From positions 1,922,001 through 1,986,000 of the forward strand of contig NZ_JYBP01000003.1 of NCBI RefSeq assembly GCF_000948285.1: a stretch of 64,000 nt of DNA, in the 5' to 3' direction. A model generated the notes under the pieces. That model worked only from the letters and a program-made list of their open reading frames with translations. It made no database searches and had not been told where the DNA came from. Below, in pieces: positions 1 to 64,000 of this stretch; the first letter of the stretch is position 1, and each line of letters starts with the position of its first letter. Source of the DNA: Geobacillus kaustophilus. GTDB lineage: Bacteria > Bacillota > Bacilli > Bacillales > Anoxybacillaceae. Position numbers and translations under genes: made by a program.

Positions 1-304
1 GCAAGACGGCGAGATGCTCAAGCACTTCATACATCGTCAGCTCCGGGTACATCATAAACTCTTGCGGCAAATAGCCGATCTCGTTCACCCGCTTCACCCT
101 CGTGCCGGTGCTGATCGGCTCGTCTCCGAGCGACACCCGTCCGGCATTGAACTCCAACAGTCCGGCCACAATGCGCATCAACGTCGTCTTGCCGGCGCCG
201 TTTGGCCCCAGCAAGCCGTACACGCCGGAGAGGGAGAGAGAGACATCGGATAAAATCGGCTTCTTTTTCACGATTTTCGTCAATCCTTCAATGACGACCG
301 CCAA
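1..304 (-). CDS. ABC transporter ATPase of module B (partial, C-terminus off the window)
   Basis: Reading from a TTG at 304 gives about 101 residues of an ABC ATPase with an intact Walker A (GPNGAGKTT, residues about 32-40) and a Q-loop (YLPQEF). An AGGAGG lies 9 nt before the TTG, and the start overlaps the end of the upstream permease gene by 17 nt, so translation is probably coupled. The sequence parallels the module A ATPase at 4807-5676 (shared LTKIVKKKPILSDVSL / VTKRIKKQLILSNVSL layout), making the two paralogues. Inference: it energises the 672-residue permease next to it. Walker B and signature lie beyond the window edge, so activity cannot be judged. Confidence 0.85.
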   Translation of the reverse strand, partial: MAVVIEGLTKIVKKKPILSDVSLSLSGVYGLLGPNGAGKTTLMRIVAGLLEFNAGRVSLGDEPISTGTRVKRVNEIGYLPQEFMMYPELTMYEVLEHLAVL

Positions 305-2306
305 CGCCGTTCACCTCCTGCATCATCTCAAAGATGCGGTCCCATGTCCAACCGTCGTCCATGTTCGCATACCATGTCCGCAAACATTGTTGTTTTTGGT
401 CGACATCCAGCGGCTGAAACGCTTGATAAATGGCTTCAATTTGCTTCTTGACGGATGACGGCTGCGACTCGAACCACTCGCTTTTGGAGCTCCAGTCGAT
501 CACCAAAAGGCCTTGTTTTTGCATCAGCCAGCGGGTGGCCAGCGAAATCCACTCGTTGTACATGATCCGCGATCCTTTCGGCGGTACGGAAAGCCGAAGT
601 ATTTTTTCGTAAAAATTTTGTTCCATAATATATTGATCGATCCCATATAAGTCATCTGTGTTATATACAAGATGATCGTTTGCGAGAAACGAGGACAGTC
701 CGAAACTAGAGAAGACAATCTTGTTCGGCAACGATGAAACCGCCGTTGATGCGATTTGTTGTACATGACGGAATGTTTTTTCCATCTGGCGGATGACCGT
801 CGGCGCCCGTTCCGCCATATGCGGCCAATCGGCCGGGTAGGTGATCTCATATCCTTGATCGACGAGTTGATGCCCTTGCCCTTTGATCAAGGTGACCGCT
901 TGCGCCTTCCCTTGGTAACCCTTTCCACGCTTTGGCACATTGCAAAACAGCACATCGCCGTCCACGTTTAAGGTAAAGGTGTACGTTTCATTCGGAAAGA
1001 ATTGATCGGTGAACGCCCCATCCCAAACTGTCATCCCCGCCACCCGATATTCATGAGTCCGATACATGTGCGAAGCCCTCCTTTTCGGATACCACGCCCG
1101 ATCCGCCAACAGGACGATGCGGCCGTTGGTGTACGGAATGAGCGCCGTATCGACGATCTCATAGGAAAAGGTGAGCGTCGAGGTGCGTTTCGGCAGCCAC
1201 ACGGTCACGAGATCGCCGTTTCTCGTAAACTTGACGGGCTGATGGTCCGCTTCAATCGAGTGGAGCGGATACAAATGGTACAGTTGAAACGTGGGCCGGT
1301 TTGTTTCCAACTGGGACAAGGCCACGCGCACGACCGCACGCGATCCATGCAAGGAAAGGTCATACGACTGGATACGGTAGCGCAAATCGGCTTTCGTCTC
1401 TTGTTTCATCTGGCGGTATTCCTCGAGTTCGGTCGTCTGATCGGCCCGAGTGAACGCCTTGGTGTTCGTTTGCAAGGAGTGGTAGGCGGTTAGGACGATC
1501 AGAAACGGGAAGACGAGAAATGCTTTCAAGACGGCGTTTCGCTCCTTTCTCGTCTGCGTAAAGCGGATCGACGACAACAACGCCAACCCGACAAGGGAAA
1601 GAAACCACGCGGCCCATTTCCATTCCCCGCCGCGGTCGACCTCAAACCCGATGTAGGAATCATACGCTCGTTGAATCGCGTGTTTTCCGATAAACAGCAG
1701 CGACGCCCAGTCGCGGGCATGAACAGTTTCGGACAGATCGATGAACAGCTCCGTCGTCATCGGTCCGGTCAGGATCCACACAAGCAAAATAGCGAAAAAA
1801 CTGACCTTTTTCGTTTCCAACAGCAGTGCGATGATGACGCCGTACAGGACGGTGAGCACGAGCGGTCCAAACTGATAGACGGCGAGAAACCGAAGCAGCG
1901 ACAAATACAGATCCGAAGGCTCCACCCCAACGAAGAGATACACGAGTGAAAAAACGCCGCAGCTCATCATCAGCATGATCCCTTGGCACAGCGCATGAAC
2001 CGCAAGCAAGGCGCTCATTTTCTCCAGCAGAATCCGGTAGCCGTCGGCGAACCATGACGAAACGCCGTAACGAAGTTCGTTGGAGTAGAGAAGGTAGAAC
2101 CACACGATGTAAAAGAGCGAAACGATTTGAACAAGCATGAACACTTCATGAGGGATATCCCCATAACTCTCCATATTGTACGGATCGGTAAAAAATAGTG
2201 TAAACCGTACGGCCAGCAAAAGAAAAAACGAGAAACTAGCACCAATGTATAACTTGCTTTTCAACAATCGTTTCCAATAAAAAACAAACAGCCATTTCCA
2301 CCTCAT
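288..2306 (-). CDS. Large ABC permease with extracellular domain, module B (672 aa)
   Basis: The first ~270 residues are hydrophobic with about six membrane segments, typical of ABC-2 type permeases. After a last segment (AFLVFPFLIVLTAY) comes a ~390-residue hydrophilic domain expected outside the membrane. It shares landmarks with the 683-aa permease at 5673-7724: GPMTTELF versus GPMNTQLF in the membrane part, then FTRNGDLVTV versus FTQQGDVITV, and LADRAWYP versus LPSDFSWVP in the ectodomain. That ectodomain layout recalls M1-aminopeptidase-like domains fused to ABC permeases, but no HExxH zinc motif is present, so no peptidase activity is claimed. It is followed directly by its ATPase. The element inserted at 2376-3859 separates it from the island promoter, so its expression may be altered. 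Confidence 0.8.
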   Translation of the reverse strand: MRWKWLFVFYWKRLLKSKLYIGASFSFFLLLAVRFTLFFTDPYNMESYGDIPHEVFMLVQIVSLFYIVWFYLLYSNELRYGVSSWFADGYRILLEKMSALLAVHALCQGIMLMMSCGVFSLVYLFVGVEPSDLYLSLLRFLAVYQFGPLVLTVLYGVIIALLLETKKVSFFAILLVWILTGPMTTELFIDLSETVHARDWASLLFIGKHAIQRAYDSYIGFEVDRGGEWKWAAWFLSLVGLALLSSIRFTQTRKERNAVLKAFLVFPFLIVLTAYHSLQTNTKAFTRADQTTELEEYRQMKQETKADLRYRIQSYDLSLHGSRAVVRVALSQLETNRPTFQLYHLYPLHSIEADHQPVKFTRNGDLVTVWLPKRTSTLTFSYEIVDTALIPYTNGRIVLLADRAWYPKRRASHMYRTHEYRVAGMTVWDGAFTDQFFPNETYTFTLNVDGDVLFCNVPKRGKGYQGKAQAVTLIKGQGHQLVDQGYEITYPADWPHMAERAPTVIRQMEKTFRHVQQIASTAVSSLPNKIVFSSFGLSSFLANDHLVYNTDDLYGIDQYIMEQNFYEKILRLSVPPKGSRIMYNEWISLATRWLMQKQGLLVIDWSSKSEWFESQPSSVKKQIEAIYQAFQPLDVDQKQQCLRTWYANMDDGWTWDRIFEMMQEVNGVGGRH

Positions 2307-2454
2307 CGCCGATCAACCGCTTTCTTTCTGAGAAGTTGACAAATGAAAAATGCGGTCAGGGATCGCTTTATTTTTGGGTCTTCACCATTTTCTGTGATTT
2401 CTACTCAATCCTAGAGACATGTTAGCTGGATGAAATAGGTTCATCAGTCAGGAT

Positions 2455-2558
2455 CCTTCTTCCGCATACAGACCACGAAGTTGGTAGAATGGAAACAGTC
2501 AAGTGCTTTCCTTGACGGGTTCCATTCTACCAACTATCATACCGATAGCGGAAGAAGG
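2455..2558. other. Nested stem-loop at the 3' end of the insertion sequence
   Basis: A perfect 14-bp stem (TTGGTAGAATGGAA at 2481-2494 with 2520-2533) sits inside an outer 11-bp pair (CCTTCTTCCGC 2455-2465 with 2548-2558), and GTCAAG/CTTGAC pairs again in the inner loop. It follows the transposase stop. No T-run follows on the minus strand, so a simple intrinsic terminator is not obvious; a stop to transcription or a transposition-related structure are both possible. Confidence 0.6.
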
Positions 2559-2564
2559 GAGCGC

Positions 2565-3755
2565 TTAAGCAGCCTGACTGCCTGTAGTGTTCCCTGTACA
2601 CTCCAGAAATACACGCAAACGAAACCGTTCTAGATTTCGATAGCCATATGCCCGGCGTTTGATGTTTTTGATCTTGTGATTCGTCCCCTCAATTCGGGCA
2701 TTCGTATATGGGCACAAAAAGTAGGAAAGAATAGGCTCCTTCCACCTTTCAAGCGTGTTGGCTGCTTTCTGAAAAGAAGCAAAAGGGCTCTGTTTGGCTA
2801 ACTGAATCCATTCTTCCAAGCGTTCCTTTGCTTCATGATATCCATCGGTTCGGTAAAAATCCCGAAACAACTCTTTCAGATAATAAGCAATGGAAAGTGC
2901 CGGATACTCCTCCAAGATATCGTCTAATCGAAGCCGTTGGTCCTTACGAAGCTTTTCACAGCCTTTCAAGAGAAGATATCGAGCCTTTTTCAATGGAGAA
3001 AATTCCTTTCTTGCTTGATCCAAGGCTTGTGTCACTTTTTGAACCACATGGTACTTATCGATGACAATCGAAGCAGATGGAAACAGGGCGCGAACCGCCT
3101 TATGATAAGATTCCCACATGTCAAGAATCACCGTTTGGACCATTTCTTTCGACAGGATATTTTGGCTCAACAAGTTGATGGCGGAGTCACATTGGCGATC
3201 GGCATGCATTCCCATGACCGATCCGGCTCTGGCATCCATCAATACAGTTTCATACTGATGTCCCTTTTTTACAGCGATTTCATCTAAACTAAGCACCATT
3301 CCTTCTTGAGAAGATGCTTCTATCGCTGTTTGACGCTCTTTTGCTTTTTTCGATGCGATGGAGTAATAAATGCGTTCCAATGTTGTATATGGGATGCGGT
3401 GCTTTCGGCTAACCTCTTGAATGGTGGAGCCTTCGCAAAGTTCATACAAGTACTCACAAAATCGATTGGTGTAGTGTTGATGGGGTGGAATCGATTCCAA
3501 AGAGGCGGAAAACACTTGAGAACAATTCCAGCACCGATAGCGCTTTACCTTTATGAACAAGTACACCGGTTGATGGAAAATCGCCAAATCCCGTACTTTT
3601 CTTGTCCGTCTGTCGTGGACAGAGGAAGTGGCAAACCCACAATGAGGGCAACGTTCCTGTGTCTCTGTTTTCTCTACATGAATCGCATAACCATAGGAAA
3701 GAAGTTCTTGTTTAATCACTTTAAATTCTGGCAATCCTAGTGGTATAGAAAGCAC
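2565..3755 (-). CDS. ISL3-family transposase
   Basis: 396 residues. The N-terminus carries two zinc-binding Cys pairs (CPHCGF at about residue 37 and CWNCSQ at about 75) as in ISL3 transposases, then a helix-turn-helix region (STIQEVSRKHRIPYTTLERI). The DDE-type core follows: LDEIAVKKGH, VILDMWESYHKAV with the second Asp, VIDKYHVVQKV, and a C-terminal ARIEGTNHKIKNIKRRAYG block with the Glu. It starts with GTG behind AAGGAGG. Length and motif order are complete, so it should be active. The start codon lies inside a long stem described separately. Confidence 0.95.
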   Translation of the reverse strand: MLSIPLGLPEFKVIKQELLSYGYAIHVEKTETQERCPHCGFATSSVHDRRTRKVRDLAIFHQPVYLFIKVKRYRCWNCSQVFSASLESIPPHQHYTNRFCEYLYELCEGSTIQEVSRKHRIPYTTLERIYYSIASKKAKERQTAIEASSQEGMVLSLDEIAVKKGHQYETVLMDARAGSVMGMHADRQCDSAINLLSQNILSKEMVQTVILDMWESYHKAVRALFPSASIVIDKYHVVQKVTQALDQARKEFSPLKKARYLLLKGCEKLRKDQRLRLDDILEEYPALSIAYYLKELFRDFYRTDGYHEAKERLEEWIQLAKQSPFASFQKAANTLERWKEPILSYFLCPYTNARIEGTNHKIKNIKRRAYGYRNLERFRLRVFLECTGNTTGSQAA

Positions 3756-3821
3756 TTACGAGACCTCCTTAATGTTTATTTCACCGCTAACATTATTGCC
3801 AGGATCTCGTCAGTGCTTTCT
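3747..3821 (-). promoter_or_regulatory. Hairpin burying the transposase start codon
   Basis: In RNA read through from upstream, 3821-3805 pairs with 3763-3747 over 17 positions with one mismatch. The GTG start (3755-3753) is in the stem and the AAGGAGG is at the edge of the loop. Such structures in IS10 and IS50 block translation from transcripts that enter the element from outside. Confidence 0.6.
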
Positions 3822-3910
3822 CTTTTTTGTCACTAAATCACAAAATTTGGTGATGAACCTTATTTTTTTAGGAGTATCCCTGACTCCTTTATCATCCGGA
3901 TTCGGCATCG

Positions 3911-4126
3911 TTATTTGACCGTAATGGTCACGTATCCTCTTGAACCAACCGTTTGACCAACAATTTGGCCATAATATTTATCGCCTTCTTGTTGTGGAAA
4001 ATTGCGCGTTTCTTCTTGCCTAGGATTGAGCCAGTTGGTGGAGGCGACGACGCTGTCGGGCCACCAATTGATCAATTTGTAAGCATAGCCTCTTGTTTGG
4101 GTCGCGAAGCCGTTATTTGCGGCCAA
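3911..4126 (-). pseudogene. Remnant of a secreted small-protein gene (module B)
   Basis: Encodes about 71 residues homologous to the mature part of the secreted protein at 7844-8242. The shared core is RGYAYKLINWWPDSVVAS versus QGYAKKQINWWPDSTVAS, with alignable C-terminal strands ending GYVTITVK versus GEAKVTVN. No signal peptide can be found. The frame is closed by TGA at 4130-4132 two codons before the first possible start (TTG, 4126), there is no good ribosome site, and the upstream permease gene ends only 24 nt away. I infer deletion of the promoter-proximal half. A short cytoplasmic product from the TTG cannot be excluded. Confidence 0.7.
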
Positions 4127-4150
4127 ACGTCAATGATACCCTGTCTGCTT

Positions 4151-4810
4151 TTATTGAGGTTTCCGATCTCCTTTGCGGATCCATACAATGGTGATACATG
4201 CTGCTAGAAAGATGGACAGCGTTAACATGATGAATTTGTTGATGAGCATCGGTTCCCAAACCGGCGGCTCGAACAAAAAGATATGCGGCCAGGGCATGAA
4301 CGTTCCTAATGTGGCCACTTCAAGCACCGTATAAATAAAAATGACTGTCAGTGCGATATGGGTGTTTTTTGTAAGAACAAGGGCGGCAGTGCTGAAAAAT
4401 AGGTAAAAGAACGTCAATAGAATGAAATGAATGAGATTCAAAAAAGACAAAGAAGAAACTCCGTATTTCCACATGAATGCCCCGCTTAGAGCGGCAACTC
4501 CTAATAAATGGATGGAAGAATAACGTACGACATCAATCCCAACCCATTTCCTATAGTAAGGGACAAGCGTTTCTTGCGCTCCATCTTCATACAGTTCACC
4601 GAATCGATAAATCAGGCACCATCCGGAAAACGGGATGAACAACCCTTGGATGACGATCACATCATCGTAAATGCTTGACGATTTCCGGGGAACAAGCAAA
4701 ATAAGCAACAGCGATAGGATGAACATCGCTGGTGGGATAAAAAAGGCTCCGCCCATTGTCTTGCGGTCAAACACGAATGCGGTTCGCATCCATTCGATGT
4801 AAGCTTTCAT
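4151..4810 (-). CDS. Small ABC-2 type membrane subunit, module A (219 aa)
   Basis: About six predicted membrane helices (for example FFIPPAMFILSLLLILLV, FILLTFFYLFFSTAALVL and FIMLTLSIFLAACITIVW) and no other domain. The ATG at 4810 overlaps the stop of the ATPase gene in an ATGA, with GAGGGG upstream, so the subunits are translationally coupled. It is likely a second permease of the transporter made with 4807-5676 and 5673-7724. No counterpart is visible in module B, whose equivalent position lies off the window. Confidence 0.75.
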   Translation of the reverse strand: MKAYIEWMRTAFVFDRKTMGGAFFIPPAMFILSLLLILLVPRKSSSIYDDVIVIQGLFIPFSGWCLIYRFGELYEDGAQETLVPYYRKWVGIDVVRYSSIHLLGVAALSGAFMWKYGVSSLSFLNLIHFILLTFFYLFFSTAALVLTKNTHIALTVIFIYTVLEVATLGTFMPWPHIFLFEPPVWEPMLINKFIMLTLSIFLAACITIVWIRKGDRKPQ

Positions 4811-5676
4811 CTTGGTTCCCCTCTTCGGACAACAGCCAAATAGCCATCGATCAATCGCGGTGCCACCGGTCTCCCCCCTGTTCCCCCATTTTTGGAAAAC
4901 ACCCGCGCGTGAATGCCATCCTCTTCTTCGAGAAGCTGCACCACTTCTCTCGTTGCGATCAAGTCATCCAATTCTTCGGGGCATATGCAATATTCCCACA
5001 CACAGCCTTCTGCGCGGGACTTCAGCTCAGACGGCGTGCCTTCAAACAACACTTGCCCTTGTTTCAAAACCCCAATTTTGGTGCACAAAAACTCAATGTC
5101 TTCCACAATGTGCGAAGAAATGACAATCGTATGCTCGGAACCAAGCTGCTTGAGCAGATGGCGAAAGCGGATTCGCTCTTCAATATCCAAGCCGGCAGTC
5201 GGCTCGTCAAACAGCAAGATGGACGGCTTTCGCGTCAATAAATGGGCAATTCCCACCCGCCGCCGCATGCCGCCGGACAGCTCGGACATTTTTTTCGTCT
5301 CATGGCCGTTCAAGTTCACTTTTTGAATCGCTTCGGCAACGGCCGCGTGCCGTTTGTGTTTGTCCATCATTCCTTGCAATAAAGCGAGATGGTCAAGCGT
5401 TTCTTCGACCGTAATGTTCGGATAGACCATGAAATCTTGCGGCAAATAACCGATCCGTTCATGAGCTTTCACATATTTTCCTTTGGTGCAGCTTTGTTTG
5501 CCGATCGCCACTTGCCCTTCATCCATGGGCGTCAAGCCGGCCAATATTTTCATCAATGTCGTCTTGCCGGCTCCGTTCGGCCCGACTAACCCGTAAATCC
5601 CTTCCATGCAAAGCGATACGTTCGATAAAATGAGTTGTTTTTTGATTCGTTTCGTGACGCTGGATACATGGATCAT
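4807..5676 (-). CDS. ABC transporter ATPase, module A
   Basis: 289 residues with all the catalytic motifs: Walker A GPNGAGKTT (about 31-39), Q-loop YLPQDF, signature LSGGM, Walker B LLFDEPTAGLD with the catalytic Glu, and switch His in SSHIVED. It belongs to the DrrA/CcmA-like export ATPases. The ATG at 5676 overlaps the upstream permease stop (ATGA) behind AGGAGGG. It is the functional reference against which the decayed ATPase at 8229-8855 can be aligned without gaps through the signature-Walker B segment. Substrate unknown; the neighbouring secreted protein is the obvious candidate. Confidence 0.92.
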   Translation of the reverse strand: MIHVSSVTKRIKKQLILSNVSLCMEGIYGLVGPNGAGKTTLMKILAGLTPMDEGQVAIGKQSCTKGKYVKAHERIGYLPQDFMVYPNITVEETLDHLALLQGMMDKHKRHAAVAEAIQKVNLNGHETKKMSELSGGMRRRVGIAHLLTRKPSILLFDEPTAGLDIEERIRFRHLLKQLGSEHTIVISSHIVEDIEFLCTKIGVLKQGQVLFEGTPSELKSRAEGCVWEYCICPEELDDLIATREVVQLLEEEDGIHARVFSKNGGTGGRPVAPRLIDGYLAVVRRGEPR

Positions 5677-7724
5677 GTCTGTCCCTCCTGAACGATGCGG
5701 ATAAGCTGTATCGCTTTCTCCCAGCTGTTATCTGCTCCTTCATTTATTTGTTTGTACCATAAAGCCAAAAATTTTTGTTTTTTCTCATCGGATAAGCGTT
5801 CATACTCCCCATACAGCTTCCTCAGCACTTCCTCTGTTTTCTTGTCAGGGGGATCCACTGACAAAGCCAAATCAAACGTCAAATCTCCTCCGGAATAGGG
5901 AAGGGCTAATTGTTGTTGGAACCATCTTGACAACAACGCTTGAAACACGTCTTTTTGCATTGATAAATGTGTTCCCCTCCAAAGAAGCCCTTCTGTGATG
6001 ATTTCCGGCAAATACATCAATGTTCCTTCTTGGGAGCGAAGGGAATATGGCGTATCAATTTGAAGAAGCAGGTGATCGCTGCTATATACACACCGTTGTT
6101 CACCATGGGGAGCGAGCAACACGATGTTTGTCGGCAACTTTGCCGCTTTTAAATCGAACATCTGCACGATATCATGGTGGATGCGCCGTACATGACGTTC
6201 GAAAATCGGCCAATCTTGCTTAAGATTCGGCCAGTCGGCAGGGTAAACGATCTGCCATGGCCCGATTTTTTCCTTCAAAAACATTCCTGCCACAGCTGTA
6301 ATGCCGCCGGATACAACTCCTTCGTACATTCCGTCGCTTCGGCGCGGCAAATTCGTATAAAATGGCGCCATTCCATAAAACGACAACGTATAGCGGATCG
6401 GATGGCTCGATTGCATTGATACAGGCACCGGACTGGAATGAACGTTCACAAAGGCAAACGGAGCATGATTGGCTTTTGTCGGCACCCAGCTGAAATCGCT
6501 CGGTAAAAACAAATAGTGCGGTGAAACGGGAATTTGCGCGGAATCGTTCAATTGATACTCAAACGTCCATTTGTCAGTCAAGCGATTGGATAACCGTTTA
6601 ACCGTGATGACATCCCCCTGTTGAGTAAAAGGAAGCTGGTTTCCAGTTTGATCGGTGATTCGCTTCAGAGCAAAATGATGATAAAGCACGAACGACAGCG
6701 TGTCGCCCCGAATTTGGCGCAAGGTCACTTTCACTTTCGCATGTACACCGTTTTTGGCCTCCAGCTGAATGTCGTATCGCTCAATCGAATAGTGCAATGT
6801 GCTTGGTTGGATGGTTGAATCATGAGTTTGGTAGTAAACGTTTTCTTGAGCCAAATCAGCGTAGCTGAACACCAGTTTGTTTCCAGTGAAAAGATGCGGA
6901 AACAACCAAGCATCACCCGCCAAAAGCAAAACAACACCCGTAATAATGGCCGCTTTCTCCTTTGTCGTGCGGGCCGTTTTCCAAAGAATAGCCCATACCG
7001 CCATCATCGACGATAGGATCCAAAACAATATTTTCATATACGTCGAAAGGCTGACATGGTACCCAATGACGTCACGAAATACATCGTCCATATTCAGCGG
7101 ACCGATGTAAAACAAACTACGGATGTCGGAAAAAGGGATTAGATGGAAATAACGGGAAAACAATTGTGTATTCATCGGGCCTATGGCCAGCCAAATGACC
7201 ATCATCCAGGCAAAGCTTAATCGATTTTTCCCAAACAATAGAGCATTGAAAATACCAAGAAAAAAGGCAAATACGAACGGCAATAGCCAATATACGGCAA
7301 TATACGATGCCGTTTCGGTATACAACGAAGAAAAGGGAAGACCCCATGTGCGGTAAAACTGCCATACAAGTACAACTTGCAGACCGGTGAAGAATGAAAG
7401 AAACAGCAAGTGATTCACGAACAAGGCGGCGATTTTCAACGCTGTGATGTGCAGTGAACCGGCAAACAAAAGATTGGCGCCAAATCGGTATTCATCAGAG
7501 AACAACTTATAAAAAAATACCATAAACAGTAGCATGGCTGCTTGGACGATTAACGTCATTTCCCCGACAAAGTTTCCATAATCCGTCTTGCCAAAGGAAT
7601 CGTACTGGCGAATGAGAAAGCGCATCATCAGCATGATGAACCAAAATGTGTATGTTCCCATATAGAGAATACTTTTTCCCATCTGTTTGGCGTAAAACCA
7701 TGATAGGCGAGTAAACAAAGTCAT
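5673..7724 (-). CDS. Large ABC permease with extracellular domain, module A (683 aa)
   Basis: An N-terminal half of about six membrane helices (residues about 15-275) is followed by a ~390-residue ectodomain. Landmarks shared with the module B protein and, more weakly, with the 622-aa protein are FTQQGDVITV and a Leu-rich strand ending in W-x-P (LPSDFSWVP). Known M1-like ABC ectodomains have a similar strand, but there is no HExxH, so the fold is an inference and an active site is absent. The ATG at 7724 has GGAG about 10 nt upstream. It is separated from the secreted-protein gene by a 13-bp hairpin and coupled to its ATPase by an ATGA overlap. A role in export of, sensing of, or protection against the secreted protein is plausible. 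Confidence 0.8.
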   Translation of the reverse strand: MTLFTRLSWFYAKQMGKSILYMGTYTFWFIMLMMRFLIRQYDSFGKTDYGNFVGEMTLIVQAAMLLFMVFFYKLFSDEYRFGANLLFAGSLHITALKIAALFVNHLLFLSFFTGLQVVLVWQFYRTWGLPFSSLYTETASYIAVYWLLPFVFAFFLGIFNALLFGKNRLSFAWMMVIWLAIGPMNTQLFSRYFHLIPFSDIRSLFYIGPLNMDDVFRDVIGYHVSLSTYMKILFWILSSMMAVWAILWKTARTTKEKAAIITGVVLLLAGDAWLFPHLFTGNKLVFSYADLAQENVYYQTHDSTIQPSTLHYSIERYDIQLEAKNGVHAKVKVTLRQIRGDTLSFVLYHHFALKRITDQTGNQLPFTQQGDVITVKRLSNRLTDKWTFEYQLNDSAQIPVSPHYLFLPSDFSWVPTKANHAPFAFVNVHSSPVPVSMQSSHPIRYTLSFYGMAPFYTNLPRRSDGMYEGVVSGGITAVAGMFLKEKIGPWQIVYPADWPNLKQDWPIFERHVRRIHHDIVQMFDLKAAKLPTNIVLLAPHGEQRCVYSSDHLLLQIDTPYSLRSQEGTLMYLPEIITEGLLWRGTHLSMQKDVFQALLSRWFQQQLALPYSGGDLTFDLALSVDPPDKKTEEVLRKLYGEYERLSDEKKQKFLALWYKQINEGADNSWEKAIQLIRIVQEGQT

Positions 7725-7774
7725 AAGGGGTCACTCCATTGTCAGCATAGTCGTATCCATCAACGATAGCAGGG

Positions 7775-7823
7775 AAGCAAGCGAATGCCGGTGTGATGGA
7801 GCCGTGTTGACATTCGCTTGCTT
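7775..7823 (-). other. Intercistronic hairpin between secreted-protein and permease genes
   Basis: A perfect 13-bp stem (AAGCAAGCGAATG 7775-7787 with 7811-7823) and a 23-nt loop, 20 nt after the secreted-protein stop codon. No T-run follows on the minus strand, so it is more likely an mRNA-stabilising or partial attenuating structure that raises the secreted protein over the transporter. Confidence 0.7.
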
Positions 7824-7843
7824 GTTGAATAAAGCGTGCCAAC

Positions 7844-8242
7844 TTAATTCACGGTCACTTTTGCTTCGCCATAAATAGATGTCGCATTGGCCTGTGTGTA
7901 TGCTTCAGCATAGTAGAAAGACCCGTTTTCAGCTGTGAAAGATTTTTTTATTGTTTGTGATGGATAGGCTATTGCCGAAGCAACTGTTGAATCAGGCCAC
8001 CAGTTAATTTGTTTTTTGGCATACCCTTGTACATAAAATGCTGGACCTGATGAAGAGACGACCAATGTTCCAGAGGCCCCAGTAGCTTTCACTGGTGTTC
8101 CTGTGGCAGAACTAGCCCCCGGTGAAATATGCGCAATGGAAGTGCCGGAGGCATAAACAGATCCAGCAATGCTGAGAACCAACACTAAAATGAATAGTGG
8201 TAGCCCCTTAGCTTTCGTTTTACGTGCCTTATTGACAACCAT
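7844..8242 (-). CDS. Secreted small protein, module A (132 aa precursor)
   Basis: Start chosen at ATG 8242: AAAGGAGG lies 8 nt upstream, whereas the GTG three codons earlier overlaps that site. A basic N-terminus (KARKTKAK), a hydrophobic core (LPLFILVLVLSIAG) and SVYA at residue 31 form a signal peptide, leaving a mature chain of about 101 residues. Its first ~30 residues are Ser/Gly/Thr/Ala rich, followed by an aromatic domain with GYAKKQINWWPDSTVAS and a beta-rich end. There are no cysteines and no recognisable family. The gene overlaps the decayed ATPase gene upstream, and a paralogous remnant is at 3911-4126. It could be a bacteriocin-like or surface-acting protein; that is context inference only. 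Confidence 0.8.
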   Translation of the reverse strand: MVVNKARKTKAKGLPLFILVLVLSIAGSVYASGTSIAHISPGASSATGTPVKATGASGTLVVSSSGPAFYVQGYAKKQINWWPDSTVASAIAYPSQTIKKSFTAENGSFYYAEAYTQANATSIYGEAKVTVN

Positions 8243-8855
8243 CCTTCTCACCTCCTTTTAAGGGTAGTAATTTGGTAGAATCAAGTTGATAAATGGGTTT
8301 AGGAAGCATTGTGAATATTTTTTCTATTCGATTTGTAAAGATGAGATAATGTGCATTCGAAAAATCATCTTTTAAGAAATAATAAAACTGTTCTAAGTCT
8401 TCGAAGTCAAAGTGTTTCGTCGGCTGATCGAAAATGAATACTGTGCGATTTAGCGACTGTCCAAGAGAAACAAGATAAATCAGCCGTTGAAACATCGTCA
8501 ATGAATCGATGGATGCATGGGAAGGGAGGCGATATTTTTTCCATAGTGCCGATTGCTGAAAAGGACGATTCAGCCATATCGAAATATCTTGCAAACGATA
8601 GTTTCTCCACAGTTGGTGGTAGTTCTCAGGAATCACGAAAAATACGGTTTTATTCGGTTTTCCTTTTGCTGCCTGTTCATTGAAATGGATTTCCCCTTCA
8701 TCGATAGGATGAAAGCCGGCAAGCGCTTTGGCGACAATATCTGTGCGAATGTGATTTTTGGCTAGAATGATGGATTGGGAAGGAAGATTGACGGAACAAT
8801 GATGCAAAATAAGTTGGCGATGGTGCTTGAGGGTCACATTTTTTAATTCCATCAT
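8229..8855 (-). CDS. Degenerate ABC ATPase (pseudo-ATPase, 208 aa)
   Basis: Start at ATG 8855, in an ATGATG that overlaps the upstream stop, behind GGAAGGAG. The fold aligns with the module A ATPase, but each catalytic element is replaced. Walker A GPNGAGKTT becomes AKNHIRTDI (residues 32-40, P-loop Lys to Thr38). The signature LSGG becomes LTMF (119-122). The Walker B FDE becomes FDQ (143-144), so the catalytic Glu is Gln. The switch His becomes Arg176. Flanking residues (ALAG, FDxPT) are preserved, and the frame is open and coupled on both sides. This is not a randomly decaying gene; a structural or regulatory role with the 622-aa permease is likely, and ATP hydrolysis is unlikely. Confidence 0.85.
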   Translation of the reverse strand: MMELKNVTLKHHRQLILHHCSVNLPSQSIILAKNHIRTDIVAKALAGFHPIDEGEIHFNEQAAKGKPNKTVFFVIPENYHQLWRNYRLQDISIWLNRPFQQSALWKKYRLPSHASIDSLTMFQRLIYLVSLGQSLNRTVFIFDQPTKHFDFEDLEQFYYFLKDDFSNAHYLIFTNRIEKIFTMLPKPIYQLDSTKLLPLKGGEKDGCQ

Positions 8856-10720
8856 TTGTCTCCTTCCCCCCTTTCTTGCGCTAGTTGAATCAATATGTTT
8901 TCTTTTTCTTTTATGGATAGTGCCATGTAGTGCTCCCACGTTGTTGAGTCGATGGAGGATTTTTCCGCTATCCTGTTTCCATATCCGATAGATGGAATAT
9001 GTAGTTTTTCCATTAAATACAAGCCGACAAAGAGACTGATCTGTTCGTTTTCGAACAATCGGTACGGGATGGAAAACGCAGCCAACTCCTGAATATGTTT
9101 GGTTGCCGGAGTGCCATTGACGTCCAAGAACGGATCAACATAAAACGTGTAGTTTCCGTCAGCCACCGTGCTGTCGTACAGCGAAAGGTTTGTGGTGTTG
9201 ATGCTTTTTGGGATGATTGAGACGCTCTTGACTTCTTTTGTGCAATAATCTGTATTTGCAAGATTCGGAAACAAGTGGCATAGCTCATTGCGGATGGAAA
9301 CGAGTTGATGCTTCAATTCCATATAATTTCTTGTTGTAGTGAGAAATGGTTTATAAACAAGGAAACGAGTATGTTGCACTTGAATTTGTTTGTAAGGACC
9401 ATTGATCACGGAGAGACAAGGGAGATGGTCCCCATGCCAACGGTACTTTTCCTTTCCGACAATCATGTTGACTCGTGTACATGTTTTCGTTTCCACATTG
9501 GAATGAAGCGTTCCGGATGAGTCGATATCGTAAAGCGTTGAATCCATGGACTGCGGATACCAGTTGGCTTCAAATGGCAACAACGTGACGCCCGATGTTA
9601 ACGGATAAAAGGTTGAGCCGAACGTATGCCGATAATAGATCGTCATGGATGGGGCACCGTTGGTCTGCACCTGAACAACGTTTCCTTGTTGTTGAAAGGG
9701 GAAACGCTTCCCTCCGCCTTGGATGTGATCGATTTGAAATTGCTCGTTGATCGAAAAACGAACGGTGTGTTCTTTCGGATGCAGAGAGAGTGTGGCTTTG
9801 ATCGGATACGTGGATTTCGGATTCACCTCGATCTCCTTGATTTTCCAATATCCATGCAACGGGATGTTCTTGGGCTGAGCCTGATGTTTGATTTGTTGAT
9901 AGAGTTTGACGTCGTTTGCCAACAGAATGTCATCCAACTGGAATTTTGATTGTGCATGTTGAAGGAAAAATGTTACGAAAATAACGAGAGTCACACTAGC
10001 CGCAAGCCCCGCGAAGGATCGCCGCATGCTTCGAAAAACGCCATAAACGGCGATGGAAGAAAGAATATACGCCAATTTGATCAGCACGCGTTCTTTTTGG
10101 AAGGTTAGGCTGAATAACGGGTCAATGTAAGGCCAACGATGGTTTCCCCACAAGGAGAAGGATGGATTGCGATATTCCAAAGAAAACAGCACGATGATCC
10201 ACAAAACAAACACACCAACGAGCAACATCGCTTTTTTCGAAGAATGATAGGCGTAAACAGCGCCTGTGGACAATCCGATCATCCACACCCATAGAAATGG
10301 TAGAAGAAAATGAATCAAATACAATGGAAACAGAAAAGTGAAAAGATCCCAACCCGCTGAATAGTTGATCACCACCGCACCGGCGATGATCCCGGCCAAG
10401 GCCAGTTGCCAAGCGAAAAAACAAATAAATGCGATCAAAGCTTGGCAGAAGACGATCTTTTGCGGGTTTGGCATGATGTCATTCATCGCGATCCAGTGAA
10501 TTGGAGTCGAAGTGAACAACGAAACATGCAAGCGGAAGCTGAAGAGCAGCCAGACGGCCATTCCAATCGGAACCAAGTATTTCGTATATAAGATCCACTC
10601 GGCTGGATTGATGGTATGGGGATTGAGGCAAACAAACATCAAAACCCCAGAAAATACGAATATGAAACTAGCTTCTGCTTTTAAGCGGGACGCCATTCTT
10701 GAAATGAACACCCATTTCAT
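8852..10720 (-). CDS. Large membrane protein related to the module permeases (622 aa)
   Basis: First gene of the island operon. About seven hydrophobic segments occupy residues ~15-265, followed by a ~355-residue hydrophilic domain carrying the same landmarks as the other two large permeases (FPFQQQGNVVQV and LLPFEANWYP). Four cysteines of the outer domain (KTCTR, LPCLS, ELCHL, DYCTK) could form disulfides, unlike the paralogues. There is no HExxH. It starts at ATG 10720 after AGAGAGGG and ends in an ATGA overlap with the pseudo-ATPase gene. The pairing with a dead ATPase suggests a non-transporting role such as sensing or immunity. Base composition looks AT-richer than ileS next door. Confidence 0.75.
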   Translation of the reverse strand: MKWVFISRMASRLKAEASFIFVFSGVLMFVCLNPHTINPAEWILYTKYLVPIGMAVWLLFSFRLHVSLFTSTPIHWIAMNDIMPNPQKIVFCQALIAFICFFAWQLALAGIIAGAVVINYSAGWDLFTFLFPLYLIHFLLPFLWVWMIGLSTGAVYAYHSSKKAMLLVGVFVLWIIVLFSLEYRNPSFSLWGNHRWPYIDPLFSLTFQKERVLIKLAYILSSIAVYGVFRSMRRSFAGLAASVTLVIFVTFFLQHAQSKFQLDDILLANDVKLYQQIKHQAQPKNIPLHGYWKIKEIEVNPKSTYPIKATLSLHPKEHTVRFSINEQFQIDHIQGGGKRFPFQQQGNVVQVQTNGAPSMTIYYRHTFGSTFYPLTSGVTLLPFEANWYPQSMDSTLYDIDSSGTLHSNVETKTCTRVNMIVGKEKYRWHGDHLPCLSVINGPYKQIQVQHTRFLVYKPFLTTTRNYMELKHQLVSIRNELCHLFPNLANTDYCTKEVKSVSIIPKSINTTNLSLYDSTVADGNYTFYVDPFLDVNGTPATKHIQELAAFSIPYRLFENEQISLFVGLYLMEKLHIPSIGYGNRIAEKSSIDSTTWEHYMALSIKEKENILIQLAQERGEGDK

Positions 10721-10772
10721 ATGGAATGCCCTCTCTGATCATCAATTTCAAATGTTTGTAAAATTCAATGGC

Positions 10773-10801
10773 ATTATAAAAAAAAAAAAAAAGAATGTCA
10801 A
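10773..10801 (-). promoter_or_regulatory. Consensus sigma-A promoter of the island with a poly-T spacer
   Basis: TTGACA at 10801-10796 and TATAAT at 10778-10773, both exact consensus, 17 bp apart. The spacer is TTC followed by 14 T. Transcription should begin near 10766, about 45 nt before the ATG at 10720. The homopolymer is prone to slippage, and a change of one or two bases would move the spacing away from the optimum. Confidence 0.85.
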
Positions 10802-10936
10802 CCTTTTACATGGAAATTCACAGTATATTCACAAATAATAGGAAAATTGCGCTATAAACATCATGATTTTAAGCAAACGTGTGGTCGAAGATGATGGAGT
10901 AAATGCGACGGAGGCTCATGAGACACGGAGTTTGAC

Positions 10937-10980
10937 AGAATTGGTTCAACTATAGAATTGATTCAACTACAGAATTGAAT
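10937..10980. repeat. 17-bp tandem direct repeat upstream of the island promoter
   Basis: Two full units AGAATTGRTTCAACTAY (10937-10953, 10954-10970) and a partial third (10971-10980). Each unit contains an imperfect dyad around TTGATTCAA. It lies about 140 bp upstream of the -35 box. The rest of the 10802-11080 gap is AT-rich with no gene visible. Confidence 0.65.
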
Positions 10981-11080
10981 TTATACACTGCAACATTCTG
11001 CACTTTTTCTTGACAAAAACAACCACCCTGATGCCTTTGCGTTTTTTACACCATCGTTTTGGGTTTTTTCTTTCCTCCAC

Positions 11081-11122
11081 CAAAAGCAAGCGGCAAGGCC
11101 GCCCCAAGGCAGCCTGCCGCTT
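11081..11122 (-). terminator. ileS terminator
   Basis: GC-rich stem of arms 11088-11099 and 11112-11122 (AAGCGGCAaGGC with GCCTGCCGCTT) a few bases after the ileS stop, with a short TTTT tail on the minus strand. It insulates the island from ileS transcription. Confidence 0.65.
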
Positions 11123-11126
11123 TTCG

Positions 11127-13901
11127 TTACGCGGAATAATGTTCATTCACGATATGTGCGCAGCGCGGGCAAAGCGTTGGATGCGACGGATCGGCGCCGA
11201 CTTCTTTCGTCACCGTCCAGCACCGTTCGCACGTCTCGCCTTCCGCCGGGCGGACGAGGACGGCCACATGATCGAGCCGCTCCGCCTCAACAGGCGCGGC
11301 GTCGTACGGCTCATCGGCGATCGAAAGCGCCGAAACGATGAGGAGCTGACGCAAATCTTCGCCAAGCGATGTTAATAGCTTCCGCGCCTCGTCTTTCGGG
11401 TAGACCGTGACGCTCGCGGTCAGCGATTTGCCGATCACTTTTTCATTGCGGGCATTCTCAAGCGCTTTTAAAATGTCATCACGCACGTCCATAAATGCAT
11501 CCCATTTCGCAAGCAGCGCTTCTTCGCCGTCGATCGCGATCGGCTCCGGCATATCGGTGAGCTGGACGCTTTCCACGTGTTCTCTGCGATTCGGAATGTG
11601 CTCCCACACTTCATCAGCCGTATGCGGCAAAATCGGCGCGATCAACTTCGCCAATGCAACAACCGTTTCATACAATACGGTCTGCACCGCACGGCGGGCG
11701 CGCGAGTCGGCCGCTTCGATGTACAAAATGTCTTTCGCCATATCCAAGTAAAACGCGCTCAGCTCAACGGTGCAGAAATGGTTCATCTCATGATAAACCG
11801 CGGCGAAATCATAGCTGTCGTACGCTTTTTTCACCTTGATGACAAGCTTGTTCAACTTCGCCAGCATGTAGCGGTCGACTTCGCCAAGCTCCCCAATCGG
11901 CACGGCGTTTTGGTTCGGGTCAAAATCGAACAAGTTGCCGAGCATAAACCGGAACGTGTTGCGGATTTTCCGGTACACGTCCGACACTTGTTTTAAAATA
12001 TGATCGGAGATGCGCACGTCCGCTTGATAGTCGACCGAAGCGACCCAAAGCCGCAAAATGTCGGCGCCGAACTGTTCCATCACTTTGGCCGGCACGACGA
12101 CGTTGCCGAGCGACTTGCTCATTTTCCGCCCTTCGCCGTCCAAGACAAAGCCGTGGCTCAACACGCCTTTATACGGCGCTTTTCCAGTGACCGCAACGGC
12201 GGTGGAGAGCGATGAGTTGAACCAGCCGCGGTATTGGTCAGACCCCTCTAAGTACAAATCAGCCGGACGCGCAAGATCGTCGCGTTCGACCAACACGGCT
12301 TGGTGCGACGAACCTGAGTCAAACCAGACGTCCATAATGTCCGTTTCTTTCGTAAAGATGCCGTTCGGGCTTGACGGATGGGTGAACCCTTCCGGCAGCA
12401 AGTCTTTCGCCTCGCGCTCAAACCAGACGTTTGATCCGTATTGGCGGAACAAGTTCGACACATGCTCGATCGTCTCATCGGTGATGATCGGTTCGCCGTT
12501 TTCGCCGTAAAAGACCGGAATCGGCACGCCCCACGCCCGTTGGCGGGAAATGCACCAGTCGCCGCGGTCGCGCACCATGTTATGGATGCGGATTTCCCCC
12601 CACTCTGGAATCCATTTCGTTTCTTTGATCGCTTGAAGCAGCTCGTTCCGGATTTTATCGATCGACGCAAACCATTGCGTCGTCGCCCGGAAAATCGTCG
12701 GCTGTTTCGTCCGCCAGTCGTGCGGATACGAGTGGGTGATAAAGCCGAGCTTCAACAAGGCGCCGGCTTCCTCAAGCTTCTGTGTAATCGCCTTGTTGGC
12801 GTCTTCGTAAAACATTCCTTCAAACCCCGGCGCTTCGCTCGTCATATAGCCGCGCTCATCGACCGGGCAAAGAACCGGAAGCCCGTATTTTTGTCCGACA
12901 AGGAAGTCGTCTTCCCCATGCCCCGGCGCGGTATGGACGCAGCCCGTGCCGGCGTCGGTCGTGACGTGTTCGCCGCAGACGACGAGCGAGTCGCGGTCAT
13001 AAAACGGATGTTTGGCGACGACATACTCGAGCTCTTTCCCTTTCACCGTTTTGACAACGCTCCATGCGTCCCAGCCGACTTCGTTCGCCACCGACTCGAC
13101 AAGGGCGGCGGCGGCGACGTATTTTTGTCCGTTTGTTTCCACGACATGGTAGTCCAACTCCGGATGAACGGCGATCGCCAAATTCGCCGGAATCGTCCAC
13201 GGCGTCGTCGTCCAAATGACGATTCGCTCATCGCCCTCAAGCACGCCTTTGCCGTCTTTCACCAGGAAGGCGACATAAATCGACGGCGAACGCTTGTCTT
13301 TATATTCGATTTCCGCTTCGGCGAGCGCCGATTCGCTTGACGGCGACCAATAGACCGGCTTCAACCCTTTGTAGATGAGCCCTTTTTTCGCCATTTCGCC
13401 AAACACTTTAATTTGTTGGGCTTCATACTCAGGCTTGAGCGTAATGTACGGGTTGTCCCAGTCGCCGCGCACGCCGAGCCGCTTGAACTGCCGGCGCTGG
13501 TTGTCGATTTGTTCATACGCGTATTGCTCGCACCGCTTGCGAAACTCGGCGACGCTCATCGATTTGCGGTCAACCCCTTGCTTCGCGAGGGCCGTTTCAA
13601 TCGGCAAGCCATGCGTATCCCAGCCCGGCACGTACGGAGCGCAATAGCCGCTCATGGATTTGTAGCGGACGATGATGTCTTTTAAAATTTTGTTCAGCGC
13701 ATGGCCCATATGAATATCGCCGTTGGCATACGGCGGGCCGTCATGCAGGACAAACAGCGGCCGTCCTTTCGTCCGCTCCTGCACTTTCCGGTAAATGTCC
13801 ATTTCCTCCCATTTTTTTTGCATTTCCGGCTCCCGCTTCGGCAAATTGCCGCGCATCGGGAACTCGGTCTTCGGCATGAGCAGCGTTTCTTTGTAATCCA
13901 T
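11127..13901 (-). CDS. ileS: Isoleucyl-tRNA synthetase
   Basis: 924 residues from ATG 13901, preceded by GGAGGAGCAAGG. Class I signatures are HMGHA (about residue 58) and KMSKS (about 595); the editing domain lies between, and a C-terminal zinc site (CERC...CPRC) closes the protein. It charges tRNA-Ile and edits valine in the cytoplasm. It is regulated by a T-box leader with its own promoter and ends at a terminator. In B. subtilis the lspA region follows ileS; here the accessory island follows. Confidence 0.98.
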
Positions 13902-13932
13902 CCTTGCTCCTCCTTCGAACGATAGATTCCAA

Positions 13933-14240
13933 ATAAAAAACCGTTCTCCCCCGGCAAGGGACGAGAACGGTCTCGCGGTACCACCCTTCTTGGCCATGCA
14001 AAAAGACGCACAGCCCACTTTTCATTCGTAACGGGAATGACGCGCCATGGCCTACTTGATGTTCGGCATGGAACTCCAGGGTGATGTTCACTCTTGCGCC
14101 GATGCCAGGCTTCCACCATCCCCGGCTCGCTGCGACCGGTCGTACAAGAGCTACTGTCCCTTTCATCGTCGATGGCTGTTTCGCGATCCATCCGGAAAAA
14201 AGCCAACCGCCTCCCACGGCGGCTGGTGCGGCGATTTTTG
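13933..14240 (-). promoter_or_regulatory. T-box leader of ileS
   Basis: The T-box sequence AGGGTGGTACCGCG is at 13987-13974. A terminator follows: stem CCGTTCTC/GAGAACGG (13941-13948 with 13963-13970) and a run of six T at 13940-13935. Upstream on the minus strand are the Stem I elements, including ACAGTAGC and GGATGGTGG. A probable AUC isoleucine specifier in GAACATCACC is at 14085-14083. Uncharged tRNA-Ile would stabilise the antiterminator and raise ileS expression. Specifier placement is by eye. Confidence 0.93.
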
Positions 14241-14246
14241 CCAATT

Positions 14247-14276
14247 ATTATAACCGAAACGGCTTCGGTTCGTCAA
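14247..14276 (-). promoter_or_regulatory. Sigma-A promoter of the ileS T-box transcript
   Basis: TTGACG at 14276-14271 and TATAAT at 14252-14247 with an 18-bp spacer. The -35 box overlaps the divIVA stop codon. A small CCGAAGCCGTTTCGG hairpin lies in the spacer region. Confidence 0.75.
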
Positions 14277-14785
14277 GGATGAGACAGCGGTTCTTTCGCC
14301 CCTTCTTCCAAATCGGGCGTCTCATACTCCATCAACTCGTCCCAGTCGCGGCTGTTGATCATATCAAGCTGCGCCTCGACAAGCATGCGGAAACGGGCGC
14401 GGAACACTTTCGACTGCCGCTTCAGCTCCTCGATCTCGAGGGCGATTTTCCGCGATTTCGCCAATGCATCGCTGATGATGCGCTCGGCGTTTTTTTCCGC
14501 CTCTTTAATGATCAGCTTCGCTTCCTTTTGCGCATTCCGCTTCACTTCTTCCGCTGCTTCTTGAGCAACAAGAATCGACTTATTGAGCGTCTCTTCAATG
14601 TTCGCAAAGTAGTTCAGCTTTTCCGTCAGTTCGGCTACTTTTTCTTCCAGCTGCTTTTTTTCACGGATGAGCATTTCATAGTCTTTAATGACTTGATCGA
14701 GAAACTCGTTCACTTCGTCTTCATCGTACCCGCGAAACCCGCGGCTGAATTCCTTGTTGTGAATATCTAATGGCGTCAACGGCAC
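14273..14785 (-). CDS. divIVA: Cell-division initiation protein DivIVA
   Basis: 170 residues from GTG 14785, chosen because GGAGGTGG lies 6-7 nt upstream and the product then begins MPLTPLDIHNKEF as in other DivIVA proteins; an upstream ATG pair at 14809 has a poorer site. The N-terminal lipid-binding domain (FRGYDEDEVNEFLDQV) is followed by two coiled-coil stretches (NIEETLNKSILVAQEAAE and KSRKIALEIEEL). It marks negatively curved membrane at poles and septa. It is last in the ylm cluster. Confidence 0.95.
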   Translation of the reverse strand: MPLTPLDIHNKEFSRGFRGYDEDEVNEFLDQVIKDYEMLIREKKQLEEKVAELTEKLNYFANIEETLNKSILVAQEAAEEVKRNAQKEAKLIIKEAEKNAERIISDALAKSRKIALEIEELKRQSKVFRARFRMLVEAQLDMINSRDWDELMEYETPDLEEGAKEPLSHP

Positions 14786-14861
14786 AACGGCCACCTCCGT
14801 CTCCATCATTCCTTTTCTTCACTTTATTCGACACGGTTTGCCGATTTCCTGCCGCGTTTGT

Positions 14862-15635
14862 TTATTTTTGTCGGCCGATCCGGACGAGCCAGCGCTCTTT
14901 TTTCGTCGGCCCTTCCACCGAAAACAGCTTGCAGCGGCCAAAGCCCCGCGCCGACAGCACATCACCCGGTCCGCAGAGAAAATCAGGCTTGTCCACCACC
15001 TTCCAGTTGACTTTGACAAGCCCGCTTTCAACAAGCGCACGCGCTTTCTCGCGCGCAAGGCGAAATGCCTGAGCGAGCACAGCATCGAGCCTTAGAGAAG
15101 AAACCGTGACCGTTCCTTCCTCCCACGTTTCGGCAAGCGGCATGGCTGCCGACAACGGCAACGGCTCAAGCGCAACCGGAGCTTTGCCGATCGTTTCGAC
15201 ATGCAGGCGGACGTAGTCGGCGACTTCAGCGGCGGCGAAAAATTGAATCTCTTCATCTTGAACGAGAATATCGCCAAACTTGCCGCGCCGCAAGCCAAGC
15301 GACATCAGCGCCCCCAACACGTCGCGATGTTCAAGGGAAACGAATTTCGCCGGATAGCGGACGGCAAACAGAGCGATGCGATAATCACTTTCCTCCGGCT
15401 CGATATACGGCGGAGCGAGAAACGCCCGCTTCCGCTCGACAAACGGGGCGCCGCCGAAAAAGAACGCGCGCACATCTTCCGCGCCGCCGACGATGCTTTG
15501 CACGATTTGCTGCTCACGCGGATCGAGAAAATCGGTCAGCTTCGGAACGTACTGACGGCTCACCATCTCCTTCCACTCGAGCACTTGATCAATGAACGGA
15601 TGTTCCTCTTTGCGAAAATGCTGATACAGCTCCAC
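14862..15635 (-). CDS. ylmH: S4-domain RNA-binding protein YlmH
   Basis: 257 residues from a GTG at 15635 (AAGGTGA upstream). The C-terminal S4 domain is clear (VSSLRLDAVLAQAFRLAREKA... VKVNWKVVDKPDFLCGPGDVLSARGFG). The N-terminal part matches the YlmH family. In Firmicutes YlmH acts on 50S ribosomal complexes with peptidyl-tRNA. It belongs to the ylm division cluster between ylmG and divIVA. Confidence 0.92.
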   Translation of the reverse strand: MELYQHFRKEEHPFIDQVLEWKEMVSRQYVPKLTDFLDPREQQIVQSIVGGAEDVRAFFFGGAPFVERKRAFLAPPYIEPEESDYRIALFAVRYPAKFVSLEHRDVLGALMSLGLRRGKFGDILVQDEEIQFFAAAEVADYVRLHVETIGKAPVALEPLPLSAAMPLAETWEEGTVTVSSLRLDAVLAQAFRLAREKARALVESGLVKVNWKVVDKPDFLCGPGDVLSARGFGRCKLFSVEGPTKKERWLVRIGRQK

Positions 15636-15659
15636 TCGACGTCACCTTGCTTTCATGGA

Positions 15660-15688
15660 AGAAAGGAACCCGCAACGGATTCCTTTCT
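15660..15688 (-). other. Intercistronic hairpin between ylmG and ylmH
   Basis: AGAAAGGAA (15660-15668) pairs with TTCCTTTCT (15680-15688), with three further inner pairs past one mismatch. There is no T-run on the minus strand, so it probably modulates mRNA stability rather than ending transcription. Confidence 0.5.
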
Positions 15689-15758
15689 GCGAGTTCCGCC
15701 CTTCCGCTTTTTTGTCTGCCGGAACGGAGAGCGGCAGCGCCGTGCGCGCAAAACGAAG

Positions 15759-16031
15759 CTAAAACTGCGACTGAAGAATGTCGAACAAGGCGTGAAGCCC
15801 TCTCGTCGCGAATTCAAGAACGATAAACGCGACGATTGGGGAGACGTCAATGATGCCAAGCGGCGGAATGACGCGCCGAAACGGCTCCAAATACGGCTCG
15901 CAAATGGCGGCAAGCATTTGTCCGAACCGTGTTTCGCGCGCATTGGGAAACCACGACATTAAAATATAAATGATCAGTGCATACGAGTACACTTGAATCA
16001 ATGTCGTCAAAAACGTGAGTACATAATCCAA
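15759..16031 (-). CDS. ylmG: YggT-family membrane protein YlmG
   Basis: 90 residues with two membrane segments (residues 4-24 and ~60-82) and the family signature [25 protein letters not shown]. YggT/YlmG proteins are linked with division and membrane or chloroplast biogenesis, but the biochemical role is unsettled. It starts 3 nt after the sepF stop, so the two genes are coexpressed. Confidence 0.92.
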
Positions 16032-16034
16032 CGG

Positions 16035-16463
16035 CTACCACCTCTTCATCGGTCTGTCATCCTCGCCGTCGAGCGAAATCGAGCCGCTGACGTCGACGTT
16101 TTCCGGGGTGCATAAAAAAATTTTTGTGCCGACTTGCTGAATGTCGCCGCCAATGGCGTACACCGTGCCGCTTAAAAAGTCGACGATCCGCTTCGCCTGC
16201 TCATGCTGAATGCGCTGCAAATTGACGATGACCGCGCGCCGGCTTTTCAAATGGTCGGCGATCTCCTGCGCCTCCGCATACACCCGCGGCTCAGCAAGCA
16301 CAACTTTCGCCGATTTTTGCACGCTTTGCAGACTTACGACGTTCGCCTTGCCTGCCGTCTTCGGCGGCGCCTCCTCTTCCGGCTGCGGCGCTTCATATTC
16401 TTCCTCATAGTCTTCGTAGTCTTCTTCTAAAAAATAATCGCGGAATTTTTTCATCAATCCCAT
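16035..16463 (-). CDS. sepF: Cell-division protein SepF
   Basis: 142 residues with an N-terminal amphipathic membrane anchor ([12 protein letters not shown]), an acidic, Pro-rich linker, and the C-terminal ring-forming domain ([19 protein letters not shown] ... [19 protein letters not shown]). It binds FtsZ and organises septum assembly. AGGAGGTGAAACGGG precedes the ATG. It is placed between ylmE and ylmG as in Bacillus. Confidence 0.96.
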
Positions 16464-16476
16464 CCCGTTTCACCTC

Positions 16477-17157
16477 CTACAATGATCCGACAAGCGCGCT
16501 GCCGATGCGCACAAACGTCGCTCCTTCCTCGATGGCGATCGTGTAGTCGTTTGACATGCCCATTGATAGTTCGGTGCATGGCGCATGGGCCATTCCCAAC
16601 GCCTGAACACGTTCCTTCAGCATCCGCAATTGACGAAAGCAAGCGCGCAATATCGCTTCGTCGTCGGTGTGCGGCGCCATCGTCATCAATCCGACGACTT
16701 CGATGCGCGAAAAGGCGCGAAGTTGTTCAATAAACGGAACCGTTTCTTCGGGGGCGAGCCCGTGTTTGGTCGCCTCTCCTGAGACGTTCACCTGCACAAA
16801 ACATTTCACCCGCCGCGCCGCCCGCTTTTCGATTTCTTTCGCGAGCGACAAGCGGTCGAGCGAATGAATGTAATCGACTTTATCAATGATGTCTTTGACT
16901 TTGCGCGACTGAAGCGTGCCAATGAAATGCCACGTCGCTTGATTTCCGATCCGTTCATGCTTTTCAATCAATTGGTCAGAGCGGTTTTCGCCGAGATCGG
17001 CAATGCCGGCGTCAAGCACCTCGAGCGCCTGCTTTGCATCCACATATTTGGTGACCGCCACGATGCGCACGCCGGCCGGATCGCGGCCGACGCGAGCGCA
17101 GGCCGCCTCGATTTCTCGGCGAATGGCCGCCAAGTTGTCGCGCACCGTCATGTCCAT
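16477..17157 (-). CDS. ylmE: PLP homeostasis protein (YggS/PROSC family)
   Basis: 226 residues. The PLP lysine is in VAVTKYV, followed by LGENRSDQLIEKH, WHFIGTLQSRKVK, and GLMTMAPHTDD and SMGMSNDYTIAIEEGATFVRIGSALVG phosphate-binding regions. It is a TIM-barrel PLP-binding protein that balances vitamin B6 and amino-acid pools. The start overlaps the ylmD end by 10 nt. Confidence 0.95.
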   Translation of the reverse strand: MDMTVRDNLAAIRREIEAACARVGRDPAGVRIVAVTKYVDAKQALEVLDAGIADLGENRSDQLIEKHERIGNQATWHFIGTLQSRKVKDIIDKVDYIHSLDRLSLAKEIEKRAARRVKCFVQVNVSGEATKHGLAPEETVPFIEQLRAFSRIEVVGLMTMAPHTDDEAILRACFRQLRMLKERVQALGMAHAPCTELSMGMSNDYTIAIEEGATFVRIGSALVGSL

Positions 17158-17972
17158 TCCTCCCTTCGGCCAATGAACGCCAACATCCTTCCGGTCGTTC
17201 CGCGGTCGCGGCGGTGGGAAAAAAACAACGCTTCCTCACAGCTTGTACAGCGTTCCGACACATAAATATGGCTGTTCGGAACGCCAGCCGCGAGCAACTG
17301 AAGCCGGTTGGCTTCCTTTAAGTCAAGCGCATATTGCCCTGGGCTTGTTTCCCGCCATGGCAACGGGCTTTCCGGAGGAAGCGTCGGGCGCAAGCCATCG
17401 ATCACCCGGTCATCGACCGTGTAACAGCACGGGCCAATGGCCGGTCCAATCGCCACATAGATGTCAGACGGAGCAATTTGTTCGCGCTCCTGCCAAATCT
17501 GCACCATATTGCGGGCAATGCCGCCCGCCGCCCCCCGCCAGCCGGCGTGGGCAAGACCGACCACATCGGCTGATGGCGCGATAAAATAGACAGGCACGCA
17601 GTCAGCAAAACAAAGCGCGAGCAACATCCCCGCCTCGTCCGTATACAGCCCGTCGACCCCCGGAACCGCCGTGGCGAAATCCTGCGCTCCGCTCCCCCGG
17701 TCGTTTTTCGTCACCTTTCGAATGTCGGCGCCGTGCACTTGTTGGCAACATACCCATCGTTCAAGCGGGAATGAGAGCCAGTGTGCCAAGCGCCGGCGGT
17801 TGTTGACGACATCCGTGCGGGCATCGCCGACATGCAGCCCCATATTGAGCGAGGCGAACGGCCCTTTGCTCTCCCCGCCGTGTTTCGTCGTCAATCCAGC
17901 GACGGCTCCAACAAACGGAGGCGCCCAGCAGCGGAGCCAGCCGCGGGCTTCCTGTTGAAAAATGTCCGACAT
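17148..17972 (-). CDS. ylmD: YfiH/LACC1-family purine nucleosidase/polyphenol oxidase-like protein
   Basis: Start at ATG 17972 (GAGG nine bases upstream) in preference to a GTG 15 nt earlier; 274 residues. The metal site of the family is present: GLAHAGWRGAAGG with the His, GPAIGPCCYTV with the Cys, and a further His in VCCQQVHGADI. Family members cleave or phosphorolyse purine nucleosides; an older annotation is multicopper polyphenol oxidase. It overlaps ylmE and lies in the ylm cluster. Confidence 0.92.
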   Translation of the reverse strand: MSDIFQQEARGWLRCWAPPFVGAVAGLTTKHGGESKGPFASLNMGLHVGDARTDVVNNRRRLAHWLSFPLERWVCCQQVHGADIRKVTKNDRGSGAQDFATAVPGVDGLYTDEAGMLLALCFADCVPVYFIAPSADVVGLAHAGWRGAAGGIARNMVQIWQEREQIAPSDIYVAIGPAIGPCCYTVDDRVIDGLRPTLPPESPLPWRETSPGQYALDLKEANRLQLLAAGVPNSHIYVSERCTSCEEALFFSHRRDRGTTGRMLAFIGRREEWT

Positions 17973-18108
17973 TCGCGTCAACCTCACGCTGCTTTTTGTA
18001 GTTTTTTATCACTTTTTTTCCTATTTTATCATAGTTTGTTTGTCCATGATAACCTTTATTTGCGATTTTGTCGAAACATTGCTGTCAACCCTGGGCCATC
18101 TTCGGGAT

Positions 18109-18351
18109 TCAATCCGTATCATGAAGGCGGACTAAAATCACATCGGCTCCGATTTTGACGATGTTCTGCCATGGAATGACGACCGCCTCTTCGCGGCCGA
18201 ACAGCCCGAGCATCTTTCCGGCGCCTAAAATAATGAGTGAGCGGATTTTTCCAGTATCTAAATCAATATCAATGTCCCCAATATTGCCAAGCTTTTTCCC
18301 ATTGGCTACATTGACGACATCTTTCGTCTGAAATTCAGAAATTCTCATCAC
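18109..18351 (-). CDS. ylmC: PRC-barrel sporulation protein YlmC/YmxH
   Basis: 80 residues forming a single PRC-barrel (NVANGKKLGNIGDIDIDLDTGKIRSLII ... VVIPWQNIVKIGADVILV). The GTG at 18351 is 7 nt after GGGGAG; an ATG follows at once. It is located directly downstream of sigG, as expected in spore-formers, where homologues are expressed during sporulation. Exact role unknown. Confidence 0.9.
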   Translation of the reverse strand: MMRISEFQTKDVVNVANGKKLGNIGDIDIDLDTGKIRSLIILGAGKMLGLFGREEAVVIPWQNIVKIGADVILVRLHDTD

Positions 18352-18417
18352 GGTTTTTCTCCCCGCCTTTCCTCTCCCTCTTTTTCATCTATATGACGAC
18401 GAATGAGCAGTTATGTG

Positions 18418-18444
18418 CCAAAGAAAAAGGCTGCGTCCGCAACC
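18418..18444 (-). terminator. sigG terminator
   Basis: GGTTGCG/CGCAGCC stem (with one G-T pair) directly after the sigG stop, then TTTTTC on the minus strand. Confidence 0.7.
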
Positions 18445-18446
18445 TG

Positions 18447-19226
18447 TCACACTTGGATGTTTTTATTCATTTGCCGGATCGCCGCTTTTTCGAGCCTGGA
18501 CACTTGCGCTTGGGAAATGCCGATTTCCTCGGCCACTTCCATTTGCGTCTTTCCTTGGAAAAAACGTTTGCGGATAATCATTTTTTCCCGCTCATTCAAC
18601 CGCCGAAGCCCTTCCTTCAAGGCGATTTCTTCGATCCATTGGCTGTCGCGGTTGCGCTCATCGCTCAGCTGGTCCATCACATAAATCGGATCGCCGCCGT
18701 CGTTGTAAATCGGCTCAAACAATGAAACAGGATCTTGAATGGCATCGAGGGCAAAAACCACTTCCTCATGGGCGACGCCGAGTTCTTTGGCAATTTCCTC
18801 GGTTGACGGTTCTTTCGCCGTCTCGCTCATGAGCCGCTCTCGCACTTGCAGCGCTTTGTAGGCGATGTCGCGCAGCGAGCGCGAAACGCGGATCGGGTTG
18901 TTGTCGCGCAAATAGCGGCGGATTTCGCCGATGATCATCGGCACTGCGTAAGTGGAAAACTTCACGTTTTGATTGAGGTCAAAATTATCAATCGATTTCA
19001 TAAGTCCGATGCAGCCGACTTGAAACAAATCATCGACAAATTCGCCTCGGTTGTTGAAGCGCTGAATGACGCTCAACACGAGGCGCAAGTTGCCGTTTAC
19101 TAATTTCTCTCTCGCCTCCAAATCCCCTTCATGCATCCGTCGAAACAGTTCACGCATTTCCTCATTTTTGAGGACGGGAAGCTTCGAAGTGTCTACGCCG
19201 CAAATCTCGACTTTGTTCCTCGTCAA
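18447..19226 (-). CDS. sigG: Sporulation sigma factor SigG
   Basis: 259 residues starting at TTG 19226, six bases after GGAGGG; the resulting MTRNKVEICGVDTSKLPVL matches the known SigG N-terminus and its usual length of 260, so an ATG at 19241 is not used. Regions 2 (LFQVGCIGLMKSIDNFD, YAVPMIIGEIRRYLRD), 3 and 4 (EEIGISQAQVSRLEKAA) are intact. It directs late forespore transcription. Two signals upstream, the sigE terminator and a sigma-F type promoter, separate its control from sigE. Confidence 0.97.
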   Translation of the reverse strand: MTRNKVEICGVDTSKLPVLKNEEMRELFRRMHEGDLEAREKLVNGNLRLVLSVIQRFNNRGEFVDDLFQVGCIGLMKSIDNFDLNQNVKFSTYAVPMIIGEIRRYLRDNNPIRVSRSLRDIAYKALQVRERLMSETAKEPSTEEIAKELGVAHEEVVFALDAIQDPVSLFEPIYNDGGDPIYVMDQLSDERNRDSQWIEEIALKEGLRRLNEREKMIIRKRFFQGKTQMEVAEEIGISQAQVSRLEKAAIRQMNKNIQV

Positions 19227-19267
19227 GTTGTTCCCTCCCATCAGGAGATGCTAAGTCGTCAGTTTTC

Positions 19268-19295
19268 AGTATCTCCTTGGAAGGGAAAAATATGC
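19268..19295 (-). promoter_or_regulatory. Candidate sigma-F promoter of sigG
   Basis: GCATA at 19295-19291 and GGAGATACT at 19276-19268, spacing 14, resembling the sigma-F consensus (GYATA and GGNNANANT, usually 15-16). It lies about 40 nt upstream of the TTG start and just after the sigE terminator. Confidence 0.5.
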
Positions 19296-19313
19296 ACAGC
19301 CTGTCCGACGCGG

Positions 19314-19342
19314 AAAAAGCGGCGGAATTTCGCTCCCGCCGC
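19314..19342 (-). terminator. sigE terminator
   Basis: GCGGCGG/CCGCCGC stem (19319-19325 with 19336-19342), then TTTTT on the minus strand, four bases after the sigE stop. Confidence 0.85.
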
Positions 19343-19345
19343 CCG

Positions 19346-20065
19346 CTACATCATTTTATTGAATTCTTTGCGCAACCGTTTAATGATCCGCTTCTCCAGA
19401 CGCGATATGTACGACTGCGAAATGCCGAGCAAATCAGCGACGTCTTTTTGCGTCTTTTCTTCGCCGCCGGAGAGGCCAAAACGCAATTCCATAATTTGCT
19501 TCTCGCGGTCGCTCAGCTGGCGCAAGGCGTTTAAGAGCAAGCGCCGGTCGACATCCGCCTCCAAATCTTTCGTAATCACGTCGTCTTCCGTTCCCAACAC
19601 GTCGGAAAGCAACAGCTCGTTGCCATCCCAATCGATATTGAGCGGTTCATCAAATGACACTTCCGCCCGCACTTTGTTGTTGCGGCGCAAATACATTAAA
19701 ATTTCGTTTTCAATGCAGCGCGACGCGTATGTCGCCAGCTTGATCTTCTTCTCGGGGTTGAACGTGTTGACCGCCTTAATGAGGCCGATCGTTCCAATGC
19801 TGATCAAATCTTCAATGTGAATGCCGGTGTTTTCAAACTTGCGCGCAATGTAGACGACAAGACGCAAATTGCGTTCGATCAAAAGCGATCTCGCCGTGTC
19901 GTCGCCGGCGGCGAGCCTGGCGATCAGCTGCTCCTCTTCTTCTTTTGTCAGCGGCGGCGGAAGCGCTTCGCTGCCTCCGATATAATAAATTTCATCGGCC
20001 TTCAAGCCGAGCTTGGCCAAAAACTTATACAGCCAGTACATGAAACGAAGTTTCCACTTTTTCAT
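19346..20065 (-). CDS. sigE: Sporulation sigma factor SigE (pro-protein)
   Basis: 239 residues. The pro-sequence [20 protein letters not shown] is amphipathic and membrane-associated and precedes the processing region [15 protein letters not shown], as in B. subtilis, where SpoIIGA removes about 27 residues. Sigma regions 2 to 4 are complete ([47 protein letters not shown]). It acts in the mother cell after engulfment signals. It is second gene of the spoIIG operon. Confidence 0.98.
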
Positions 20066-20117
20066 GAAAATCCCCCTTCTAAACGGATCAAAAGCGAGTA
20101 TGATATACTAACAACAC

Positions 20118-21032
20118 CTACGAAGCGGTCAGCTTTCTTCCCGCCTGCACCATTTTCGGATGAACGATGCAGTCGTACTCCCCATCCGTCGAAAGCGGAT
20201 CAGCGCTTAGCGCCATAAGCCCTTGCGCTACTTCCAACCATTCGTTTTCATACCGAAGCATAATGCGGTCTGGCTTGACCGCCGCCATTATTTGTGGACC
20301 GCTGCCGACCGCGCGGTACGGAATGAGACGGAGGCGATGGACCCACCGCTCCGGCGGGGAAGCCAGCATCATGGGAGCGCTGAGGCAACCCAATAGCTCT
20401 TCAGGAAGCACTGCCTTCGCTTTTTCCTGTTCGACTACCATCACCGGCGTTTTTGTCAACGGATCGACGAGCTGGTTGCCGCTGTCAATCAAGCCGCGCA
20501 GCATAAGCGGCCGCCCGTCCCATACGATCTTGACCTCAATGATATGTTCAAACCGCAGTTTTTTTTCGCGAATCGCCTCCACCCTTCGGCGGGAAAAAAG
20601 CCATAAAACCGGAAACCCGATGACAACAAACAGCCAGCTGACCGGATCGCCCGCCCCGGGATGATGCATGAGAAGCATTCCTTGGCGAACGGACAGTTGG
20701 TGCGCGAAAAAATCATGAACCGCCAGCATGCCGCCGCCGACGGCGAACGTGGCAAAGTAAAACGCCAGCATATTTTCAAGCAAATAGCGCGGGCGCTTAA
20801 AGCCGAAGGCGGCCCACACGATCAATACGGAAACGGCTGCTTTTATCAACGGGTGCTGGACGATGGCGGAAAACGGGGTAAACAGCAACACAACGAGCAG
20901 CGAACCGATCAACGCTCCGGCCAACAGGCGCCACCAGACGATCGGCCGCTTGAGCATGAGCGCCGTCAGCCAAAGAAGCAACGCGTCAAAACAGACATTC
21001 AACAGCCAAATGACATCGAGATAGACGACCAA
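20118..21032 (-). CDS. spoIIGA: Sporulation sigma-E processing protease SpoIIGA
   Basis: 304 residues from a TTG at 21032 behind GGAGGGG. Five N-terminal membrane segments span residues 1-150 and a C-terminal aspartic-protease-like domain carries the catalytic motif LRGLIDSGNQLVDPLT. It forms a dimer in the septum that cleaves pro-SigE when SpoIIR signals from the forespore. It precedes sigE with a ~52-nt gap. Confidence 0.95.
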   Translation of the reverse strand: MVVYLDVIWLLNVCFDALLLWLTALMLKRPIVWWRLLAGALIGSLLVVLLFTPFSAIVQHPLIKAAVSVLIVWAAFGFKRPRYLLENMLAFYFATFAVGGGMLAVHDFFAHQLSVRQGMLLMHHPGAGDPVSWLFVVIGFPVLWLFSRRRVEAIREKKLRFEHIIEVKIVWDGRPLMLRGLIDSGNQLVDPLTKTPVMVVEQEKAKAVLPEELLGCLSAPMMLASPPERWVHRLRLIPYRAVGSGPQIMAAVKPDRIMLRYENEWLEVAQGLMALSADPLSTDGEYDCIVHPKMVQAGRKLTAS

Positions 21033-21075
21033 CCGTCAAGCCCCTCCCCCGCCCACATCGGTTTTGTCTGAAACA

Positions 21076-21109
21076 AGTATATAGCATCTCTTCGGGGAAA
21101 GTCTGTCAA
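21076..21109 (-). promoter_or_regulatory. spoIIG promoter with a 22-bp spacer
   Basis: TTGACA at 21109-21104 and TATACT at 21081-21076 are 22 bp apart, the abnormal spacing known for the B. subtilis spoIIG promoter, which needs Spo0A~P. CCCCGAA in the spacer is a weak match to the 0A box TGTCGAA. Confidence 0.7.
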
Positions 21110-21356
21110 TCGGTGGCGGTGAAAAAAGGGATGTTTTGTCAAAACAGGGGGAACCACGGCGGATCAAATCGGCCGGCACGAAAGCCTAACCTGCCTTCTC
21201 TTCTTCGCTCTTGTGCGGCAAGAGAACGGATGGCCAACGCGAGAGAATATTTGATTCTAATATGCTATGAAAAAGCGGGGATGTCCCCAAAGGTCATCGA
21301 ATATATCACTTTCACCAAAGCGCTTCGTGTACGTCCGTGCATGTTCTTGTGATGAA
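21110..21356. other. Non-coding stretch between spoIIGA promoter and ftsZ terminator
   Basis: No gene supported. It contains one perfect 15-bp dyad, TGTTTTG-T-CAAAACA at 21132-21146, about 23 bp upstream of the spoIIG -35 box, which could bind a regulator. Nothing else recognisable. Confidence 0.5.
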
Positions 21357-21388
21357 GAAAGGGTGTCCCGTTGCTTTTGGGACACCCT
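21352..21388 (-). terminator. ftsZ terminator
   Basis: Ten-base-pair stem AGGGTGTCCC/GGGACACCCT (21360-21369 with 21379-21388), then TTTCTTC on the minus strand, 12 nt after the ftsZ stop. Confidence 0.8.
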
Positions 21389-21399
21389 CGTTTCGCCAT

Positions 21400-22533
21400 C
21401 TAGCGGCGGCGGTTGCGGTTGCGCAAGAAAGCGGGAATGTCAAGCGGATCTTCTGCTTGCCCCGAGCGGAGCGCCGCATAGTCTTGCATCGGCTCCTCGC
21501 GCTTTTCCCGCTTTGGCGCCGGCGCCGCTTTCGGCACGGTGCCGATGCGCGGCGGCCGCGGCTGCGAAGCGACGTTTTCGTTGAATCCAGTTGCAATGAC
21601 CGTCACGATGATCTCATCCTTTAAGTTCTCATTAATAACGGAGCCGAAGATCATGTTCACTTCCTGGTCGGCCGCCGAAGCGACGATGTCGGCAGCCTCC
21701 TGCACTTCATACAAACTTAAGTTCACGCCGCCGGTGATATTCATGAGCACCCCTTGGGCGCCGTCGATCGACGTCTCCAACAGCGGGCTGGAAATGGCTT
21801 TTTTTGCTGCCTCCGCTGCTCGGTTTTCGCCGCTGGCGATGCCAATCCCCATCAATGCTGAGCCTTTATTCGACATGATCGTCTTCACATCAGCGAAGTC
21901 AAGGTTGATCAATCCCGGCACGGCGATCAAATCAGAAATGCCTTGCACCCCTTGGCGCAGCACATTGTCCGCTTCGCGGAACGCCTCAAGCATCGGCGTA
22001 TTTTTGTCGACAATCTCAAGCAACCGGTCGTTCGGAATGACGATCAGCGTATCGACCGCCTCTTTCATGGCGGCGATGCCGCTTGCGGCCTGCGTCGCCC
22101 GCTTCCGCCCCTCAAACGTAAACGGGCGCGTAACAACGCCGACCGTAAGCGCCCCTAACTCGCGCGCAATTTGGGCGATGACCGGGGCAGCGCCAGTTCC
22201 CGTGCCACCGCCCATGCCAGCGGTGACAAACACCATATCAGCGCCGCGAAGCGCTTCTTCAATTTGCTCTTTGCTCTCCTCAGCTGCTTTTTTTCCAACT
22301 TCCGGGTTCGCCCCCGCGCCCAAGCCGCGTGTCAGCTTCGCCCCGATTTGCAGCTTGATCGGCGCTTTCGACAAGTTGAGCGCCTGTGCATCCGTATTGA
22401 CCGCAATAAACTCTACACCTTGCACCCCATGCTCAATCATCCGATTGACGGCGTTGTTGCCGCCGCCCCCGACTCCAATCACCTTGATCGTTGCCAACTG
22501 ATCGACTGTTGTCTCAAACTCCAACATGGCCAA
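21400..22533 (-). CDS. ftsZ: Cell-division GTPase FtsZ
   Basis: 377 residues. The tubulin signature [13 protein letters not shown] (about 104-116), [13 protein letters not shown] at the N-terminus and the T7 loop [11 protein letters not shown] are all present; after a variable linker the C-terminal peptide is [12 protein letters not shown], which binds FtsA and SepF. It polymerises into the Z ring. ftsA lies 21 nt upstream and a terminator directly downstream. Confidence 0.99.
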
Positions 22534-22554
22534 ATCCTCCTAAAATTTCAATCT

Positions 22555-23823
22555 CTATTCAAAGAAAGAACCGAAAAATTTCTTGACCTTCTTCCCAAAA
22601 TGGTCTTCTTTCTTTTTAGGTTTCGGCTGCTGTTTTTGCGAGGGGCGCTCGACCGGCTCCACCGCAGCGGCAGCCGGGATCGTTTTCCCTTGCAGCTGCG
22701 CCTGCCGGTAGGCGAACTTGAGCAAACCAACGGCGATCGTATACTGCGGGTCGCGCACACCGATATAATCCGGCATGGCAATGCGGACGCTCGTCCCGAA
22801 AACGACGTGGGCCAGCTCAAGCAACCCTGGCATATTGGCGACGCCGCCGGTCAGCACATAGCCGCCGGGAAGATCGCGAAACCCGAGACGACGCACTTCC
22901 TGCTGAACCATTTGCAAAATTTCTTCCAGCCTCGCCTCAATAATATCGGCGATCTCCAGCTGGCTGAACTGCTGATGTTGATCGGTGCCCATGATCGGCA
23001 CGCTGAACACTTCTTCCTCCGAAGCGTAGTCGTAAAATGCATGTCCGTGCTTCAGTTTAATTTTTTCGGCATCGTCCGTTGTCGTCCGCAATCCGATGGC
23101 CAAGTCTTTCGTAATGTGCTCCCCGCCGACCGGAAGCGAAGAGACAGCTTGCAACGTCCCTTGCTCAAAGACAGCGACCGTTGTCGAGCCGCCTCCCAGG
23201 TCAACGAGCGCCGCCCCCAAATGCCGTTCGTCATCGGACAGCGCGAGCGAACCGGCCGCCAGCGGCTGAAGACAAATGTCGCTAATTTCCAAGCCTGCCC
23301 GCTCCACACAGCGAAGAAGATTATGTAATATCGTCTTCGCACCAGTCACCATAGTGCCTTCCATTTCCAAGCGGACGCCGAGCATGCCGCGCGGATCATG
23401 AATGCCGTCCAACCCGTCGACAATAAACTGGCGCGGAACGACACCGATGATTTCTCGATCGGGAGGGATGGAGACGACTTGCGCGGCATCGATGACGCGG
23501 GCGACATCTTCATCGCTGATTTCCCGGTTTTCGCTCGCGACGGCGACAATGCCGTGGCAGTCATGGAGCTGAATATGGCTGCCGGCCACCCCGACGATCA
23601 CACGGCGGATCGATAAACCGACCATCCGCTCCGCTTGCTCGACGGCTCGTCTGATCGACTGCACCGTTTTATCTATATCAACAATCGCCCCTTTTTTGAG
23701 CCCTTCCGCTTTGACATTGCCCACCCCGATAATGTTGATGGAGCTGCCTAGCATTTCCCCGATGATGACTTTCACGCTCGATGTCCCGACATCCAGGCTA
23801 ACGACGATCTCATTGCTGCTCAT
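22555..23823 (-). CDS. ftsA: Cell-division protein FtsA
   Basis: 422 residues when started at ATG 23823 (MSSNEIVVSLDVGTSSVKVII), which matches the family N-terminus; only a weak ribosome site is present there. An in-frame GTG at 23886 is itself part of an AAGGAGG and so is a poor start. Actin-fold motifs are LVDLGGGSTTVAVF and YVLTGGVANMPGLLE; the C-terminal amphipathic helix FGKKVKKFFGSFFE anchors FtsZ to the membrane. The leader between AAGGAGG and the ATG contains a terminator-like hairpin. Confidence 0.96.
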   Translation of the reverse strand: MSSNEIVVSLDVGTSSVKVIIGEMLGSSINIIGVGNVKAEGLKKGAIVDIDKTVQSIRRAVEQAERMVGLSIRRVIVGVAGSHIQLHDCHGIVAVASENREISDEDVARVIDAAQVVSIPPDREIIGVVPRQFIVDGLDGIHDPRGMLGVRLEMEGTMVTGAKTILHNLLRCVERAGLEISDICLQPLAAGSLALSDDERHLGAALVDLGGGSTTVAVFEQGTLQAVSSLPVGGEHITKDLAIGLRTTTDDAEKIKLKHGHAFYDYASEEEVFSVPIMGTDQHQQFSQLEIADIIEARLEEILQMVQQEVRRLGFRDLPGGYVLTGGVANMPGLLELAHVVFGTSVRIAMPDYIGVRDPQYTIAVGLLKFAYRQAQLQGKTIPAAAAVEPVERPSQKQQPKPKKKEDHFGKKVKKFFGSFFE

Positions 23824-23841
23824 TTTTTGGCATCTGCCTAC

Positions 23842-23890
23842 TAAAAACGCGCCGGTGTCGGCCGGCGTTTCAGTAAGCAGCGACACCTCC
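23842..23890 (-). promoter_or_regulatory. ftsA leader: Shine-Dalgarno followed by a terminator-like hairpin
   Basis: AAGGAGG at about 23890-23884 has no good start codon after it. Downstream, CGCCGG/CCGGCG (23850-23855 with 23862-23867, loop of six) is followed two bases later by TTTTT, and the FtsA ATG comes about 20 nt on. It may attenuate ftsA-ftsZ transcription or expose the ribosome site conditionally. Confidence 0.4.
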
Positions 23891-24013
23891 TTTTTCGGCT
23901 GAAATTTCCCATCTCTTTGTCTATTGGTCTATGTCTAGTTTGCGAGTTTCGCAACCAAATTTTGTTTTACCCCATATAATTCAACACGCGAAAACACTTT
24001 CCCTGTCGTTTGC

Positions 24014-24376
24014 CTAACTTTTTTCGCGATTGTGCCGCCGCTTGGCCCACTCAGCAAGCCAAAGGCGGCGGATGATGGCAATGTTTTGAAACAAGCGGAC
24101 GCCGAAGGCGAACACAGCCGCTAAATACAAGTCTACACCAAGATGCACCCCAAGAAAAGTTAAAGTTGCGGCCAGAACAATGTTGAAAAAAAACCCGGTT
24201 ATAAATACGGTTTCGTCGTACGTCCGCTGCAGATGGGCGCGCCATCCTCCGATTAATGTATCAAAGGCGGCCAAAATGGCAATCGACAAATAATTGGAAT
24301 ATTCATCGGGAACTTCCCAGCCGGCGAGAACGCCGATGGCAAACCCAAGAAGCAATCCGAGAAGCGGGAGCCACAT
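24014..24376 (-). CDS. sbp: Small basic membrane protein (DUF1290)
   Basis: 120 residues with three membrane segments and a basic tail (AEWAKRRHNREKS). It matches the Sbp family, which sits between ylxX and ftsA in Bacillus. Role unknown; division context only. Its start is 1-2 nt from the ylxX stop. The 190-nt gap to ftsA (23824-24013) is AT-rich at its left. Confidence 0.9.
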   Translation of the reverse strand: MWLPLLGLLLGFAIGVLAGWEVPDEYSNYLSIAILAAFDTLIGGWRAHLQRTYDETVFITGFFFNIVLAATLTFLGVHLGVDLYLAAVFAFGVRLFQNIAIIRRLWLAEWAKRRHNREKS

Positions 24377-24377
24377 G

Positions 24378-25094
24378 CTATTTCTCCTCCTTGCCGCCGT
24401 TTTCTGTCTCCATGTATTTCACATCAGGGCGGCTAGCCGCGGGCGAAATGACAACGAGCGGCTGGGGCTTGGATATTGACAGCTCCAAGTTTTCCACGGC
24501 GAAATCATCGCGGATCGGCGAAACAGCGAGCCCGCTGTACAGCTTGTCCGCATCATCGGCAATTGCTCTCACTTCGACTGGCAGCCTCACTGAGCGGCTC
24601 CCAACTTTCGTTGCGCCATTGACATCGCGAATGGCCGTCCGGTTCGTCAGCCGCTCACCGTCGATGGCGATTTCTTTCGCCCCGTATTTGTTCAACTCAT
24701 TCACTAACCGTTGCAATAGCTCGGGCGATACGGTGGCAACGGCCGGACCAACGTAGCCGGCAGCCGAAAGCGGCGCGATCGTCAACACGAGACCGCTTCC
24801 TCTCACTTCTGTCAGCCCGGCTTCTTCCCTCAGCTTCGCGACTGTCGCTTCAAGCTCTGTCGCGCCGCCCGCCTCGTGTTCCTGACGGTAGCGGCGCAAT
24901 GTTTCCTCATAACTCTCTAGCTCCTCAAGCAGCCGTTGTTCAAGCTTCTGCTCTTTTGTCAAATCTGCGCGCAACTCCCAAATGTCGCGCGTGTCGCGTC
25001 CTTCCGGATGCAGCGTCGTCCGAAGCCCGACGGCCAGCATCACACCGAATATGACAGCTACGCCGGCAAAATAGAATCGATGTTTCCGTTCCAA
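24378..25094 (-). CDS. ylxX: DUF881 protein YlxX
   Basis: 238 residues: N-terminal membrane anchor (FYFAGVAVIFGVMLAVGL), a coiled coil at ~40-85 (LTKEQKLEQRLLEELESYEE), then the DUF881 domain (GSGLVLTIAPLS... LVNELNKYGAKEIAIDGERLTNRTAIRDV). The extracytoplasmic domain resembles that of YlxW; the two are neighbouring paralogues. Function unknown, probably envelope or division related. Confidence 0.9.
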   Translation of the reverse strand: MERKHRFYFAGVAVIFGVMLAVGLRTTLHPEGRDTRDIWELRADLTKEQKLEQRLLEELESYEETLRRYRQEHEAGGATELEATVAKLREEAGLTEVRGSGLVLTIAPLSAAGYVGPAVATVSPELLQRLVNELNKYGAKEIAIDGERLTNRTAIRDVNGATKVGSRSVRLPVEVRAIADDADKLYSGLAVSPIRDDFAVENLELSISKPQPLVVISPAASRPDVKYMETENGGKEEK

Positions 25095-25122
25095 TGCGCT
25101 TCACCGCCCCTTTCCGCCCGTT

Positions 25123-25827
25123 TTACGGCTCGGGCGCAAACACCGGATCCAACACGATCGCTTCTTGCTTTTCCACTTTTACGTCGATATGGTCTTCGAC
25201 AAGTTCGTCGACGATGCCGCCGGGAAGCTCTAGAGCGGACATGAGCACGTCCGGATTGCCAATGGCCGAAATGACAAACGGAGCGGCATGCTGCGTTCCA
25301 TCGACCTCAATGACTGGACCGTTGCAGACGATGTATGAACGGTGGGAAATGCGCTGCCCATTAATCGCGACCGCTTCGGCGCCGGAAATGAGCAACTCGT
25401 GAACAACTTTCCATACGTGCTGTTCGTGAACGATATAATTGGTAGCGCTCGCTTCAGAGGGGATATAAGAGGAATCGGAAAGGGTGACTGCTACACCTTT
25501 CCCTTTCACCCTCGCTTTTCCGACATGCATGCGCAGCTGTTCCGCTTCTTTTGCCAATCCAGCCTCGTTCTCCCGCTCCTCGGCCAGCTTCTTCTCCCAT
25601 GCAGCCAGCTCCTCCTGCTTCTTGACAAGCTGCTGCTTGAGCGACCGGTTTTCTTTTTGCAAAGCAAGAAGCGCCGAGCGATATTCGTACTCTTTTTTCC
25701 ACTCGCTGTCGCCCCATTCGCGGCGGGATGCTTCGTTTTTCGCATGTTGGTACGAGAACCCGAGCATAGCGCCGAAGATCAAGCAGATCAACGTCAGCAG
25801 GAGGCGGCTACGAGCTTGTCGTTTCAT
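25123..25827 (-). CDS. ylxW: DUF881 protein YlxW
   Basis: Start at ATG 25827, seven bases after AAGGAGG and inside the divIB end (20-nt overlap); 234 residues. A membrane anchor (LLLTLICLIFGAMLGFSY), a strong coiled coil (YRSALLALQKENRSLKQQLVKKQEEL) and a DUF881 domain with ELLISGAEAVAINGQRISHRS make up the protein. It is paralogous to YlxX. Biochemistry unknown. Confidence 0.9.
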   Translation of the reverse strand: MKRQARSRLLLTLICLIFGAMLGFSYQHAKNEASRREWGDSEWKKEYEYRSALLALQKENRSLKQQLVKKQEELAAWEKKLAEERENEAGLAKEAEQLRMHVGKARVKGKGVAVTLSDSSYIPSEASATNYIVHEQHVWKVVHELLISGAEAVAINGQRISHRSYIVCNGPVIEVDGTQHAAPFVISAIGNPDVLMSALELPGGIVDELVEDHIDVKVEKQEAIVLDPVFAPEP

Positions 25828-26593
25828 CGCCATCCTCCTTTTTCGGGGGGGCGTAAGGAACAAAATAGCTGCCGACTTCCAAATGAATGACTCCTTTGAC
25901 GTTTCGGTCAAGCGCAGCGGCAATCGCCGGATAATGTGACAGCTTGTCCGCAAAATGCCGGATGGTCGCGCTTACTTCATAACCGTCATTCATGTAGACG
26001 ATGACACGGTCTTCATATTCCTTCGTCGGCTTGTAGTGAATTTCCGACATGGCGCCCAGCACGGCCGCGGGCAGTTCGGCGAGCTGCCCCGTCATTTCCG
26101 CAATGGCGTCGCCGTCTTTCCAGCCGACAAGCACCGGCGCATCGCTTGGCGCCGTCTTCGTCCCTTCCTGCTTTAACAGCCGCCCATTTTCAAGCAATGG
26201 AAAAAACGTTTGCCGGTCATACACATAAGCGATTCGCCGCCATTCGCGGACGCGGATGACGATCGTGTTCGGCAGCTGTTTTTCCACGATTGCCTCCTTA
26301 ATTTCTGGATGGCGAGTAAGCTTTGCTTCCACGTTTTGTTCCTTCACTTTCCAAAAGCTTGTCCGCTTCGTAATGCTGCTTAAGCTGATGATGCGCTCCG
26401 CTGTGAGATGACGGTTGCCGCTCACTTCCACATGCCTTACCGCGCTGAGCGGCGACTGGAAGTAAAGGACGCACAAAATAAACAGAAAAAAGAAGGACAA
26501 GTACGCAATGAGCCGGCGGTTCGCTTTCTGGCGGCGCAGCTCCTTCAGTTTCGGCACGCGGTCCTCCAAAACGACGACTTTTCCCTTTTCCAT
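25808..26593 (-). CDS. divIB: Division protein DivIB/FtsQ
   Basis: 261 residues from ATG 26593 (MEKGKVVVLEDRVPKLKE), chosen by similarity to the known N-terminus; longer in-frame starts would overlap the promoter and hairpin upstream. A cytoplasmic basic tail leads to one membrane helix (LIAYLSFFFLFILCVLYF), the POTRA domain (LSAVRHVEVSGNRHLTAERI) and a beta domain. It complexes with FtsL and DivIC at the septum. murG and murB, normally upstream, are missing here. Confidence 0.93.
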   Translation of the reverse strand: MEKGKVVVLEDRVPKLKELRRQKANRRLIAYLSFFFLFILCVLYFQSPLSAVRHVEVSGNRHLTAERIISLSSITKRTSFWKVKEQNVEAKLTRHPEIKEAIVEKQLPNTIVIRVREWRRIAYVYDRQTFFPLLENGRLLKQEGTKTAPSDAPVLVGWKDGDAIAEMTGQLAELPAAVLGAMSEIHYKPTKEYEDRVIVYMNDGYEVSATIRHFADKLSHYPAIAAALDRNVKGVIHLEVGSYFVPYAPPKKEDGDETTSS

Positions 26594-26641
26594 CGCATTC
26601 CCCGCTTTCTTCTTCAACGCCCGCACTGAAACGACCGGTAT

Positions 26642-26699
26642 AAAAACAAACGGCATCCGCTGCCGTTTCTTTGTTTTTGCATTTATTTTCATTATATCA
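26642..26699 (-). promoter_or_regulatory. divIB promoter and leader attenuator
   Basis: An extended -10 (TGATATAAT, TATAAT at 26696-26691) would start transcription near 26684. The leader then forms AAACGGCA/TGCCGTTT (26668-26661 with 26655-26648) followed by GTTTTTAT, a terminator-like structure some 50 nt before the ATG. No convincing -35 box is seen. Confidence 0.5.
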
Positions 26700-26777
26700 C
26701 AAATGAATGTAAGAGAGAGCCTGTTTTTATCGCATTTGCCGGCACCATTCGACGATGGGCTGCGTTAGAGAGATGCC

Positions 26778-26802
26778 AAAAAAGCGGCGGACATCCGCCG
26801 CT
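26778..26802 (-). terminator. spoVE terminator
   Basis: AAGCGGCGGA/TCCGCCGCTT stem at 26783-26802, then TTTTTT on the minus strand, directly after the spoVE stop. It splits the cluster where murG would normally follow. Confidence 0.85.
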
Positions 26803-26805
26803 TGC

Positions 26806-27906
26806 CTAATACCGGGCATGCCTGCTGATATTAAGCAGCACGCCGATGGCCATCAGCATCAACGTCAGCGACGATCCGCCGTAGCTTAAAAATGGGAGCG
26901 TGATGCCGGTAACAGGCATCAATCCCGTCACAACGCCGATATTGATCATCACTTGAATCGCAATCATCGAAATAATGCCAAGCGCCAAAAAACTTCCATA
27001 CAAGTCAGGGGCGCCAAGGGCAATGCGCACGCCGCGCCAAAGAAGAAGGGCAAAGAGCAGGAGAACGAGTGAACCGCCGATAAAGCCGAGCTCTTCGGCT
27101 AAAATGGCGAAAATAAAGTCGGTTTGCGGCTCCGGCAAGTAAAAAAACTTTTGCCGGCTCTGCCCGAGCCCAAGGCCGAACAAGCCGCCCGGCCCAATGG
27201 CGTACAGCGACTGGATGATTTGAAATCCGCTTCCAAGTGGATCTTCCCACGGGTTCAAAAACGATGTAATCCGCTTGATTCGATATGGAGCCGACAGGAT
27301 GAGGACGGCAAGCCCAGCGAGCCCCAAAACGCCAAGCCCGGCAAAATGGCTGAGACGGGCGCCGGCGACGAAAATCATCGTCACGCACGTACCAACCATA
27401 ACGGTGCCCGTCCCTAAGTCCGGTTGGAGCATAATCATGCCGAACGCGGCAAACACAAGGGCCAACGCCGGCAACAACCCTTGTTTAAATGACGTAATTT
27501 TTTTTTGGTTTTCCGATAAATATTTGGCCAAAAAAGCGATCATAGCCAGCTTCATAAACTCGGACGGCTGGATCGAAAACGCCCCGACGCCGATCCAGCT
27601 GCGCGACCCATTGCGAACCATGCCGATGCCGGGAATGAGCACAAGAACGAGCAGCACAAAACAGACGCCAAGCAGCACTTTCGACCAGTCGCGCCACACC
27701 CAATAATCGATGTTCATGACAAAAAACATAGCGATAATGCCGACGCCCGCAAACAACAGCTGGCGCTTGGCGAAGAAAAACGAATCGTTGAATTTGTATT
27801 CCGCCCAAATGGCGCTCGCGCTGTACACCATAATAAGTCCGATGGCCAAGAGCGAAAACGTCAAAATAATGAGCAAAAAATCCGGTGCAGACTTTTTCCG
27901 CGGCAA
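26806..27906 (-). CDS. spoVE: SEDS glycosyltransferase SpoVE
   Basis: 366 residues from a TTG at 27906 (GAGGTG eight bases upstream). Ten membrane segments and SEDS motifs are present (SRSWIGVGAFSIQPSEFMKLAMI, QPDLGTGTVM, AILAEELGFIGGS, GVVTGLMPVTGITLPFLSYGGSS). It is a lipid II polymerase of the RodA/FtsW family, needed for spore cortex in B. subtilis; whether it also acts in vegetative division here is unknown. It is followed by a terminator. Confidence 0.95.
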   Translation of the reverse strand: MPRKKSAPDFLLIILTFSLLAIGLIMVYSASAIWAEYKFNDSFFFAKRQLLFAGVGIIAMFFVMNIDYWVWRDWSKVLLGVCFVLLVLVLIPGIGMVRNGSRSWIGVGAFSIQPSEFMKLAMIAFLAKYLSENQKKITSFKQGLLPALALVFAAFGMIMLQPDLGTGTVMVGTCVTMIFVAGARLSHFAGLGVLGLAGLAVLILSAPYRIKRITSFLNPWEDPLGSGFQIIQSLYAIGPGGLFGLGLGQSRQKFFYLPEPQTDFIFAILAEELGFIGGSLVLLLFALLLWRGVRIALGAPDLYGSFLALGIISMIAIQVMINIGVVTGLMPVTGITLPFLSYGGSSLTLMLMAIGVLLNISRHARY

Positions 27907-27933
27907 TGCCCAACACCTCTATTTTTATAAACT

Positions 27934-27961
27934 AGAGGGGAAGGGCTGTCCCTTTCCCTCT
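27934..27961 (-). other. Hairpin between murD and spoVE
   Basis: AGAGGGGAAGGG (27934-27945) pairs with CCCTTTCCCTCT (27950-27961) over 11 of 12 positions, with a 4-nt loop, and includes the murD stop codon. The tail AGTTTATAAAAAT is not a clean T-run, so it is a partial terminator or stability element. Confidence 0.55.
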
Positions 27962-29315
27962 ATTTCAACTTATGCACGGCGTTGATAAAAATGTCCCCTC
28001 TCTCCTCGAAAGTTTTGTATTGATCCCAGCTGGCGCATGCTGGAGAGAGCAAAATGACGTCGCCCGGCTCGGAAAGCTCGAAAGCAACCGGGACGGCTTT
28101 TTCCACATTATCGACATATCGGATCGTTTCTATTCCCGCTTTTTGGGCGATGCGGCCGATTTTATCCGCCGTCTGGCCGAACAGTACGACCGCCTTCACC
28201 TGTTGCAAATACGGGAGAAGATCATCAAACTCATTGCCGCGGTCAAGCCCGCCGGCCAACAAAATGACCGGCTCGCCGGCAAACGCTGAAAGCGCCTTTT
28301 GCGTCGCTAAGATGTTCGTCGCTTTCGAGTCGTTGTAAAACCGTCGGCCGTCAATTTCCGCCACATACTGAAGCCGATGTTTCACGCCGGAAAACGCCGC
28401 CAGCACCTGGCGGATCGCCTCATCGCTGGCGCCGGCCAACTTGGCGGCCGCCACCGCCGCTAAAATGTTTTCCAAATTGTGCTGTCCAGGAAGAACGATG
28501 TCAGCGATTGTGATAACTGGATCACCGTTCCAATAGATGGCGCCATCTTGAACGTACGCCCCTTCGCCGAGAAGCTTCGTCGCCGAAAACAGCACTTTTT
28601 GCGATCGAACCAAGGAGGCAATGTTCATCACAAGCGGATCGTCGGCATTGACGACGGCATAATCGCGCTCCGTTTGGTTGCGGAAAATGTTCGCCTTTGC
28701 CGCTGCATACGCCTCTTTCGTTCCGTGGTAGTCCAAGTGGGCGTCGAAAATGTTGAGCAAAACCGCAATGGCTGGGCGAAACTTGTCAATGCCGGCAAGC
28801 TGAAACGAAGACAGTTCCGTGACAAGCCATTGCCCCGGTTTCGCTTCCCTCGCCACCTCGCAGGCGACAAGGCCGATGTTGCCGGCAAGCAGCGGATCTT
28901 GGCCGTCCGCTTTTAACATTTCGTAAATGAGCGTCGTCGTCGTCGTTTTTCCGTTGGACCCGGTAATGCCGATAAACGGCCCTTCGGAAATGTGATAAGC
29001 AAGCTCCACTTCGGTCACAACCGGAAGCCCCTTCTCAAGCGCCTTTTTCACCATCGGGTTCGTGTACGGAATGCCCGGGTTTTTCACGACAAGGTCAAAC
29101 GGCTCATCAAGCAGTTCAAGCGGATGACCGCCGCAAACGACGCGAATGCCGAGCGGTTCAAGCTGCTTGGCCTCCATGTTTTCCGAAAGCGGCTTTTGAT
29201 CATTGACGACGACCTCAGCGCCTAACTCCGCAAGAAGCCGAGCTGCCGCCGCTCCGCTTTTCGCCAATCCAATGACAAGCACACGACGATGTTGATAAAA
29301 ACGAGTCGGTTTCAA
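27960..29315 (-). CDS. murD: UDP-N-acetylmuramoylalanine--D-glutamate ligase
   Basis: 451 residues from TTG 29315, adjacent to the mraY stop with GAGGTG nine bases before. The N-terminal nucleotide fold ([17 protein letters not shown]), the ATP loop [14 protein letters not shown], the central [14 protein letters not shown] and C-terminal YNDSKATN are intact. It adds D-Glu to UDP-MurNAc-L-Ala in the cytoplasm. Confidence 0.98.
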
Positions 29316-30290
29316 TTACATCCACACCTCGATATAAATTGCTAGCATCGCAAATAAAAGGCCGACGGCCCAAAACGTCACAACGATCCGCCATTCTGAC
29401 CAGCCGATAAGCTCATAGTGATGATGAAGCGGACTCATGCGGAACACGCGCCGTCCCGTCGTTTTGAACGAAGCCACTTGAATGATGACCGACAGCGTCT
29501 CGATGACAAACACACCGCCGATGATGACAAGCAACAGCTCAAGCTTCGTCAAGACAGCGACAGCGGCGATCGCCCCGCCAAGTGCGAGCGAGCCGGTGTC
29601 GCCCATAAACACTTTCGCCGGGTGGGCGTTAAACACTAAAAAGCCAAGCACGGCGCCAACAACAGCGACGCAAAATACAGCGACATCGTACTGGCCTTGA
29701 TTCCAAGCCAAGACGGCATAAGCGCCAAAGGCAATCGCCGCTGTTCCGGCAAGCAGCCCGTCAAGCCCGTCGGTCAAGTTGACGGCGTTCGAGCCGCCGA
29801 CAAGCATAAAAAACAAGAGCACGCCGTACGCCCATCCGAGGTCGACCGACCAATCGGCGCCAGGAATATGTAAAACTGTGGAAAAGCCGCTTTGGCGGTA
29901 GACGACAAAAAAGACGGCTGCGATAAGGAGCTGGCCGATAAATTTTTGCCGGCTCGTCAAGCCAAGATTTCGCTTCATCACGACTTTGATCATATCGTCG
30001 AGGAAGCCGAGCACCCCATAGCCGACGGTGACCAACAACAGCAAATACGTCCTCGTCGACAAGTCGGCGATTTTCGGCGTGATCCATAGGGTCGTCGCCA
30101 CAATCGCCAACAAAATCATGATGCCGCCCATCGTCGGCGTGCCGGATTTTTTCTGATGCGACTTCGGCCCTTCCTCGCGGATGCTTTGTCCGAATTTCAG
30201 CCGCCGCAAAAACGGGATGAACAACGGCGACAAAATGACGGTGATCAAAAAAGAAACCGCCATCGCAACCACGATTATTTGTTCTGGCAT
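29316..30290 (-). CDS. mraY: Phospho-MurNAc-pentapeptide transferase MraY
   Basis: 324 residues, ten membrane segments. Family motifs are [23 protein letters not shown], the NLTDGLDGL Asp cluster and [13 protein letters not shown]. It transfers phospho-MurNAc-pentapeptide to undecaprenyl phosphate, forming lipid I. It overlaps the MurF-like gene by 16 nt. Confidence 0.98.
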
Positions 30291-30730
30291 GCATCGTCAC
30301 ATCCTTTTGCCGGCTGCGCGCTTAACCACCGTTTTTGCAACTCGGCGAGCCGGCGGCGCACAACCGCATCAGCAAGGAAACTATCTTTGGGGAGCGCGAA
30401 GAAAAACTGGGCGTCCCTCTCGCCGCCTTGCTCTAAATACCGTTCAAGCAATGCCGCAGCCGCCTCAAGCGGCGACGGGACGAAAAAGAGTGGAAACTGG
30501 TTCGGAATATAGCGCGGCAGCGGATCGCCCAAGCGCCAAAACGAAGCGATCGCCCCATGTTCAATGGCCGTTTTCAACGTTTCCGCTCCGCGCTCGAGCG
30601 GGACAAACAATCCGTTTTTCACTTGTTGGGTCGGATCGACGAACACGGCGTGAAACCGAATCGTTTCATCGACAATGCCTCGCGCCTCCACCGCAATCGA
30701 TTGCACCATCCTGTATGCGATCATCGACAT
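30275..30730 (-). CDS. Orphan MurF-like N-terminal domain protein (151 aa)
   Basis: Residues ~25-100 ([16 protein letters not shown]... [12 protein letters not shown]...[18 protein letters not shown]) match the uridine-nucleotide-binding N-terminal domain of Mur ligases, but the central ATP domain (GTNGKT) and the C-terminal domain are missing. It lies exactly where murF stands in many bacteria, between murE and mraY, and overlaps both (10 and 16 nt); AAGGAGAGAGG precedes the ATG. It cannot ligate alone. Either it is a relic of murF kept for translational coupling, or a small binding or regulatory protein. A full murF must be elsewhere. Confidence 0.7.
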
Positions 30731-32196
30731 CCTCTCTCCTTCACCGCTCTCCGGGCAACGGCGCGATCGTCAAAGTCGATCGCGTCATCGCCGATGATTT
30801 GATACGTTTCATGCCCTTTGCCGGCAATCAACACAACATCGCCCTCCTGCGCCTGCCCGATGGCGTAGCGGATCGCCTCTTCCCGGTCGGGAATCGTCAC
30901 ATACGTTCCCGCCCCAGCGCTCACACCGGCTTCCATATCGTGCAAAATTTGCTTCGGGTCTTCCGAACGCGGATTATCGGAAGTAAAAATGGCGACATCC
31001 GCATACCGCACCGCCACCTGCGCCATGATCGGTCGTTTCGACCGGTCGCGGTCGCCGCCGCAGCCGATGACGACATAGACGTTCCGTTTGGCAAACTGAC
31101 GCACCGTTCTCAGCGCATTTTCCAAGCTGTCCGGCGTGTGGGCGTAATCGACGATGATGGTAAAGTTTTGCCCTTCATCGACCATTTCAAACCGCCCCGG
31201 CACCGGTTCGACATCCGCAAGCGCTGCGGCGATCGTTTCGAGCGAAAAGCCAGAGGCAAGGCAGGCCGCGGCAGCGGCGAGAATGTTATAGACGTTAAAC
31301 AAGCCGACAAGTTTCGTTTCGATCGCCGTCGACCCATGCGGAGTGCAAAGCCGAAATGCCATGCCGCCTGAGGTCATGCGGATCTGTTCCGCCATCACAT
31401 CGCTTTTTTCCTTCATGCCGTATGTGACAATCGGCGCGGCCGTCATATGTTTATAATATTGCGAAACCGGATCGTCATGATTGAGAACAGCAAATTTCGG
31501 CCGCCGTTCGTCGTAGCGGTTGCCGAGCTGGGCAAACAAAAGCCCTTTAGCGTTCCGGTATTCTTCCATTGTTCCGTGATAATCCAAATGGTCTTGCGTT
31601 AAGTTCGTAAAGACGGCTACATCGTAATCGCAGCCATGCACCCGACCTTGGTGCAGTGCGTGCGACGACACTTCCATGGCGACAAACTCTACTCCTTCAT
31701 CGACCATCTGTTTAAACGTGCGCTGCAAAATGAGCGACTCCGGCGTCGTATTGGCCGCCGGATAGGAGCGGTCGCCGACCTTGATGTGAACCGTGCCAAT
31801 GAGCCCTGTTTTCTTGCCTGCTTTTCTCGCGATTTGTTCCATGATCGACGTTGTCGTTGTCTTGCCGTTTGTGCCTGTCACGCCGATTAAATGAAGGCGG
31901 TGGGTCGGCCGCCCGTAAAAAGCGTCCGCTAAAATCGCCATCGCCCGCCGGCTGTCCGGCACGAGAACGACCGGAACATCGACGGAAAGCGGACGCTCGG
32001 CCACGACTGCCGCCGCCCCGCGTGCCACCGCTTCCTCGGCAAAGTCGTGTCCGTCTACTGTAAGCCCTTTAAGGCAAAAAAAGAGAGAACCGGGGGCAAC
32101 GCGGCGCGAGTCCATTTCGAGCGCCGCGATGTCCGGATTGCCTCCATCGTGCACCCAAAAACCGGGCAAGTGTGACAGCAGCGTCAACAGTTTCAT
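30721..32196 (-). CDS. murE: UDP-MurNAc-tripeptide synthetase (meso-DAP adding)
   Basis: 491 residues with the three Mur-ligase domains: substrate domain ([19 protein letters not shown]), ATP loop [13 protein letters not shown], and C-terminal domain with [10 protein letters not shown]. The DNPR motif indicates meso-diaminopimelate rather than lysine as substrate. It works in the cytoplasm before MurF. A terminator of spoVD separates it from the upstream gene, so it may also be read from its own promoter. Confidence 0.98.
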
Positions 32197-32249
32197 GTTC
32201 GTTCATCCCTTTCGCTTCGAAATCATCCGCTCCGTTAGGCAGACAGTGG

Positions 32250-32297
32250 AAAAAGGGGCACAACCAACCCGATGTGTCATCGCATCGGTCGCCCCTT
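32250..32297 (-). terminator. spoVD terminator
   Basis: AAGGGGC/GCCCCTT outer stem (32253-32259 with 32291-32297), an inner CGATG/CATCG pair and a T-run on the minus strand. Confidence 0.75.
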
Positions 32298-32308
32298 GCA
32301 CGCTCGTC

Positions 32309-34243
32309 TTACCGTTCTTCCGCCGCTTCGCGTTTCGCCAAATAAATGCGGACCGTTGAGCCTTCTTTCACTTTCGCCCCTGGCTTCGGAGATTGTTCAA
32401 CAACAACATCTCCCTCGCCACTAACATCTAATTTTAAGTCAAAAAGCTGTTCTTGCAAATCATTTTTTGTCAATCCGATCAAGTTCGGCACCTCAATCAC
32501 TTTCGGCTCATTCCAGTCACGTTCTTTCGCAAGCTGGTCTTGGCGCGGTTTCACGCCCATAATCCGCAAGCTATCTTCCATAATTTTCCCGACAATCGGC
32601 GCAGCGACCGTGCCGCCGAACTGAACCGTTCCTTTCGGGTTGTCGACGGCGACGTACACGACAAGCTTCGGGTCATCCGCCGGAGCGAAGCCGATGAACG
32701 AAACGATATGGTTGTTTTGCAAATAGCGGCCGCCTTGCGCCTTTTGCGCCGTTCCCGTTTTTCCACCGACGCGGTACCCTTCGACATACGCCTTTTTCCC
32801 TGTTCCTTGAGCGACGACGCTCTCAAGTGCGTAGCGGACTTGTTTCGATGTTTCCTCGGAAATGACGCGTCGTTTCGCTTTTGGCGTGTTGCGGCGGACG
32901 ATCTCTCCTGTTTCCGGGTCGACCCACTGTTTAGCAATGTACGGAGTGTACAAAATGCCGCCATTGATTGCCGCCGACACGGCAGCGACTTGCTGGATCG
33001 GCGTCACCGACACTCCTTGGCCAAACGCCGTCGTTGCCAGTTCCACCGGCCCGACCCGTTTCAAATCAAACAAAATGCCTGTTCCTTCGCCTTGCAAGTC
33101 GATGCCCGTTTTTTCGCCAAAACCGAATTGCTTAATGTAGCGAAACAACGTCTCCTTTCCGAGCCGCTCGCCCAGCTCTACAAATCCTGGGTTGCACGAG
33201 TTTTGCACGACTTCCAAAAACGTCTGATCGCCGTGGCCGCCTTTTTTCCAGCAGCGGAGCGTAGCGCCGGCTACTTTGGCATAGCCTGGATCAAAGAAAT
33301 GGTCTTTCAGCAAATTTACCTTATGTTCCTCAAGCGCCGCGGCCAGCGTAATGATTTTAAACGTCGATCCCGGTTCGTATGTGCTCCAAATCGGCAAGTT
33401 GCGGTTGTAAATTTCCGGAGGAACGCTCCGGTAATCCGCTGGATTGAACGTCGGCCGGCTCGCCATCGCCAAAATTTCACCGGTGTTCGGATCCATGGCG
33501 ATGGCGATGATGCCGTCCGGATTGTATTTCGCCTCCGCGATGTCAAGTTCGCGCTCAATGATTGTCTGAATGCGCGAATCGATCGTCAACACCAAATTCA
33601 AGCCGTCAGTCGGCGGCGTATAGTCATCAGCTATATCGGGCATGCGCCGCCCTTTCGCATCGGAATAAAACTGCACGGAGCCGCGCTCGCCCCTCAGTTC
33701 CTTGTCATAATACAGCTCCAACCCGGTGAGCCCTTGGTTGTCAATGCCGGTGAAGCCGAGCACGTGCGACAAATAGCTGCCAAACGGATAGTAGCGCTTC
33801 GTATCTTCAGCGATATACACCCCATCCAAGTCGAGGGAGCGCACATTCGCCGCTTTTTCATCGGAAATTTTCCGCCCTTCTTTCAGGCGGACGATCGACG
33901 TTTTTTGCGTGATTTGTTTATAGATGGATTCGACCGAACCGCCCAACACCCCGGCCAGCTTTTTCGCCGCCTCTGCCGGGTTTTTGACTTGCCGCGGAAT
34001 GACATACACCGTCGGCGCGCTCATGTTCGTCGCCAGCGGGACGCCGTTGCGGTCCAAAATTTCGCCTCGCTTCGGCTCAAACGGAATGTTCCGGCCCCAT
34101 AGCCCTTTCGCCCGTTCCGCTAATAGATCGCCGAGCCAAAATTGGACGTAGCCGAGACGGAGATCGATAATGGCAAAGATCAAAATCCCGATCAAAAACA
34201 CGATCGTCAACCGCTTGCGCACGGTAACGTACGATACGCGCAT
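32309..34243 (-). CDS. spoVD: Sporulation-specific penicillin-binding protein SpoVD
   Basis: 644 residues: one N-terminal membrane anchor, the dimerisation domain (RGEILDRNGVPLA), transpeptidase with STFK (in YEPGSTFKIITL), SCN (VQNSCNPGF) and KTGTAQ, and a single C-terminal PASTA domain (VIEVPNLIGLTKNDLQEQL). It crosslinks spore cortex peptidoglycan together with SpoVE. It follows pbpB in tandem. Confidence 0.97.
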   Translation of the reverse strand: MRVSYVTVRKRLTIVFLIGILIFAIIDLRLGYVQFWLGDLLAERAKGLWGRNIPFEPKRGEILDRNGVPLATNMSAPTVYVIPRQVKNPAEAAKKLAGVLGGSVESIYKQITQKTSIVRLKEGRKISDEKAANVRSLDLDGVYIAEDTKRYYPFGSYLSHVLGFTGIDNQGLTGLELYYDKELRGERGSVQFYSDAKGRRMPDIADDYTPPTDGLNLVLTIDSRIQTIIERELDIAEAKYNPDGIIAIAMDPNTGEILAMASRPTFNPADYRSVPPEIYNRNLPIWSTYEPGSTFKIITLAAALEEHKVNLLKDHFFDPGYAKVAGATLRCWKKGGHGDQTFLEVVQNSCNPGFVELGERLGKETLFRYIKQFGFGEKTGIDLQGEGTGILFDLKRVGPVELATTAFGQGVSVTPIQQVAAVSAAINGGILYTPYIAKQWVDPETGEIVRRNTPKAKRRVISEETSKQVRYALESVVAQGTGKKAYVEGYRVGGKTGTAQKAQGGRYLQNNHIVSFIGFAPADDPKLVVYVAVDNPKGTVQFGGTVAAPIVGKIMEDSLRIMGVKPRQDQLAKERDWNEPKVIEVPNLIGLTKNDLQEQLFDLKLDVSGEGDVVVEQSPKPGAKVKEGSTVRIYLAKREAAEER

Positions 34244-34314
34244 ATGGCGGAACCTCCTTCATGGTGGGCTCGTTCCACTATATGCTTGTACGCCCCGTTA
34301 TAGAACGGCAAACA

Positions 34315-36525
34315 TCATTCGTGCGGCTCGGCTTCTTTCCGCTCGGCCGCCTCTTTCTCCTTCTCCGCCGCCGCTTTCTCCCATTGGCGCGGCGGAGCCA
34401 ATTCAACGATTAAATAATCGCCTTTGCGCACCTCCGCTCCTGGACGAATGCTTTGGCTGACGACATAGCCGGTCCCTTTTGTGCTCGGCCGCAAGCCGAG
34501 AACGCCGGCCACTTTCATAGCGTCGCGCAGCGAGAAGCCGCGCAAATCCGGCATCGTTGCCGCCCCGTCCGTTTTCAACACGACCCGTTCGCCCAAAAGA
34601 ACGTGATCGCCGCCTTGCGGAAGCTGCTGCTCCACATATTTGCCGCGGCCGATCACAACCGGCACATATCCCTTTTCCTTCAGCTGCTCTGCTGCCGAAG
34701 CCGCCGGCTGGCCGATCCATGAATCAAGCGCCTGCGGTTCCGAAGTCTTTGCTTTCATTCGTTTTTCCCCGTTCGGTTCAATATGCAAATATTGCAAACT
34801 GCTTTTCATCACCGTCGTAAAAATTTGCGACACCGGCGCCGCTCCGGTTTCGGTCACATCGAGGTGCGGCTGTTGGACAGCGACATACATGAGAAGCTTC
34901 GGATCATCCGTCGGCGCCATGCCTAAAAACGAAAAAATGTAGTTTTCCCGTCCGGTCAAATAGCCCCCCGAAGCCGACGGAATTTGCGCCGTCCCCGTTT
35001 TGCCGGCGACGCGGTAGCCGTTGATTTGGTACGGACGGCCGGTGCCGTGTTCGGACGTGACGACCGTCTCTAAAATGGCGCGCACTTTGCGCGCGGTTTC
35101 CGCCGTAATCGGCTCGCCGACCACGGTCGGCCCATGATCGAGCACGACTTTGCCGCTGTCTGGGTCGACGACTTTCTCGATGACATACGGCTTCATCATT
35201 TTCCCATCGTTGGCGATCGCCGTCGCCGCTTGGATTTGCTGGATCGGCGTCACCGATGTCCCTTGGCCGAATCCGGTCGTAATTCGTTCGATCGGGTAGC
35301 GATAGCGGATTTGCCCGACCGCCTCATTCGGCAAATCGATGCCCGTTTTCCGGTCAAAATGGAAACGGTGCAAATATTGCAAAAACCGATCTTCGCCAAG
35401 CTTTTCTTTCACTAAAATCGAAAAGGCGACGTTTGAAGAGCGCTGCACCCCTTCATTAAACGTGATCGTCCCCCACCCAACATCGTTATGGTCGCGAATC
35501 GTATTCGGCCCCACTTTGTAAGAACCGGAGCGATACGTTTCGTTGCCGTTATACACTCCTTCGTTGATGGCCGCCGCGAGCGTGAACACTTTCATCGTCG
35601 ATCCCGGCTCATACGGATAGGAAATGGCGTCATTTAAAAAGTTCGTAATATCACGCTTGTTTGGGTCGAAGCTCGGACGCGTCGCCATCGCCAAAATTTT
35701 CCCTGTTTTTGGATCAGCGACGATGGCGATCATTTTTTTCGGCTTGTATTGCTTCTCGACACTGTTCATCGCATCTTCCAAAAACGATTGAATCTTTCCG
35801 TCGATCGTCAAATAGACGTTTGCCCCATTGTCCGGCTTGACAATGCGCTCTTTCCCCCCAGGGAGGCGGAAGCCTTTCACGTCGCCGGCAAACGACACAT
35901 AGCCGTCTTCTTCACGCAAATACCGGTCAAGCTCTTTTTCCACTCCCATTTTGCCGACCGTTTCGTTGGCTGCATTTTTTTGCGCATAGCCGATGACATG
36001 CGACGCAAACATGCCGTTCGGATAAAACCGGCTCGTGTCACGGATGAAAGCGATGCCTGGCAAATGGAGCGCCTCGATTTTTCGCTTCAGCTCAAAACTG
36101 ATGTTGCGGCCGTAGGCCCCAAACTCGACTTGCTTCGCTTTTTTGGTCAAAATGCGTTCCATCGCCTCGACGTCCATGCCAAGCAGCGGGGCGAGTTGTT
36201 CCGCTGTTTTTTTCGGATCGACCACATGGTGCGGATGATCTGGATCGGTGGTCATCTTCGGATCCAAAATGGCCACAACCGTATACGACGGTACATCTTC
36301 AGCCAAAATGGCGCCGTTGCGGTCGAAAATCGTTCCGCGCTTCGCTTTGATCGTCCGCGTTTGTTGATGCTGCCGCTCCGCGATCACAGCCAGCGTTTGG
36401 CCGTCCGCTTTGCCGGTCCATTCAAGCTGCACAAAGCGGGCGAACAACAGAGAAAAGAGGAAGCCGAACAGGCAAAACAGGATGAACGCTCCCTGATGGG
36501 TGTTGCGATGCTTTCTTGCCTCCAT
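34315..36525 (-). CDS. pbpB: Division transpeptidase PBP 2B
   Basis: 736 residues: membrane anchor (FILFCLFGFLFSLLFARFV), dimerisation domain (RGTIFDRNGAILAED), transpeptidase with STMK near residue 310, SSN and KTGTAQ, then two PASTA domains near the C-terminus and a Glu/Ala/Lys-rich tail. It is the class B septal transpeptidase of the divisome. ftsL ends 6 nt upstream. Confidence 0.97.
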   Translation of the reverse strand: MEARKHRNTHQGAFILFCLFGFLFSLLFARFVQLEWTGKADGQTLAVIAERQHQQTRTIKAKRGTIFDRNGAILAEDVPSYTVVAILDPKMTTDPDHPHHVVDPKKTAEQLAPLLGMDVEAMERILTKKAKQVEFGAYGRNISFELKRKIEALHLPGIAFIRDTSRFYPNGMFASHVIGYAQKNAANETVGKMGVEKELDRYLREEDGYVSFAGDVKGFRLPGGKERIVKPDNGANVYLTIDGKIQSFLEDAMNSVEKQYKPKKMIAIVADPKTGKILAMATRPSFDPNKRDITNFLNDAISYPYEPGSTMKVFTLAAAINEGVYNGNETYRSGSYKVGPNTIRDHNDVGWGTITFNEGVQRSSNVAFSILVKEKLGEDRFLQYLHRFHFDRKTGIDLPNEAVGQIRYRYPIERITTGFGQGTSVTPIQQIQAATAIANDGKMMKPYVIEKVVDPDSGKVVLDHGPTVVGEPITAETARKVRAILETVVTSEHGTGRPYQINGYRVAGKTGTAQIPSASGGYLTGRENYIFSFLGMAPTDDPKLLMYVAVQQPHLDVTETGAAPVSQIFTTVMKSSLQYLHIEPNGEKRMKAKTSEPQALDSWIGQPAASAAEQLKEKGYVPVVIGRGKYVEQQLPQGGDHVLLGERVVLKTDGAATMPDLRGFSLRDAMKVAGVLGLRPSTKGTGYVVSQSIRPGAEVRKGDYLIVELAPPRQWEKAAAEKEKEAAERKEAEPHE

Positions 36526-36531
36526 CGCCGA

Positions 36532-36888
36532 TCATTCCTGCACAACTTTCACATGGTTTTCGTTGAGCGACAAACCGAGCTCTTTTGCCTTTTGCAAAAT
36601 GCGCTCGTACGCGCTCAGCCGTTGCACCTCAACATATAGGTCATTGTTCTCCTTTTTCTGCTCGTCAATCGACGCCTCGAGCTTTTGCACACCTTTGTTC
36701 AATTCGTAAATGCGCACTTGGTTCGAGACGATATGAACCCCCGCATAGAAGACAAACAAGAAAAACAACATAAACAGCATCTTTTCAGCCAACGACAAGC
36801 GAAAGCGCTGCTTCCGCCGCGTCTTCGGGCTTGGCGGTCCCGCCGGATGTCGTTGTTCACGCGCAACTTTGACTGCTGCATCGTTCAC
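36532..36888 (-). CDS. ftsL: Division protein FtsL
   Basis: 118 residues from GTG 36888, which has GGAGGGG at the right distance and gives the usual FtsL length; upstream in-frame ATGs lack a ribosome site. A basic cytoplasmic tail is followed by one membrane helix (MLFMLFFLFVFYAGVHIV) and a leucine-zipper-like coiled coil (YELNKGVQKLEASIDEQKKE). It forms a complex with DivIB and DivIC. Confidence 0.93.
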   Translation of the reverse strand: MNDAAVKVAREQRHPAGPPSPKTRRKQRFRLSLAEKMLFMLFFLFVFYAGVHIVSNQVRIYELNKGVQKLEASIDEQKKENNDLYVEVQRLSAYERILQKAKELGLSLNENHVKVVQE

Positions 36889-36983
36889 ATTTTTCCCCTC
36901 CTGTTTCTCCATGCATTTGTTTTTCGCCGCAATGGGCGGCGCCCGCATTGAAATTGGTTGTGTTTCCCCGCTATTTTCGTCAT

Positions 36984-37916
36984 CTACAGTTTTTCGGCAA
37001 TGCGGAGTTTCGCCGAACGGGCGCGATGATTTCGTTCGAGCTCTTCCGCGGAAGGAACGATCGGTTTTTTTGTAATGATTTTCAGCACGGGGCGGTAGTC
37101 GTCGGGGAGAACCGGAAGCCCCGGGGGCAATGGCGGACTTTCGCTCGCCTTTTTAAACGTTTCTTTGCAAATGCGGTCTTCAAGCGAATGAAACGTAATG
37201 ACGCTCACCCGGCCGCCGGAGGCAAGCAGTTCAATCGCCTGCTCGAGCGCCTCGCGAAACGCCTCAAGTTCGTCGTTGACCGCGATGCGGAGCGCCTGAA
37301 AAATGCGTTTGGCCGGGTGTCCGCCGCTGCGGCGCGCCGGGGCGGGAATCGCCTCCTTGATCACTTCAACGAGCTCCCCGGTCGTTTCGATCGGCCTCGT
37401 GCGGCGCACTTCCTCGATTTTGCGCGCCACTTGCTTCGAAAACTTCTCTTCGCCGTAACGGAAAAAGATGCGGACGAGCTCCTCGTATGGCCAGCGGTTG
37501 ACAATCTCCGCCGCCGTCAGCCGCTGCTTGCGGTCCATCCGCATATCAAGCGGCGCATCGTGCTGATAGCTGAAGCCGCGCTCGGGTTCGTCAAGCTGCG
37601 GCGAAGAAACACCCAAATCAAACAAGACGCCGTCAACGGACTTGACGCCAAGCGCCGAAAGCTCCTCTTGCAAAAACCGGAAGTTCCGGTGCACAAACTG
37701 CACTTGCGGGCCGTAGCGGGCGAGCCGTTCGCGCGCATGCATGATGGCGGCTTCGTCTTGGTCAAAGGCAAACAGCTTCCCACATTCCGACAAACGGGAG
37801 AGCAAATATTCGCTATGGCCGCCGCCGCCCAGCGTACAATCGACGTAAATGCCGTCAGGGCGGATGTTCAGCCCATCGACTGCCTCTTTCAGCAACACTG
37901 TTGTATGTTGAAACAC
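36984..37916 (-). CDS. rsmH: 16S rRNA (cytosine1402-N4)-methyltransferase
   Basis: 310 residues from GTG 37916 ([16 protein letters not shown], as in homologues; AAGGTGG upstream). SAM-binding motifs are [16 protein letters not shown] and [20 protein letters not shown], and the C-terminus has [13 protein letters not shown]. It is first gene of the division cluster here; mraZ, usually ahead of it, is absent. Confidence 0.97.
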
Positions 37917-38136
37917 ATGTCCACCACCTTCGTTGCGTAAAGCCACACTCACATCGGCCAGTGGCCGCCTCCTTATTATATCGCAAAGATGGACAAAATT
38001 TTAGCTTTTTTTGTAAAAAAACGTCCTTTTTTGTTTCTTTTTGTCGGACGCGCCAATCACGGCCATCTTGGCGGTTTCACCCCCTTTACTTTTATTTCCA
38101 TTCAATAAACGTTGTTTTTTACAATTCATTTCACAC
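37917..38136 (-). other. rsmH upstream region in place of mraZ
   Basis: AT-rich with a TATAAT at 37979-37974 (no clear -35) and an AAGGAGG some 50 nt before the rsmH start. A 21-codon frame beginning at about 38065 (MAVIGASDKKKQKR) sits behind AAAGGGGGTGA; its VIGAS recalls MraZ VIGVSN only weakly. No complete gene. Confidence 0.4.
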
Positions 38137-38162
38137 AAAAAAAATCCTGCACAAAGCAGGAT
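38137..38162 (-). terminator. bshC terminator
   Basis: ATCCTGC/GCAGGAT stem (38144-38150 with 38156-38162) followed by eight T on the minus strand. Confidence 0.9.
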
Positions 38163-38193
38163 GTTTCTTTTCGACTTTTTCTTTGAAAAAGCC

Positions 38194-39822
38194 TCACATA
38201 TATACAATTTTATGCATTCCATTGCTGGAGCCGCGAATCGCCAAAAGTTTTTCTACAAAATTAAATCCGTAGCGGTTGATGTAATAAAACACATTCCAAA
38301 CCCGCTCCTGGAACGCGCCGTTCGGCCGAAGCGACGTCTCGATGCGCCAAAATTTCCGCCACTCCGTCTCGTGTTTGCGCAGCAACGCCCGCTCGAACGC
38401 GTGCTGAAGAAACTCGATTTGCGCCTGAATGATGGCGGCATTTTTCGCCACCAATCCCTCCAATCCACGGTCAATCGCCACCCCAAGTTCACGGAGCGGC
38501 CGGTGCGCCGCTTCGATGTCCTCCCTCGCTTTGGCAAACGCCGAAGCAAGCGGCGCTTGAGCAGTCGCCTCCCGCCACCGCCGCTTCGCTTCCTCAAGCC
38601 GCCCGGTCAACACGTCAGCCGCCTCAAGGCCGATATCGGACAGGTCGGTTTGCAGCGAACGGCTGACGAGCGTCGCCTGCAGGCGCGGCACGACCGGAGG
38701 CATCTCCAGGTCGAATAGCGGAAACGCTCCTTTCAACTCCGCCCAATAAGCGATCTCACCTGGGCCGGCAACAAAAGCGAGCGTCGGCAGCAAATACTCC
38801 TGCATGAGCGGACGGGTGACGACGTTGTTGCTGAAACAGGACGGCTTCGTTTCAGCAAGCTCAAGCAGCTCTTCTCTTGTCCAAACGAGAGTTCCCGCTT
38901 TATTGTGAAACAGGCCGCGTTCCTCATCATACTGCAAAAGCGAACGTTCACGGCCGTCGTAATAAAACAAGTTGGCCGCGTCACGACCGATTTCAATCAG
39001 CGGCGCATATCCGAGCGTGCGCAACGCCTCTTGCTGAGCGAGCACCGCGGCCGTCACATCGCGATGGCGTTCAATGAGCGCGGCGAAAAAGCGGCGCTCA
39101 AGCGGCCGCACCGCCGCATCGCCAGCGTTCAAAACAACTAAACCGTGATCAGCGAACAGCCGGAGCACAATGACGGCAAAAAAGTCGACAAACGTGCGCG
39201 CCTCATCAAGACACGATGACAAAAAGGAGAGCAGCTCATTCGTCACGTCCGTTTCCCCATACGTTTTGACGACGCGCTCGACCCACTCTTTCGCCACCCT
39301 CCGGTCGAGCGGCACATCGGCGGCCATCCGCTTTTCGTTCGGCTTATGCGGATATATTGCTTTTTTGACCTCTCCTTCTTCCACGACGTAGACATGATCG
39401 ATTTCCGCGATGTCATGGTCTTCGCCGGCGATCCAAAACAGCGGCACGACAGGCACGCCCAGTTTTCGTTCCTGCTCTTTGGCAAGCTGGATGATGGTGA
39501 TGATCTTATAAATCGTATACAGCGGTCCGGTCAACAGTCCGGCTTGCTGTCCGCCGACGATGACAACGCTCCGTTCATCACGCAACTTCTCGATGTTCGC
39601 CATCGTGGCTGCACTCGCCGAGAAACTGCGGTGATAAGCATGCAAATAATCTGCCAGGCCGTTTCGATCGTATGTTCTTCTTTGCAAATGGGCCAACCGC
39701 CGACAAAATGCCTCATCATCCGCCTGGGCATAAGCGAAGCCGCTCTCTGCTGGAAACGCGCCGGCTATGTAATCAGCCGCCAGCTTCGTTGCCGCTGGCA
39801 GCGGAATCTCGCGAACTTCCAT
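38194..39822 (-). CDS. bshC: Bacillithiol biosynthesis cysteine ligase BshC
   Basis: 542 residues from ATG 39822 (GGGAG nine bases upstream), close to the B. subtilis length. Conserved are VIVGGQQAGLLTGPLYTIYKI, PVVPLFWIAGEDHDIAEIDHVYV and ELKGAFPLFDLEMPPVVPR. It is thought to add cysteine to GlcN-malate in the last step of bacillithiol synthesis. Bacillithiol is the Firmicute low-molecular-weight thiol, which supports the taxonomic call. Confidence 0.96.
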   Translation of the reverse strand: MEVREIPLPAATKLAADYIAGAFPAESGFAYAQADDEAFCRRLAHLQRRTYDRNGLADYLHAYHRSFSASAATMANIEKLRDERSVVIVGGQQAGLLTGPLYTIYKIITIIQLAKEQERKLGVPVVPLFWIAGEDHDIAEIDHVYVVEEGEVKKAIYPHKPNEKRMAADVPLDRRVAKEWVERVVKTYGETDVTNELLSFLSSCLDEARTFVDFFAVIVLRLFADHGLVVLNAGDAAVRPLERRFFAALIERHRDVTAAVLAQQEALRTLGYAPLIEIGRDAANLFYYDGRERSLLQYDEERGLFHNKAGTLVWTREELLELAETKPSCFSNNVVTRPLMQEYLLPTLAFVAGPGEIAYWAELKGAFPLFDLEMPPVVPRLQATLVSRSLQTDLSDIGLEAADVLTGRLEEAKRRWREATAQAPLASAFAKAREDIEAAHRPLRELGVAIDRGLEGLVAKNAAIIQAQIEFLQHAFERALLRKHETEWRKFWRIETSLRPNGAFQERVWNVFYYINRYGFNFVEKLLAIRGSSNGMHKIVYM

Positions 39823-39905
39823 GGCCAAAAACTCCCTTTCCTATGTATTCTTCCATGAGTATAGCACGTTTGGCGTCAAGAGAAAAAAGGCTTGCTCAAG
39901 CCGAG

Positions 39906-40292
39906 CTAAAGGCTTATAGCAACGCGCATGGCCATGCCGTATACAAGCAGCCCGGCGTAAAGGGAGGCAAAAATGAGAAAACTCGCCCGCCAAAAGACGC
40001 GGAACACCGTCCGCAAATGAAAGTCCGCCTTTTTCCGCCAATAGCCAAGCGCGATCGCCGCGTGCAGACCAAACAAAAAGAGAAGAAGAGGAACGAAGTA
40101 CGATTTCCCAAACAGCACTGTCAGCAAAAAATAGACAGCGGCGATGAAAAAAACAGTCGCAGCGTTGACCGCGGCGTAAAACGCCGCCCGCCTCCGCCTG
40201 CCGACCAAGCGTGCTCCGAAGTAGACGAGCAAAAACAGCAGAAGCGGCGCGGTCACAAACGTCGCCAGCGTTGAAGCGAGCCAATCACCCAT
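39906..40292 (-). CDS. DUF3397 integral membrane protein
   Basis: 128 residues with four predicted membrane helices (residues ~8-27, 38-62, 66-84, 100-120) and a basic loop GRRRRAAF. It resembles the DUF3397 family found next to panE and bshC in Bacillaceae. Function unknown. Its ATG overlaps the panE stop by 8 nt, so the two are coupled. Confidence 0.8.
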   Translation of the reverse strand: MGDWLASTLATFVTAPLLLFLLVYFGARLVGRRRRAAFYAAVNAATVFFIAAVYFLLTVLFGKSYFVPLLLFLFGLHAAIALGYWRKKADFHLRTVFRVFWRASFLIFASLYAGLLVYGMAMRVAISL

Positions 40293-41175
40293 CCGTCTCT
40301 CCCCCTTCCTTCCCTTTCACCGCGCAAAAGACAAAGCGGACGACCGGCAGCATAGCGCCGCGCGCTTCCCCTTGTTTCAACACATAGCCCAAAATGGCGT
40401 CAATCTCCGTCCGGCGCCCGTTCGCCAAGTCCATATACATCGACGAATAGTTGTCCGCTGTTTTTCGGCATATGCGGACGACGCGCTCCCATGCCCGATT
40501 GGCGTCTTCAAGCGGCAGCACGTTCTGCACCTCATCAAACAGCTGCCTCATCATATCGCGGTACGGAGCCTTCTCCAGCAACGCCCCGTTTTTCACTTGC
40601 AATAGAGCGGTGAGCGGATTGATGACTGCGTTGACGACAAGCTTGTCCACAAGAATGCGCTCCCAATCATCCGCCCATTCGATCGGAAAGCCGCGCTCCC
40701 CTTCCCGAAGCTCCCGGGCGTCGCCAAGTGAACCGTAGCGGGAAGCAAGTGTCAGCTTTCCGGCGCCTGTATGCGCCACCGTCCGGTCATCTAGCTTCAT
40801 TGCGCCATGCTCCACGACGCCAACGAGGACATTTTTGTCGGCAAACATAGTCAACTGCTCGAGATGCCCCATGCCGTTTTGCAAAAAAACGAGCGTGCGA
40901 ACGCGGCGAAACGCGTCGATTTGCGCACAGACGGAAGCAAGATCGTACTGTTTGACGGTCACAAACACGAGCGGCTCGTCCAGCTCCGCTCCAGCAAACG
41001 GTTGCGCGCGCACCGCCACGACCGATGTCTCGCCATCTTTTTTCAGCGCCACACCATGCTCGGTAAGCTGCCTTGCTTGGGACGGACGCCTCGTATAGAC
41101 CGTCACCCCATGGCGCCGCCCAAGATAAGCGGCGAGCAGCAATCCGACTGCTCCGCCGCCGACAATCCCGATGTT
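40285..41175 (-). CDS. panE: 2-dehydropantoate 2-reductase
   Basis: 296 residues from GTG 41175 (GGGGAG about five bases upstream); the product begins with the Rossmann motif MNIGIVGGGAVGLLLA. Catalytic and substrate residues are in DKLVVNAVINPLTALLQVKNG and NYSSMYMDLANGRRTEIDAILG. It reduces ketopantoate to pantoate with NADPH for coenzyme A; coaD of the same pathway is at 48515. Confidence 0.93.
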   Translation of the reverse strand, partial: NIGIVGGGAVGLLLAAYLGRRHGVTVYTRRPSQARQLTEHGVALKKDGETSVVAVRAQPFAGAELDEPLVFVTVKQYDLASVCAQIDAFRRVRTLVFLQNGMGHLEQLTMFADKNVLVGVVEHGAMKLDDRTVAHTGAGKLTLASRYGSLGDARELREGERGFPIEWADDWERILVDKLVVNAVINPLTALLQVKNGALLEKAPYRDMMRQLFDEVQNVLPLEDANRAWERVVRICRKTADNYSSMYMDLANGRRTEIDAILGYVLKQGEARGAMLPVVRFVFCAVKGKEGGETDG

Positions 41176-41248
41176 CACCCCTTCTCCCCCGCTTTCTTGC
41201 AACATGGCGTTAGCCTTATTTTAGCAGAGATCTTCTTCTTCCGTTAAG

Positions 41249-41274
41249 AAAAAAAGCCGGCAAAAAGCCAGCCT
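41249..41274 (-). terminator. Terminator of the RsfA-type gene
   Basis: GCTGGC/GCCGGC stem with one G-T pair and a TTTTT loop, then a run of seven T on the minus strand, directly after the stop. Confidence 0.65.
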
Positions 41275-41853
41275 TTACCCTTCGCCGGCGCCTTCAGCCG
41301 CTGCATTCGGCGCCGGTTTCCCGCTGTCTGTCACCATTTTGCGCGCCCGCTCCATAATCGCGAGCAGCGTTTTGTACTCCTCTTGGATGGCAGCCAGCTG
41401 TTTTTGCAGCGCTTCTTTTTCCATTTGCAGCTTCGTCACCATTTGCTGCAGCTGCTCCATATCGTTTTTGAGAGCCCGGTTTTCATCGGCCGTCCGTCGG
41501 GCGTCGCGCGCCTTTTGCTCCTCAGCCTGCAAAAAGGCCAGCACTTCCGCCCATGACAAATGGCTTTTGACTGCCGCTTCCACCTTCGCCTGCCCCTCGC
41601 TTTCCTTTGTCGATGCGGTTTCTTTTTTTCGCATCTTCCGTTCTTGCTTGGCTTGCTCAATCTCCTCCTTGTACTGCTTGCGAACGCACGAATTCCAGCG
41701 AAATCCGCACGCTGCAGCCGTCCGCGACAAGCGCCGCCCGACTTCAGCAAACGCCTCCAGCTGGGTGCCGCCTTCGCGAATATACTGAAGCACGACATTC
41801 GCCAACAACTCATCTTCTTCTTTCGTCCATGCGTCTTGACGCACCCCCGTCAT
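41275..41853 (-). CDS. ylbO: RsfA-family prespore-specific regulator
   Basis: 192 residues. The N-terminus is a Myb/SANT-like DNA-binding domain ([47 protein letters not shown]), followed by a long coiled coil (~100-175) and an Ala/Gly-rich tail. In B. subtilis RsfA tunes part of the sigma-F regulon; the position between rpmF and panE corresponds to ylbO. Confidence 0.9.
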
Positions 41854-41923
41854 CTCCTTCCCCCCCCTTATCGCCGCTTTGTCATTATATGTATGCGGCT
41901 AGTAGAAACGGTAGAAGGAAAAA

Positions 41924-42679
41924 TTACTTCTTGCGCAAAAAAGAACGCAATGCCTGTTCATGTTCGGCCGACCCCCACAGCTCGGCGCAACGGGCGATCT
42001 CGGCGAAAAACTGCTCGCGAAACCAAGCTGTTCGCCACGTTTCGCCGGCTGCGGCCTTATATGCCTGCAAGACGGAAAGCGACCGCTCTGCATAAGGCGC
42101 CAGCCGCTCGCGCCATTGTTCCCGCCAACGTTCGGCTGATAGGATGGCGTCGGCCCAGCCGCATGCCTCCATCTCCTCCGCTGTCATCGGCTCGGCGCGC
42201 AGCAATAGATCAAGCGCCCGCCCATATGGAAGTTTGGCAAACAGCATCGACGCGCCGCCCCAGCCGGTCGTAATGCCAAGACGGCCTTGTACGAATCCAA
42301 TTCGGCTTCCTTCTTTAACAAAGCGGAAATCGCAGGCGGTCGCCAGCTCGCAGCCGCCTCCCATCGCCGTTCCATTGACCAAGGCGGCCGTCGGCTTCGG
42401 AAACGTCATCAGCCTGTACAGCAGCTCTCCCATGCGCATGAGCATCTGTCTTGCCTCCGTGCCGCGCAAATGCCCAAACTCGCTCAAATCGCCGCCGGAA
42501 CAAAACGCCTCGCTGCCAGAGCCAGTAATGGCGAACACTTTCACTTGTGGATCAGCCGCTGCCTGTTCCATCCCCTCTTCAAGCGCCTCCATCACGGCAA
42601 AATTGATCGCATTTCGTTTCTCTGGACGGCAAATCGTAAACAGCGCAATGCCGTCATGATGCTCCAACATTGCTTCCAT
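41924..42679 (-). CDS. Enoyl-CoA hydratase/isomerase family protein
   Basis: 251 residues from ATG 42679 (AAAGGAG upstream). Crotonase-fold motifs are CRPEKRNAINFAVMEAL, the oxyanion-hole region AFCSGGDLSEFG and LVNGTAMGGGCELATACDFRF. The second catalytic Glu of classical hydratases is not evident (GRLGITTGWGG), so the exact reaction is uncertain. It is an insertion relative to the B. subtilis order, between rpmF and ylbO. Confidence 0.88.
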   Translation of the reverse strand: MEAMLEHHDGIALFTICRPEKRNAINFAVMEALEEGMEQAAADPQVKVFAITGSGSEAFCSGGDLSEFGHLRGTEARQMLMRMGELLYRLMTFPKPTAALVNGTAMGGGCELATACDFRFVKEGSRIGFVQGRLGITTGWGGASMLFAKLPYGRALDLLLRAEPMTAEEMEACGWADAILSAERWREQWRERLAPYAERSLSVLQAYKAAAGETWRTAWFREQFFAEIARCAELWGSAEHEQALRSFLRKK

Positions 42680-42793
42680 GAGTACGTTTCTCCTTTCTTC
42701 ATCTAAATAAATTGGGCGCGTCGTCCTCAAATTCCTGCCTCACGACGAAAAAACTGCCGCCTGGACGAACAGCGTTGATTTTTTGCAGATAAT

Positions 42794-42823
42794 CAAAAAG
42801 GCTGTCCTCTTTTCGGACAGCCT
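42794..42823 (-). terminator. rpmF terminator
   Basis: Nine-base-pair stem AGGCTGTCC/GGACAGCCT (42799-42807 with 42815-42823) followed by TTTTT on the minus strand. Confidence 0.9.
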
Positions 42824-42841
42824 GTCGTTCGATGTCGGCCA

Positions 42842-43015
42842 TTATTTGTTGACGACATCTCTTCCTTTGTATGTTCCGCATGCTTTGCAGACGCGGTGCG
42901 CCAATTTCCATTCGCCGCAGTTCGGGCATTGCACCATGCCTGGCACTTGCAGTTTAAAGTGCGTGCGGCGCAGCCGTTTTCTCGTTTTCGATGTTCTTCT
43001 AAAAGGTACTGCCAT
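42842..43015 (-). CDS. rpmF: 50S ribosomal protein L32
   Basis: 57 residues from ATG 43015, after GGAGGTGGGAATG. Basic N-terminus [19 protein letters not shown] and an intact zinc ribbon (CPNCGEW ... CKACGTY), so it is the zinc-binding type. It is cotranscribed with ylbN upstream. Confidence 0.98.
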
Positions 43016-43160
43016 CATTCCCACCTCCTTGTCGGGCGCATTTTGCCATATCCATGCCGGCGGATCAATCAGCCCCGAGGCCGCCGTCCGCCGGCACACA
43101 AGGCGGCTGCCGGACGGTGCGCAATATTCGGCGCCATCGGCCGGCAACGCCGACTCACGA

Positions 43161-43700
43161 TCATTCCTCTCGTTTTTCCTCGAAAAACTTGGCCAGCCCT
43201 GCAAGGCGAGGATCTACTTTCTTTTCCCGCTCTTGCATCGCTTTCTCCCATTCTTCTTCCGACAGAACGTCCCATCCTTCCCCATGTTGCGGCGCTCCGC
43301 CGACAACCGGCCCTTCAGCGATCAGCTGCAACGGAATTTCAAGCAAAATCAACTCGCGGATGATGGGATTCAAATCAATCGTGTCCCCCGCCACCATATG
43401 GATGTCCTCATCGGTCTTCACAATGCCGCTGCCATCCGCAAAAAACGTCTCCGTCGTCTGAATGGAAAACGGATACGTCACATCGACAAGCGTCCGCGAA
43501 CAAGGCAACACCATCGTTCCGGACAACGTCAAATGAAACGTGAATTTTGCCGATCCGACATCCGCTTTTCCTCGGACGTGCACCGGCGAAATATCGCGGA
43601 TCAACGTGTCAATTTGTTTTAAATCGGACACATCGACCGTCTCATCAATCGCCATTTCCTTATGTTGAAAACGGCGAAGCTGTTGGACCGTCCATTTCAT
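43161..43700 (-). CDS. ylbN: YceD/DUF177 protein YlbN
   Basis: 179 residues ([53 protein letters not shown]). The DUF177 family lies before rpmF in most bacteria and is linked to 23S rRNA accumulation. The usual C-terminal Cys pair of the family is missing, as in other Bacillus YlbN. GAGGTGATGAT precedes the ATG, and a perfect sigma-A promoter lies just upstream. Confidence 0.93.
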
Positions 43701-43726
43701 ATCATCACCTCAAGGCAACGAATAAA

Positions 43727-43755
43727 ATTATACGTTTCGTTTCTAGTTTTGTCAA
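43727..43755 (-). promoter_or_regulatory. Consensus sigma-A promoter of ylbN-rpmF
   Basis: TTGACA at 43755-43750 and TATAAT at 43732-43727 with a 17-bp mixed-sequence spacer. It fits strong, growth-related expression of a ribosomal protein gene. The rest of the gap up to 44009 shows no gene. Confidence 0.9.
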
Positions 43756-44009
43756 TGTTTTTTCTTTACAACCACTCATTCCTTGGGAAAAGAACGGCAT
43801 ACTCCCATCATTTCCAAATGCCATTCCGAACATGCACGGTCGGCGCTCGGACATCGGAAAACGGCCGACCGCTTCGTTTCTTTTGCTGTTCTCACCGCAT
43901 GCTGCCGTTGATCTTCGCCGCTTTCTATTCCATACTAAGTTCAGATAGAATAGACAGCCATTTCGTTGCGGCCACACCGCGCGAATCGCTATGAAAGGAG
44001 CGAAAAAAA

Positions 44010-45230
44010 GTGAAAGCCGTCGGCGTGATCGTCGAATACAATCCGTTTCACAACGGCCATTTCCATCACTTGCAAGAAACAAAGCAAAAGACCGAAGCGG
44101 ACTGTTTGATCGCCGTCATGAGCGGAAATTTCCTGCAGCGCGGCGAACCTGCTATTGTCTCCAAATGGGCGCGGGCGAAAATGGCGCTCGCTGCCGGCAT
44201 TGATATTGTCATCGAGCTTCCGTACGCTTTCGCCGTGCAGGCGGCTGAGCAGTTTGCCCACGGGGCGGTGCAGCTGCTGGCGGCGATCGGCTGCCAAGAG
44301 CTTTGCTTTGGCAGCGAATCGGGGGAAATTTCCGCTTTTTTATCCGCGGCCCAAACATGGCTCGAACAGAAGGAAACGTTCGATTCCCTCATCCGCACCG
44401 GGCTGGCGCGCGGACAAAGCTTTCCGAAGGCCGCCTCTGAAGCGTGGCAAAAGTTCGGCGCCGCTCCGCTTGATTTGTCGCAGCCAAACAACGTGCTTGG
44501 TTTTGCGTATGTGAAAGCCATTTGGCAAAACAAGCTGGCGATTATGCCGCGCACGATTCCACGGCTGGCCGCCGGCTATCATGACGAATCATTTTCCCAC
44601 CCGTCGATTGCGAGCGCCACCAGCCTGCGGAAAACATTGCGGCAAACCGGACAGCTCGAGTCGATCGCGGCGTACGTTCCGCCCGCTGCGCTCGAACAAC
44701 TCCGCCAATACCGGGAGATATACGGGCGCTTTCACGATTGGGAAGTGTATTTTCCGCTCCTAAAATATCGGCTGTTGACCGCCACAGAGGCCGACTTGCG
44801 CCGCATCGCCGGCATGGAGGAAGGGATCGAACACCGGTTGAAGCAACACATCGCCCACGCCGAAACGTTTGCCGCCTTCATCGCCGCTGTCAAAACGAAG
44901 CGATACACCTGGACGAGGCTGCAACGCCTATGCGCGCATGTGTTGACGAATTTCACAAAGGAGGAGCAAGCCAAAGCGGCCAACCCGACCTATATCCGGC
45001 TGCTCGGCATGAGTGAAACTGGCCGCCGCTACTTAAAGCAGGTGAAAAAAAGCGCTGCCCTCCCACTCGTCGCCAGAGCATCCAAACTCAACGGCGACCC
45101 TCTTTATGAGCAAGAAAAAAGAGCGGCAGCTGTGTACGCCGCCGTTTTTCCGGAGCCGCTCTACAGCGCCGCGCTGAAAGAAGAATACGCCACGGCGCCG
45201 ATTTACGTTTCCGGCATCGAGCGCAAATAA
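44010..45230 (+). CDS. tmcAL: tRNA(Met) cytidine acetate ligase TmcAL
   Basis: 406 residues from GTG 44010 (GGAGCG upstream). The nucleotidyltransferase-like N-terminus has [17 protein letters not shown] (the HxGH element), then [28 protein letters not shown]. It acetylates C34 of elongator tRNA-Met using acetate and ATP. B. subtilis YlbM is the reference. It is convergent with ylbL, the two 3' ends overlapping by 28 bp. Confidence 0.95.
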
Positions 45231-46222
45231 CGAACTGCCTCGTCGAACGTATCGACCGGGACGATTTTCATATGCGTCCCGATTTTTTTCGCCGTCCGCA
45301 CCGCCTCGCGATAGTTCGACGTCGGCGCACCATGTTCGTTCGGGGCGAAAAACACCTCGGCTCCTTCGCGGTCAGCGGCCACGACTTTTTGCGAAACACC
45401 GCCGATCGGCCCGACGTTTCCGTCAAGATCAATCGTTCCGGTGCCGGCGATTTTATGACCTTTTGTAATATCTTCATCGACAAGTTGGTTGTAAATTTCA
45501 AGTGAAAACATGAGCCCAGCCGACGGTCCGCCGATTTGTTCCGACTCCACGTCAACCGGCGGGTCGGTGCGGACGTCATAATCGGTCATGAGCGTCACCC
45601 CAAGGCCGACTTGGTTCGGGTATTGTCGAAACGGCTTCAGCTCGAGCTCTGTTTCCTGCCGCTTCCGGCCGCGAATGAATGCGACGCGGACGCGATCACC
45701 CGCTTGTTTTCCGCGAATGTAGTTGACCATCTGCTCCGATGTGCCGAGCGGCTTTCCGTCGATCGCGACGATGCGATCGCCGGTCTCTAGGCGGCCGGCG
45801 GCCGGCATATCAGGGAGGACGCTCATGACATAAACGCCATGAGGTTCATACGACACCGGCTTTCCGGCGCGGCGATAAGCGACGACGATCGCCGCTTCCT
45901 TCGACTGCTCCATGAGCTCAAGCTGGCGCATCGTATATTCCTTGTCGCTCTCCCCTTCCTGCTTGATTTCCTCGACCGGGTGAAGCTCATAAAACGGGCG
46001 GATATGGGCGAGCAAATACGACGCCACGTTCGCCCGCCCCATCCGCACCGTCGTAAGCATAAACGTTCCCTTATCGCGGTCGCCGTTTTCCACGTGGACG
46101 AGCGGCTTTAAACTTTGCGCGCTTCCCGGCATCGTCACATAATACGGCAGCTTCATAAAAATGAGCAGAAAGGTGAGGGCGGCGCCAAAGAAAAACAGGG
46201 CAATATACGTCCGTTTCTTCAT
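45203..46222 (-). CDS. ylbL: PDZ/Lon-type membrane protease YlbL
   Basis: 339 residues from ATG 46222, coupled to the ylbK stop by ATGA. An N-terminal membrane helix leads to a PDZ domain ([29 protein letters not shown]) and a Lon-like serine protease domain with the Ser in [12 protein letters not shown] and the Lys in [15 protein letters not shown]. YlbL in B. subtilis clears the cell-division inhibitor YneA after DNA damage. Confidence 0.95.
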
Positions 46223-47007
46223 TCGTGTGATGGCTCCTTCCACTGTTCGATCGCTTGACGGATCGCTCCCACTTGCTTCCGCGCTTCCTCTTCCCCGCGA
46301 GCGATGATTTCCTCAATATCCGTGAACGCCCGTGAGCTATACTGTTCGACTCGCGGCCGGATCATAACGTCTGAGGCGAGCTGACGATGAGCTACCAGTT
46401 CCGCTTGCAAAATATCGAGGCTCTGCCAAATGACATCGGCGATCGACGCAATTTCCGCCTTTGTGTTGAGCGGAGAGACATCGACGGCGATGACAATATC
46501 CGCTCCCATCGCTCGGACGACCGACACTGGCACCCGGTCGACGACGCCGCCGTCGACAAGCAGTCTGCCATTCACCTCCGCCGGCACAAAAATGCCGGGA
46601 ATCGATATGCTCGCTCGCACCGCCTGGGCTGCTTCCCCTTGCCGAAACACGACTTTCTCCCCCGTCTGCAAATCAGCGGCGACAACAGCCACAGGAGGGG
46701 ACATCTCCTCGATTCGTTTCCCTTTCGTCAACAAGCGAATAAACTGCGTGATGCGCTCGCCAGCGATCAGCCCCATTTTCGGCACCGTCCAGTCAAGAAA
46801 ATCGTTGCGTCGAAACGATTGAGCCAATCGATAGAGACGATGGAGGCCATGGCCGCTTGCGTAAAGGACGGCGACGAGTGCGCCGATGCTGCTGCCGGCC
46901 AAATAGGAAATCGGAATATGCTCCTCCTCGAGCACTTTCAATACCCCAAGATGGGCGAACCCGCGCGCTCCTCCCGACCCGAGCGCCAATCCGACTTTTG
47001 GCGGCAA
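46219..47007 (-). CDS. ylbK: Patatin-like phospholipase family protein YlbK
   Basis: 262 residues from a TTG at 47007, right after GGGGAGGAGG. The oxyanion glycine loop GSGGARGFAHLG, nucleophile GSSIG and the Asp in VDGGVVDRVPV form the patatin Ser-Asp dyad. Probable lipid acyl hydrolase, substrate unknown. Divergent from ylbJ, 131 bp away. Confidence 0.93.
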   Translation of the reverse strand: MPPKVGLALGSGGARGFAHLGVLKVLEEEHIPISYLAGSSIGALVAVLYASGHGLHRLYRLAQSFRRNDFLDWTVPKMGLIAGERITQFIRLLTKGKRIEEMSPPVAVVAADLQTGEKVVFRQGEAAQAVRASISIPGIFVPAEVNGRLLVDGGVVDRVPVSVVRAMGADIVIAVDVSPLNTKAEIASIADVIWQSLDILQAELVAHRQLASDVMIRPRVEQYSSRAFTDIEEIIARGEEEARKQVGAIRQAIEQWKEPSHE

Positions 47008-47138
47008 GCCTCCTCCCCCCTTTTGTCGCAGCGCTATCCGCTTTCATCTTATGGTCTAAAACGCCCCCCTATGCTCGTATATTAGGTTATATGAGGTTGT
47101 ACTACAAGAAGCCGCACGGCAAAAAAGGGGGGAAAAAA

Positions 47139-48374
47139 GTGAAACAAAATTGGGGAGCGAAATGGAAAACCGTATTGCTCGCTTCCGCCGCCACCTTGTT
47201 TGCGTTTTCGCTCATTTGCTATCCAAAACAGTCGCTTGAAGCATCCATTCGCGGTTTAAATATGTGGTGGGAGGTCGTCTTTCCATCGCTTTTGCCGTTT
47301 TTCATCGTCTCGGAACTGCTCATCAGCTTCGGCGTCGTCAGTTTCCTTGGCGTCTTGCTCGAGCCGCTTATGCGCCCGTTGTTTCGCGTCCCGGGCGTCG
47401 GCGGATTCGCCTGGGCCATGGGAATGGCGTCCGGCTACCCATCTGGAGCCAAGCTGACCGCCCGCCTGTACCTGGAAAAACAGCTGACGACAATTGAAGC
47501 CGAACGGCTCTCGTCGTTCACCAATTCATCCAACCCGCTTTTTATTTTTGGGGCTGTATCAGCGGGATTTTTCAACAACCCGCAACTCGGCCTTGTGCTG
47601 GCTGTTTCCCACTATTTAGGAAACATTAGCGTTGGGCTGATCATGCGCTTTCACGGCATTCGAAAAGAACAGAGGCAATCGAAGCGGCAGCCACGCTCAT
47701 TTTCGCTCCCGTATGCGCTGCGCACACTGCACCGCACGCGACTGAAAAACGAACAGCCGCTTGGCAAACTTCTTGGCGACGCCGTGCGCTCTTCTGTCCA
47801 AACACTGTTAATGATCGGCGGTTTTATTATTCTCTTTTCGGTTATGAATAAACTTCTGTATATGATGCATTTGACCGAACAGCTTGCCCAGCTGCTAGGC
47901 CATCTGCTCCGCCTTGCCCAGCTGCCGGAGCAGCTTGACATCCCAGTGTTTTCCGGCTTGTTTGAAATTACACTCGGCAGCCAAATGATCAGTCAGACCG
48001 ATGAGGCGATGCTGATGGAAAAAGCAGTGGCAACAAGCTTCGTCCTCGCTTTCGGCGGCTTTTCCGTCCAAGCGCAAGTCGCCAGCATTCTCGCCGAAGC
48101 GAACATCCGCTTTCAGCCATTTTTCATCGCTCGCTTGCTGCACGGAGTGTTTGCCGCTTCCTTTACATACCTGCTTTGGAAACCATTGTACATCAAAACA
48201 GCAGACGGGATGCCGACCCACATCCCAGCGTTTCTTCACGCCGCCCCAGACAGCGTTTGGAATGAAGGCTGGCGGTTGCTGCAGCAATACGGACCGCTCC
48301 TGACACTGTTGTTCCTTTGCCTTTATATATGGCTCGTCATCAAGGCAGCCAGTGAATCGCGCGGGCGCTCATAA
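47139..48374 (+). CDS. ylbJ: Sporulation integral membrane protein YlbJ
   Basis: 411 residues from GTG 47139, chosen for its GGGGGG site and similarity to the known start; an in-frame ATG at 47090 region would add a basic tail. Eight or more membrane segments and nucleoside-recognition (Gate) domain sequences (FPSLLPFFIVSELLISFG, GMASGYPSGAKLTARLY, SFTNSSNPLFIFGAVSAGFF). Required for sporulation in B. subtilis, where it is under sigma-E. Confidence 0.93.
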   Translation: MKQNWGAKWKTVLLASAATLFAFSLICYPKQSLEASIRGLNMWWEVVFPSLLPFFIVSELLISFGVVSFLGVLLEPLMRPLFRVPGVGGFAWAMGMASGYPSGAKLTARLYLEKQLTTIEAERLSSFTNSSNPLFIFGAVSAGFFNNPQLGLVLAVSHYLGNISVGLIMRFHGIRKEQRQSKRQPRSFSLPYALRTLHRTRLKNEQPLGKLLGDAVRSSVQTLLMIGGFIILFSVMNKLLYMMHLTEQLAQLLGHLLRLAQLPEQLDIPVFSGLFEITLGSQMISQTDEAMLMEKAVATSFVLAFGGFSVQAQVASILAEANIRFQPFFIARLLHGVFAASFTYLLWKPLYIKTADGMPTHIPAFLHAAPDSVWNEGWRLLQQYGPLLTLLFLCLYIWLVIKAASESRGRS

Positions 48375-48514
48375 GACGCTTGAGCGCCTAGATTTTTGGC
48401 AGCACCCAGCCATCGGGGCGGTTCGCGTCGCCTCGGCCATGAACCGCCCTTGACGGCAAAACTGGGCCAGCGCCGGCTGCAACGTTCGCTTAAGCAGGCT
48501 TCCATAAGGAAGCG

Positions 48515-49571
<1,057 letters not shown>

Positions 49572-49828
49572 CGCCTTCACCCAATTCACCGTTTCAAGGT
49601 GGCCTTGTCATCCATTTGATTCGTTGTTTTCATGGTAATCTTACCATAAAGTTGATGATCGTCAAACTACGGAATTTTTTCGCCATTCATGTATAGAAAT
49701 CGGCAAACGGTCCATAATGAGTAATGGCAACACGCTTGACGCGTTGTTGCCAGTGACGGAGAAGACTTACGTTTCCCCATAAGTTCTTCCTCCGGTTTCT
49801 CCTCTCCCTTTTCTTTATTCTTTCCGAT

Positions 49829-49900
49829 CCTTGTTCCGCCCTGCGCGGAGGCAAGGAACTGGAAAGGGCCTTGCGGGTTCATTTCCGCAAGGTTTTTTTT
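49829..49900 (+). promoter_or_regulatory. Attenuator with mutually exclusive stems
   Basis: Terminator CCTTGCGG/CCGCAAGG (49869-49876 with 49885-49892) followed by eight T, on the strand of the gene starting at 49967. Upstream segments GCAAGG (49851-49856) and CCTTG (49829-49833) can pair with its 5' arm and with each other respectively, giving an antiterminator and an anti-antiterminator. A further imperfect hairpin GGCAACACGC/GCGTTGTTGCC is at about 49725-49748. No known riboswitch class was recognised. Confidence 0.6.
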
Positions 49901-49966
49901 GATTGCAATTCGCGAGGATGGCCGGTAAAGTTAAGGGTGGACGATGCTTGCAAGGGGGAACTATTC

Positions 49967-50356
49967 ATGATCCAACGATTTATCGAACTTGGCGAAGGAT
50001 ATTCCGATATATATGAGCTGATTGCATTGGCGAAGGCGAACCGCCATCGTTTGTCCGGATTCTTTGTCTTCCATACGGTGAAAAAAGGCCAGGCGGTCGT
50101 CTCTTTGGCCGTTGTCCTTCATCCGACGGACCCCGGAGATTTCCAGCCGCTTTACATTTGCCGCGAAGGCATTCCCGATCCGTTCGTCAAGCCGAACAAA
50201 CGGTACGAACTGTTTATGGAAACCGCAAAGGAGCTGGACATGGACGTCATTCACCTTGATGTTAAGCCATCGACGATGTTCGCTGAACTCGATTTATATT
50301 ACCAGCATTTGATCGGCATTATGCGGATGAATCGCTTCATCCCGCCGCTGCAGTAA
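49967..50356 (+). CDS. Conserved Bacillaceae protein, DUF7147-like (129 aa)
   Basis: 129 residues from ATG 49967 behind AAGGGGG. It resembles small Bacillaceae proteins sometimes labelled methylthioribose kinase, which it cannot be on length; DUF7147 is my best family guess. Visible features are an alpha-beta pattern with FFVFHTVKKGQAVVSLAVVLH and a C-terminal helix, and no catalytic signature. It is plus-strand between rsmD and ylbG, both minus-strand, preceded by an attenuator and followed by a shared terminator. Function unknown. Confidence 0.7.
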   Translation: MIQRFIELGEGYSDIYELIALAKANRHRLSGFFVFHTVKKGQAVVSLAVVLHPTDPGDFQPLYICREGIPDPFVKPNKRYELFMETAKELDMDVIHLDVKPSTMFAELDLYYQHLIGIMRMNRFIPPLQ

Positions 50357-50362
50357 ACAAAG

Positions 50363-50410
50363 AAACAGCGGGCCGAAAAGCCGGCGCCGGCTTTTTTCGA
50401 CCCGCTGTTT
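50363..50410. terminator. Bidirectional terminator between convergent genes
   Basis: Outer stem AAACAGCGGG/CCCGCTGTTT (50363-50372 with 50401-50410) enclosing the palindrome GCCGGCGCCGGC (50380-50391). T-runs are present on both strands. Serves 49967-50356 and ylbG. Confidence 0.85.
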
Positions 50411-50414
50411 TTCT

Positions 50415-50684
50415 TCATCCAAGCGGATACGGGGAGTCTTTTTCCTTCTCCCCTTTCGATTCAAATTCCAATTTTAAAAATGGGCGGTACGACGGTTCGA
50501 CCCGCTTGACGAATGGAAGCGAGGCGAGCTTTTTCATTACATGGTCGACTTGCTCCATGTCGCAATACAAAACAGCATACTTCAGCCGTTTGGAAATGTA
50601 ATGAATGTTGCCGAACTTGCGCAACTGTTTCCCATATTTCAGCGAATGAAGCCAAACGATAATCCCTTGCCGTTTTGGAAACAT
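50415..50684 (-). CDS. ylbG: YlbG family protein (DUF2129)
   Basis: 89 residues, small and basic in the first half ([34 protein letters not shown]), matching YlbG. Charged C-terminal tail. Function unknown. Directly follows ylbF. Confidence 0.9.
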
Positions 50685-50700
50685 AGTCCCTTCCCCTTTT

Positions 50701-51147
50701 TTATGTGCGGCAGCCGCAGCTTCCGCCCGCTCTGCAGCCGCCGGAACAGCCCGCCGACAAAAAGTACGGATTTCCGGTCGGCACTTTCACATGTTCGGAC
50801 ACCGCTTTGCCGATCAGCACGCTGATCTCATCAAGCAGCTCTTGCATCGCCTTCTCCGCCTCCTTAAAGGCGGCGACCGTCTCATGCAAATCGAGCTCCC
50901 GCTTCGCTTCGCGCACTTCTTTCATCACGTTGCGGTAATCAGGATGGTATTTTCCGAAGCGCTGCACTTCCTCGTACCGCTCCTTCAGCTTGACAAAGCG
51001 AGCGATCAGCTGCTGGGCGCGGCGGTCTTGCTTCAGCCGCCAAAAGGCGCGGCGGTATTCGTCCGCCACGTCCGACTCGACAATCATTTTGGCCAACGCT
51101 TCTGCTTTATCTAAAATCTCGATGCGCTCGAGAGTCGCAATCTTCAC
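50701..51147 (-). CDS. ylbF: RicF/YlbF, RicAFT complex subunit
   Basis: 148 residues from GTG 51147 (GGAGG nine bases upstream). Helical body with [26 protein letters not shown], then [14 protein letters not shown] and a C-terminal cysteine cluster [13 protein letters not shown], the [4Fe-4S] ligand region of the RicA-RicF-RicT complex. The complex supports RNase Y-dependent mRNA maturation, competence and sporulation. Confidence 0.93.
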
Positions 51148-51223
51148 CAAATGGCACCTCCATTATCCATGATACCATGAACGAAAAGAAAATGAAAAGG
51201 AAAGAGATAGCAAAGAAGCAAAC

Positions 51224-51256
51224 AAAAAAGGCGATCCAGACTGTGCCGAATCGCCT
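51224..51256 (-). terminator. Terminator between the secreted-protein gene and ylbF
   Basis: AGGCGAT/ATCGCCT stem (51230-51236 with 51250-51256) followed by TTTTTT on the minus strand. It ends the ylbC-E side of the cluster and implies a separate promoter for ylbF-ylbG. Confidence 0.85.
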
Positions 51257-51281
51257 CTGTTTGCCTTTTAAACGATCGTCG

Positions 51282-51653
51282 TCATCTTGATCGGATGGAG
51301 ACGTCAAATTCGTGCGTCATGCCGGTTGCTTTCCCATCATTGTAGACGAGCTCAAGACGGATGGTATGTTTTCCGCTCGGCAAACCGCGCACGATAAAGG
51401 CGGCCGTATACACTTCCGTCATTTTTTGTCCGTTGACATAAACGTTCACGTGCCCACCGCCGCTTCCTTTGCGAAATGGAAACTGAACGGCGACACATTC
51501 AATGAACACGTCGCTTCCTTTTACTTCATGCTTCACTTGCAGCGGACCGCCCGCCGCTTCGACTTGAGCGGGGAGAGACGGCGCCGGTCCAAAGGCATAC
51601 GCCGCAAGCAGCATAATGCACACAAACCATGCGAACCACTTCGGCAAAGACAT
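51282..51653 (-). CDS. Predicted secreted protein of unknown family (123 aa)
   Basis: Start at ATG 51653 just after AAGGGAG. Signal peptide (PKWFAWFVCIMLLAAYAFG ... VEAA) with cleavage near residue 34. The mature part is about 90 residues of beta-sandwich character (VNVYVNGQKMTEVYTAAFIVRGLPSGKHTIRLELVYNDGK), like FixG/Ig-type accessory folds. No enzyme motif. Inserted between ylbE and ylbF relative to B. subtilis and ended by its own terminator. Confidence 0.75.
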   Translation of the reverse strand: MSLPKWFAWFVCIMLLAAYAFGPAPSLPAQVEAAGGPLQVKHEVKGSDVFIECVAVQFPFRKGSGGGHVNVYVNGQKMTEVYTAAFIVRGLPSGKHTIRLELVYNDGKATGMTHEFDVSIRSR

Positions 51654-51693
51654 CACTCCCTTTCAACACTAGTCTTTGCCGTTGGCCGCTCGA

Positions 51694-51927
51694 TTAGTCG
51701 CGCATGGCCTTAAACATTTGCCACATGAGCGACGCCATTTGCAACGATTGGGAGATTTTTTCCACTTTGTCAGGGATCGTCAGCTCATAGTGGCGCAAGG
51801 CGGCCAATTGGAACGTCGACAGTTCATGCGGGCGGCGGGCAAGAAGCCGGTACCAGCGCGGCTGTTCGCGCAAAAACGCACGCAACATCGGTGTTCCTTG
51901 CACATATTGCCATACGTCTTTCCTCAT
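51694..51927 (-). CDS. ylbE: YlbE-like protein
   Basis: 77 residues from ATG 51927 (AAAGGGTGATGGCG upstream). Contains RKDVWQYVQGTPMLRAFLREQPRWYRLLARRP typical of YlbE. All alpha-helical. Function unknown. Adjacent to ylbD. Confidence 0.88.
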   Translation of the reverse strand: MRKDVWQYVQGTPMLRAFLREQPRWYRLLARRPHELSTFQLAALRHYELTIPDKVEKISQSLQMASLMWQMFKAMRD

Positions 51928-51939
51928 CGCCATCACCCT

Positions 51940-52323
51940 TTAATCTTTGCGAAACGAAAACGGATGCGCTTCTTTGTTTCTTTGTTCTTGACCGGCCCCT
52001 TGAAATTCGGAAAGAATGCTTTGGATCGCCGCGATCGCCTGCTGGACGTTCGCCAAATGTTTTTGCACATCGGCTGCATCGATCTGTCCAAGCATAGCCG
52101 CGAGCTTATCGAGCCATCTGTTCGTTCCTTTTTCCTCCTCTTTTGCCGCACCGTTTGTTTCCCGATACTGCTCCCATATGTCATCGTCTTCCCCGAACAA
52201 ATACCAATCCTCATACACTTGTTTCCACGTCTTTTTGCCACTGCGCACCTCTTTGATGATTTTGGGATGTTTTTTCACAAACTGTTTAAACTGTTCAACG
52301 GAAGGATGCAGAGGCTTGACCAT
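51940..52323 (-). CDS. ylbD: Spore coat protein YlbD
   Basis: 127 residues if begun at ATG 52323 (MVKPLHPSVEQFKQFVKKHP), the likely family start; an upstream ATG at 52365 would add 14 residues. Contains KTWKQVYEDWYLFGEDDDIW and a Gln/Ala-rich helix. Described as a putative coat protein in Bacillus. The start is the uncertain part. Confidence 0.85.
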   Translation of the reverse strand: MVKPLHPSVEQFKQFVKKHPKIIKEVRSGKKTWKQVYEDWYLFGEDDDIWEQYRETNGAAKEEEKGTNRWLDKLAAMLGQIDAADVQKHLANVQQAIAAIQSILSEFQGAGQEQRNKEAHPFSFRKD

Positions 52324-52403
52324 GGCGGTTCTCATCCCTTTCGTCCACTCATGCCTATCTGCCATATCATATCGCACCCAGCATACAGAGGTGCGCCCAA
52401 TTT

Positions 52404-53411
52404 TTAGAGCGGCGTAAAGAAATTTTGCGTATAATAGTCAGCGTAGACGCCGACGCCCAAGCGGGTGAACTCTTCGTTCAACATAATTTTCCGATGGTTT
52501 TGGCTGTTCAGCCATCCGATGGTCGCCTCAACGCCATCGACTTGATGGGCGGCGATATTTTCCCCGGCAAGCTGGAACGGAATGTGAAGCGCGCCAAGCC
52601 GCTTCGATAAATCGCCATACTGCGGCGACTCGTGGGAGAAAAACCGGTGATCATGCATATCTCGGCTATGTTTTTCCGCAGCGGCAGCGGCCTTGTCATC
52701 CCACATGAGAGAGGAAAGCCTGTGGCGGCGGCGAATCAAATTCGTCCAGTCAAAAATTTGCTTCGCGTTGGCCGCATCAACAGCCTGTCGCTTTTCTTCC
52801 GACAGCGGCACGGCCGCCGGCAGGCTCCCGCGGTAAACGAGCTCGTACGGCCGCAACTTGACGAACGTTTCGGCATCCATCAAGCGGATCGCCGCCACCT
52901 CGCCGGTAAAGCGGTCAACATACAGCTGAGTGTAGACGCTGCCAACTTTGACAACCGGCCTTGATGAGTAATCTTGTTCAGACAGCTCAAACCGGTATGT
53001 CCCGCTGCCTAGCTTAATCTCAATGTTCGATAGCACCGGCATCGTTTGAAAAATCGTCTGCAACCGCTGGCCGACCGCAAACGGTTCAACGTTCACCTTC
53101 TCTCCGCCGACAAGGGCGGTGACGACGCGACCGCGCAAGATGCCAATCTGCACGTACGACTCGGGTCGACGGCTGTACACCCACCAGTCATATCCGTAAG
53201 CTGACGGGTCGATTCGGTCTGGAGCGCCAAGCAGTTTTTTCGCCTCTTGCGCCGATTGACCGATCAACGCAACGATGCCGGCCGTCGCCTTCGGCTCTTT
53301 CAACATGTATCTATTCGTCTCTGGCCGCTCCGGGGGGCTCGGGGGCAGCGGACTCGGCACAAAATAATACAATCCAATCAAGAAAAACAAAAAAAGGAAA
53401 AACCATTTCAC
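52404..53411 (-). CDS. ylbC: CAP-domain protein YlbC
   Basis: 335 residues from GTG 53411. An N-terminal membrane anchor or signal (FFLFLFFLIGLYYFVPSPL) and Pro-rich linker precede a CAP-associated domain (~residues 45-190) and a C-terminal SCP/CAP domain (residues ~215-335) with HSRDMHDHRFFSHESP, LAGENIAAH and GWLNSQNHRKIML. The two conserved His of CAP proteins are present. Extracytoplasmic; role unknown. Confidence 0.92.
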   Translation of the reverse strand: MKWFFLFLFFLIGLYYFVPSPLPPSPPERPETNRYMLKEPKATAGIVALIGQSAQEAKKLLGAPDRIDPSAYGYDWWVYSRRPESYVQIGILRGRVVTALVGGEKVNVEPFAVGQRLQTIFQTMPVLSNIEIKLGSGTYRFELSEQDYSSRPVVKVGSVYTQLYVDRFTGEVAAIRLMDAETFVKLRPYELVYRGSLPAAVPLSEEKRQAVDAANAKQIFDWTNLIRRRHRLSSLMWDDKAAAAAEKHSRDMHDHRFFSHESPQYGDLSKRLGALHIPFQLAGENIAAHQVDGVEATIGWLNSQNHRKIMLNEEFTRLGVGVYADYYTQNFFTPL

Positions 53412-53469
53412 ACGGCAACTCCCGCTTTCTGCACAATCTCCTTATTGCCATTATAGCCGTTTTTTAGAG

Positions 53470-53512
53470 GCAAAAAAAGAGGACGCCCAAAAAGAGCGCT
53501 CCTCCTCGAAAG
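53470..53512 (-). terminator. Terminator of the CBS-protein gene
   Basis: Imperfect stem AGGAGGAGCGCTC/GGGCGTCCT followed by CTTTTTTTG on the minus strand, about 20 nt after the stop. Confidence 0.6.
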
Positions 53513-53533
53513 AAACCGTGTCCGTTGCGTTTG

Positions 53534-53959
53534 TCAATGGATGGCGTCTTGTTCGGAAATCTCGCTTAACGCACGACCGGCGCGTTCATCAGAATAGCGG
53601 TTCGTCGCCAAATCGCCGAGCGAGATGATGCCGACCAAACGCCCATTCTCTATGACCGGGAGGCGGCGAATTTGGTGGCGCGCCATCATATCTGCTGCCT
53701 TTTGCACCGAATCGTCCGGGGAAAGCGTGACGAGATCGCGGCTCATCACTTCCGTCACCGCAGTCGAACCGGGACGTTTTTCAGCCATGCCGCGCACGAC
53801 AATATCGCGGTCGGTAATCATTCCGACAAGGCGGCCGTCATCGACAATCGGAATCGCCCCGACGTTGAAATCGCGCATTTTTACTGCCACTTCGTAAAGA
53901 TTGTCAAGGGGGGTGCAATATTGCACATCCGTTGACATGACGCCCCGTATCGTTTGCAT
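53534..53959 (-). CDS. ylbB: Tandem CBS-domain protein YlbB
   Basis: 141 residues from ATG 53959 (AAAGGAG ten bases upstream). Two CBS motifs (VGAIPIVDDGRLVGMITDRDIVVRG and IRRLPVIENGRLVGIISLGDLA) form one Bateman module, which usually binds adenine nucleotides. No attached enzyme. Divergent from the plus-strand YugN-like gene. Confidence 0.9.
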   Translation of the reverse strand: MQTIRGVMSTDVQYCTPLDNLYEVAVKMRDFNVGAIPIVDDGRLVGMITDRDIVVRGMAEKRPGSTAVTEVMSRDLVTLSPDDSVQKAADMMARHQIRRLPVIENGRLVGIISLGDLATNRYSDERAGRALSEISEQDAIH

Positions 53960-54043
53960 CCTTCGTCTCTCCTTTCTACCCGTATTATGCGCCGGATCAC
54001 ACAAAAAAATGCGAGCGAAACGGAAACAATGGCAAACAATTCA

Positions 54044-54073
54044 TTGAAAAGCAAACCGTTTTCGTACTATTAT
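54044..54073 (+). promoter_or_regulatory. Promoter of the YugN-like gene
   Basis: TTGAAA at 54044-54049 and TATTAT at 54068-54073, 18-bp spacer, about 60 nt before the ATG at 54135. Confidence 0.6.
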
Positions 54074-54134
54074 AAATGAGGGGATGATTTCTTGTTTGGC
54101 GCTTTTACATACTGTGTTGTTAGGAGGAAGAAAG

Positions 54135-54494
54135 ATGAAGTTTGAAAATACCGGACTGGAAAATCAGACGGTCGAACTATCCCGCCTTGATGACATTATG
54201 GAGCGCCTCGGCTTTGTCCGCGCGGCGCAATGGGATTATGAACGGGTCACATACGACCGGAAATACGTCGTGAAAGAAGGCACCTACTATTTGCGCGTTC
54301 AAGGATACGCCATTGAGGGGGACGTCGATTCGCGCTATGCACTCATTAAGCTGCTCACGCCGATTTTAGGGAAACATTACTATCCACACGGCGTCGAATA
54401 CGGCGATGATGAACATTTTCCGTCCTCTCTTGTCAGCCAATGCCAAAACGTGTTGGCGCAGGTCAAAAGCGAGCTTGAAAAAATCAAAGAATAA
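54135..54494 (+). CDS. YugN-like family protein
   Basis: 119 residues from ATG 54135 behind GGAGGAAG. Contains WDYERVTYDRKYVVKEGTYYLRVQGYAIEGDVDSRYALIKLLTPILGKHYYPHGVEY, characteristic of the YugN family. Position between the cta genes and ylbB corresponds to ylbA of B. subtilis, but I assign no symbol. Soluble, no known activity. Confidence 0.82.
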   Translation: MKFENTGLENQTVELSRLDDIMERLGFVRAAQWDYERVTYDRKYVVKEGTYYLRVQGYAIEGDVDSRYALIKLLTPILGKHYYPHGVEYGDDEHFPSSLVSQCQNVLAQVKSELEKIKE

Positions 54495-54500
54495 TAAAAA

Positions 54501-54640
54501 AGCGCAAAGCGCCCCAATTTCGCCTAAAGACAGCCCGCATCCTGCGGGCAACGGCGAAATGGTCGCCATCCTTGGCTCTGCGAAGAGCGCACAAGCCCCA
54601 TTGAGGAGGCTCAGCCCAAGCAAAGCTTGGGCTTGCGTGG
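54501..54640. other. Structured non-coding stretch with three strong hairpins
   Basis: ATTTCGCC/GGCGAAAT (54517-54524 with 54553-54560) encloses GCCCGCA/TGCGGGC (54533-54539 with 54543-54549). Further on, AGCCCAAGC/GCTTGGGCT (54613-54621 with 54625-54633) has a 3-nt loop. No reading frame with a ribosome site. The following 54641-54766 shows nothing recognisable. Confidence 0.5.
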
Positions 54641-54766
54641 GATATTTCTAAAGAAGCGAACTCCGTGTGTCGCCGCCGAAAGAAGGGGCGGAGCGCATCA
54701 CACCGATTTCGCTTGAAGCTAGACAGCTCCCTAGACCCGAAATGTATTTCTTATCTTTTCTTTTCA

Positions 54767-54909
54767 GGCTCTTCACCAAAAGTTGTGCTTGATTTTTTAT
54801 AACACGCTCTACTGACGCTTGTGAGGAAGAATCAGCAAATCAATGATTTTTGCACATTCTTGTTCAAGAAAGCGTATCACTTGTCAAGTACATGTTGTGG
54901 TGATGAACC
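54767..54909. mobile_element. 143-bp MITE with ISL3-type ends
   Basis: Inward from the left it reads GGCTCTTCACCAAAAGTTGT and from the right GGTTCATCACCACAACATGT, sharing GG.TC.TCACCA with the insertion sequence at 2376-3859. Exact 8-bp direct repeats TCTTTTCA flank it (54759-54766, 54910-54917). The interior codes for nothing and cannot hold a transposase, so it must have moved in trans. Confidence 0.88.
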
Positions 54910-54916
54910 TCTTTTC

Positions 54917-54956
54917 AAAAAAAACGCATGAGAGCGCGGTTCTCATGCGTTTTTTT
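54917..54956. terminator. Terminator at the end of the Asp23-like gene
   Basis: CGCATGAGA/TCTCATGCG (54925-54933 with 54941-54949) flanked by eight A and seven T, so it can work in both directions. It overlaps the stop codon of the minus-strand gene. Confidence 0.85.
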
Positions 54957-55248
54957 CCGGCATGACAAGCCGTTTGACAACAATGTCGACCGCCTCGGCG
55001 ACATATGGCGTCATCGCGGCGATCTCCTCGGCAATATGCTGTTGCAGATGGCGGCAAACTTCCATCACCGGCGCCCCATATCGAATGGACATCTTGACCG
55101 TGACGCGGCACCGCTCGCCTTGAGCAACGGTGATGAACACCTCACAATCGTCAAGGGCGACGTCCGTCTGGCCGCGCACACACATCATGACAATGGTCAA
55201 TAGCGTCGCCTCTACGGCGCTCCGTTTCCGATAGCGAAACGTGTTCAC
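54943..55248 (-). CDS. Asp23/YloU-family protein
   Basis: 101 residues. The Asp23 core is CEVFITVAQGERCRVTVKMSIRYGAPVMEVCRHLQQHIAEEIAAMTPYVAEAVDIVVKRLV, with a short N-terminus. Family members are envelope-stress associated. Located just after the cta genes; specific role unknown. Confidence 0.8.
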   Translation of the reverse strand: MNTFRYRKRSAVEATLLTIVMMCVRGQTDVALDDCEVFITVAQGERCRVTVKMSIRYGAPVMEVCRHLQQHIAEEIAAMTPYVAEAVDIVVKRLVMPEKNA

Positions 55249-55344
55249 CGCCTTCTCTCCCCCCGCTGCACAAAATCGCGTCTATACAGGCGTGTTGTAT
55301 TCTATGCTATGCAACCGCCGCTGCCCTTGCTCCTTGACCGTCGG

Positions 55345-55800
55345 TTAAAAACCGAGCACCGCCTTGATGAGCGACGTCGTTTGGCCCCCTGGATAGAGGA
55401 CATAAAGCAGCCAGTAGACGACCACCCCGGTTGAGGCGCTGCCAAACCAAATGATGCTGGTGATCGGCCCGAGCCGACGATGGCGGGCCCGCTTGTCTTT
55501 TAATCCCGTCCAAATTGTGACAAGGCCAAATACGGCGCCAACCGTCGCTAAAATAATATGGAAAATGAGAAACAGCGTATAATACACTTTGACGTTCTCC
55601 GGCCCGCCAAAGCTCGTATTGCCGATAAACAACGTCCGCGACATGTAAATGGTGAAAAACAGCAAAGCAAACACCGCTGCCGTCAGCATCACCTTTTTAT
55701 GCGCTTCGATCCGCCTGCGGCTGATCAAATACCAGCCGTAGGCAACGAGCAAGGCGCTGATCACGATGCAGCTCGTGCTGATTGTCGGTAAAACGGCCAT
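55345..55800 (-). CDS. DUF420 membrane protein (cytochrome oxidase assembly context)
   Basis: 151 residues, four membrane segments. DUF420 features: LFIGNTSFGGP, FLIFHIILATVGAVFGLVTIW with a His, and HRRLGPITSIIWFGSASTGVVVYWLLYVLYP with another His. The family clusters with ctaG and resembles CtaM/YozB, needed for haem-copper oxidase activity in Firmicutes. Begins about 50 nt after ctaG. Confidence 0.85.
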   Translation of the reverse strand: MAVLPTISTSCIVISALLVAYGWYLISRRRIEAHKKVMLTAAVFALLFFTIYMSRTLFIGNTSFGGPENVKVYYTLFLIFHIILATVGAVFGLVTIWTGLKDKRARHRRLGPITSIIWFGSASTGVVVYWLLYVLYPGGQTTSLIKAVLGF

Positions 55801-55849
55801 CGCTTCTCTCCCTTTCTTCCTTGTTCATCGTTTGGCGGCCAACCGCGCT

Positions 55850-56752
55850 TTACAGTTTGGTCGGCCGCGGCTCCATATCCATGCTTGGTTCTTTCTCCCG
55901 CTCCTTCCGATACCATTCGCTGAAGATGAAGAACAGCATCGTCCCGTACACGATTTCCTGGATGATTTTCATCAACACGCCGCCGAGCTGCTGGTCATGG
56001 AGCGGCGACATTGACAAAAACATTTGCGGCCCAGTCAAATCAAGCGAAGCCAGCGTCCCTTGAGGAACGCATAGCGCCAGCGCGGCCATCCATGCCTTCG
56101 GGTCGGTGTATGTGGCGTAAAGCGGCGTATCGGTAAAAATAATGAGCGCGCAAGCCGGGGTCAACAGCATGCCGTCAGCGAAAATGTAACCCATTTTTTT
56201 TAAACCGGACAACGTCTGCCAATCGGGCAGCTTGTTGACAAGCGGCCACCACATGCAAAACGCGGCAACGAAAATGACCGAGGTAACGAACGCGTGCAGC
56301 CACATATTCATTTTCACAGCGTCAAAAATGAATGGAACGTGATAAAGCGAAAACAAGCCGTTAAACAGCAGCAGCGCCACAATTGGCTTTGTCAACAGCC
56401 GAAACACGCGTCGCACCGCTGTGATGCGGAACGCGCGCTCATAAAGCGGCGCCGGAATGCCTAAAATAAAACATTGCGGCACGATCAAATACAGCACCGC
56501 CATTTGCACCATATGGGCGGTGAACGTCAAATGACCCATCAAATCTAACGGAGACCCTTTGCATATATAAAGAAGCGCGATCCCTGTCAAAAAATACGCC
56601 TTCTGCGTCCCCGAAACCGCATCACCGAGGCCGAAACGCTGCCGCCATGGCCCGGTCATCCCAATGTACAGCAACGCAACCGCCGCTAACACAAGCAAAA
56701 AAAACGGACTCCAAAGGGCAACGGGGCCAAACATTTGCAACGATTGAAACAT
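55850..56752 (-). CDS. ctaG: caa3 oxidase assembly factor CtaG
   Basis: 300 residues, about seven membrane segments, from ATG 56752 behind AGGAGGGG. Contains GHLTFTAHMVQMAVLYLIVPQCFILGIP, NMWLHAFVTSVIFVAAFCMWWPLVN and DQQLGGVLMKIIQEIVYG. The Bacillus CtaG family (distinct from Cox11) is needed for caa3 oxidase assembly, probably in copper delivery. Confidence 0.94.
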   Translation of the reverse strand: MFQSLQMFGPVALWSPFFLLVLAAVALLYIGMTGPWRQRFGLGDAVSGTQKAYFLTGIALLYICKGSPLDLMGHLTFTAHMVQMAVLYLIVPQCFILGIPAPLYERAFRITAVRRVFRLLTKPIVALLLFNGLFSLYHVPFIFDAVKMNMWLHAFVTSVIFVAAFCMWWPLVNKLPDWQTLSGLKKMGYIFADGMLLTPACALIIFTDTPLYATYTDPKAWMAALALCVPQGTLASLDLTGPQMFLSMSPLHDQQLGGVLMKIIQEIVYGTMLFFIFSEWYRKEREKEPSMDMEPRPTKL

Positions 56753-56816
56753 ACGAATCCCCTCCTGATTTGTCCCTTTCCCATTATACTACACGCCGCA
56801 GCGCCACGGCTATTGC

Positions 56817-56855
56817 AAAAAAGGGGAAACCGGCGCAAAACCGATTCCCCCTTTC
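56817..56855 (-). terminator. ctaF terminator
   Basis: GGGGAAACCGG-type stem pairing GGGGGAATCGG with CCGGTTTCCCC around TTTTGCG, then TTTTTTG on the minus strand, immediately after ctaF. ctaG is therefore likely less expressed or separately transcribed. Confidence 0.8.
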
Positions 56856-56857
56856 AC

Positions 56858-57190
56858 TTACCACCAAACGACTGTCATAAATGCCCAAACAAGAAGAAGC
56901 ATGACCGCCACGCCACCGTAAATAAACATCGCCGGAAATTCGTGGCCTTTATGGCTCATATGCATGAAATAATAAAGCTGGAATGCGACCTGTACGGCGG
57001 CCAAAAGCAAAATAAACGGAACGACAAACCAATGGGAAAACTCTTCGTAACCAACGGCGGCGAAAGCGATGAGCGTCAGCAAAATCATCAAGACGAATGC
57101 AATCATTTGATGGCGCATCTCTTCCGCGTTTTTCCGCCGGCGATACGCCAAGTCGACGCGTTCATTTCCGGAATTCGTTTGGTTCGCCAT
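56858..57190 (-). CDS. ctaF: Cytochrome caa3 oxidase subunit IV
   Basis: 110 residues, three membrane helices (MIAFVLMILLTLIAFAAVG, FVVPFILLLAAVQVAFQLYYF, AMFIYGGVAVMLLLVWAFMTVV) with the family motif FQLYYFMHMSHKGH. Assists assembly of subunits I and II. Confidence 0.95.
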   Translation of the reverse strand: MANQTNSGNERVDLAYRRRKNAEEMRHQMIAFVLMILLTLIAFAAVGYEEFSHWFVVPFILLLAAVQVAFQLYYFMHMSHKGHEFPAMFIYGGVAVMLLLVWAFMTVVWW

Positions 57191-57194
57191 ACGT

Positions 57195-57815
57195 TCACCC
57201 CACCATTCCCATTAAATATACGACGGTAAAAATGAACACCCAGACGACGTCGATAAAGTGCCAATACAGGCTCGCAACGTAAAATTTCGGGGCGTTGTAC
57301 AAGTTCAACCCGCGTTTGGCGTTGCGGATCATGAGCGTTAAAATCCAAAGCAACCCAAACGCAACGTGGCTTCCGTGCGTGCCAACGAGCGTGTAGAAAG
57401 CTGAAGCGAAGGCGCTCGTCGTAAACTTATGGCCTTCATGCACATATTCGTTGAACTCGTAAATTTCAAGGCCCAGAAAGCCGGCGCCAAGCAAAACGGT
57501 AATACCAAACCAAAGCTGCATCTTTTTAAAATCAAAGTTTTTCATATGATAAATGGCATACACGCTCGTCAAGCTGCTCGTCAACAGAAGCATCGTCGCC
57601 ATGAACACAACCGGCATTTGGAACAGCTCTTCAGCAGAAGGGCCGCCGTTCGTTTTATCTTTCAACGCCAAATAGGTGGCGAAGAGAGAGGCGAACAGCA
57701 CCGTCTCTCCGCCTAAAAACAGCCAGAAGCCGAGAAATTTATTTTTCCCTTCAAGGGTGGCGCGTTCCGGCGCGGCCGGAAACGTCTCGGCCGTCAATTT
57801 TTCCTCTGCATGCAT
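57195..57815 (-). CDS. ctaE: Cytochrome caa3 oxidase subunit III
   Basis: 206 residues, five membrane helices; FLGGETVLFASLFATYLAL, LVGTHGSHVAFGLLWI and YWHFIDVVWVFIFTVVYL are subunit III hallmarks. Its ATG overlaps the ctaD stop by one base (TGATG), behind GAAGGGGG. Confidence 0.97.
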   Translation of the reverse strand: MHAEEKLTAETFPAAPERATLEGKNKFLGFWLFLGGETVLFASLFATYLALKDKTNGGPSAEELFQMPVVFMATMLLLTSSLTSVYAIYHMKNFDFKKMQLWFGITVLLGAGFLGLEIYEFNEYVHEGHKFTTSAFASAFYTLVGTHGSHVAFGLLWILTLMIRNAKRGLNLYNAPKFYVASLYWHFIDVVWVFIFTVVYLMGMVG

Positions 57816-59686
57816 CAGGCGTTCGCCCCCTTCTTCTCAAGTTCAAGCACTTCTTCTTTATGGATGTGGAAGCCGTGATCATCGATCACGGAGCGCAAGA
57901 GCATTGAACCGAGCGTAATGAGCAGGCCAAGAATGCCGACCGGCAAGCCCCATCCGGCGTCGTTATGATACGTAAAGCCGAAGGCGGCGACAAACAGGCC
58001 GAACGCGATGACAAACGGCAGGAACGACGAATTCGGCATATGGATGTCGCCAAGCGGCTCCGCCGGCGTCAATTCTTTTTTGCCTTCCATTTTTTCGAGC
58101 CAGAAGGCGTCCAAGCCGCGGACAAGCGGTGTTTGCGCAAAGTTGTACACCGGCGGCGGCGAAGCGATCGCCCATTCGAGCGTGCGGCCGTCGCCCCACG
58201 CATCGCCCGGCACTTTTTCCCCTTTTACCGTCGTAATCACAATGTTAATGAGCAAAATGACCGTTGCGATGGCCATAAAGAACGCACCGACCGTGCTGAC
58301 GAAATTCCCTGTCTCCCATCCTTGGTTCGGCAAGTACGTGAACACGCGGCGCGGCATCCCCGTCAAACCGAGGAAGTGCTGAATAAAGAACGTCAAATGG
58401 AAGCCGATAAAGAACAGCCAGAACGTAATTTTGCCGAGCGTTTCATTCAACATGCGGCCAAACATTTTCGGCCACCAATAATGCGTGCCGGCAAGCAAAG
58501 CGAACACAACCCCGCCGACAATGACGTAATGGAAGTGCGCAACGACGAAATAGCTGTCATGGTATTGATAGTCTGCCGCCGCCGACGCCAACATAACCCC
58601 GGTCACCCCGCCCATGACGAACGACGGGATGAAGGCGACCGCATAATGCATCGGCGTCGTAAACTTGATGCTTCCGCCCCACATCGTAAACAGCCAGTTG
58701 AAAATTTTGACTCCTGTCGGAACCGCGATCGTCATCGTCGCGACAGCAAAGATGGCGTTCGCAATCGGCCCCATCCCGACCGTGAACATATGGTGCGCCC
58801 ATACCATGAACCCTAAGAAAGCGATAAGCACCGTCGCAAACACCATTGACGAATAACCGAATAGGCGTTTGCGCGAGAACGTCGCGAAAATTTCCGAGAA
58901 AATGCCGAACGCCGGCAAGACAAGGATGTATACTTCCGGATGGCCGAACACCCAAAACAAGTGCTCCCAGATGATCGTATTGCCGCCGGCAGCTGGATTG
59001 TAGAAATTGCCGCCAAACAGCCGGTCCATCATCATGAAAATCAATCCAACGGTCAACGGCGGAAACGCAAACAAGATAAGCGCCGAAGTCACAAACGTCG
59101 CCCACGTGAACATCGGCATGCGCATAAACGTCATGCCCGGGGCGCGCATATTGATGATCGTCACAAGAAAGTTAATGGCTCCCATGATCGTTCCGAAGCC
59201 GGAAATTTGCAATCCGAGCGTGTAAAAGTCAATGCCGTGATGCGCTTTTGAGTCAAGCGACAGCGATGCATACGACGTCCACCCGGCGTCCGGTGCGCCG
59301 CCCAAAAACCATGAACAGTTCAAAAACAAACCGCCAAAGAAAAACATCCAGAACCCAAGAGCATTCAAGAACGGGAACGCGACGTCGCGCGCGCCGATCT
59401 GAAGCGGCACGACTGCGTTCATAAAGGCGAAAATAAGCGGCATGGCAGCCAAGAAAATCATCGTCGTTCCGTGCATCGTCAACACTTCGTTATACAGGCC
59501 GCCGACAAGAAAATCGTTGTTCGGTTTCGCGAGCTGAATGCGGATGAACAACGCCTCAAGACCGCCGAGCAGGAAGAAAAACCCGCCGGAAATCAAGTAT
59601 AGATGGGCGATTTTTTTATGGTCGACCGTTGTCAAGTAATCCCATAAAACGGCGCCGACACCCTTTTTGCGAGCGATCGTACTCAC
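57815..59686 (-). CDS. ctaD: Cytochrome caa3 oxidase subunit I
   Basis: 623 residues from GTG 59686 (AAGGAGGTTTCACC upstream). Twelve-plus membrane helices. Haem and CuB ligands: LTMHGTTMIF, FWVFGHPEVYILVLPAFG with the His-Tyr pair, WAHHMF, and DSYFVVAHFHYVIVGG. It is the catalytic subunit reducing oxygen and pumping protons (A-type haem-copper oxidase). Confidence 0.98.
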   Translation of the reverse strand: MSTIARKKGVGAVLWDYLTTVDHKKIAHLYLISGGFFFLLGGLEALFIRIQLAKPNNDFLVGGLYNEVLTMHGTTMIFLAAMPLIFAFMNAVVPLQIGARDVAFPFLNALGFWMFFFGGLFLNCSWFLGGAPDAGWTSYASLSLDSKAHHGIDFYTLGLQISGFGTIMGAINFLVTIINMRAPGMTFMRMPMFTWATFVTSALILFAFPPLTVGLIFMMMDRLFGGNFYNPAAGGNTIIWEHLFWVFGHPEVYILVLPAFGIFSEIFATFSRKRLFGYSSMVFATVLIAFLGFMVWAHHMFTVGMGPIANAIFAVATMTIAVPTGVKIFNWLFTMWGGSIKFTTPMHYAVAFIPSFVMGGVTGVMLASAAADYQYHDSYFVVAHFHYVIVGGVVFALLAGTHYWWPKMFGRMLNETLGKITFWLFFIGFHLTFFIQHFLGLTGMPRRVFTYLPNQGWETGNFVSTVGAFFMAIATVILLINIVITTVKGEKVPGDAWGDGRTLEWAIASPPPVYNFAQTPLVRGLDAFWLEKMEGKKELTPAEPLGDIHMPNSSFLPFVIAFGLFVAAFGFTYHNDAGWGLPVGILGLLITLGSMLLRSVIDDHGFHIHKEEVLELEKKGANA

Positions 59687-59708
59687 GGTGAAACCTCCTT
59701 CGCATGCT

Positions 59709-60779
59709 TTATTCAACTTTTAAGCTCATCAAGTATTTCGTCAATGCATCAATTTGCTCTTCCGTCAAGTGGCCATATGTACCCGCCATTTTATTTCCAG
59801 GCTTCACACTGTTCGGGTCTCTCAGCCATTTTTTCAGATTTTCTTCGTTATGCTCCAAAATACCAGCGATTCGTTCGCGATCGCCAAAGTTCGCCAAGTT
59901 CGGCGCCGTGCGCGCTTGCACCGGACGCTTGTCCACAGGCGTCACCGCATGGCAGCCAATACAGCTTTTGTTGAAAATCGCCTCGCCTTCTTTGGCGACC
60001 GGGTCGGTGACAACCGGTTTTTTCGCGTTTTGCATCTTTTTCACCCAAGCATCAAATTCATCGCGCGGCAACGGCCGAACCTTAAAGTCCATCAGCGCAT
60101 GGGACGGACCGCAAAGCTCCGCACACTTGCCGTAAAAGACGCCGCCGGCTTTATCGGTCGCTTTTTGATCAAAAACAAGCCAAAATTGGTTTTTGTTGTC
60201 CGTGTTCGTATCCATTTTGCCGCCAACAGGCGGAATCCAGAACGAATGTTTGACATCCGACGCAATCAAGTTGAAATACACTTTTTCATTCGTCGGCACG
60301 ACTAAGTCTTGGCTCGTGATAATGCCATAATCCGGATATTCAAACTCCCACCAGTATTGGTTGGCGCGAACATTGACGACAACCGTGTCCTTATCGCGTT
60401 TTTGGTCGTTCATCGCCTTGACATCGGCCAGTTTAAACGTGATCAATACCGTCGGCACCGCCAAAATGAGCAAGAGAATGATCGGAATGACAGTCCAAAT
60501 AATTTCCAGCTTATGGTTTCCTTCCACTTGCTTCGGGATTTTATTCTCTTCTCCCTTGCGCCGCCGGAAGCGGACGACAACGTAAACGAAAATAATCGCC
60601 ACGACGACAATGACCAAAACCATGATCGTCGTGCTCAACAACATGAGCGAATACTGCATGTCCGCTACTTCACCGGCGGGCTGGAGCGTCGATAAAAACG
60701 GCTTGCCGCAGCCGGCGAGCAACAGCGCCATCATCCCAAAAAGGGAAAATAAGCGCCAGTTACAGAGCCCCTTGTTCAT
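59709..60779 (-). CDS. ctaC: Cytochrome caa3 oxidase subunit II with cytochrome c domain
   Basis: 356 residues. Lipoprotein signal with lipobox LLAGC, two membrane helices, a CuA cupredoxin domain (CAELCGPSHALM with both Cys, His and Met), then a fused cytochrome c domain with CIGCH and an axial Met (KMAGTYGHL). It accepts electrons without a separate soluble cytochrome c, typical for Bacillaceae. Confidence 0.98.
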   Translation of the reverse strand: MNKGLCNWRLFSLFGMMALLLAGCGKPFLSTLQPAGEVADMQYSLMLLSTTIMVLVIVVVAIIFVYVVVRFRRRKGEENKIPKQVEGNHKLEIIWTVIPIILLLILAVPTVLITFKLADVKAMNDQKRDKDTVVVNVRANQYWWEFEYPDYGIITSQDLVVPTNEKVYFNLIASDVKHSFWIPPVGGKMDTNTDNKNQFWLVFDQKATDKAGGVFYGKCAELCGPSHALMDFKVRPLPRDEFDAWVKKMQNAKKPVVTDPVAKEGEAIFNKSCIGCHAVTPVDKRPVQARTAPNLANFGDRERIAGILEHNEENLKKWLRDPNSVKPGNKMAGTYGHLTEEQIDALTKYLMSLKVE

Positions 60780-60856
60780 AGCCTAATCCAACCCCTCTTT
60801 CTTTGATGGATAAATGTGTATGTCAATTCTTTCACAAAGAAAGAATTTTAACCTGT

Positions 60857-61786
60857 TCACCAAATCGTCGCGATGACCATCGCCACGAACAAAATCGTCA
60901 AATAGTTAAGCGAATAGACGAACATCCACTTCGCCCATTTGATGTCATCTTTCATTTTCAATCCCGCCAATCCCAACAGCAGCCAGCCGACATTAAGCAG
61001 CGTGGCGACGATTAAAAACGGCACGCCGAGCGAAAACAAATAAAACGGCAATGGCAGCAAACACGCCACCCAAACGATGATTTGCCGCTTCGTCATGGCA
61101 AACCCATGGACGACCGGCAGCATCGGAATGCCGGCGGCTCGATATTCTTCACACCGCCTCATGGCCAACGCCAAAAAGTGCGGCGGCTGCCATAAAAACA
61201 TGATTAAAAACAGGATGAGCGGAACAATATGGAAATCCGGATCGACCGCCGTCCAGCCGATTACCGGCGGCACCGCGCCGGAAATGCTGCCGACGACGGT
61301 GTTGAGCGTATAGTGGCGCTTCGTCCAAAGGGTGTATAAAAAGACGTATGTCACCACACCGATCAATCCAACGACCGCAGCCGTAACCGTTGTCATAAGC
61401 AGGCTCATCTCGCCGATCGCGACAAGACCAATCCCGAGCCAAAGCACCCGCCGCGGATCCATCGTCCCGGTGACGGTCGGGCGGGCTTTCGTCCGCTCCA
61501 TATATTGGTCAATATCGCGGTCAATGTAGTTGTTGATGGCGCATGAACCCGCGATGACAAGCGCTGCTCCAAACAACGCAAAAAAGACGATGTGCAAGTT
61601 TTCCAAAAAATGCTCGCCAGCAAAATAAAACGCCAACCACATTCCGGCGAACGTTGTAATCAAATTGGAATTGACGATCCCGATTTTGACAACAGACGAC
61701 AGCTCTCTCCAAACCGCCTTGACGCCCACATGCGAGCGATGACCGGCATCGGCCGCATCCTGGTGCACCGCTTTCAATTCGGCCAT
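60857..61786 (-). CDS. ctaB: Protoheme IX farnesyltransferase (heme O synthase)
   Basis: 309 residues from ATG 61786, with AGGAGG ten bases upstream; a longer frame to 61864 lacks a ribosome site. UbiA-type prenyltransferase motif [23 protein letters not shown], and second Asp region [10 protein letters not shown]. Nine membrane segments. Makes heme O, the substrate of CtaA. Followed by ctaC. Confidence 0.96.
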
Positions 61787-62168
61787 GTCTCCTGTTCCTC
61801 CTCGCTGCGCCGCTCCTTGCCCGGAAGGCGCCGTGATGTTGCCTGAAATTCTTTCCAACGCCAAATGCCAAAAACGCGCTGTTTTCTCTTTATATTAAAT
61901 CACATTTTTTTCTTATCATGTGAACTTTTTTTGAATAATTTGTGTCAAATTTTTGAATCCGCACACTCCAAATGGCTCATTCGCTTGTCCCATTAATATT
62001 TCTAGCAAACTTAATCGACTTATTCAATATGCAAACGTCATTTTGTGTTTCCCAGCGCCATCGTGTAAAATAGACTTGGCTCGACAGCGCGATTGGCCGC
62101 ATGAAAAAATCCATCATTTTACTAATATGGACAAAATCACAATTTTTCAATACAAGAAGGTGAAGATT
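61787..62168. promoter_or_regulatory. Divergent ctaB / ctaA regulatory region
   Basis: AT-rich 380-bp gap. It carries a 13-bp palindrome ATTTG-TGT-CAAAT at 61938-61950 and a nearby TGTGAAC...TTTGAAT (61918-61935) that loosely resemble ResD-type TTTGTGAAT sites. ctaA and ctaB are under ResD in B. subtilis. I could not place confident -10 boxes. Confidence 0.4.
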
Positions 62169-63122
62169 TTGCTGCGTTCATTAAAATGGTTTGCCTCGGC
62201 GACAACGTTGGCCATGTTGTTTGTTTTAATTGGCGGAGCGCTCGTGACCAAAACCGGCTCCGGCATGGGATGCGGCCGATCCTGGCCGCTGTGCGACGGC
62301 CAGTGGGTTCCGGATCACATCACACCCGAACTTGTCATTGAGCTGAGCCATCGACTCGTTTCCGGCCTTGCCGGCATCATGGTGCTCATCCTTTCCATCT
62401 GGGCATGGCGAGCCATTGGCCATGTGCGGGAGACGAAGTTTTTGGCCGTCATATCGTTCGTCTTTCTTGTCCTGCAAGGGCTGATCGGCGCCGCCGCGGT
62501 CGTGTGGGGGCAGTCGGATTTTGTCCTCGCTTTGCATTTTGGCATTTCGCTCATTTCGTTTGCCGCTGTGCTGTTGCTGACGCTATTGATTTTTGAAAAC
62601 GACAAAACGTTTTCCGCCGCATCGCTTTCGCTTGACGGCAAAATGCAGTTTCATATTTATGGCGTCCTCATTTATTCATACATTGTCGTCTACACCGGAG
62701 CGCTCGTGCGCCATACGAACGCCAGCCTCGCCTGTCCAAACTGGCCTTTGTGCGCCAAAACGCGCGTCCTTCCGGTTCAGTTTCACGAGTGGGTGCAGAT
62801 GGGGCACCGACTGGCTGCTGCCGTCATCATCATCTGGATCGCCGCCGCCGCCATACACGCCGTTCGCCATTACCGCAGGCAGCCGATCATCTACTACGGG
62901 TGGCTCATCGCTCTTTTTCTCGTCCTCGCACAAATGACGACCGGAGCACTTGTCGTGTTTACACAGCTGAACTTGTATATCGCTTTGGCGCATGCGTTCT
63001 TTATCTCTTGTTTGTTCGGCGTGCTCAGCTACTTGTTTCTGTTGGCGCTCCGCACCCGCCGCGAGCCGATCAAAACCACGGACCATTCAGCTCGCGAGGC
63101 AGCGCCGGCCACGTTGAAATGA
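62169..63122 (+). CDS. ctaA: Heme A synthase
   Basis: 317 residues from TTG 62169 (AAGGTGA upstream; the product then aligns with CtaA from residue 1). Eight membrane helices, the Cys pair GCGRSWPLC and its repeat ACPNWPLC, and ligand His residues in [26 protein letters not shown] and ALAHAFF. It oxidises the C8 methyl of heme O to give heme A for the caa3 oxidase. Divergent from ctaB. Confidence 0.97.
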
Positions 63123-63142
63123 CGGTCGTTCGTCCGCCAATC

Positions 63143-63177
63143 AAAAGGGATGCCCATAAACAGGGGCACCCCTTTTT
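63143..63177. terminator. Shared terminator of ctaA and pyc
   Basis: AAAAGGG-ATGCCC stem pairing with GGGCA-CCCCTTTT around ATAAACA; A- and T-runs on the two sides let it serve both converging genes. Confidence 0.75.
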
Positions 63178-63195
63178 CGTGCGATATAGATCGGT

Positions 63196-64000
63196 TCATT
63201 TCGACAGCTCGATCAGCAAATCGCCCGCCTGAATGGCATCGCCGCTTTTGACGTAAATGTCTTTGACAATGCCGGCAAACGGCGCCTGCACCGTCGTTTC
63301 CATCTTCATCGCTTCCGTCACCATCAAATGGTCGCCTTTATCGACTTTTTCCCCTTTCTCCACAAGCACTTTCACGACCGTGCCCGGCATCGTCGCGGCA
63401 ATGTGGTTCGGGTTTGTCCGGTCCGCCTTGATGCGCTCAGCGACGGCCGCTTTGATGCTTTCATCGCGGATGATGACTTCGCGCGGCTGGCCGTTCAGCT
63501 CGAAGTAGACAACGCGTGTGCCGTCCGCCTGAGGCTGGCCGATCGACACAAGCTTGACGATGAGCGTTTTTCCGCGCTCAATCTCCACTTCGATCTCCTC
63601 GCCGAGGCGCATGCCATACAGGAACGTCGGTGTATCGAGCACCGAAATGTCGCCGTATTTTTCGACCGTTTCGGCATATTCCAAAAACACTTTCGGATAA
63701 AGCGCATAGGCGATGGCGTCAAAGTCGGTCACTTCGCGGCCGAGCTTGTCGTACAGCTCCCGCTTGATTTGCTCGAAATCGACCGGCTCGAGCAGTTCGC
63801 CTGGACGAACGGTGATCGGCTCGCGCCCTTTCAAAATAATGCGCTGCAGCTCTTTCGGGAATCCGCCGTGCGGCTGGCCTAAATAGCCTTCGAAAAACTC
63901 GACGACGGAATCCGGGAAATTGAGCGTTTCGCCGCGCTCAAAAATGTCTTGCTCCGTCAAGTTGTTTTGCACCATATACAGCGCCATGTCGCCGACGACT
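63196..64000 (-). CDS. pyc: Pyruvate carboxylase (C-terminal part)
   Basis: About 268 C-terminal residues; the rest lies beyond the window. The end of the carboxyltransferase domain (FPKELQRIILKGREPITVRPGELL) is followed by a linker and the biotinyl domain with the attachment lysine in VTEAMKMETTVQAP. It carboxylates pyruvate to oxaloacetate. Adjacent to ctaA as in Bacillus. Confidence 0.97.
   Translation of the reverse strand, partial: VVGDMALYMVQNNLTEQDIFERGETLNFPDSVVEFFEGYLGQPHGGFPKELQRIILKGREPITVRPGELLEPVDFEQIKRELYDKLGREVTDFDAIAYALYPKVFLEYAETVEKYGDISVLDTPTFLYGMRLGEEIEVEIERGKTLIVKLVSIGQPQADGTRVVYFELNGQPREVIIRDESIKAAVAERIKADRTNPNHIAATMPGTVVKVLVEKGEKVDKGDHLMVTEAMKMETTVQAPFAGIVKDIYVKSGDAIQAGDLLIELSK

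Follow-up and report, generated by a model that had tools for sequence, protein, structure and literature searches.

The window analysed here, a stretch of 64,000 nucleotides from Geobacillus kaustophilus, contains at its beginning a cluster of ABC transporter and peptide genes, all on the minus strand. The gene under study, psATP (8229..8855), encodes a 208 aa homologue of ABC nucleotide-binding domains (NBDs) in which all catalytic motifs are replaced. Upstream of it lies permB (8852..10720), a 622 aa permease having six hydropathy peaks in its first ~255 residues and a C-terminal part of ~365 residues. Downstream lies pepB (7844..8251), encoding a 135 aa peptide with an N-terminal hydrophobic (signal-like) segment and a family motif around WWPDS. 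Active module A continues with the large permease permA (5673..7724; 683 aa), the canonical ABC ATPase ATPA (4807..5676; 289 aa; GPNGAGKTT, LSGGM, LFDEPTAGLD, VISSH) and the small permease permA219 (4151..4810; 219 aa). It is followed by the remnant of a second peptide gene (3911..4126; C-terminal ~70 residues, no signal segment), by an insertion sequence inside the cluster with a 396 aa transposase (2565..3755), presumably ISL3-like, and by active module C, represented by the large permease permC (672 aa; 288..2306) and the 5' part of the canonical ABC ATPase ATPC (1..304), which runs beyond the window and is complete in L020.

The initial annotation described psATP as coupled to both neighbours, and this is borne out: the stop codon of permB and the start codon of psATP share the ATGA at 8852-8855, and the start of the peptide frame, GTG 8251 or ATG 8242, falls inside the last psATP codons, as does the likely ribosome-binding site of the peptide. 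Such an arrangement speaks for a reading in which the psATP frame matters mainly for translational coupling, handing ribosomes over from permB to the start of the peptide frame. Coupling, however, requires neither amino-acid conservation over 208 codons nor an ABC fold, and this is the least probable of the explanations considered here.

The psATP frame extends from ATG at 8855 to a stop ending at 8229 and has no internal stops. When aligned with the active ATPase ATPA at 4807-5676, which served as the motif reference, it has AKNHIRTDI for GPNGAGKTT in Walker A (Lys to Thr38), LTMF for LSGG in the signature (residues 119-122), FDQP for FDEP in Walker B (Glu to Gln144) and TNR for SSH in the switch (His to Arg176). 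The Q-loop is changed as well, from LPQD to IPEN (Gln to Glu), and the D-loop Asp150 is retained. All four residues or motifs expected of a catalytic ATPase (Walker A Lys, LSGG, Walker B Glu and switch His) are thus missing from an open frame, as was first noted from the DNA. The ABC NBD fold nevertheless extends over the whole chain. The comparison with ATPA (hhalign) gives a probability of 97.8 and E 1.2e-12 over 177 columns, and a PDB profile search finds Uup as the best match (E 4.1e-7). Homology of psATP to ABC ATPases is significant and beyond chance, although no Pfam family matches it up to E 1.

In the same family, the psATP search matched 6 of 41 genomes at E 1e-5 or better; five of the six have a full-length frame, and G. 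icigianus has a remnant of 23-26 aa. Full-length carriers in this family include G. zalihae (two loci), G. proteiniphilus, G. thermocatenulatus and Anoxybacillus mongoliensis. Profile searches with permB at E 1e-8 matched 15 of 397 genomes in the order, 8 of 261 in a second family and 6 of 398 in the class; the three counts have genomes in common, and among the weaker matches several are active-module large permeases. Full-length psATP frames were found at 12 loci in 11 genomes of seven genera and four GTDB families (G000, which is this genome, G003, G008, G013 twice, G019, G112, G090, G610, G922, G808, and G848). An in-frame start is present at 11 of the 12, because the ATG of the open G808 frame is out of frame and no in-frame start was found there.

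Gene order is conserved, with permB, psATP and peptide following each other at all 12 loci, although in G003 the peptide leaves the contig after 18 residues and its remainder stands at the end of another contig. The simple form of the cluster, permB - psATP - peptide - large permease - canonical ATPase - small permease, is seen in Anoxybacillus, G112, G090 (with two peptide copies), G610, G922, and G808; G848 has the same gene order with another peptide type. The window differs from the simple form in having an extra active module (pepB, permA, ATPA, permA219) between psATP and the truncated second peptide gene, followed by the insertion sequence, which separates this gene from permC. The second peptide gene is reduced to its C-terminal half, an arrangement that recurs in L021, L024, L025, and L026; perhaps it was cut when the pepB-permA-ATPA-permA219 module inserted. 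The psATP genes at L022 (10172-10771) and L025 (13784-14383), which stand beside the other peptide type, share their first ~155 residues with the window copy and differ in the last part. Comparison of these copies with that of the window suggests that modules are exchanged by recombination within psATP.

The loss of motifs is common to the family. An orthologue in another genus, at 62% identity, lacks the same motifs, and so do orthologues in three other GTDB families, except for the G848 copy, which keeps two of the four. The switch His is Arg and LSGG is missing in all 12 copies, the Walker A Lys is missing in 11, and the Walker B Glu is replaced in 11 (by Gln in nine, His in one, and Asn in one). 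All four are therefore absent from 11 of 12 frames, that of the window included. In the exceptional G848 copy (L090), GRNNIGKT and YDEP are intact, the signature is LNQF and Arg stands for the switch His. In a tree of 37 proteins, 11 of them psATP, the psATP sequences form one clade (100/99) separate from the active ATPases, within which G848 branches first and the other ten are grouped (100/98); L021 was left out of this tree, and several long branches call for caution in reading it. The motifs had initially been taken to be lost simultaneously, but the G848 copy, which keeps Walker A and the Walker B Glu, makes the loss stepwise. The simplest order that this suggests is loss of LSGG and the switch His first and of Walker A and the Glu later. 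Because of the retained Walker A and Walker B Glu, the G848 protein could still bind ATP.

In most psATP copies a conserved N-x-I-x-T-[DE]-I stands where the P-loop would be, with Asn34 in 12 of 12 copies and Thr38, an acidic residue at 39 and Ile40 in 10 of 12 each. This conservation could mean that psATP has gained another, ligand-related activity through the new loop. The same loop may merely cap a helix, and we consider a new activity improbable.

The permB-psATP-peptide system is patchy and has been lost repeatedly, and psATP is dispensable in some strains. Seven loci have permB without a working psATP (L019, the first copy in L025, L026, L064, L067, L068, and L117). The canonical ATPase is kept at all seven, and the peptide gene is damaged or missing at five, being kept at L019 and L064. 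This joint loss is suggestive and does not represent independent events, because a single deletion removes neighbours together. Retention of the transporter with loss of the peptide is the pattern that would be expected of non-producers retaining immunity. L019 (G000 C3:612000-631000) is a second copy of the cluster in this genome, 99.5-99.9% identical from permB to the insertion sequence, in which psATP is interrupted by an insertion sequence with a 490 aa transposase, which we take to be IS66-like. This second copy is adjoined by a transposase 99% identical to the 396 aa transposase of the window. At L021 and L022, psATP is intact and permB is frameshifted or interrupted, respectively. G196 has a permB-like gene, truncated at the contig edge, with the peptide gene immediately after it; psATP was found neither between the two nor elsewhere in the assembly. 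A search of 14 genomes in which no psATP locus is intact gave matches at E 1e-6 in ten (best 8.1e-11, 42.7 bits); on reading, the matches at new loci of two of these, G928 and G196, turned out to have Walker A intact. Four clusters, L065, L119, L122 and L082, consist of active modules only: no peptide, permB or psATP was found nearby by tblastn at E 1e-6, the permB matches there falling on the active permease itself.

The insertions, deletions and remnants in some strains, and the missing in-frame start in G808, are what would be seen if psATP were a slowly decaying pseudogene that is still open by chance. Some within-genus comparisons point the same way, with dN/dS (ω) of 0.28 for G000-G013a (2 lnL 4.0), 0.58 for G000-G013b (2.4), and 0.49 for G000-G008 (4.9). 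The remaining pairs speak against decay. Between Geobacillus and Anoxybacillus (G000-G019), psATP has dN 0.238, dS 1.74, and ω 0.137, with 2 lnL of 80.9 against ω=1; further cross-genus pairs give ω 0.151 (G112-G610; 2 lnL 58.8) and 0.071 (G000-G610; 2 lnL 107.6, dS saturated), and G000-G003 gives 0.160 (2 lnL 19.5). G808 and G848 were not part of this set. Since ω in the G000-G019 pair is 0.151 for permB, 0.135 for permC and 0.055 for the active ATPC, the constraint on psATP is about that on its permease and weaker than that on an active ATPase. The altered motif columns are over-conserved (mean 0.856 against 0.712 overall, a value reached by 1 of 5000 random block placements), as calculated from nine of the twelve rows, leaving out the near-duplicate L021 and the divergent L089 and L090. 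In simulations of 2000 runs each, a neutral frame of 208 codons was still open in 4.6% at 0.127 substitutions per site and in none at 1.0. Together with replacement motifs common to four families, these results lead us to reject the pseudogene as an explanation, leaving it a very small probability, below that of the new-loop activity. The selection proposed for the motif-less protein in the initial annotation thus holds, given ω of 0.137 and the absence of the same motifs from orthologues of four GTDB families. Intact motifs combined with neutral drift, which would speak against it, were not found in related strains, all five Geobacillus frames read being degenerate. The annotation had also given psATP a non-hydrolysing role; of this, selection is established, and lack of hydrolysis is probable from the motifs.

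The partner of psATP is a distant relative of the active permeases. permB and permC of L028 are weak homologues (22.6% identity, E 3.7e-8), which gives the permB-psATP pair the look of a degenerate relative of the active one. The predicted model of permB is poor (pLDDT 48.2, pTM 0.30). For 20 large permeases, Pfam gives one ABC2_membrane_4 match at E 1.1e-4 and otherwise chance-level hits, and the best PDB profile match is a designed repeat at E 0.059. An M1-peptidase-like C-terminal domain was considered for these proteins and rejected, HExxH being absent from permA, permB and permC.

The peptide family aligns in 10 sequences with 13 invariant columns, and the window member has a hydrophobic N-terminal segment. 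No NCBIfam family matches the window peptide up to E 1 or two of its relatives up to E 10, and no NCBIfam bacteriocin model matches any of these three scanned members. Pfam gives for the window peptide only DUF7503 (E 0.05, below its cut-off), and a PDB profile search with the peptide gives nothing below E 0.36.

Regulatory genes adjoin some of the clusters. Those of G610 and G928 lie next to genes for a polyprenyl synthetase, a histidine kinase and a LuxR-type response regulator; a response regulator with the same domains adjoins those of G848 and G922. ComQ/ComP/ComA-like sets, a label that refers to domain make-up only, stand directly beside the peptide clusters at L081 (2099-6232) and L117 (10507-14093). 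Density-dependent control of the cluster would fit a bacteriocin.

A plasmid or phage origin of psATP was considered and rejected. In plasmids, tblastn found only two Listeria records at 21.5%, and the one read encodes, according to its annotation, an ABC transporter ATP-binding protein, with unrelated genes as neighbours. No match was found for psATP in viral contigs, for permB or the Anoxybacillus peptide in plasmids, or for pepB in phages. permC matched 12 plasmid records, all below 60% identity, and five were read. Plasmids of Geobacillus, Parageobacillus and Halobacillus (L130 5215-8660, L131 5200-8566, L132 5476-8855) have a gene for a peptide-like product of 123-135 aa, then genes for a large permease of related type and for an ABC ATPase whose Walker A is intact, and no second ATPase gene is annotated between them. 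By their gene content they look like further bacteriocin-like systems. Only the L131 peptide-like gene looks related to the peptide family (hhalign probability 68.5), those of L130 and L132 giving 3.1 and 0.8.

Taken together, psATP is probably a conserved, non-hydrolysing NBD subunit that works with permB, the pair acting as an accessory half-transporter of peptide clusters. The pair would be related to the family of large permease - ATPase - small permease modules and would be attached to clusters making a small secreted peptide. This peptide may be a Sec-secreted bacteriocin-like protein, and the canonical ABC transporter of the cluster may protect the cell, non-producers keeping the transporter alone; it is gene organisation that points to these bacteriocin and immunity roles. 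psATP would dock on the cytosolic side of permB and, in producing cells, hold or gate it without an ATP cycle. The selection on psATP in several bacterial families, and its clustering with a large membrane protein and a secreted bacteriocin-like peptide, suggest that this NBD has taken on a role other than that of a motor.

As a rule, nucleotides are still bound at degenerate ABC sites, and what such sites are for is under debate (for TM287/288, see PMC5216877). A rival possibility is that psATP pairs with ATPA or ATPC as the degenerate partner in an asymmetric NBD heterodimer, of the kind seen in TM287/288 and BmrCD, and modulates an ATP-driven cycle. A complete canonical ATPase at 11 of the 12 psATP loci (in G003 on a second contig; at L022 it runs off the contig end), the invariance of Asp150 in 12 of 12 copies and the possible ATP binding of the G848 copy fit such a mixed dimer, for which the accessible part of the TM287/288 study provides a precedent (PMC5216877). 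These exporters resemble the present system in having a catalytically replaced NBD beside an active one, and the degenerate site of TM287/288 is described there as helping to keep the NBDs together (PMC5216877). TM287/288 has, however, one consensus site according to the same source (PMC5216877), whereas psATP is a separate subunit in which a single chain lacks Walker A, LSGG, Glu and His, so that a psATP:ATPA dimer would have a defect in each of its two composite sites; no complete composite site across two NBDs is found with its canonical partners. The active module moreover occurs alone in the four active-only clusters. Because of the defective sites, an ATP-blind, structural NBD for permB is ranked first and the silent partner in a mixed dimer second, both at modest odds, and we regard the mixed dimer as unlikely. 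In its full form the preferred reading is tentative: permB and psATP may form a symmetric, ATP-independent complex of ATP-blind NBDs and an ABC-2-like permease, handling or sensing the bacteriocin-like peptide in producers beside an ATP-driven immunity transporter of conventional type from the same family, with the G848 protein as an intermediate that possibly binds ATP.

The psATP family thus presents an NBD that is stripped of all motifs and yet conserved. An intermediate that has survived hints at the sequence in which the motifs were lost, and the family allows a test of how an NBD serves its permease when blind to ATP. The cluster itself is an uncharacterised bacteriocin-like locus in thermophilic and other Bacilli. 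The family was not found described in the open-licence PubMed Central literature, a scope outside which most subscription papers fall, and the accessible part of a Geobacillus bacteriocin screen does not mention the cluster (PMC6160750).

Two known types of systems resemble the cluster as a whole. LanFEG transporters consist of one ATPase and two permeases, and the active modules are alike in having this composition beside a secreted peptide gene. They differ from LanFEG in the size of their large permeases (about 650-690 aa), whose C-terminal part is big, and ATPA scores 138.9 bits against TIGR03740 (LanFEG-type), below the cut-off of 309.75. Lactococcin 972-like loci (lcn972-orf2-orf3; scbABC) combine a structural gene with a pair of genes whose products are presumed to form an ABC transporter for immunity, experimental proof of these roles being said to be lacking, and some pneumococcal strains without functional peptide still have the immunity genes, as given in the accessible parts of the two sources (PMC4055356, PMC11796350). 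The psATP clusters differ from these loci by the curated models: the peptide matches no curated bacteriocin family, and ATPA reaches 120.6 bits against NCBIfam L_ocin_972_ABC (cut-off 254.85). The gene order described in the accessible parts of these sources, peptide followed by large membrane protein and ABC ATPase, is found in the psATP clusters (PMC4055356, PMC11796350). They are also alike in the signal on the small peptide, in the presumed ABC immunity, in quorum-type regulators at some loci and in strains that bear the transporter genes without the peptide. Compared with lactococcin 972-like loci, the psATP cluster has a third gene, for a small permease, and the extra permB-psATP pair.
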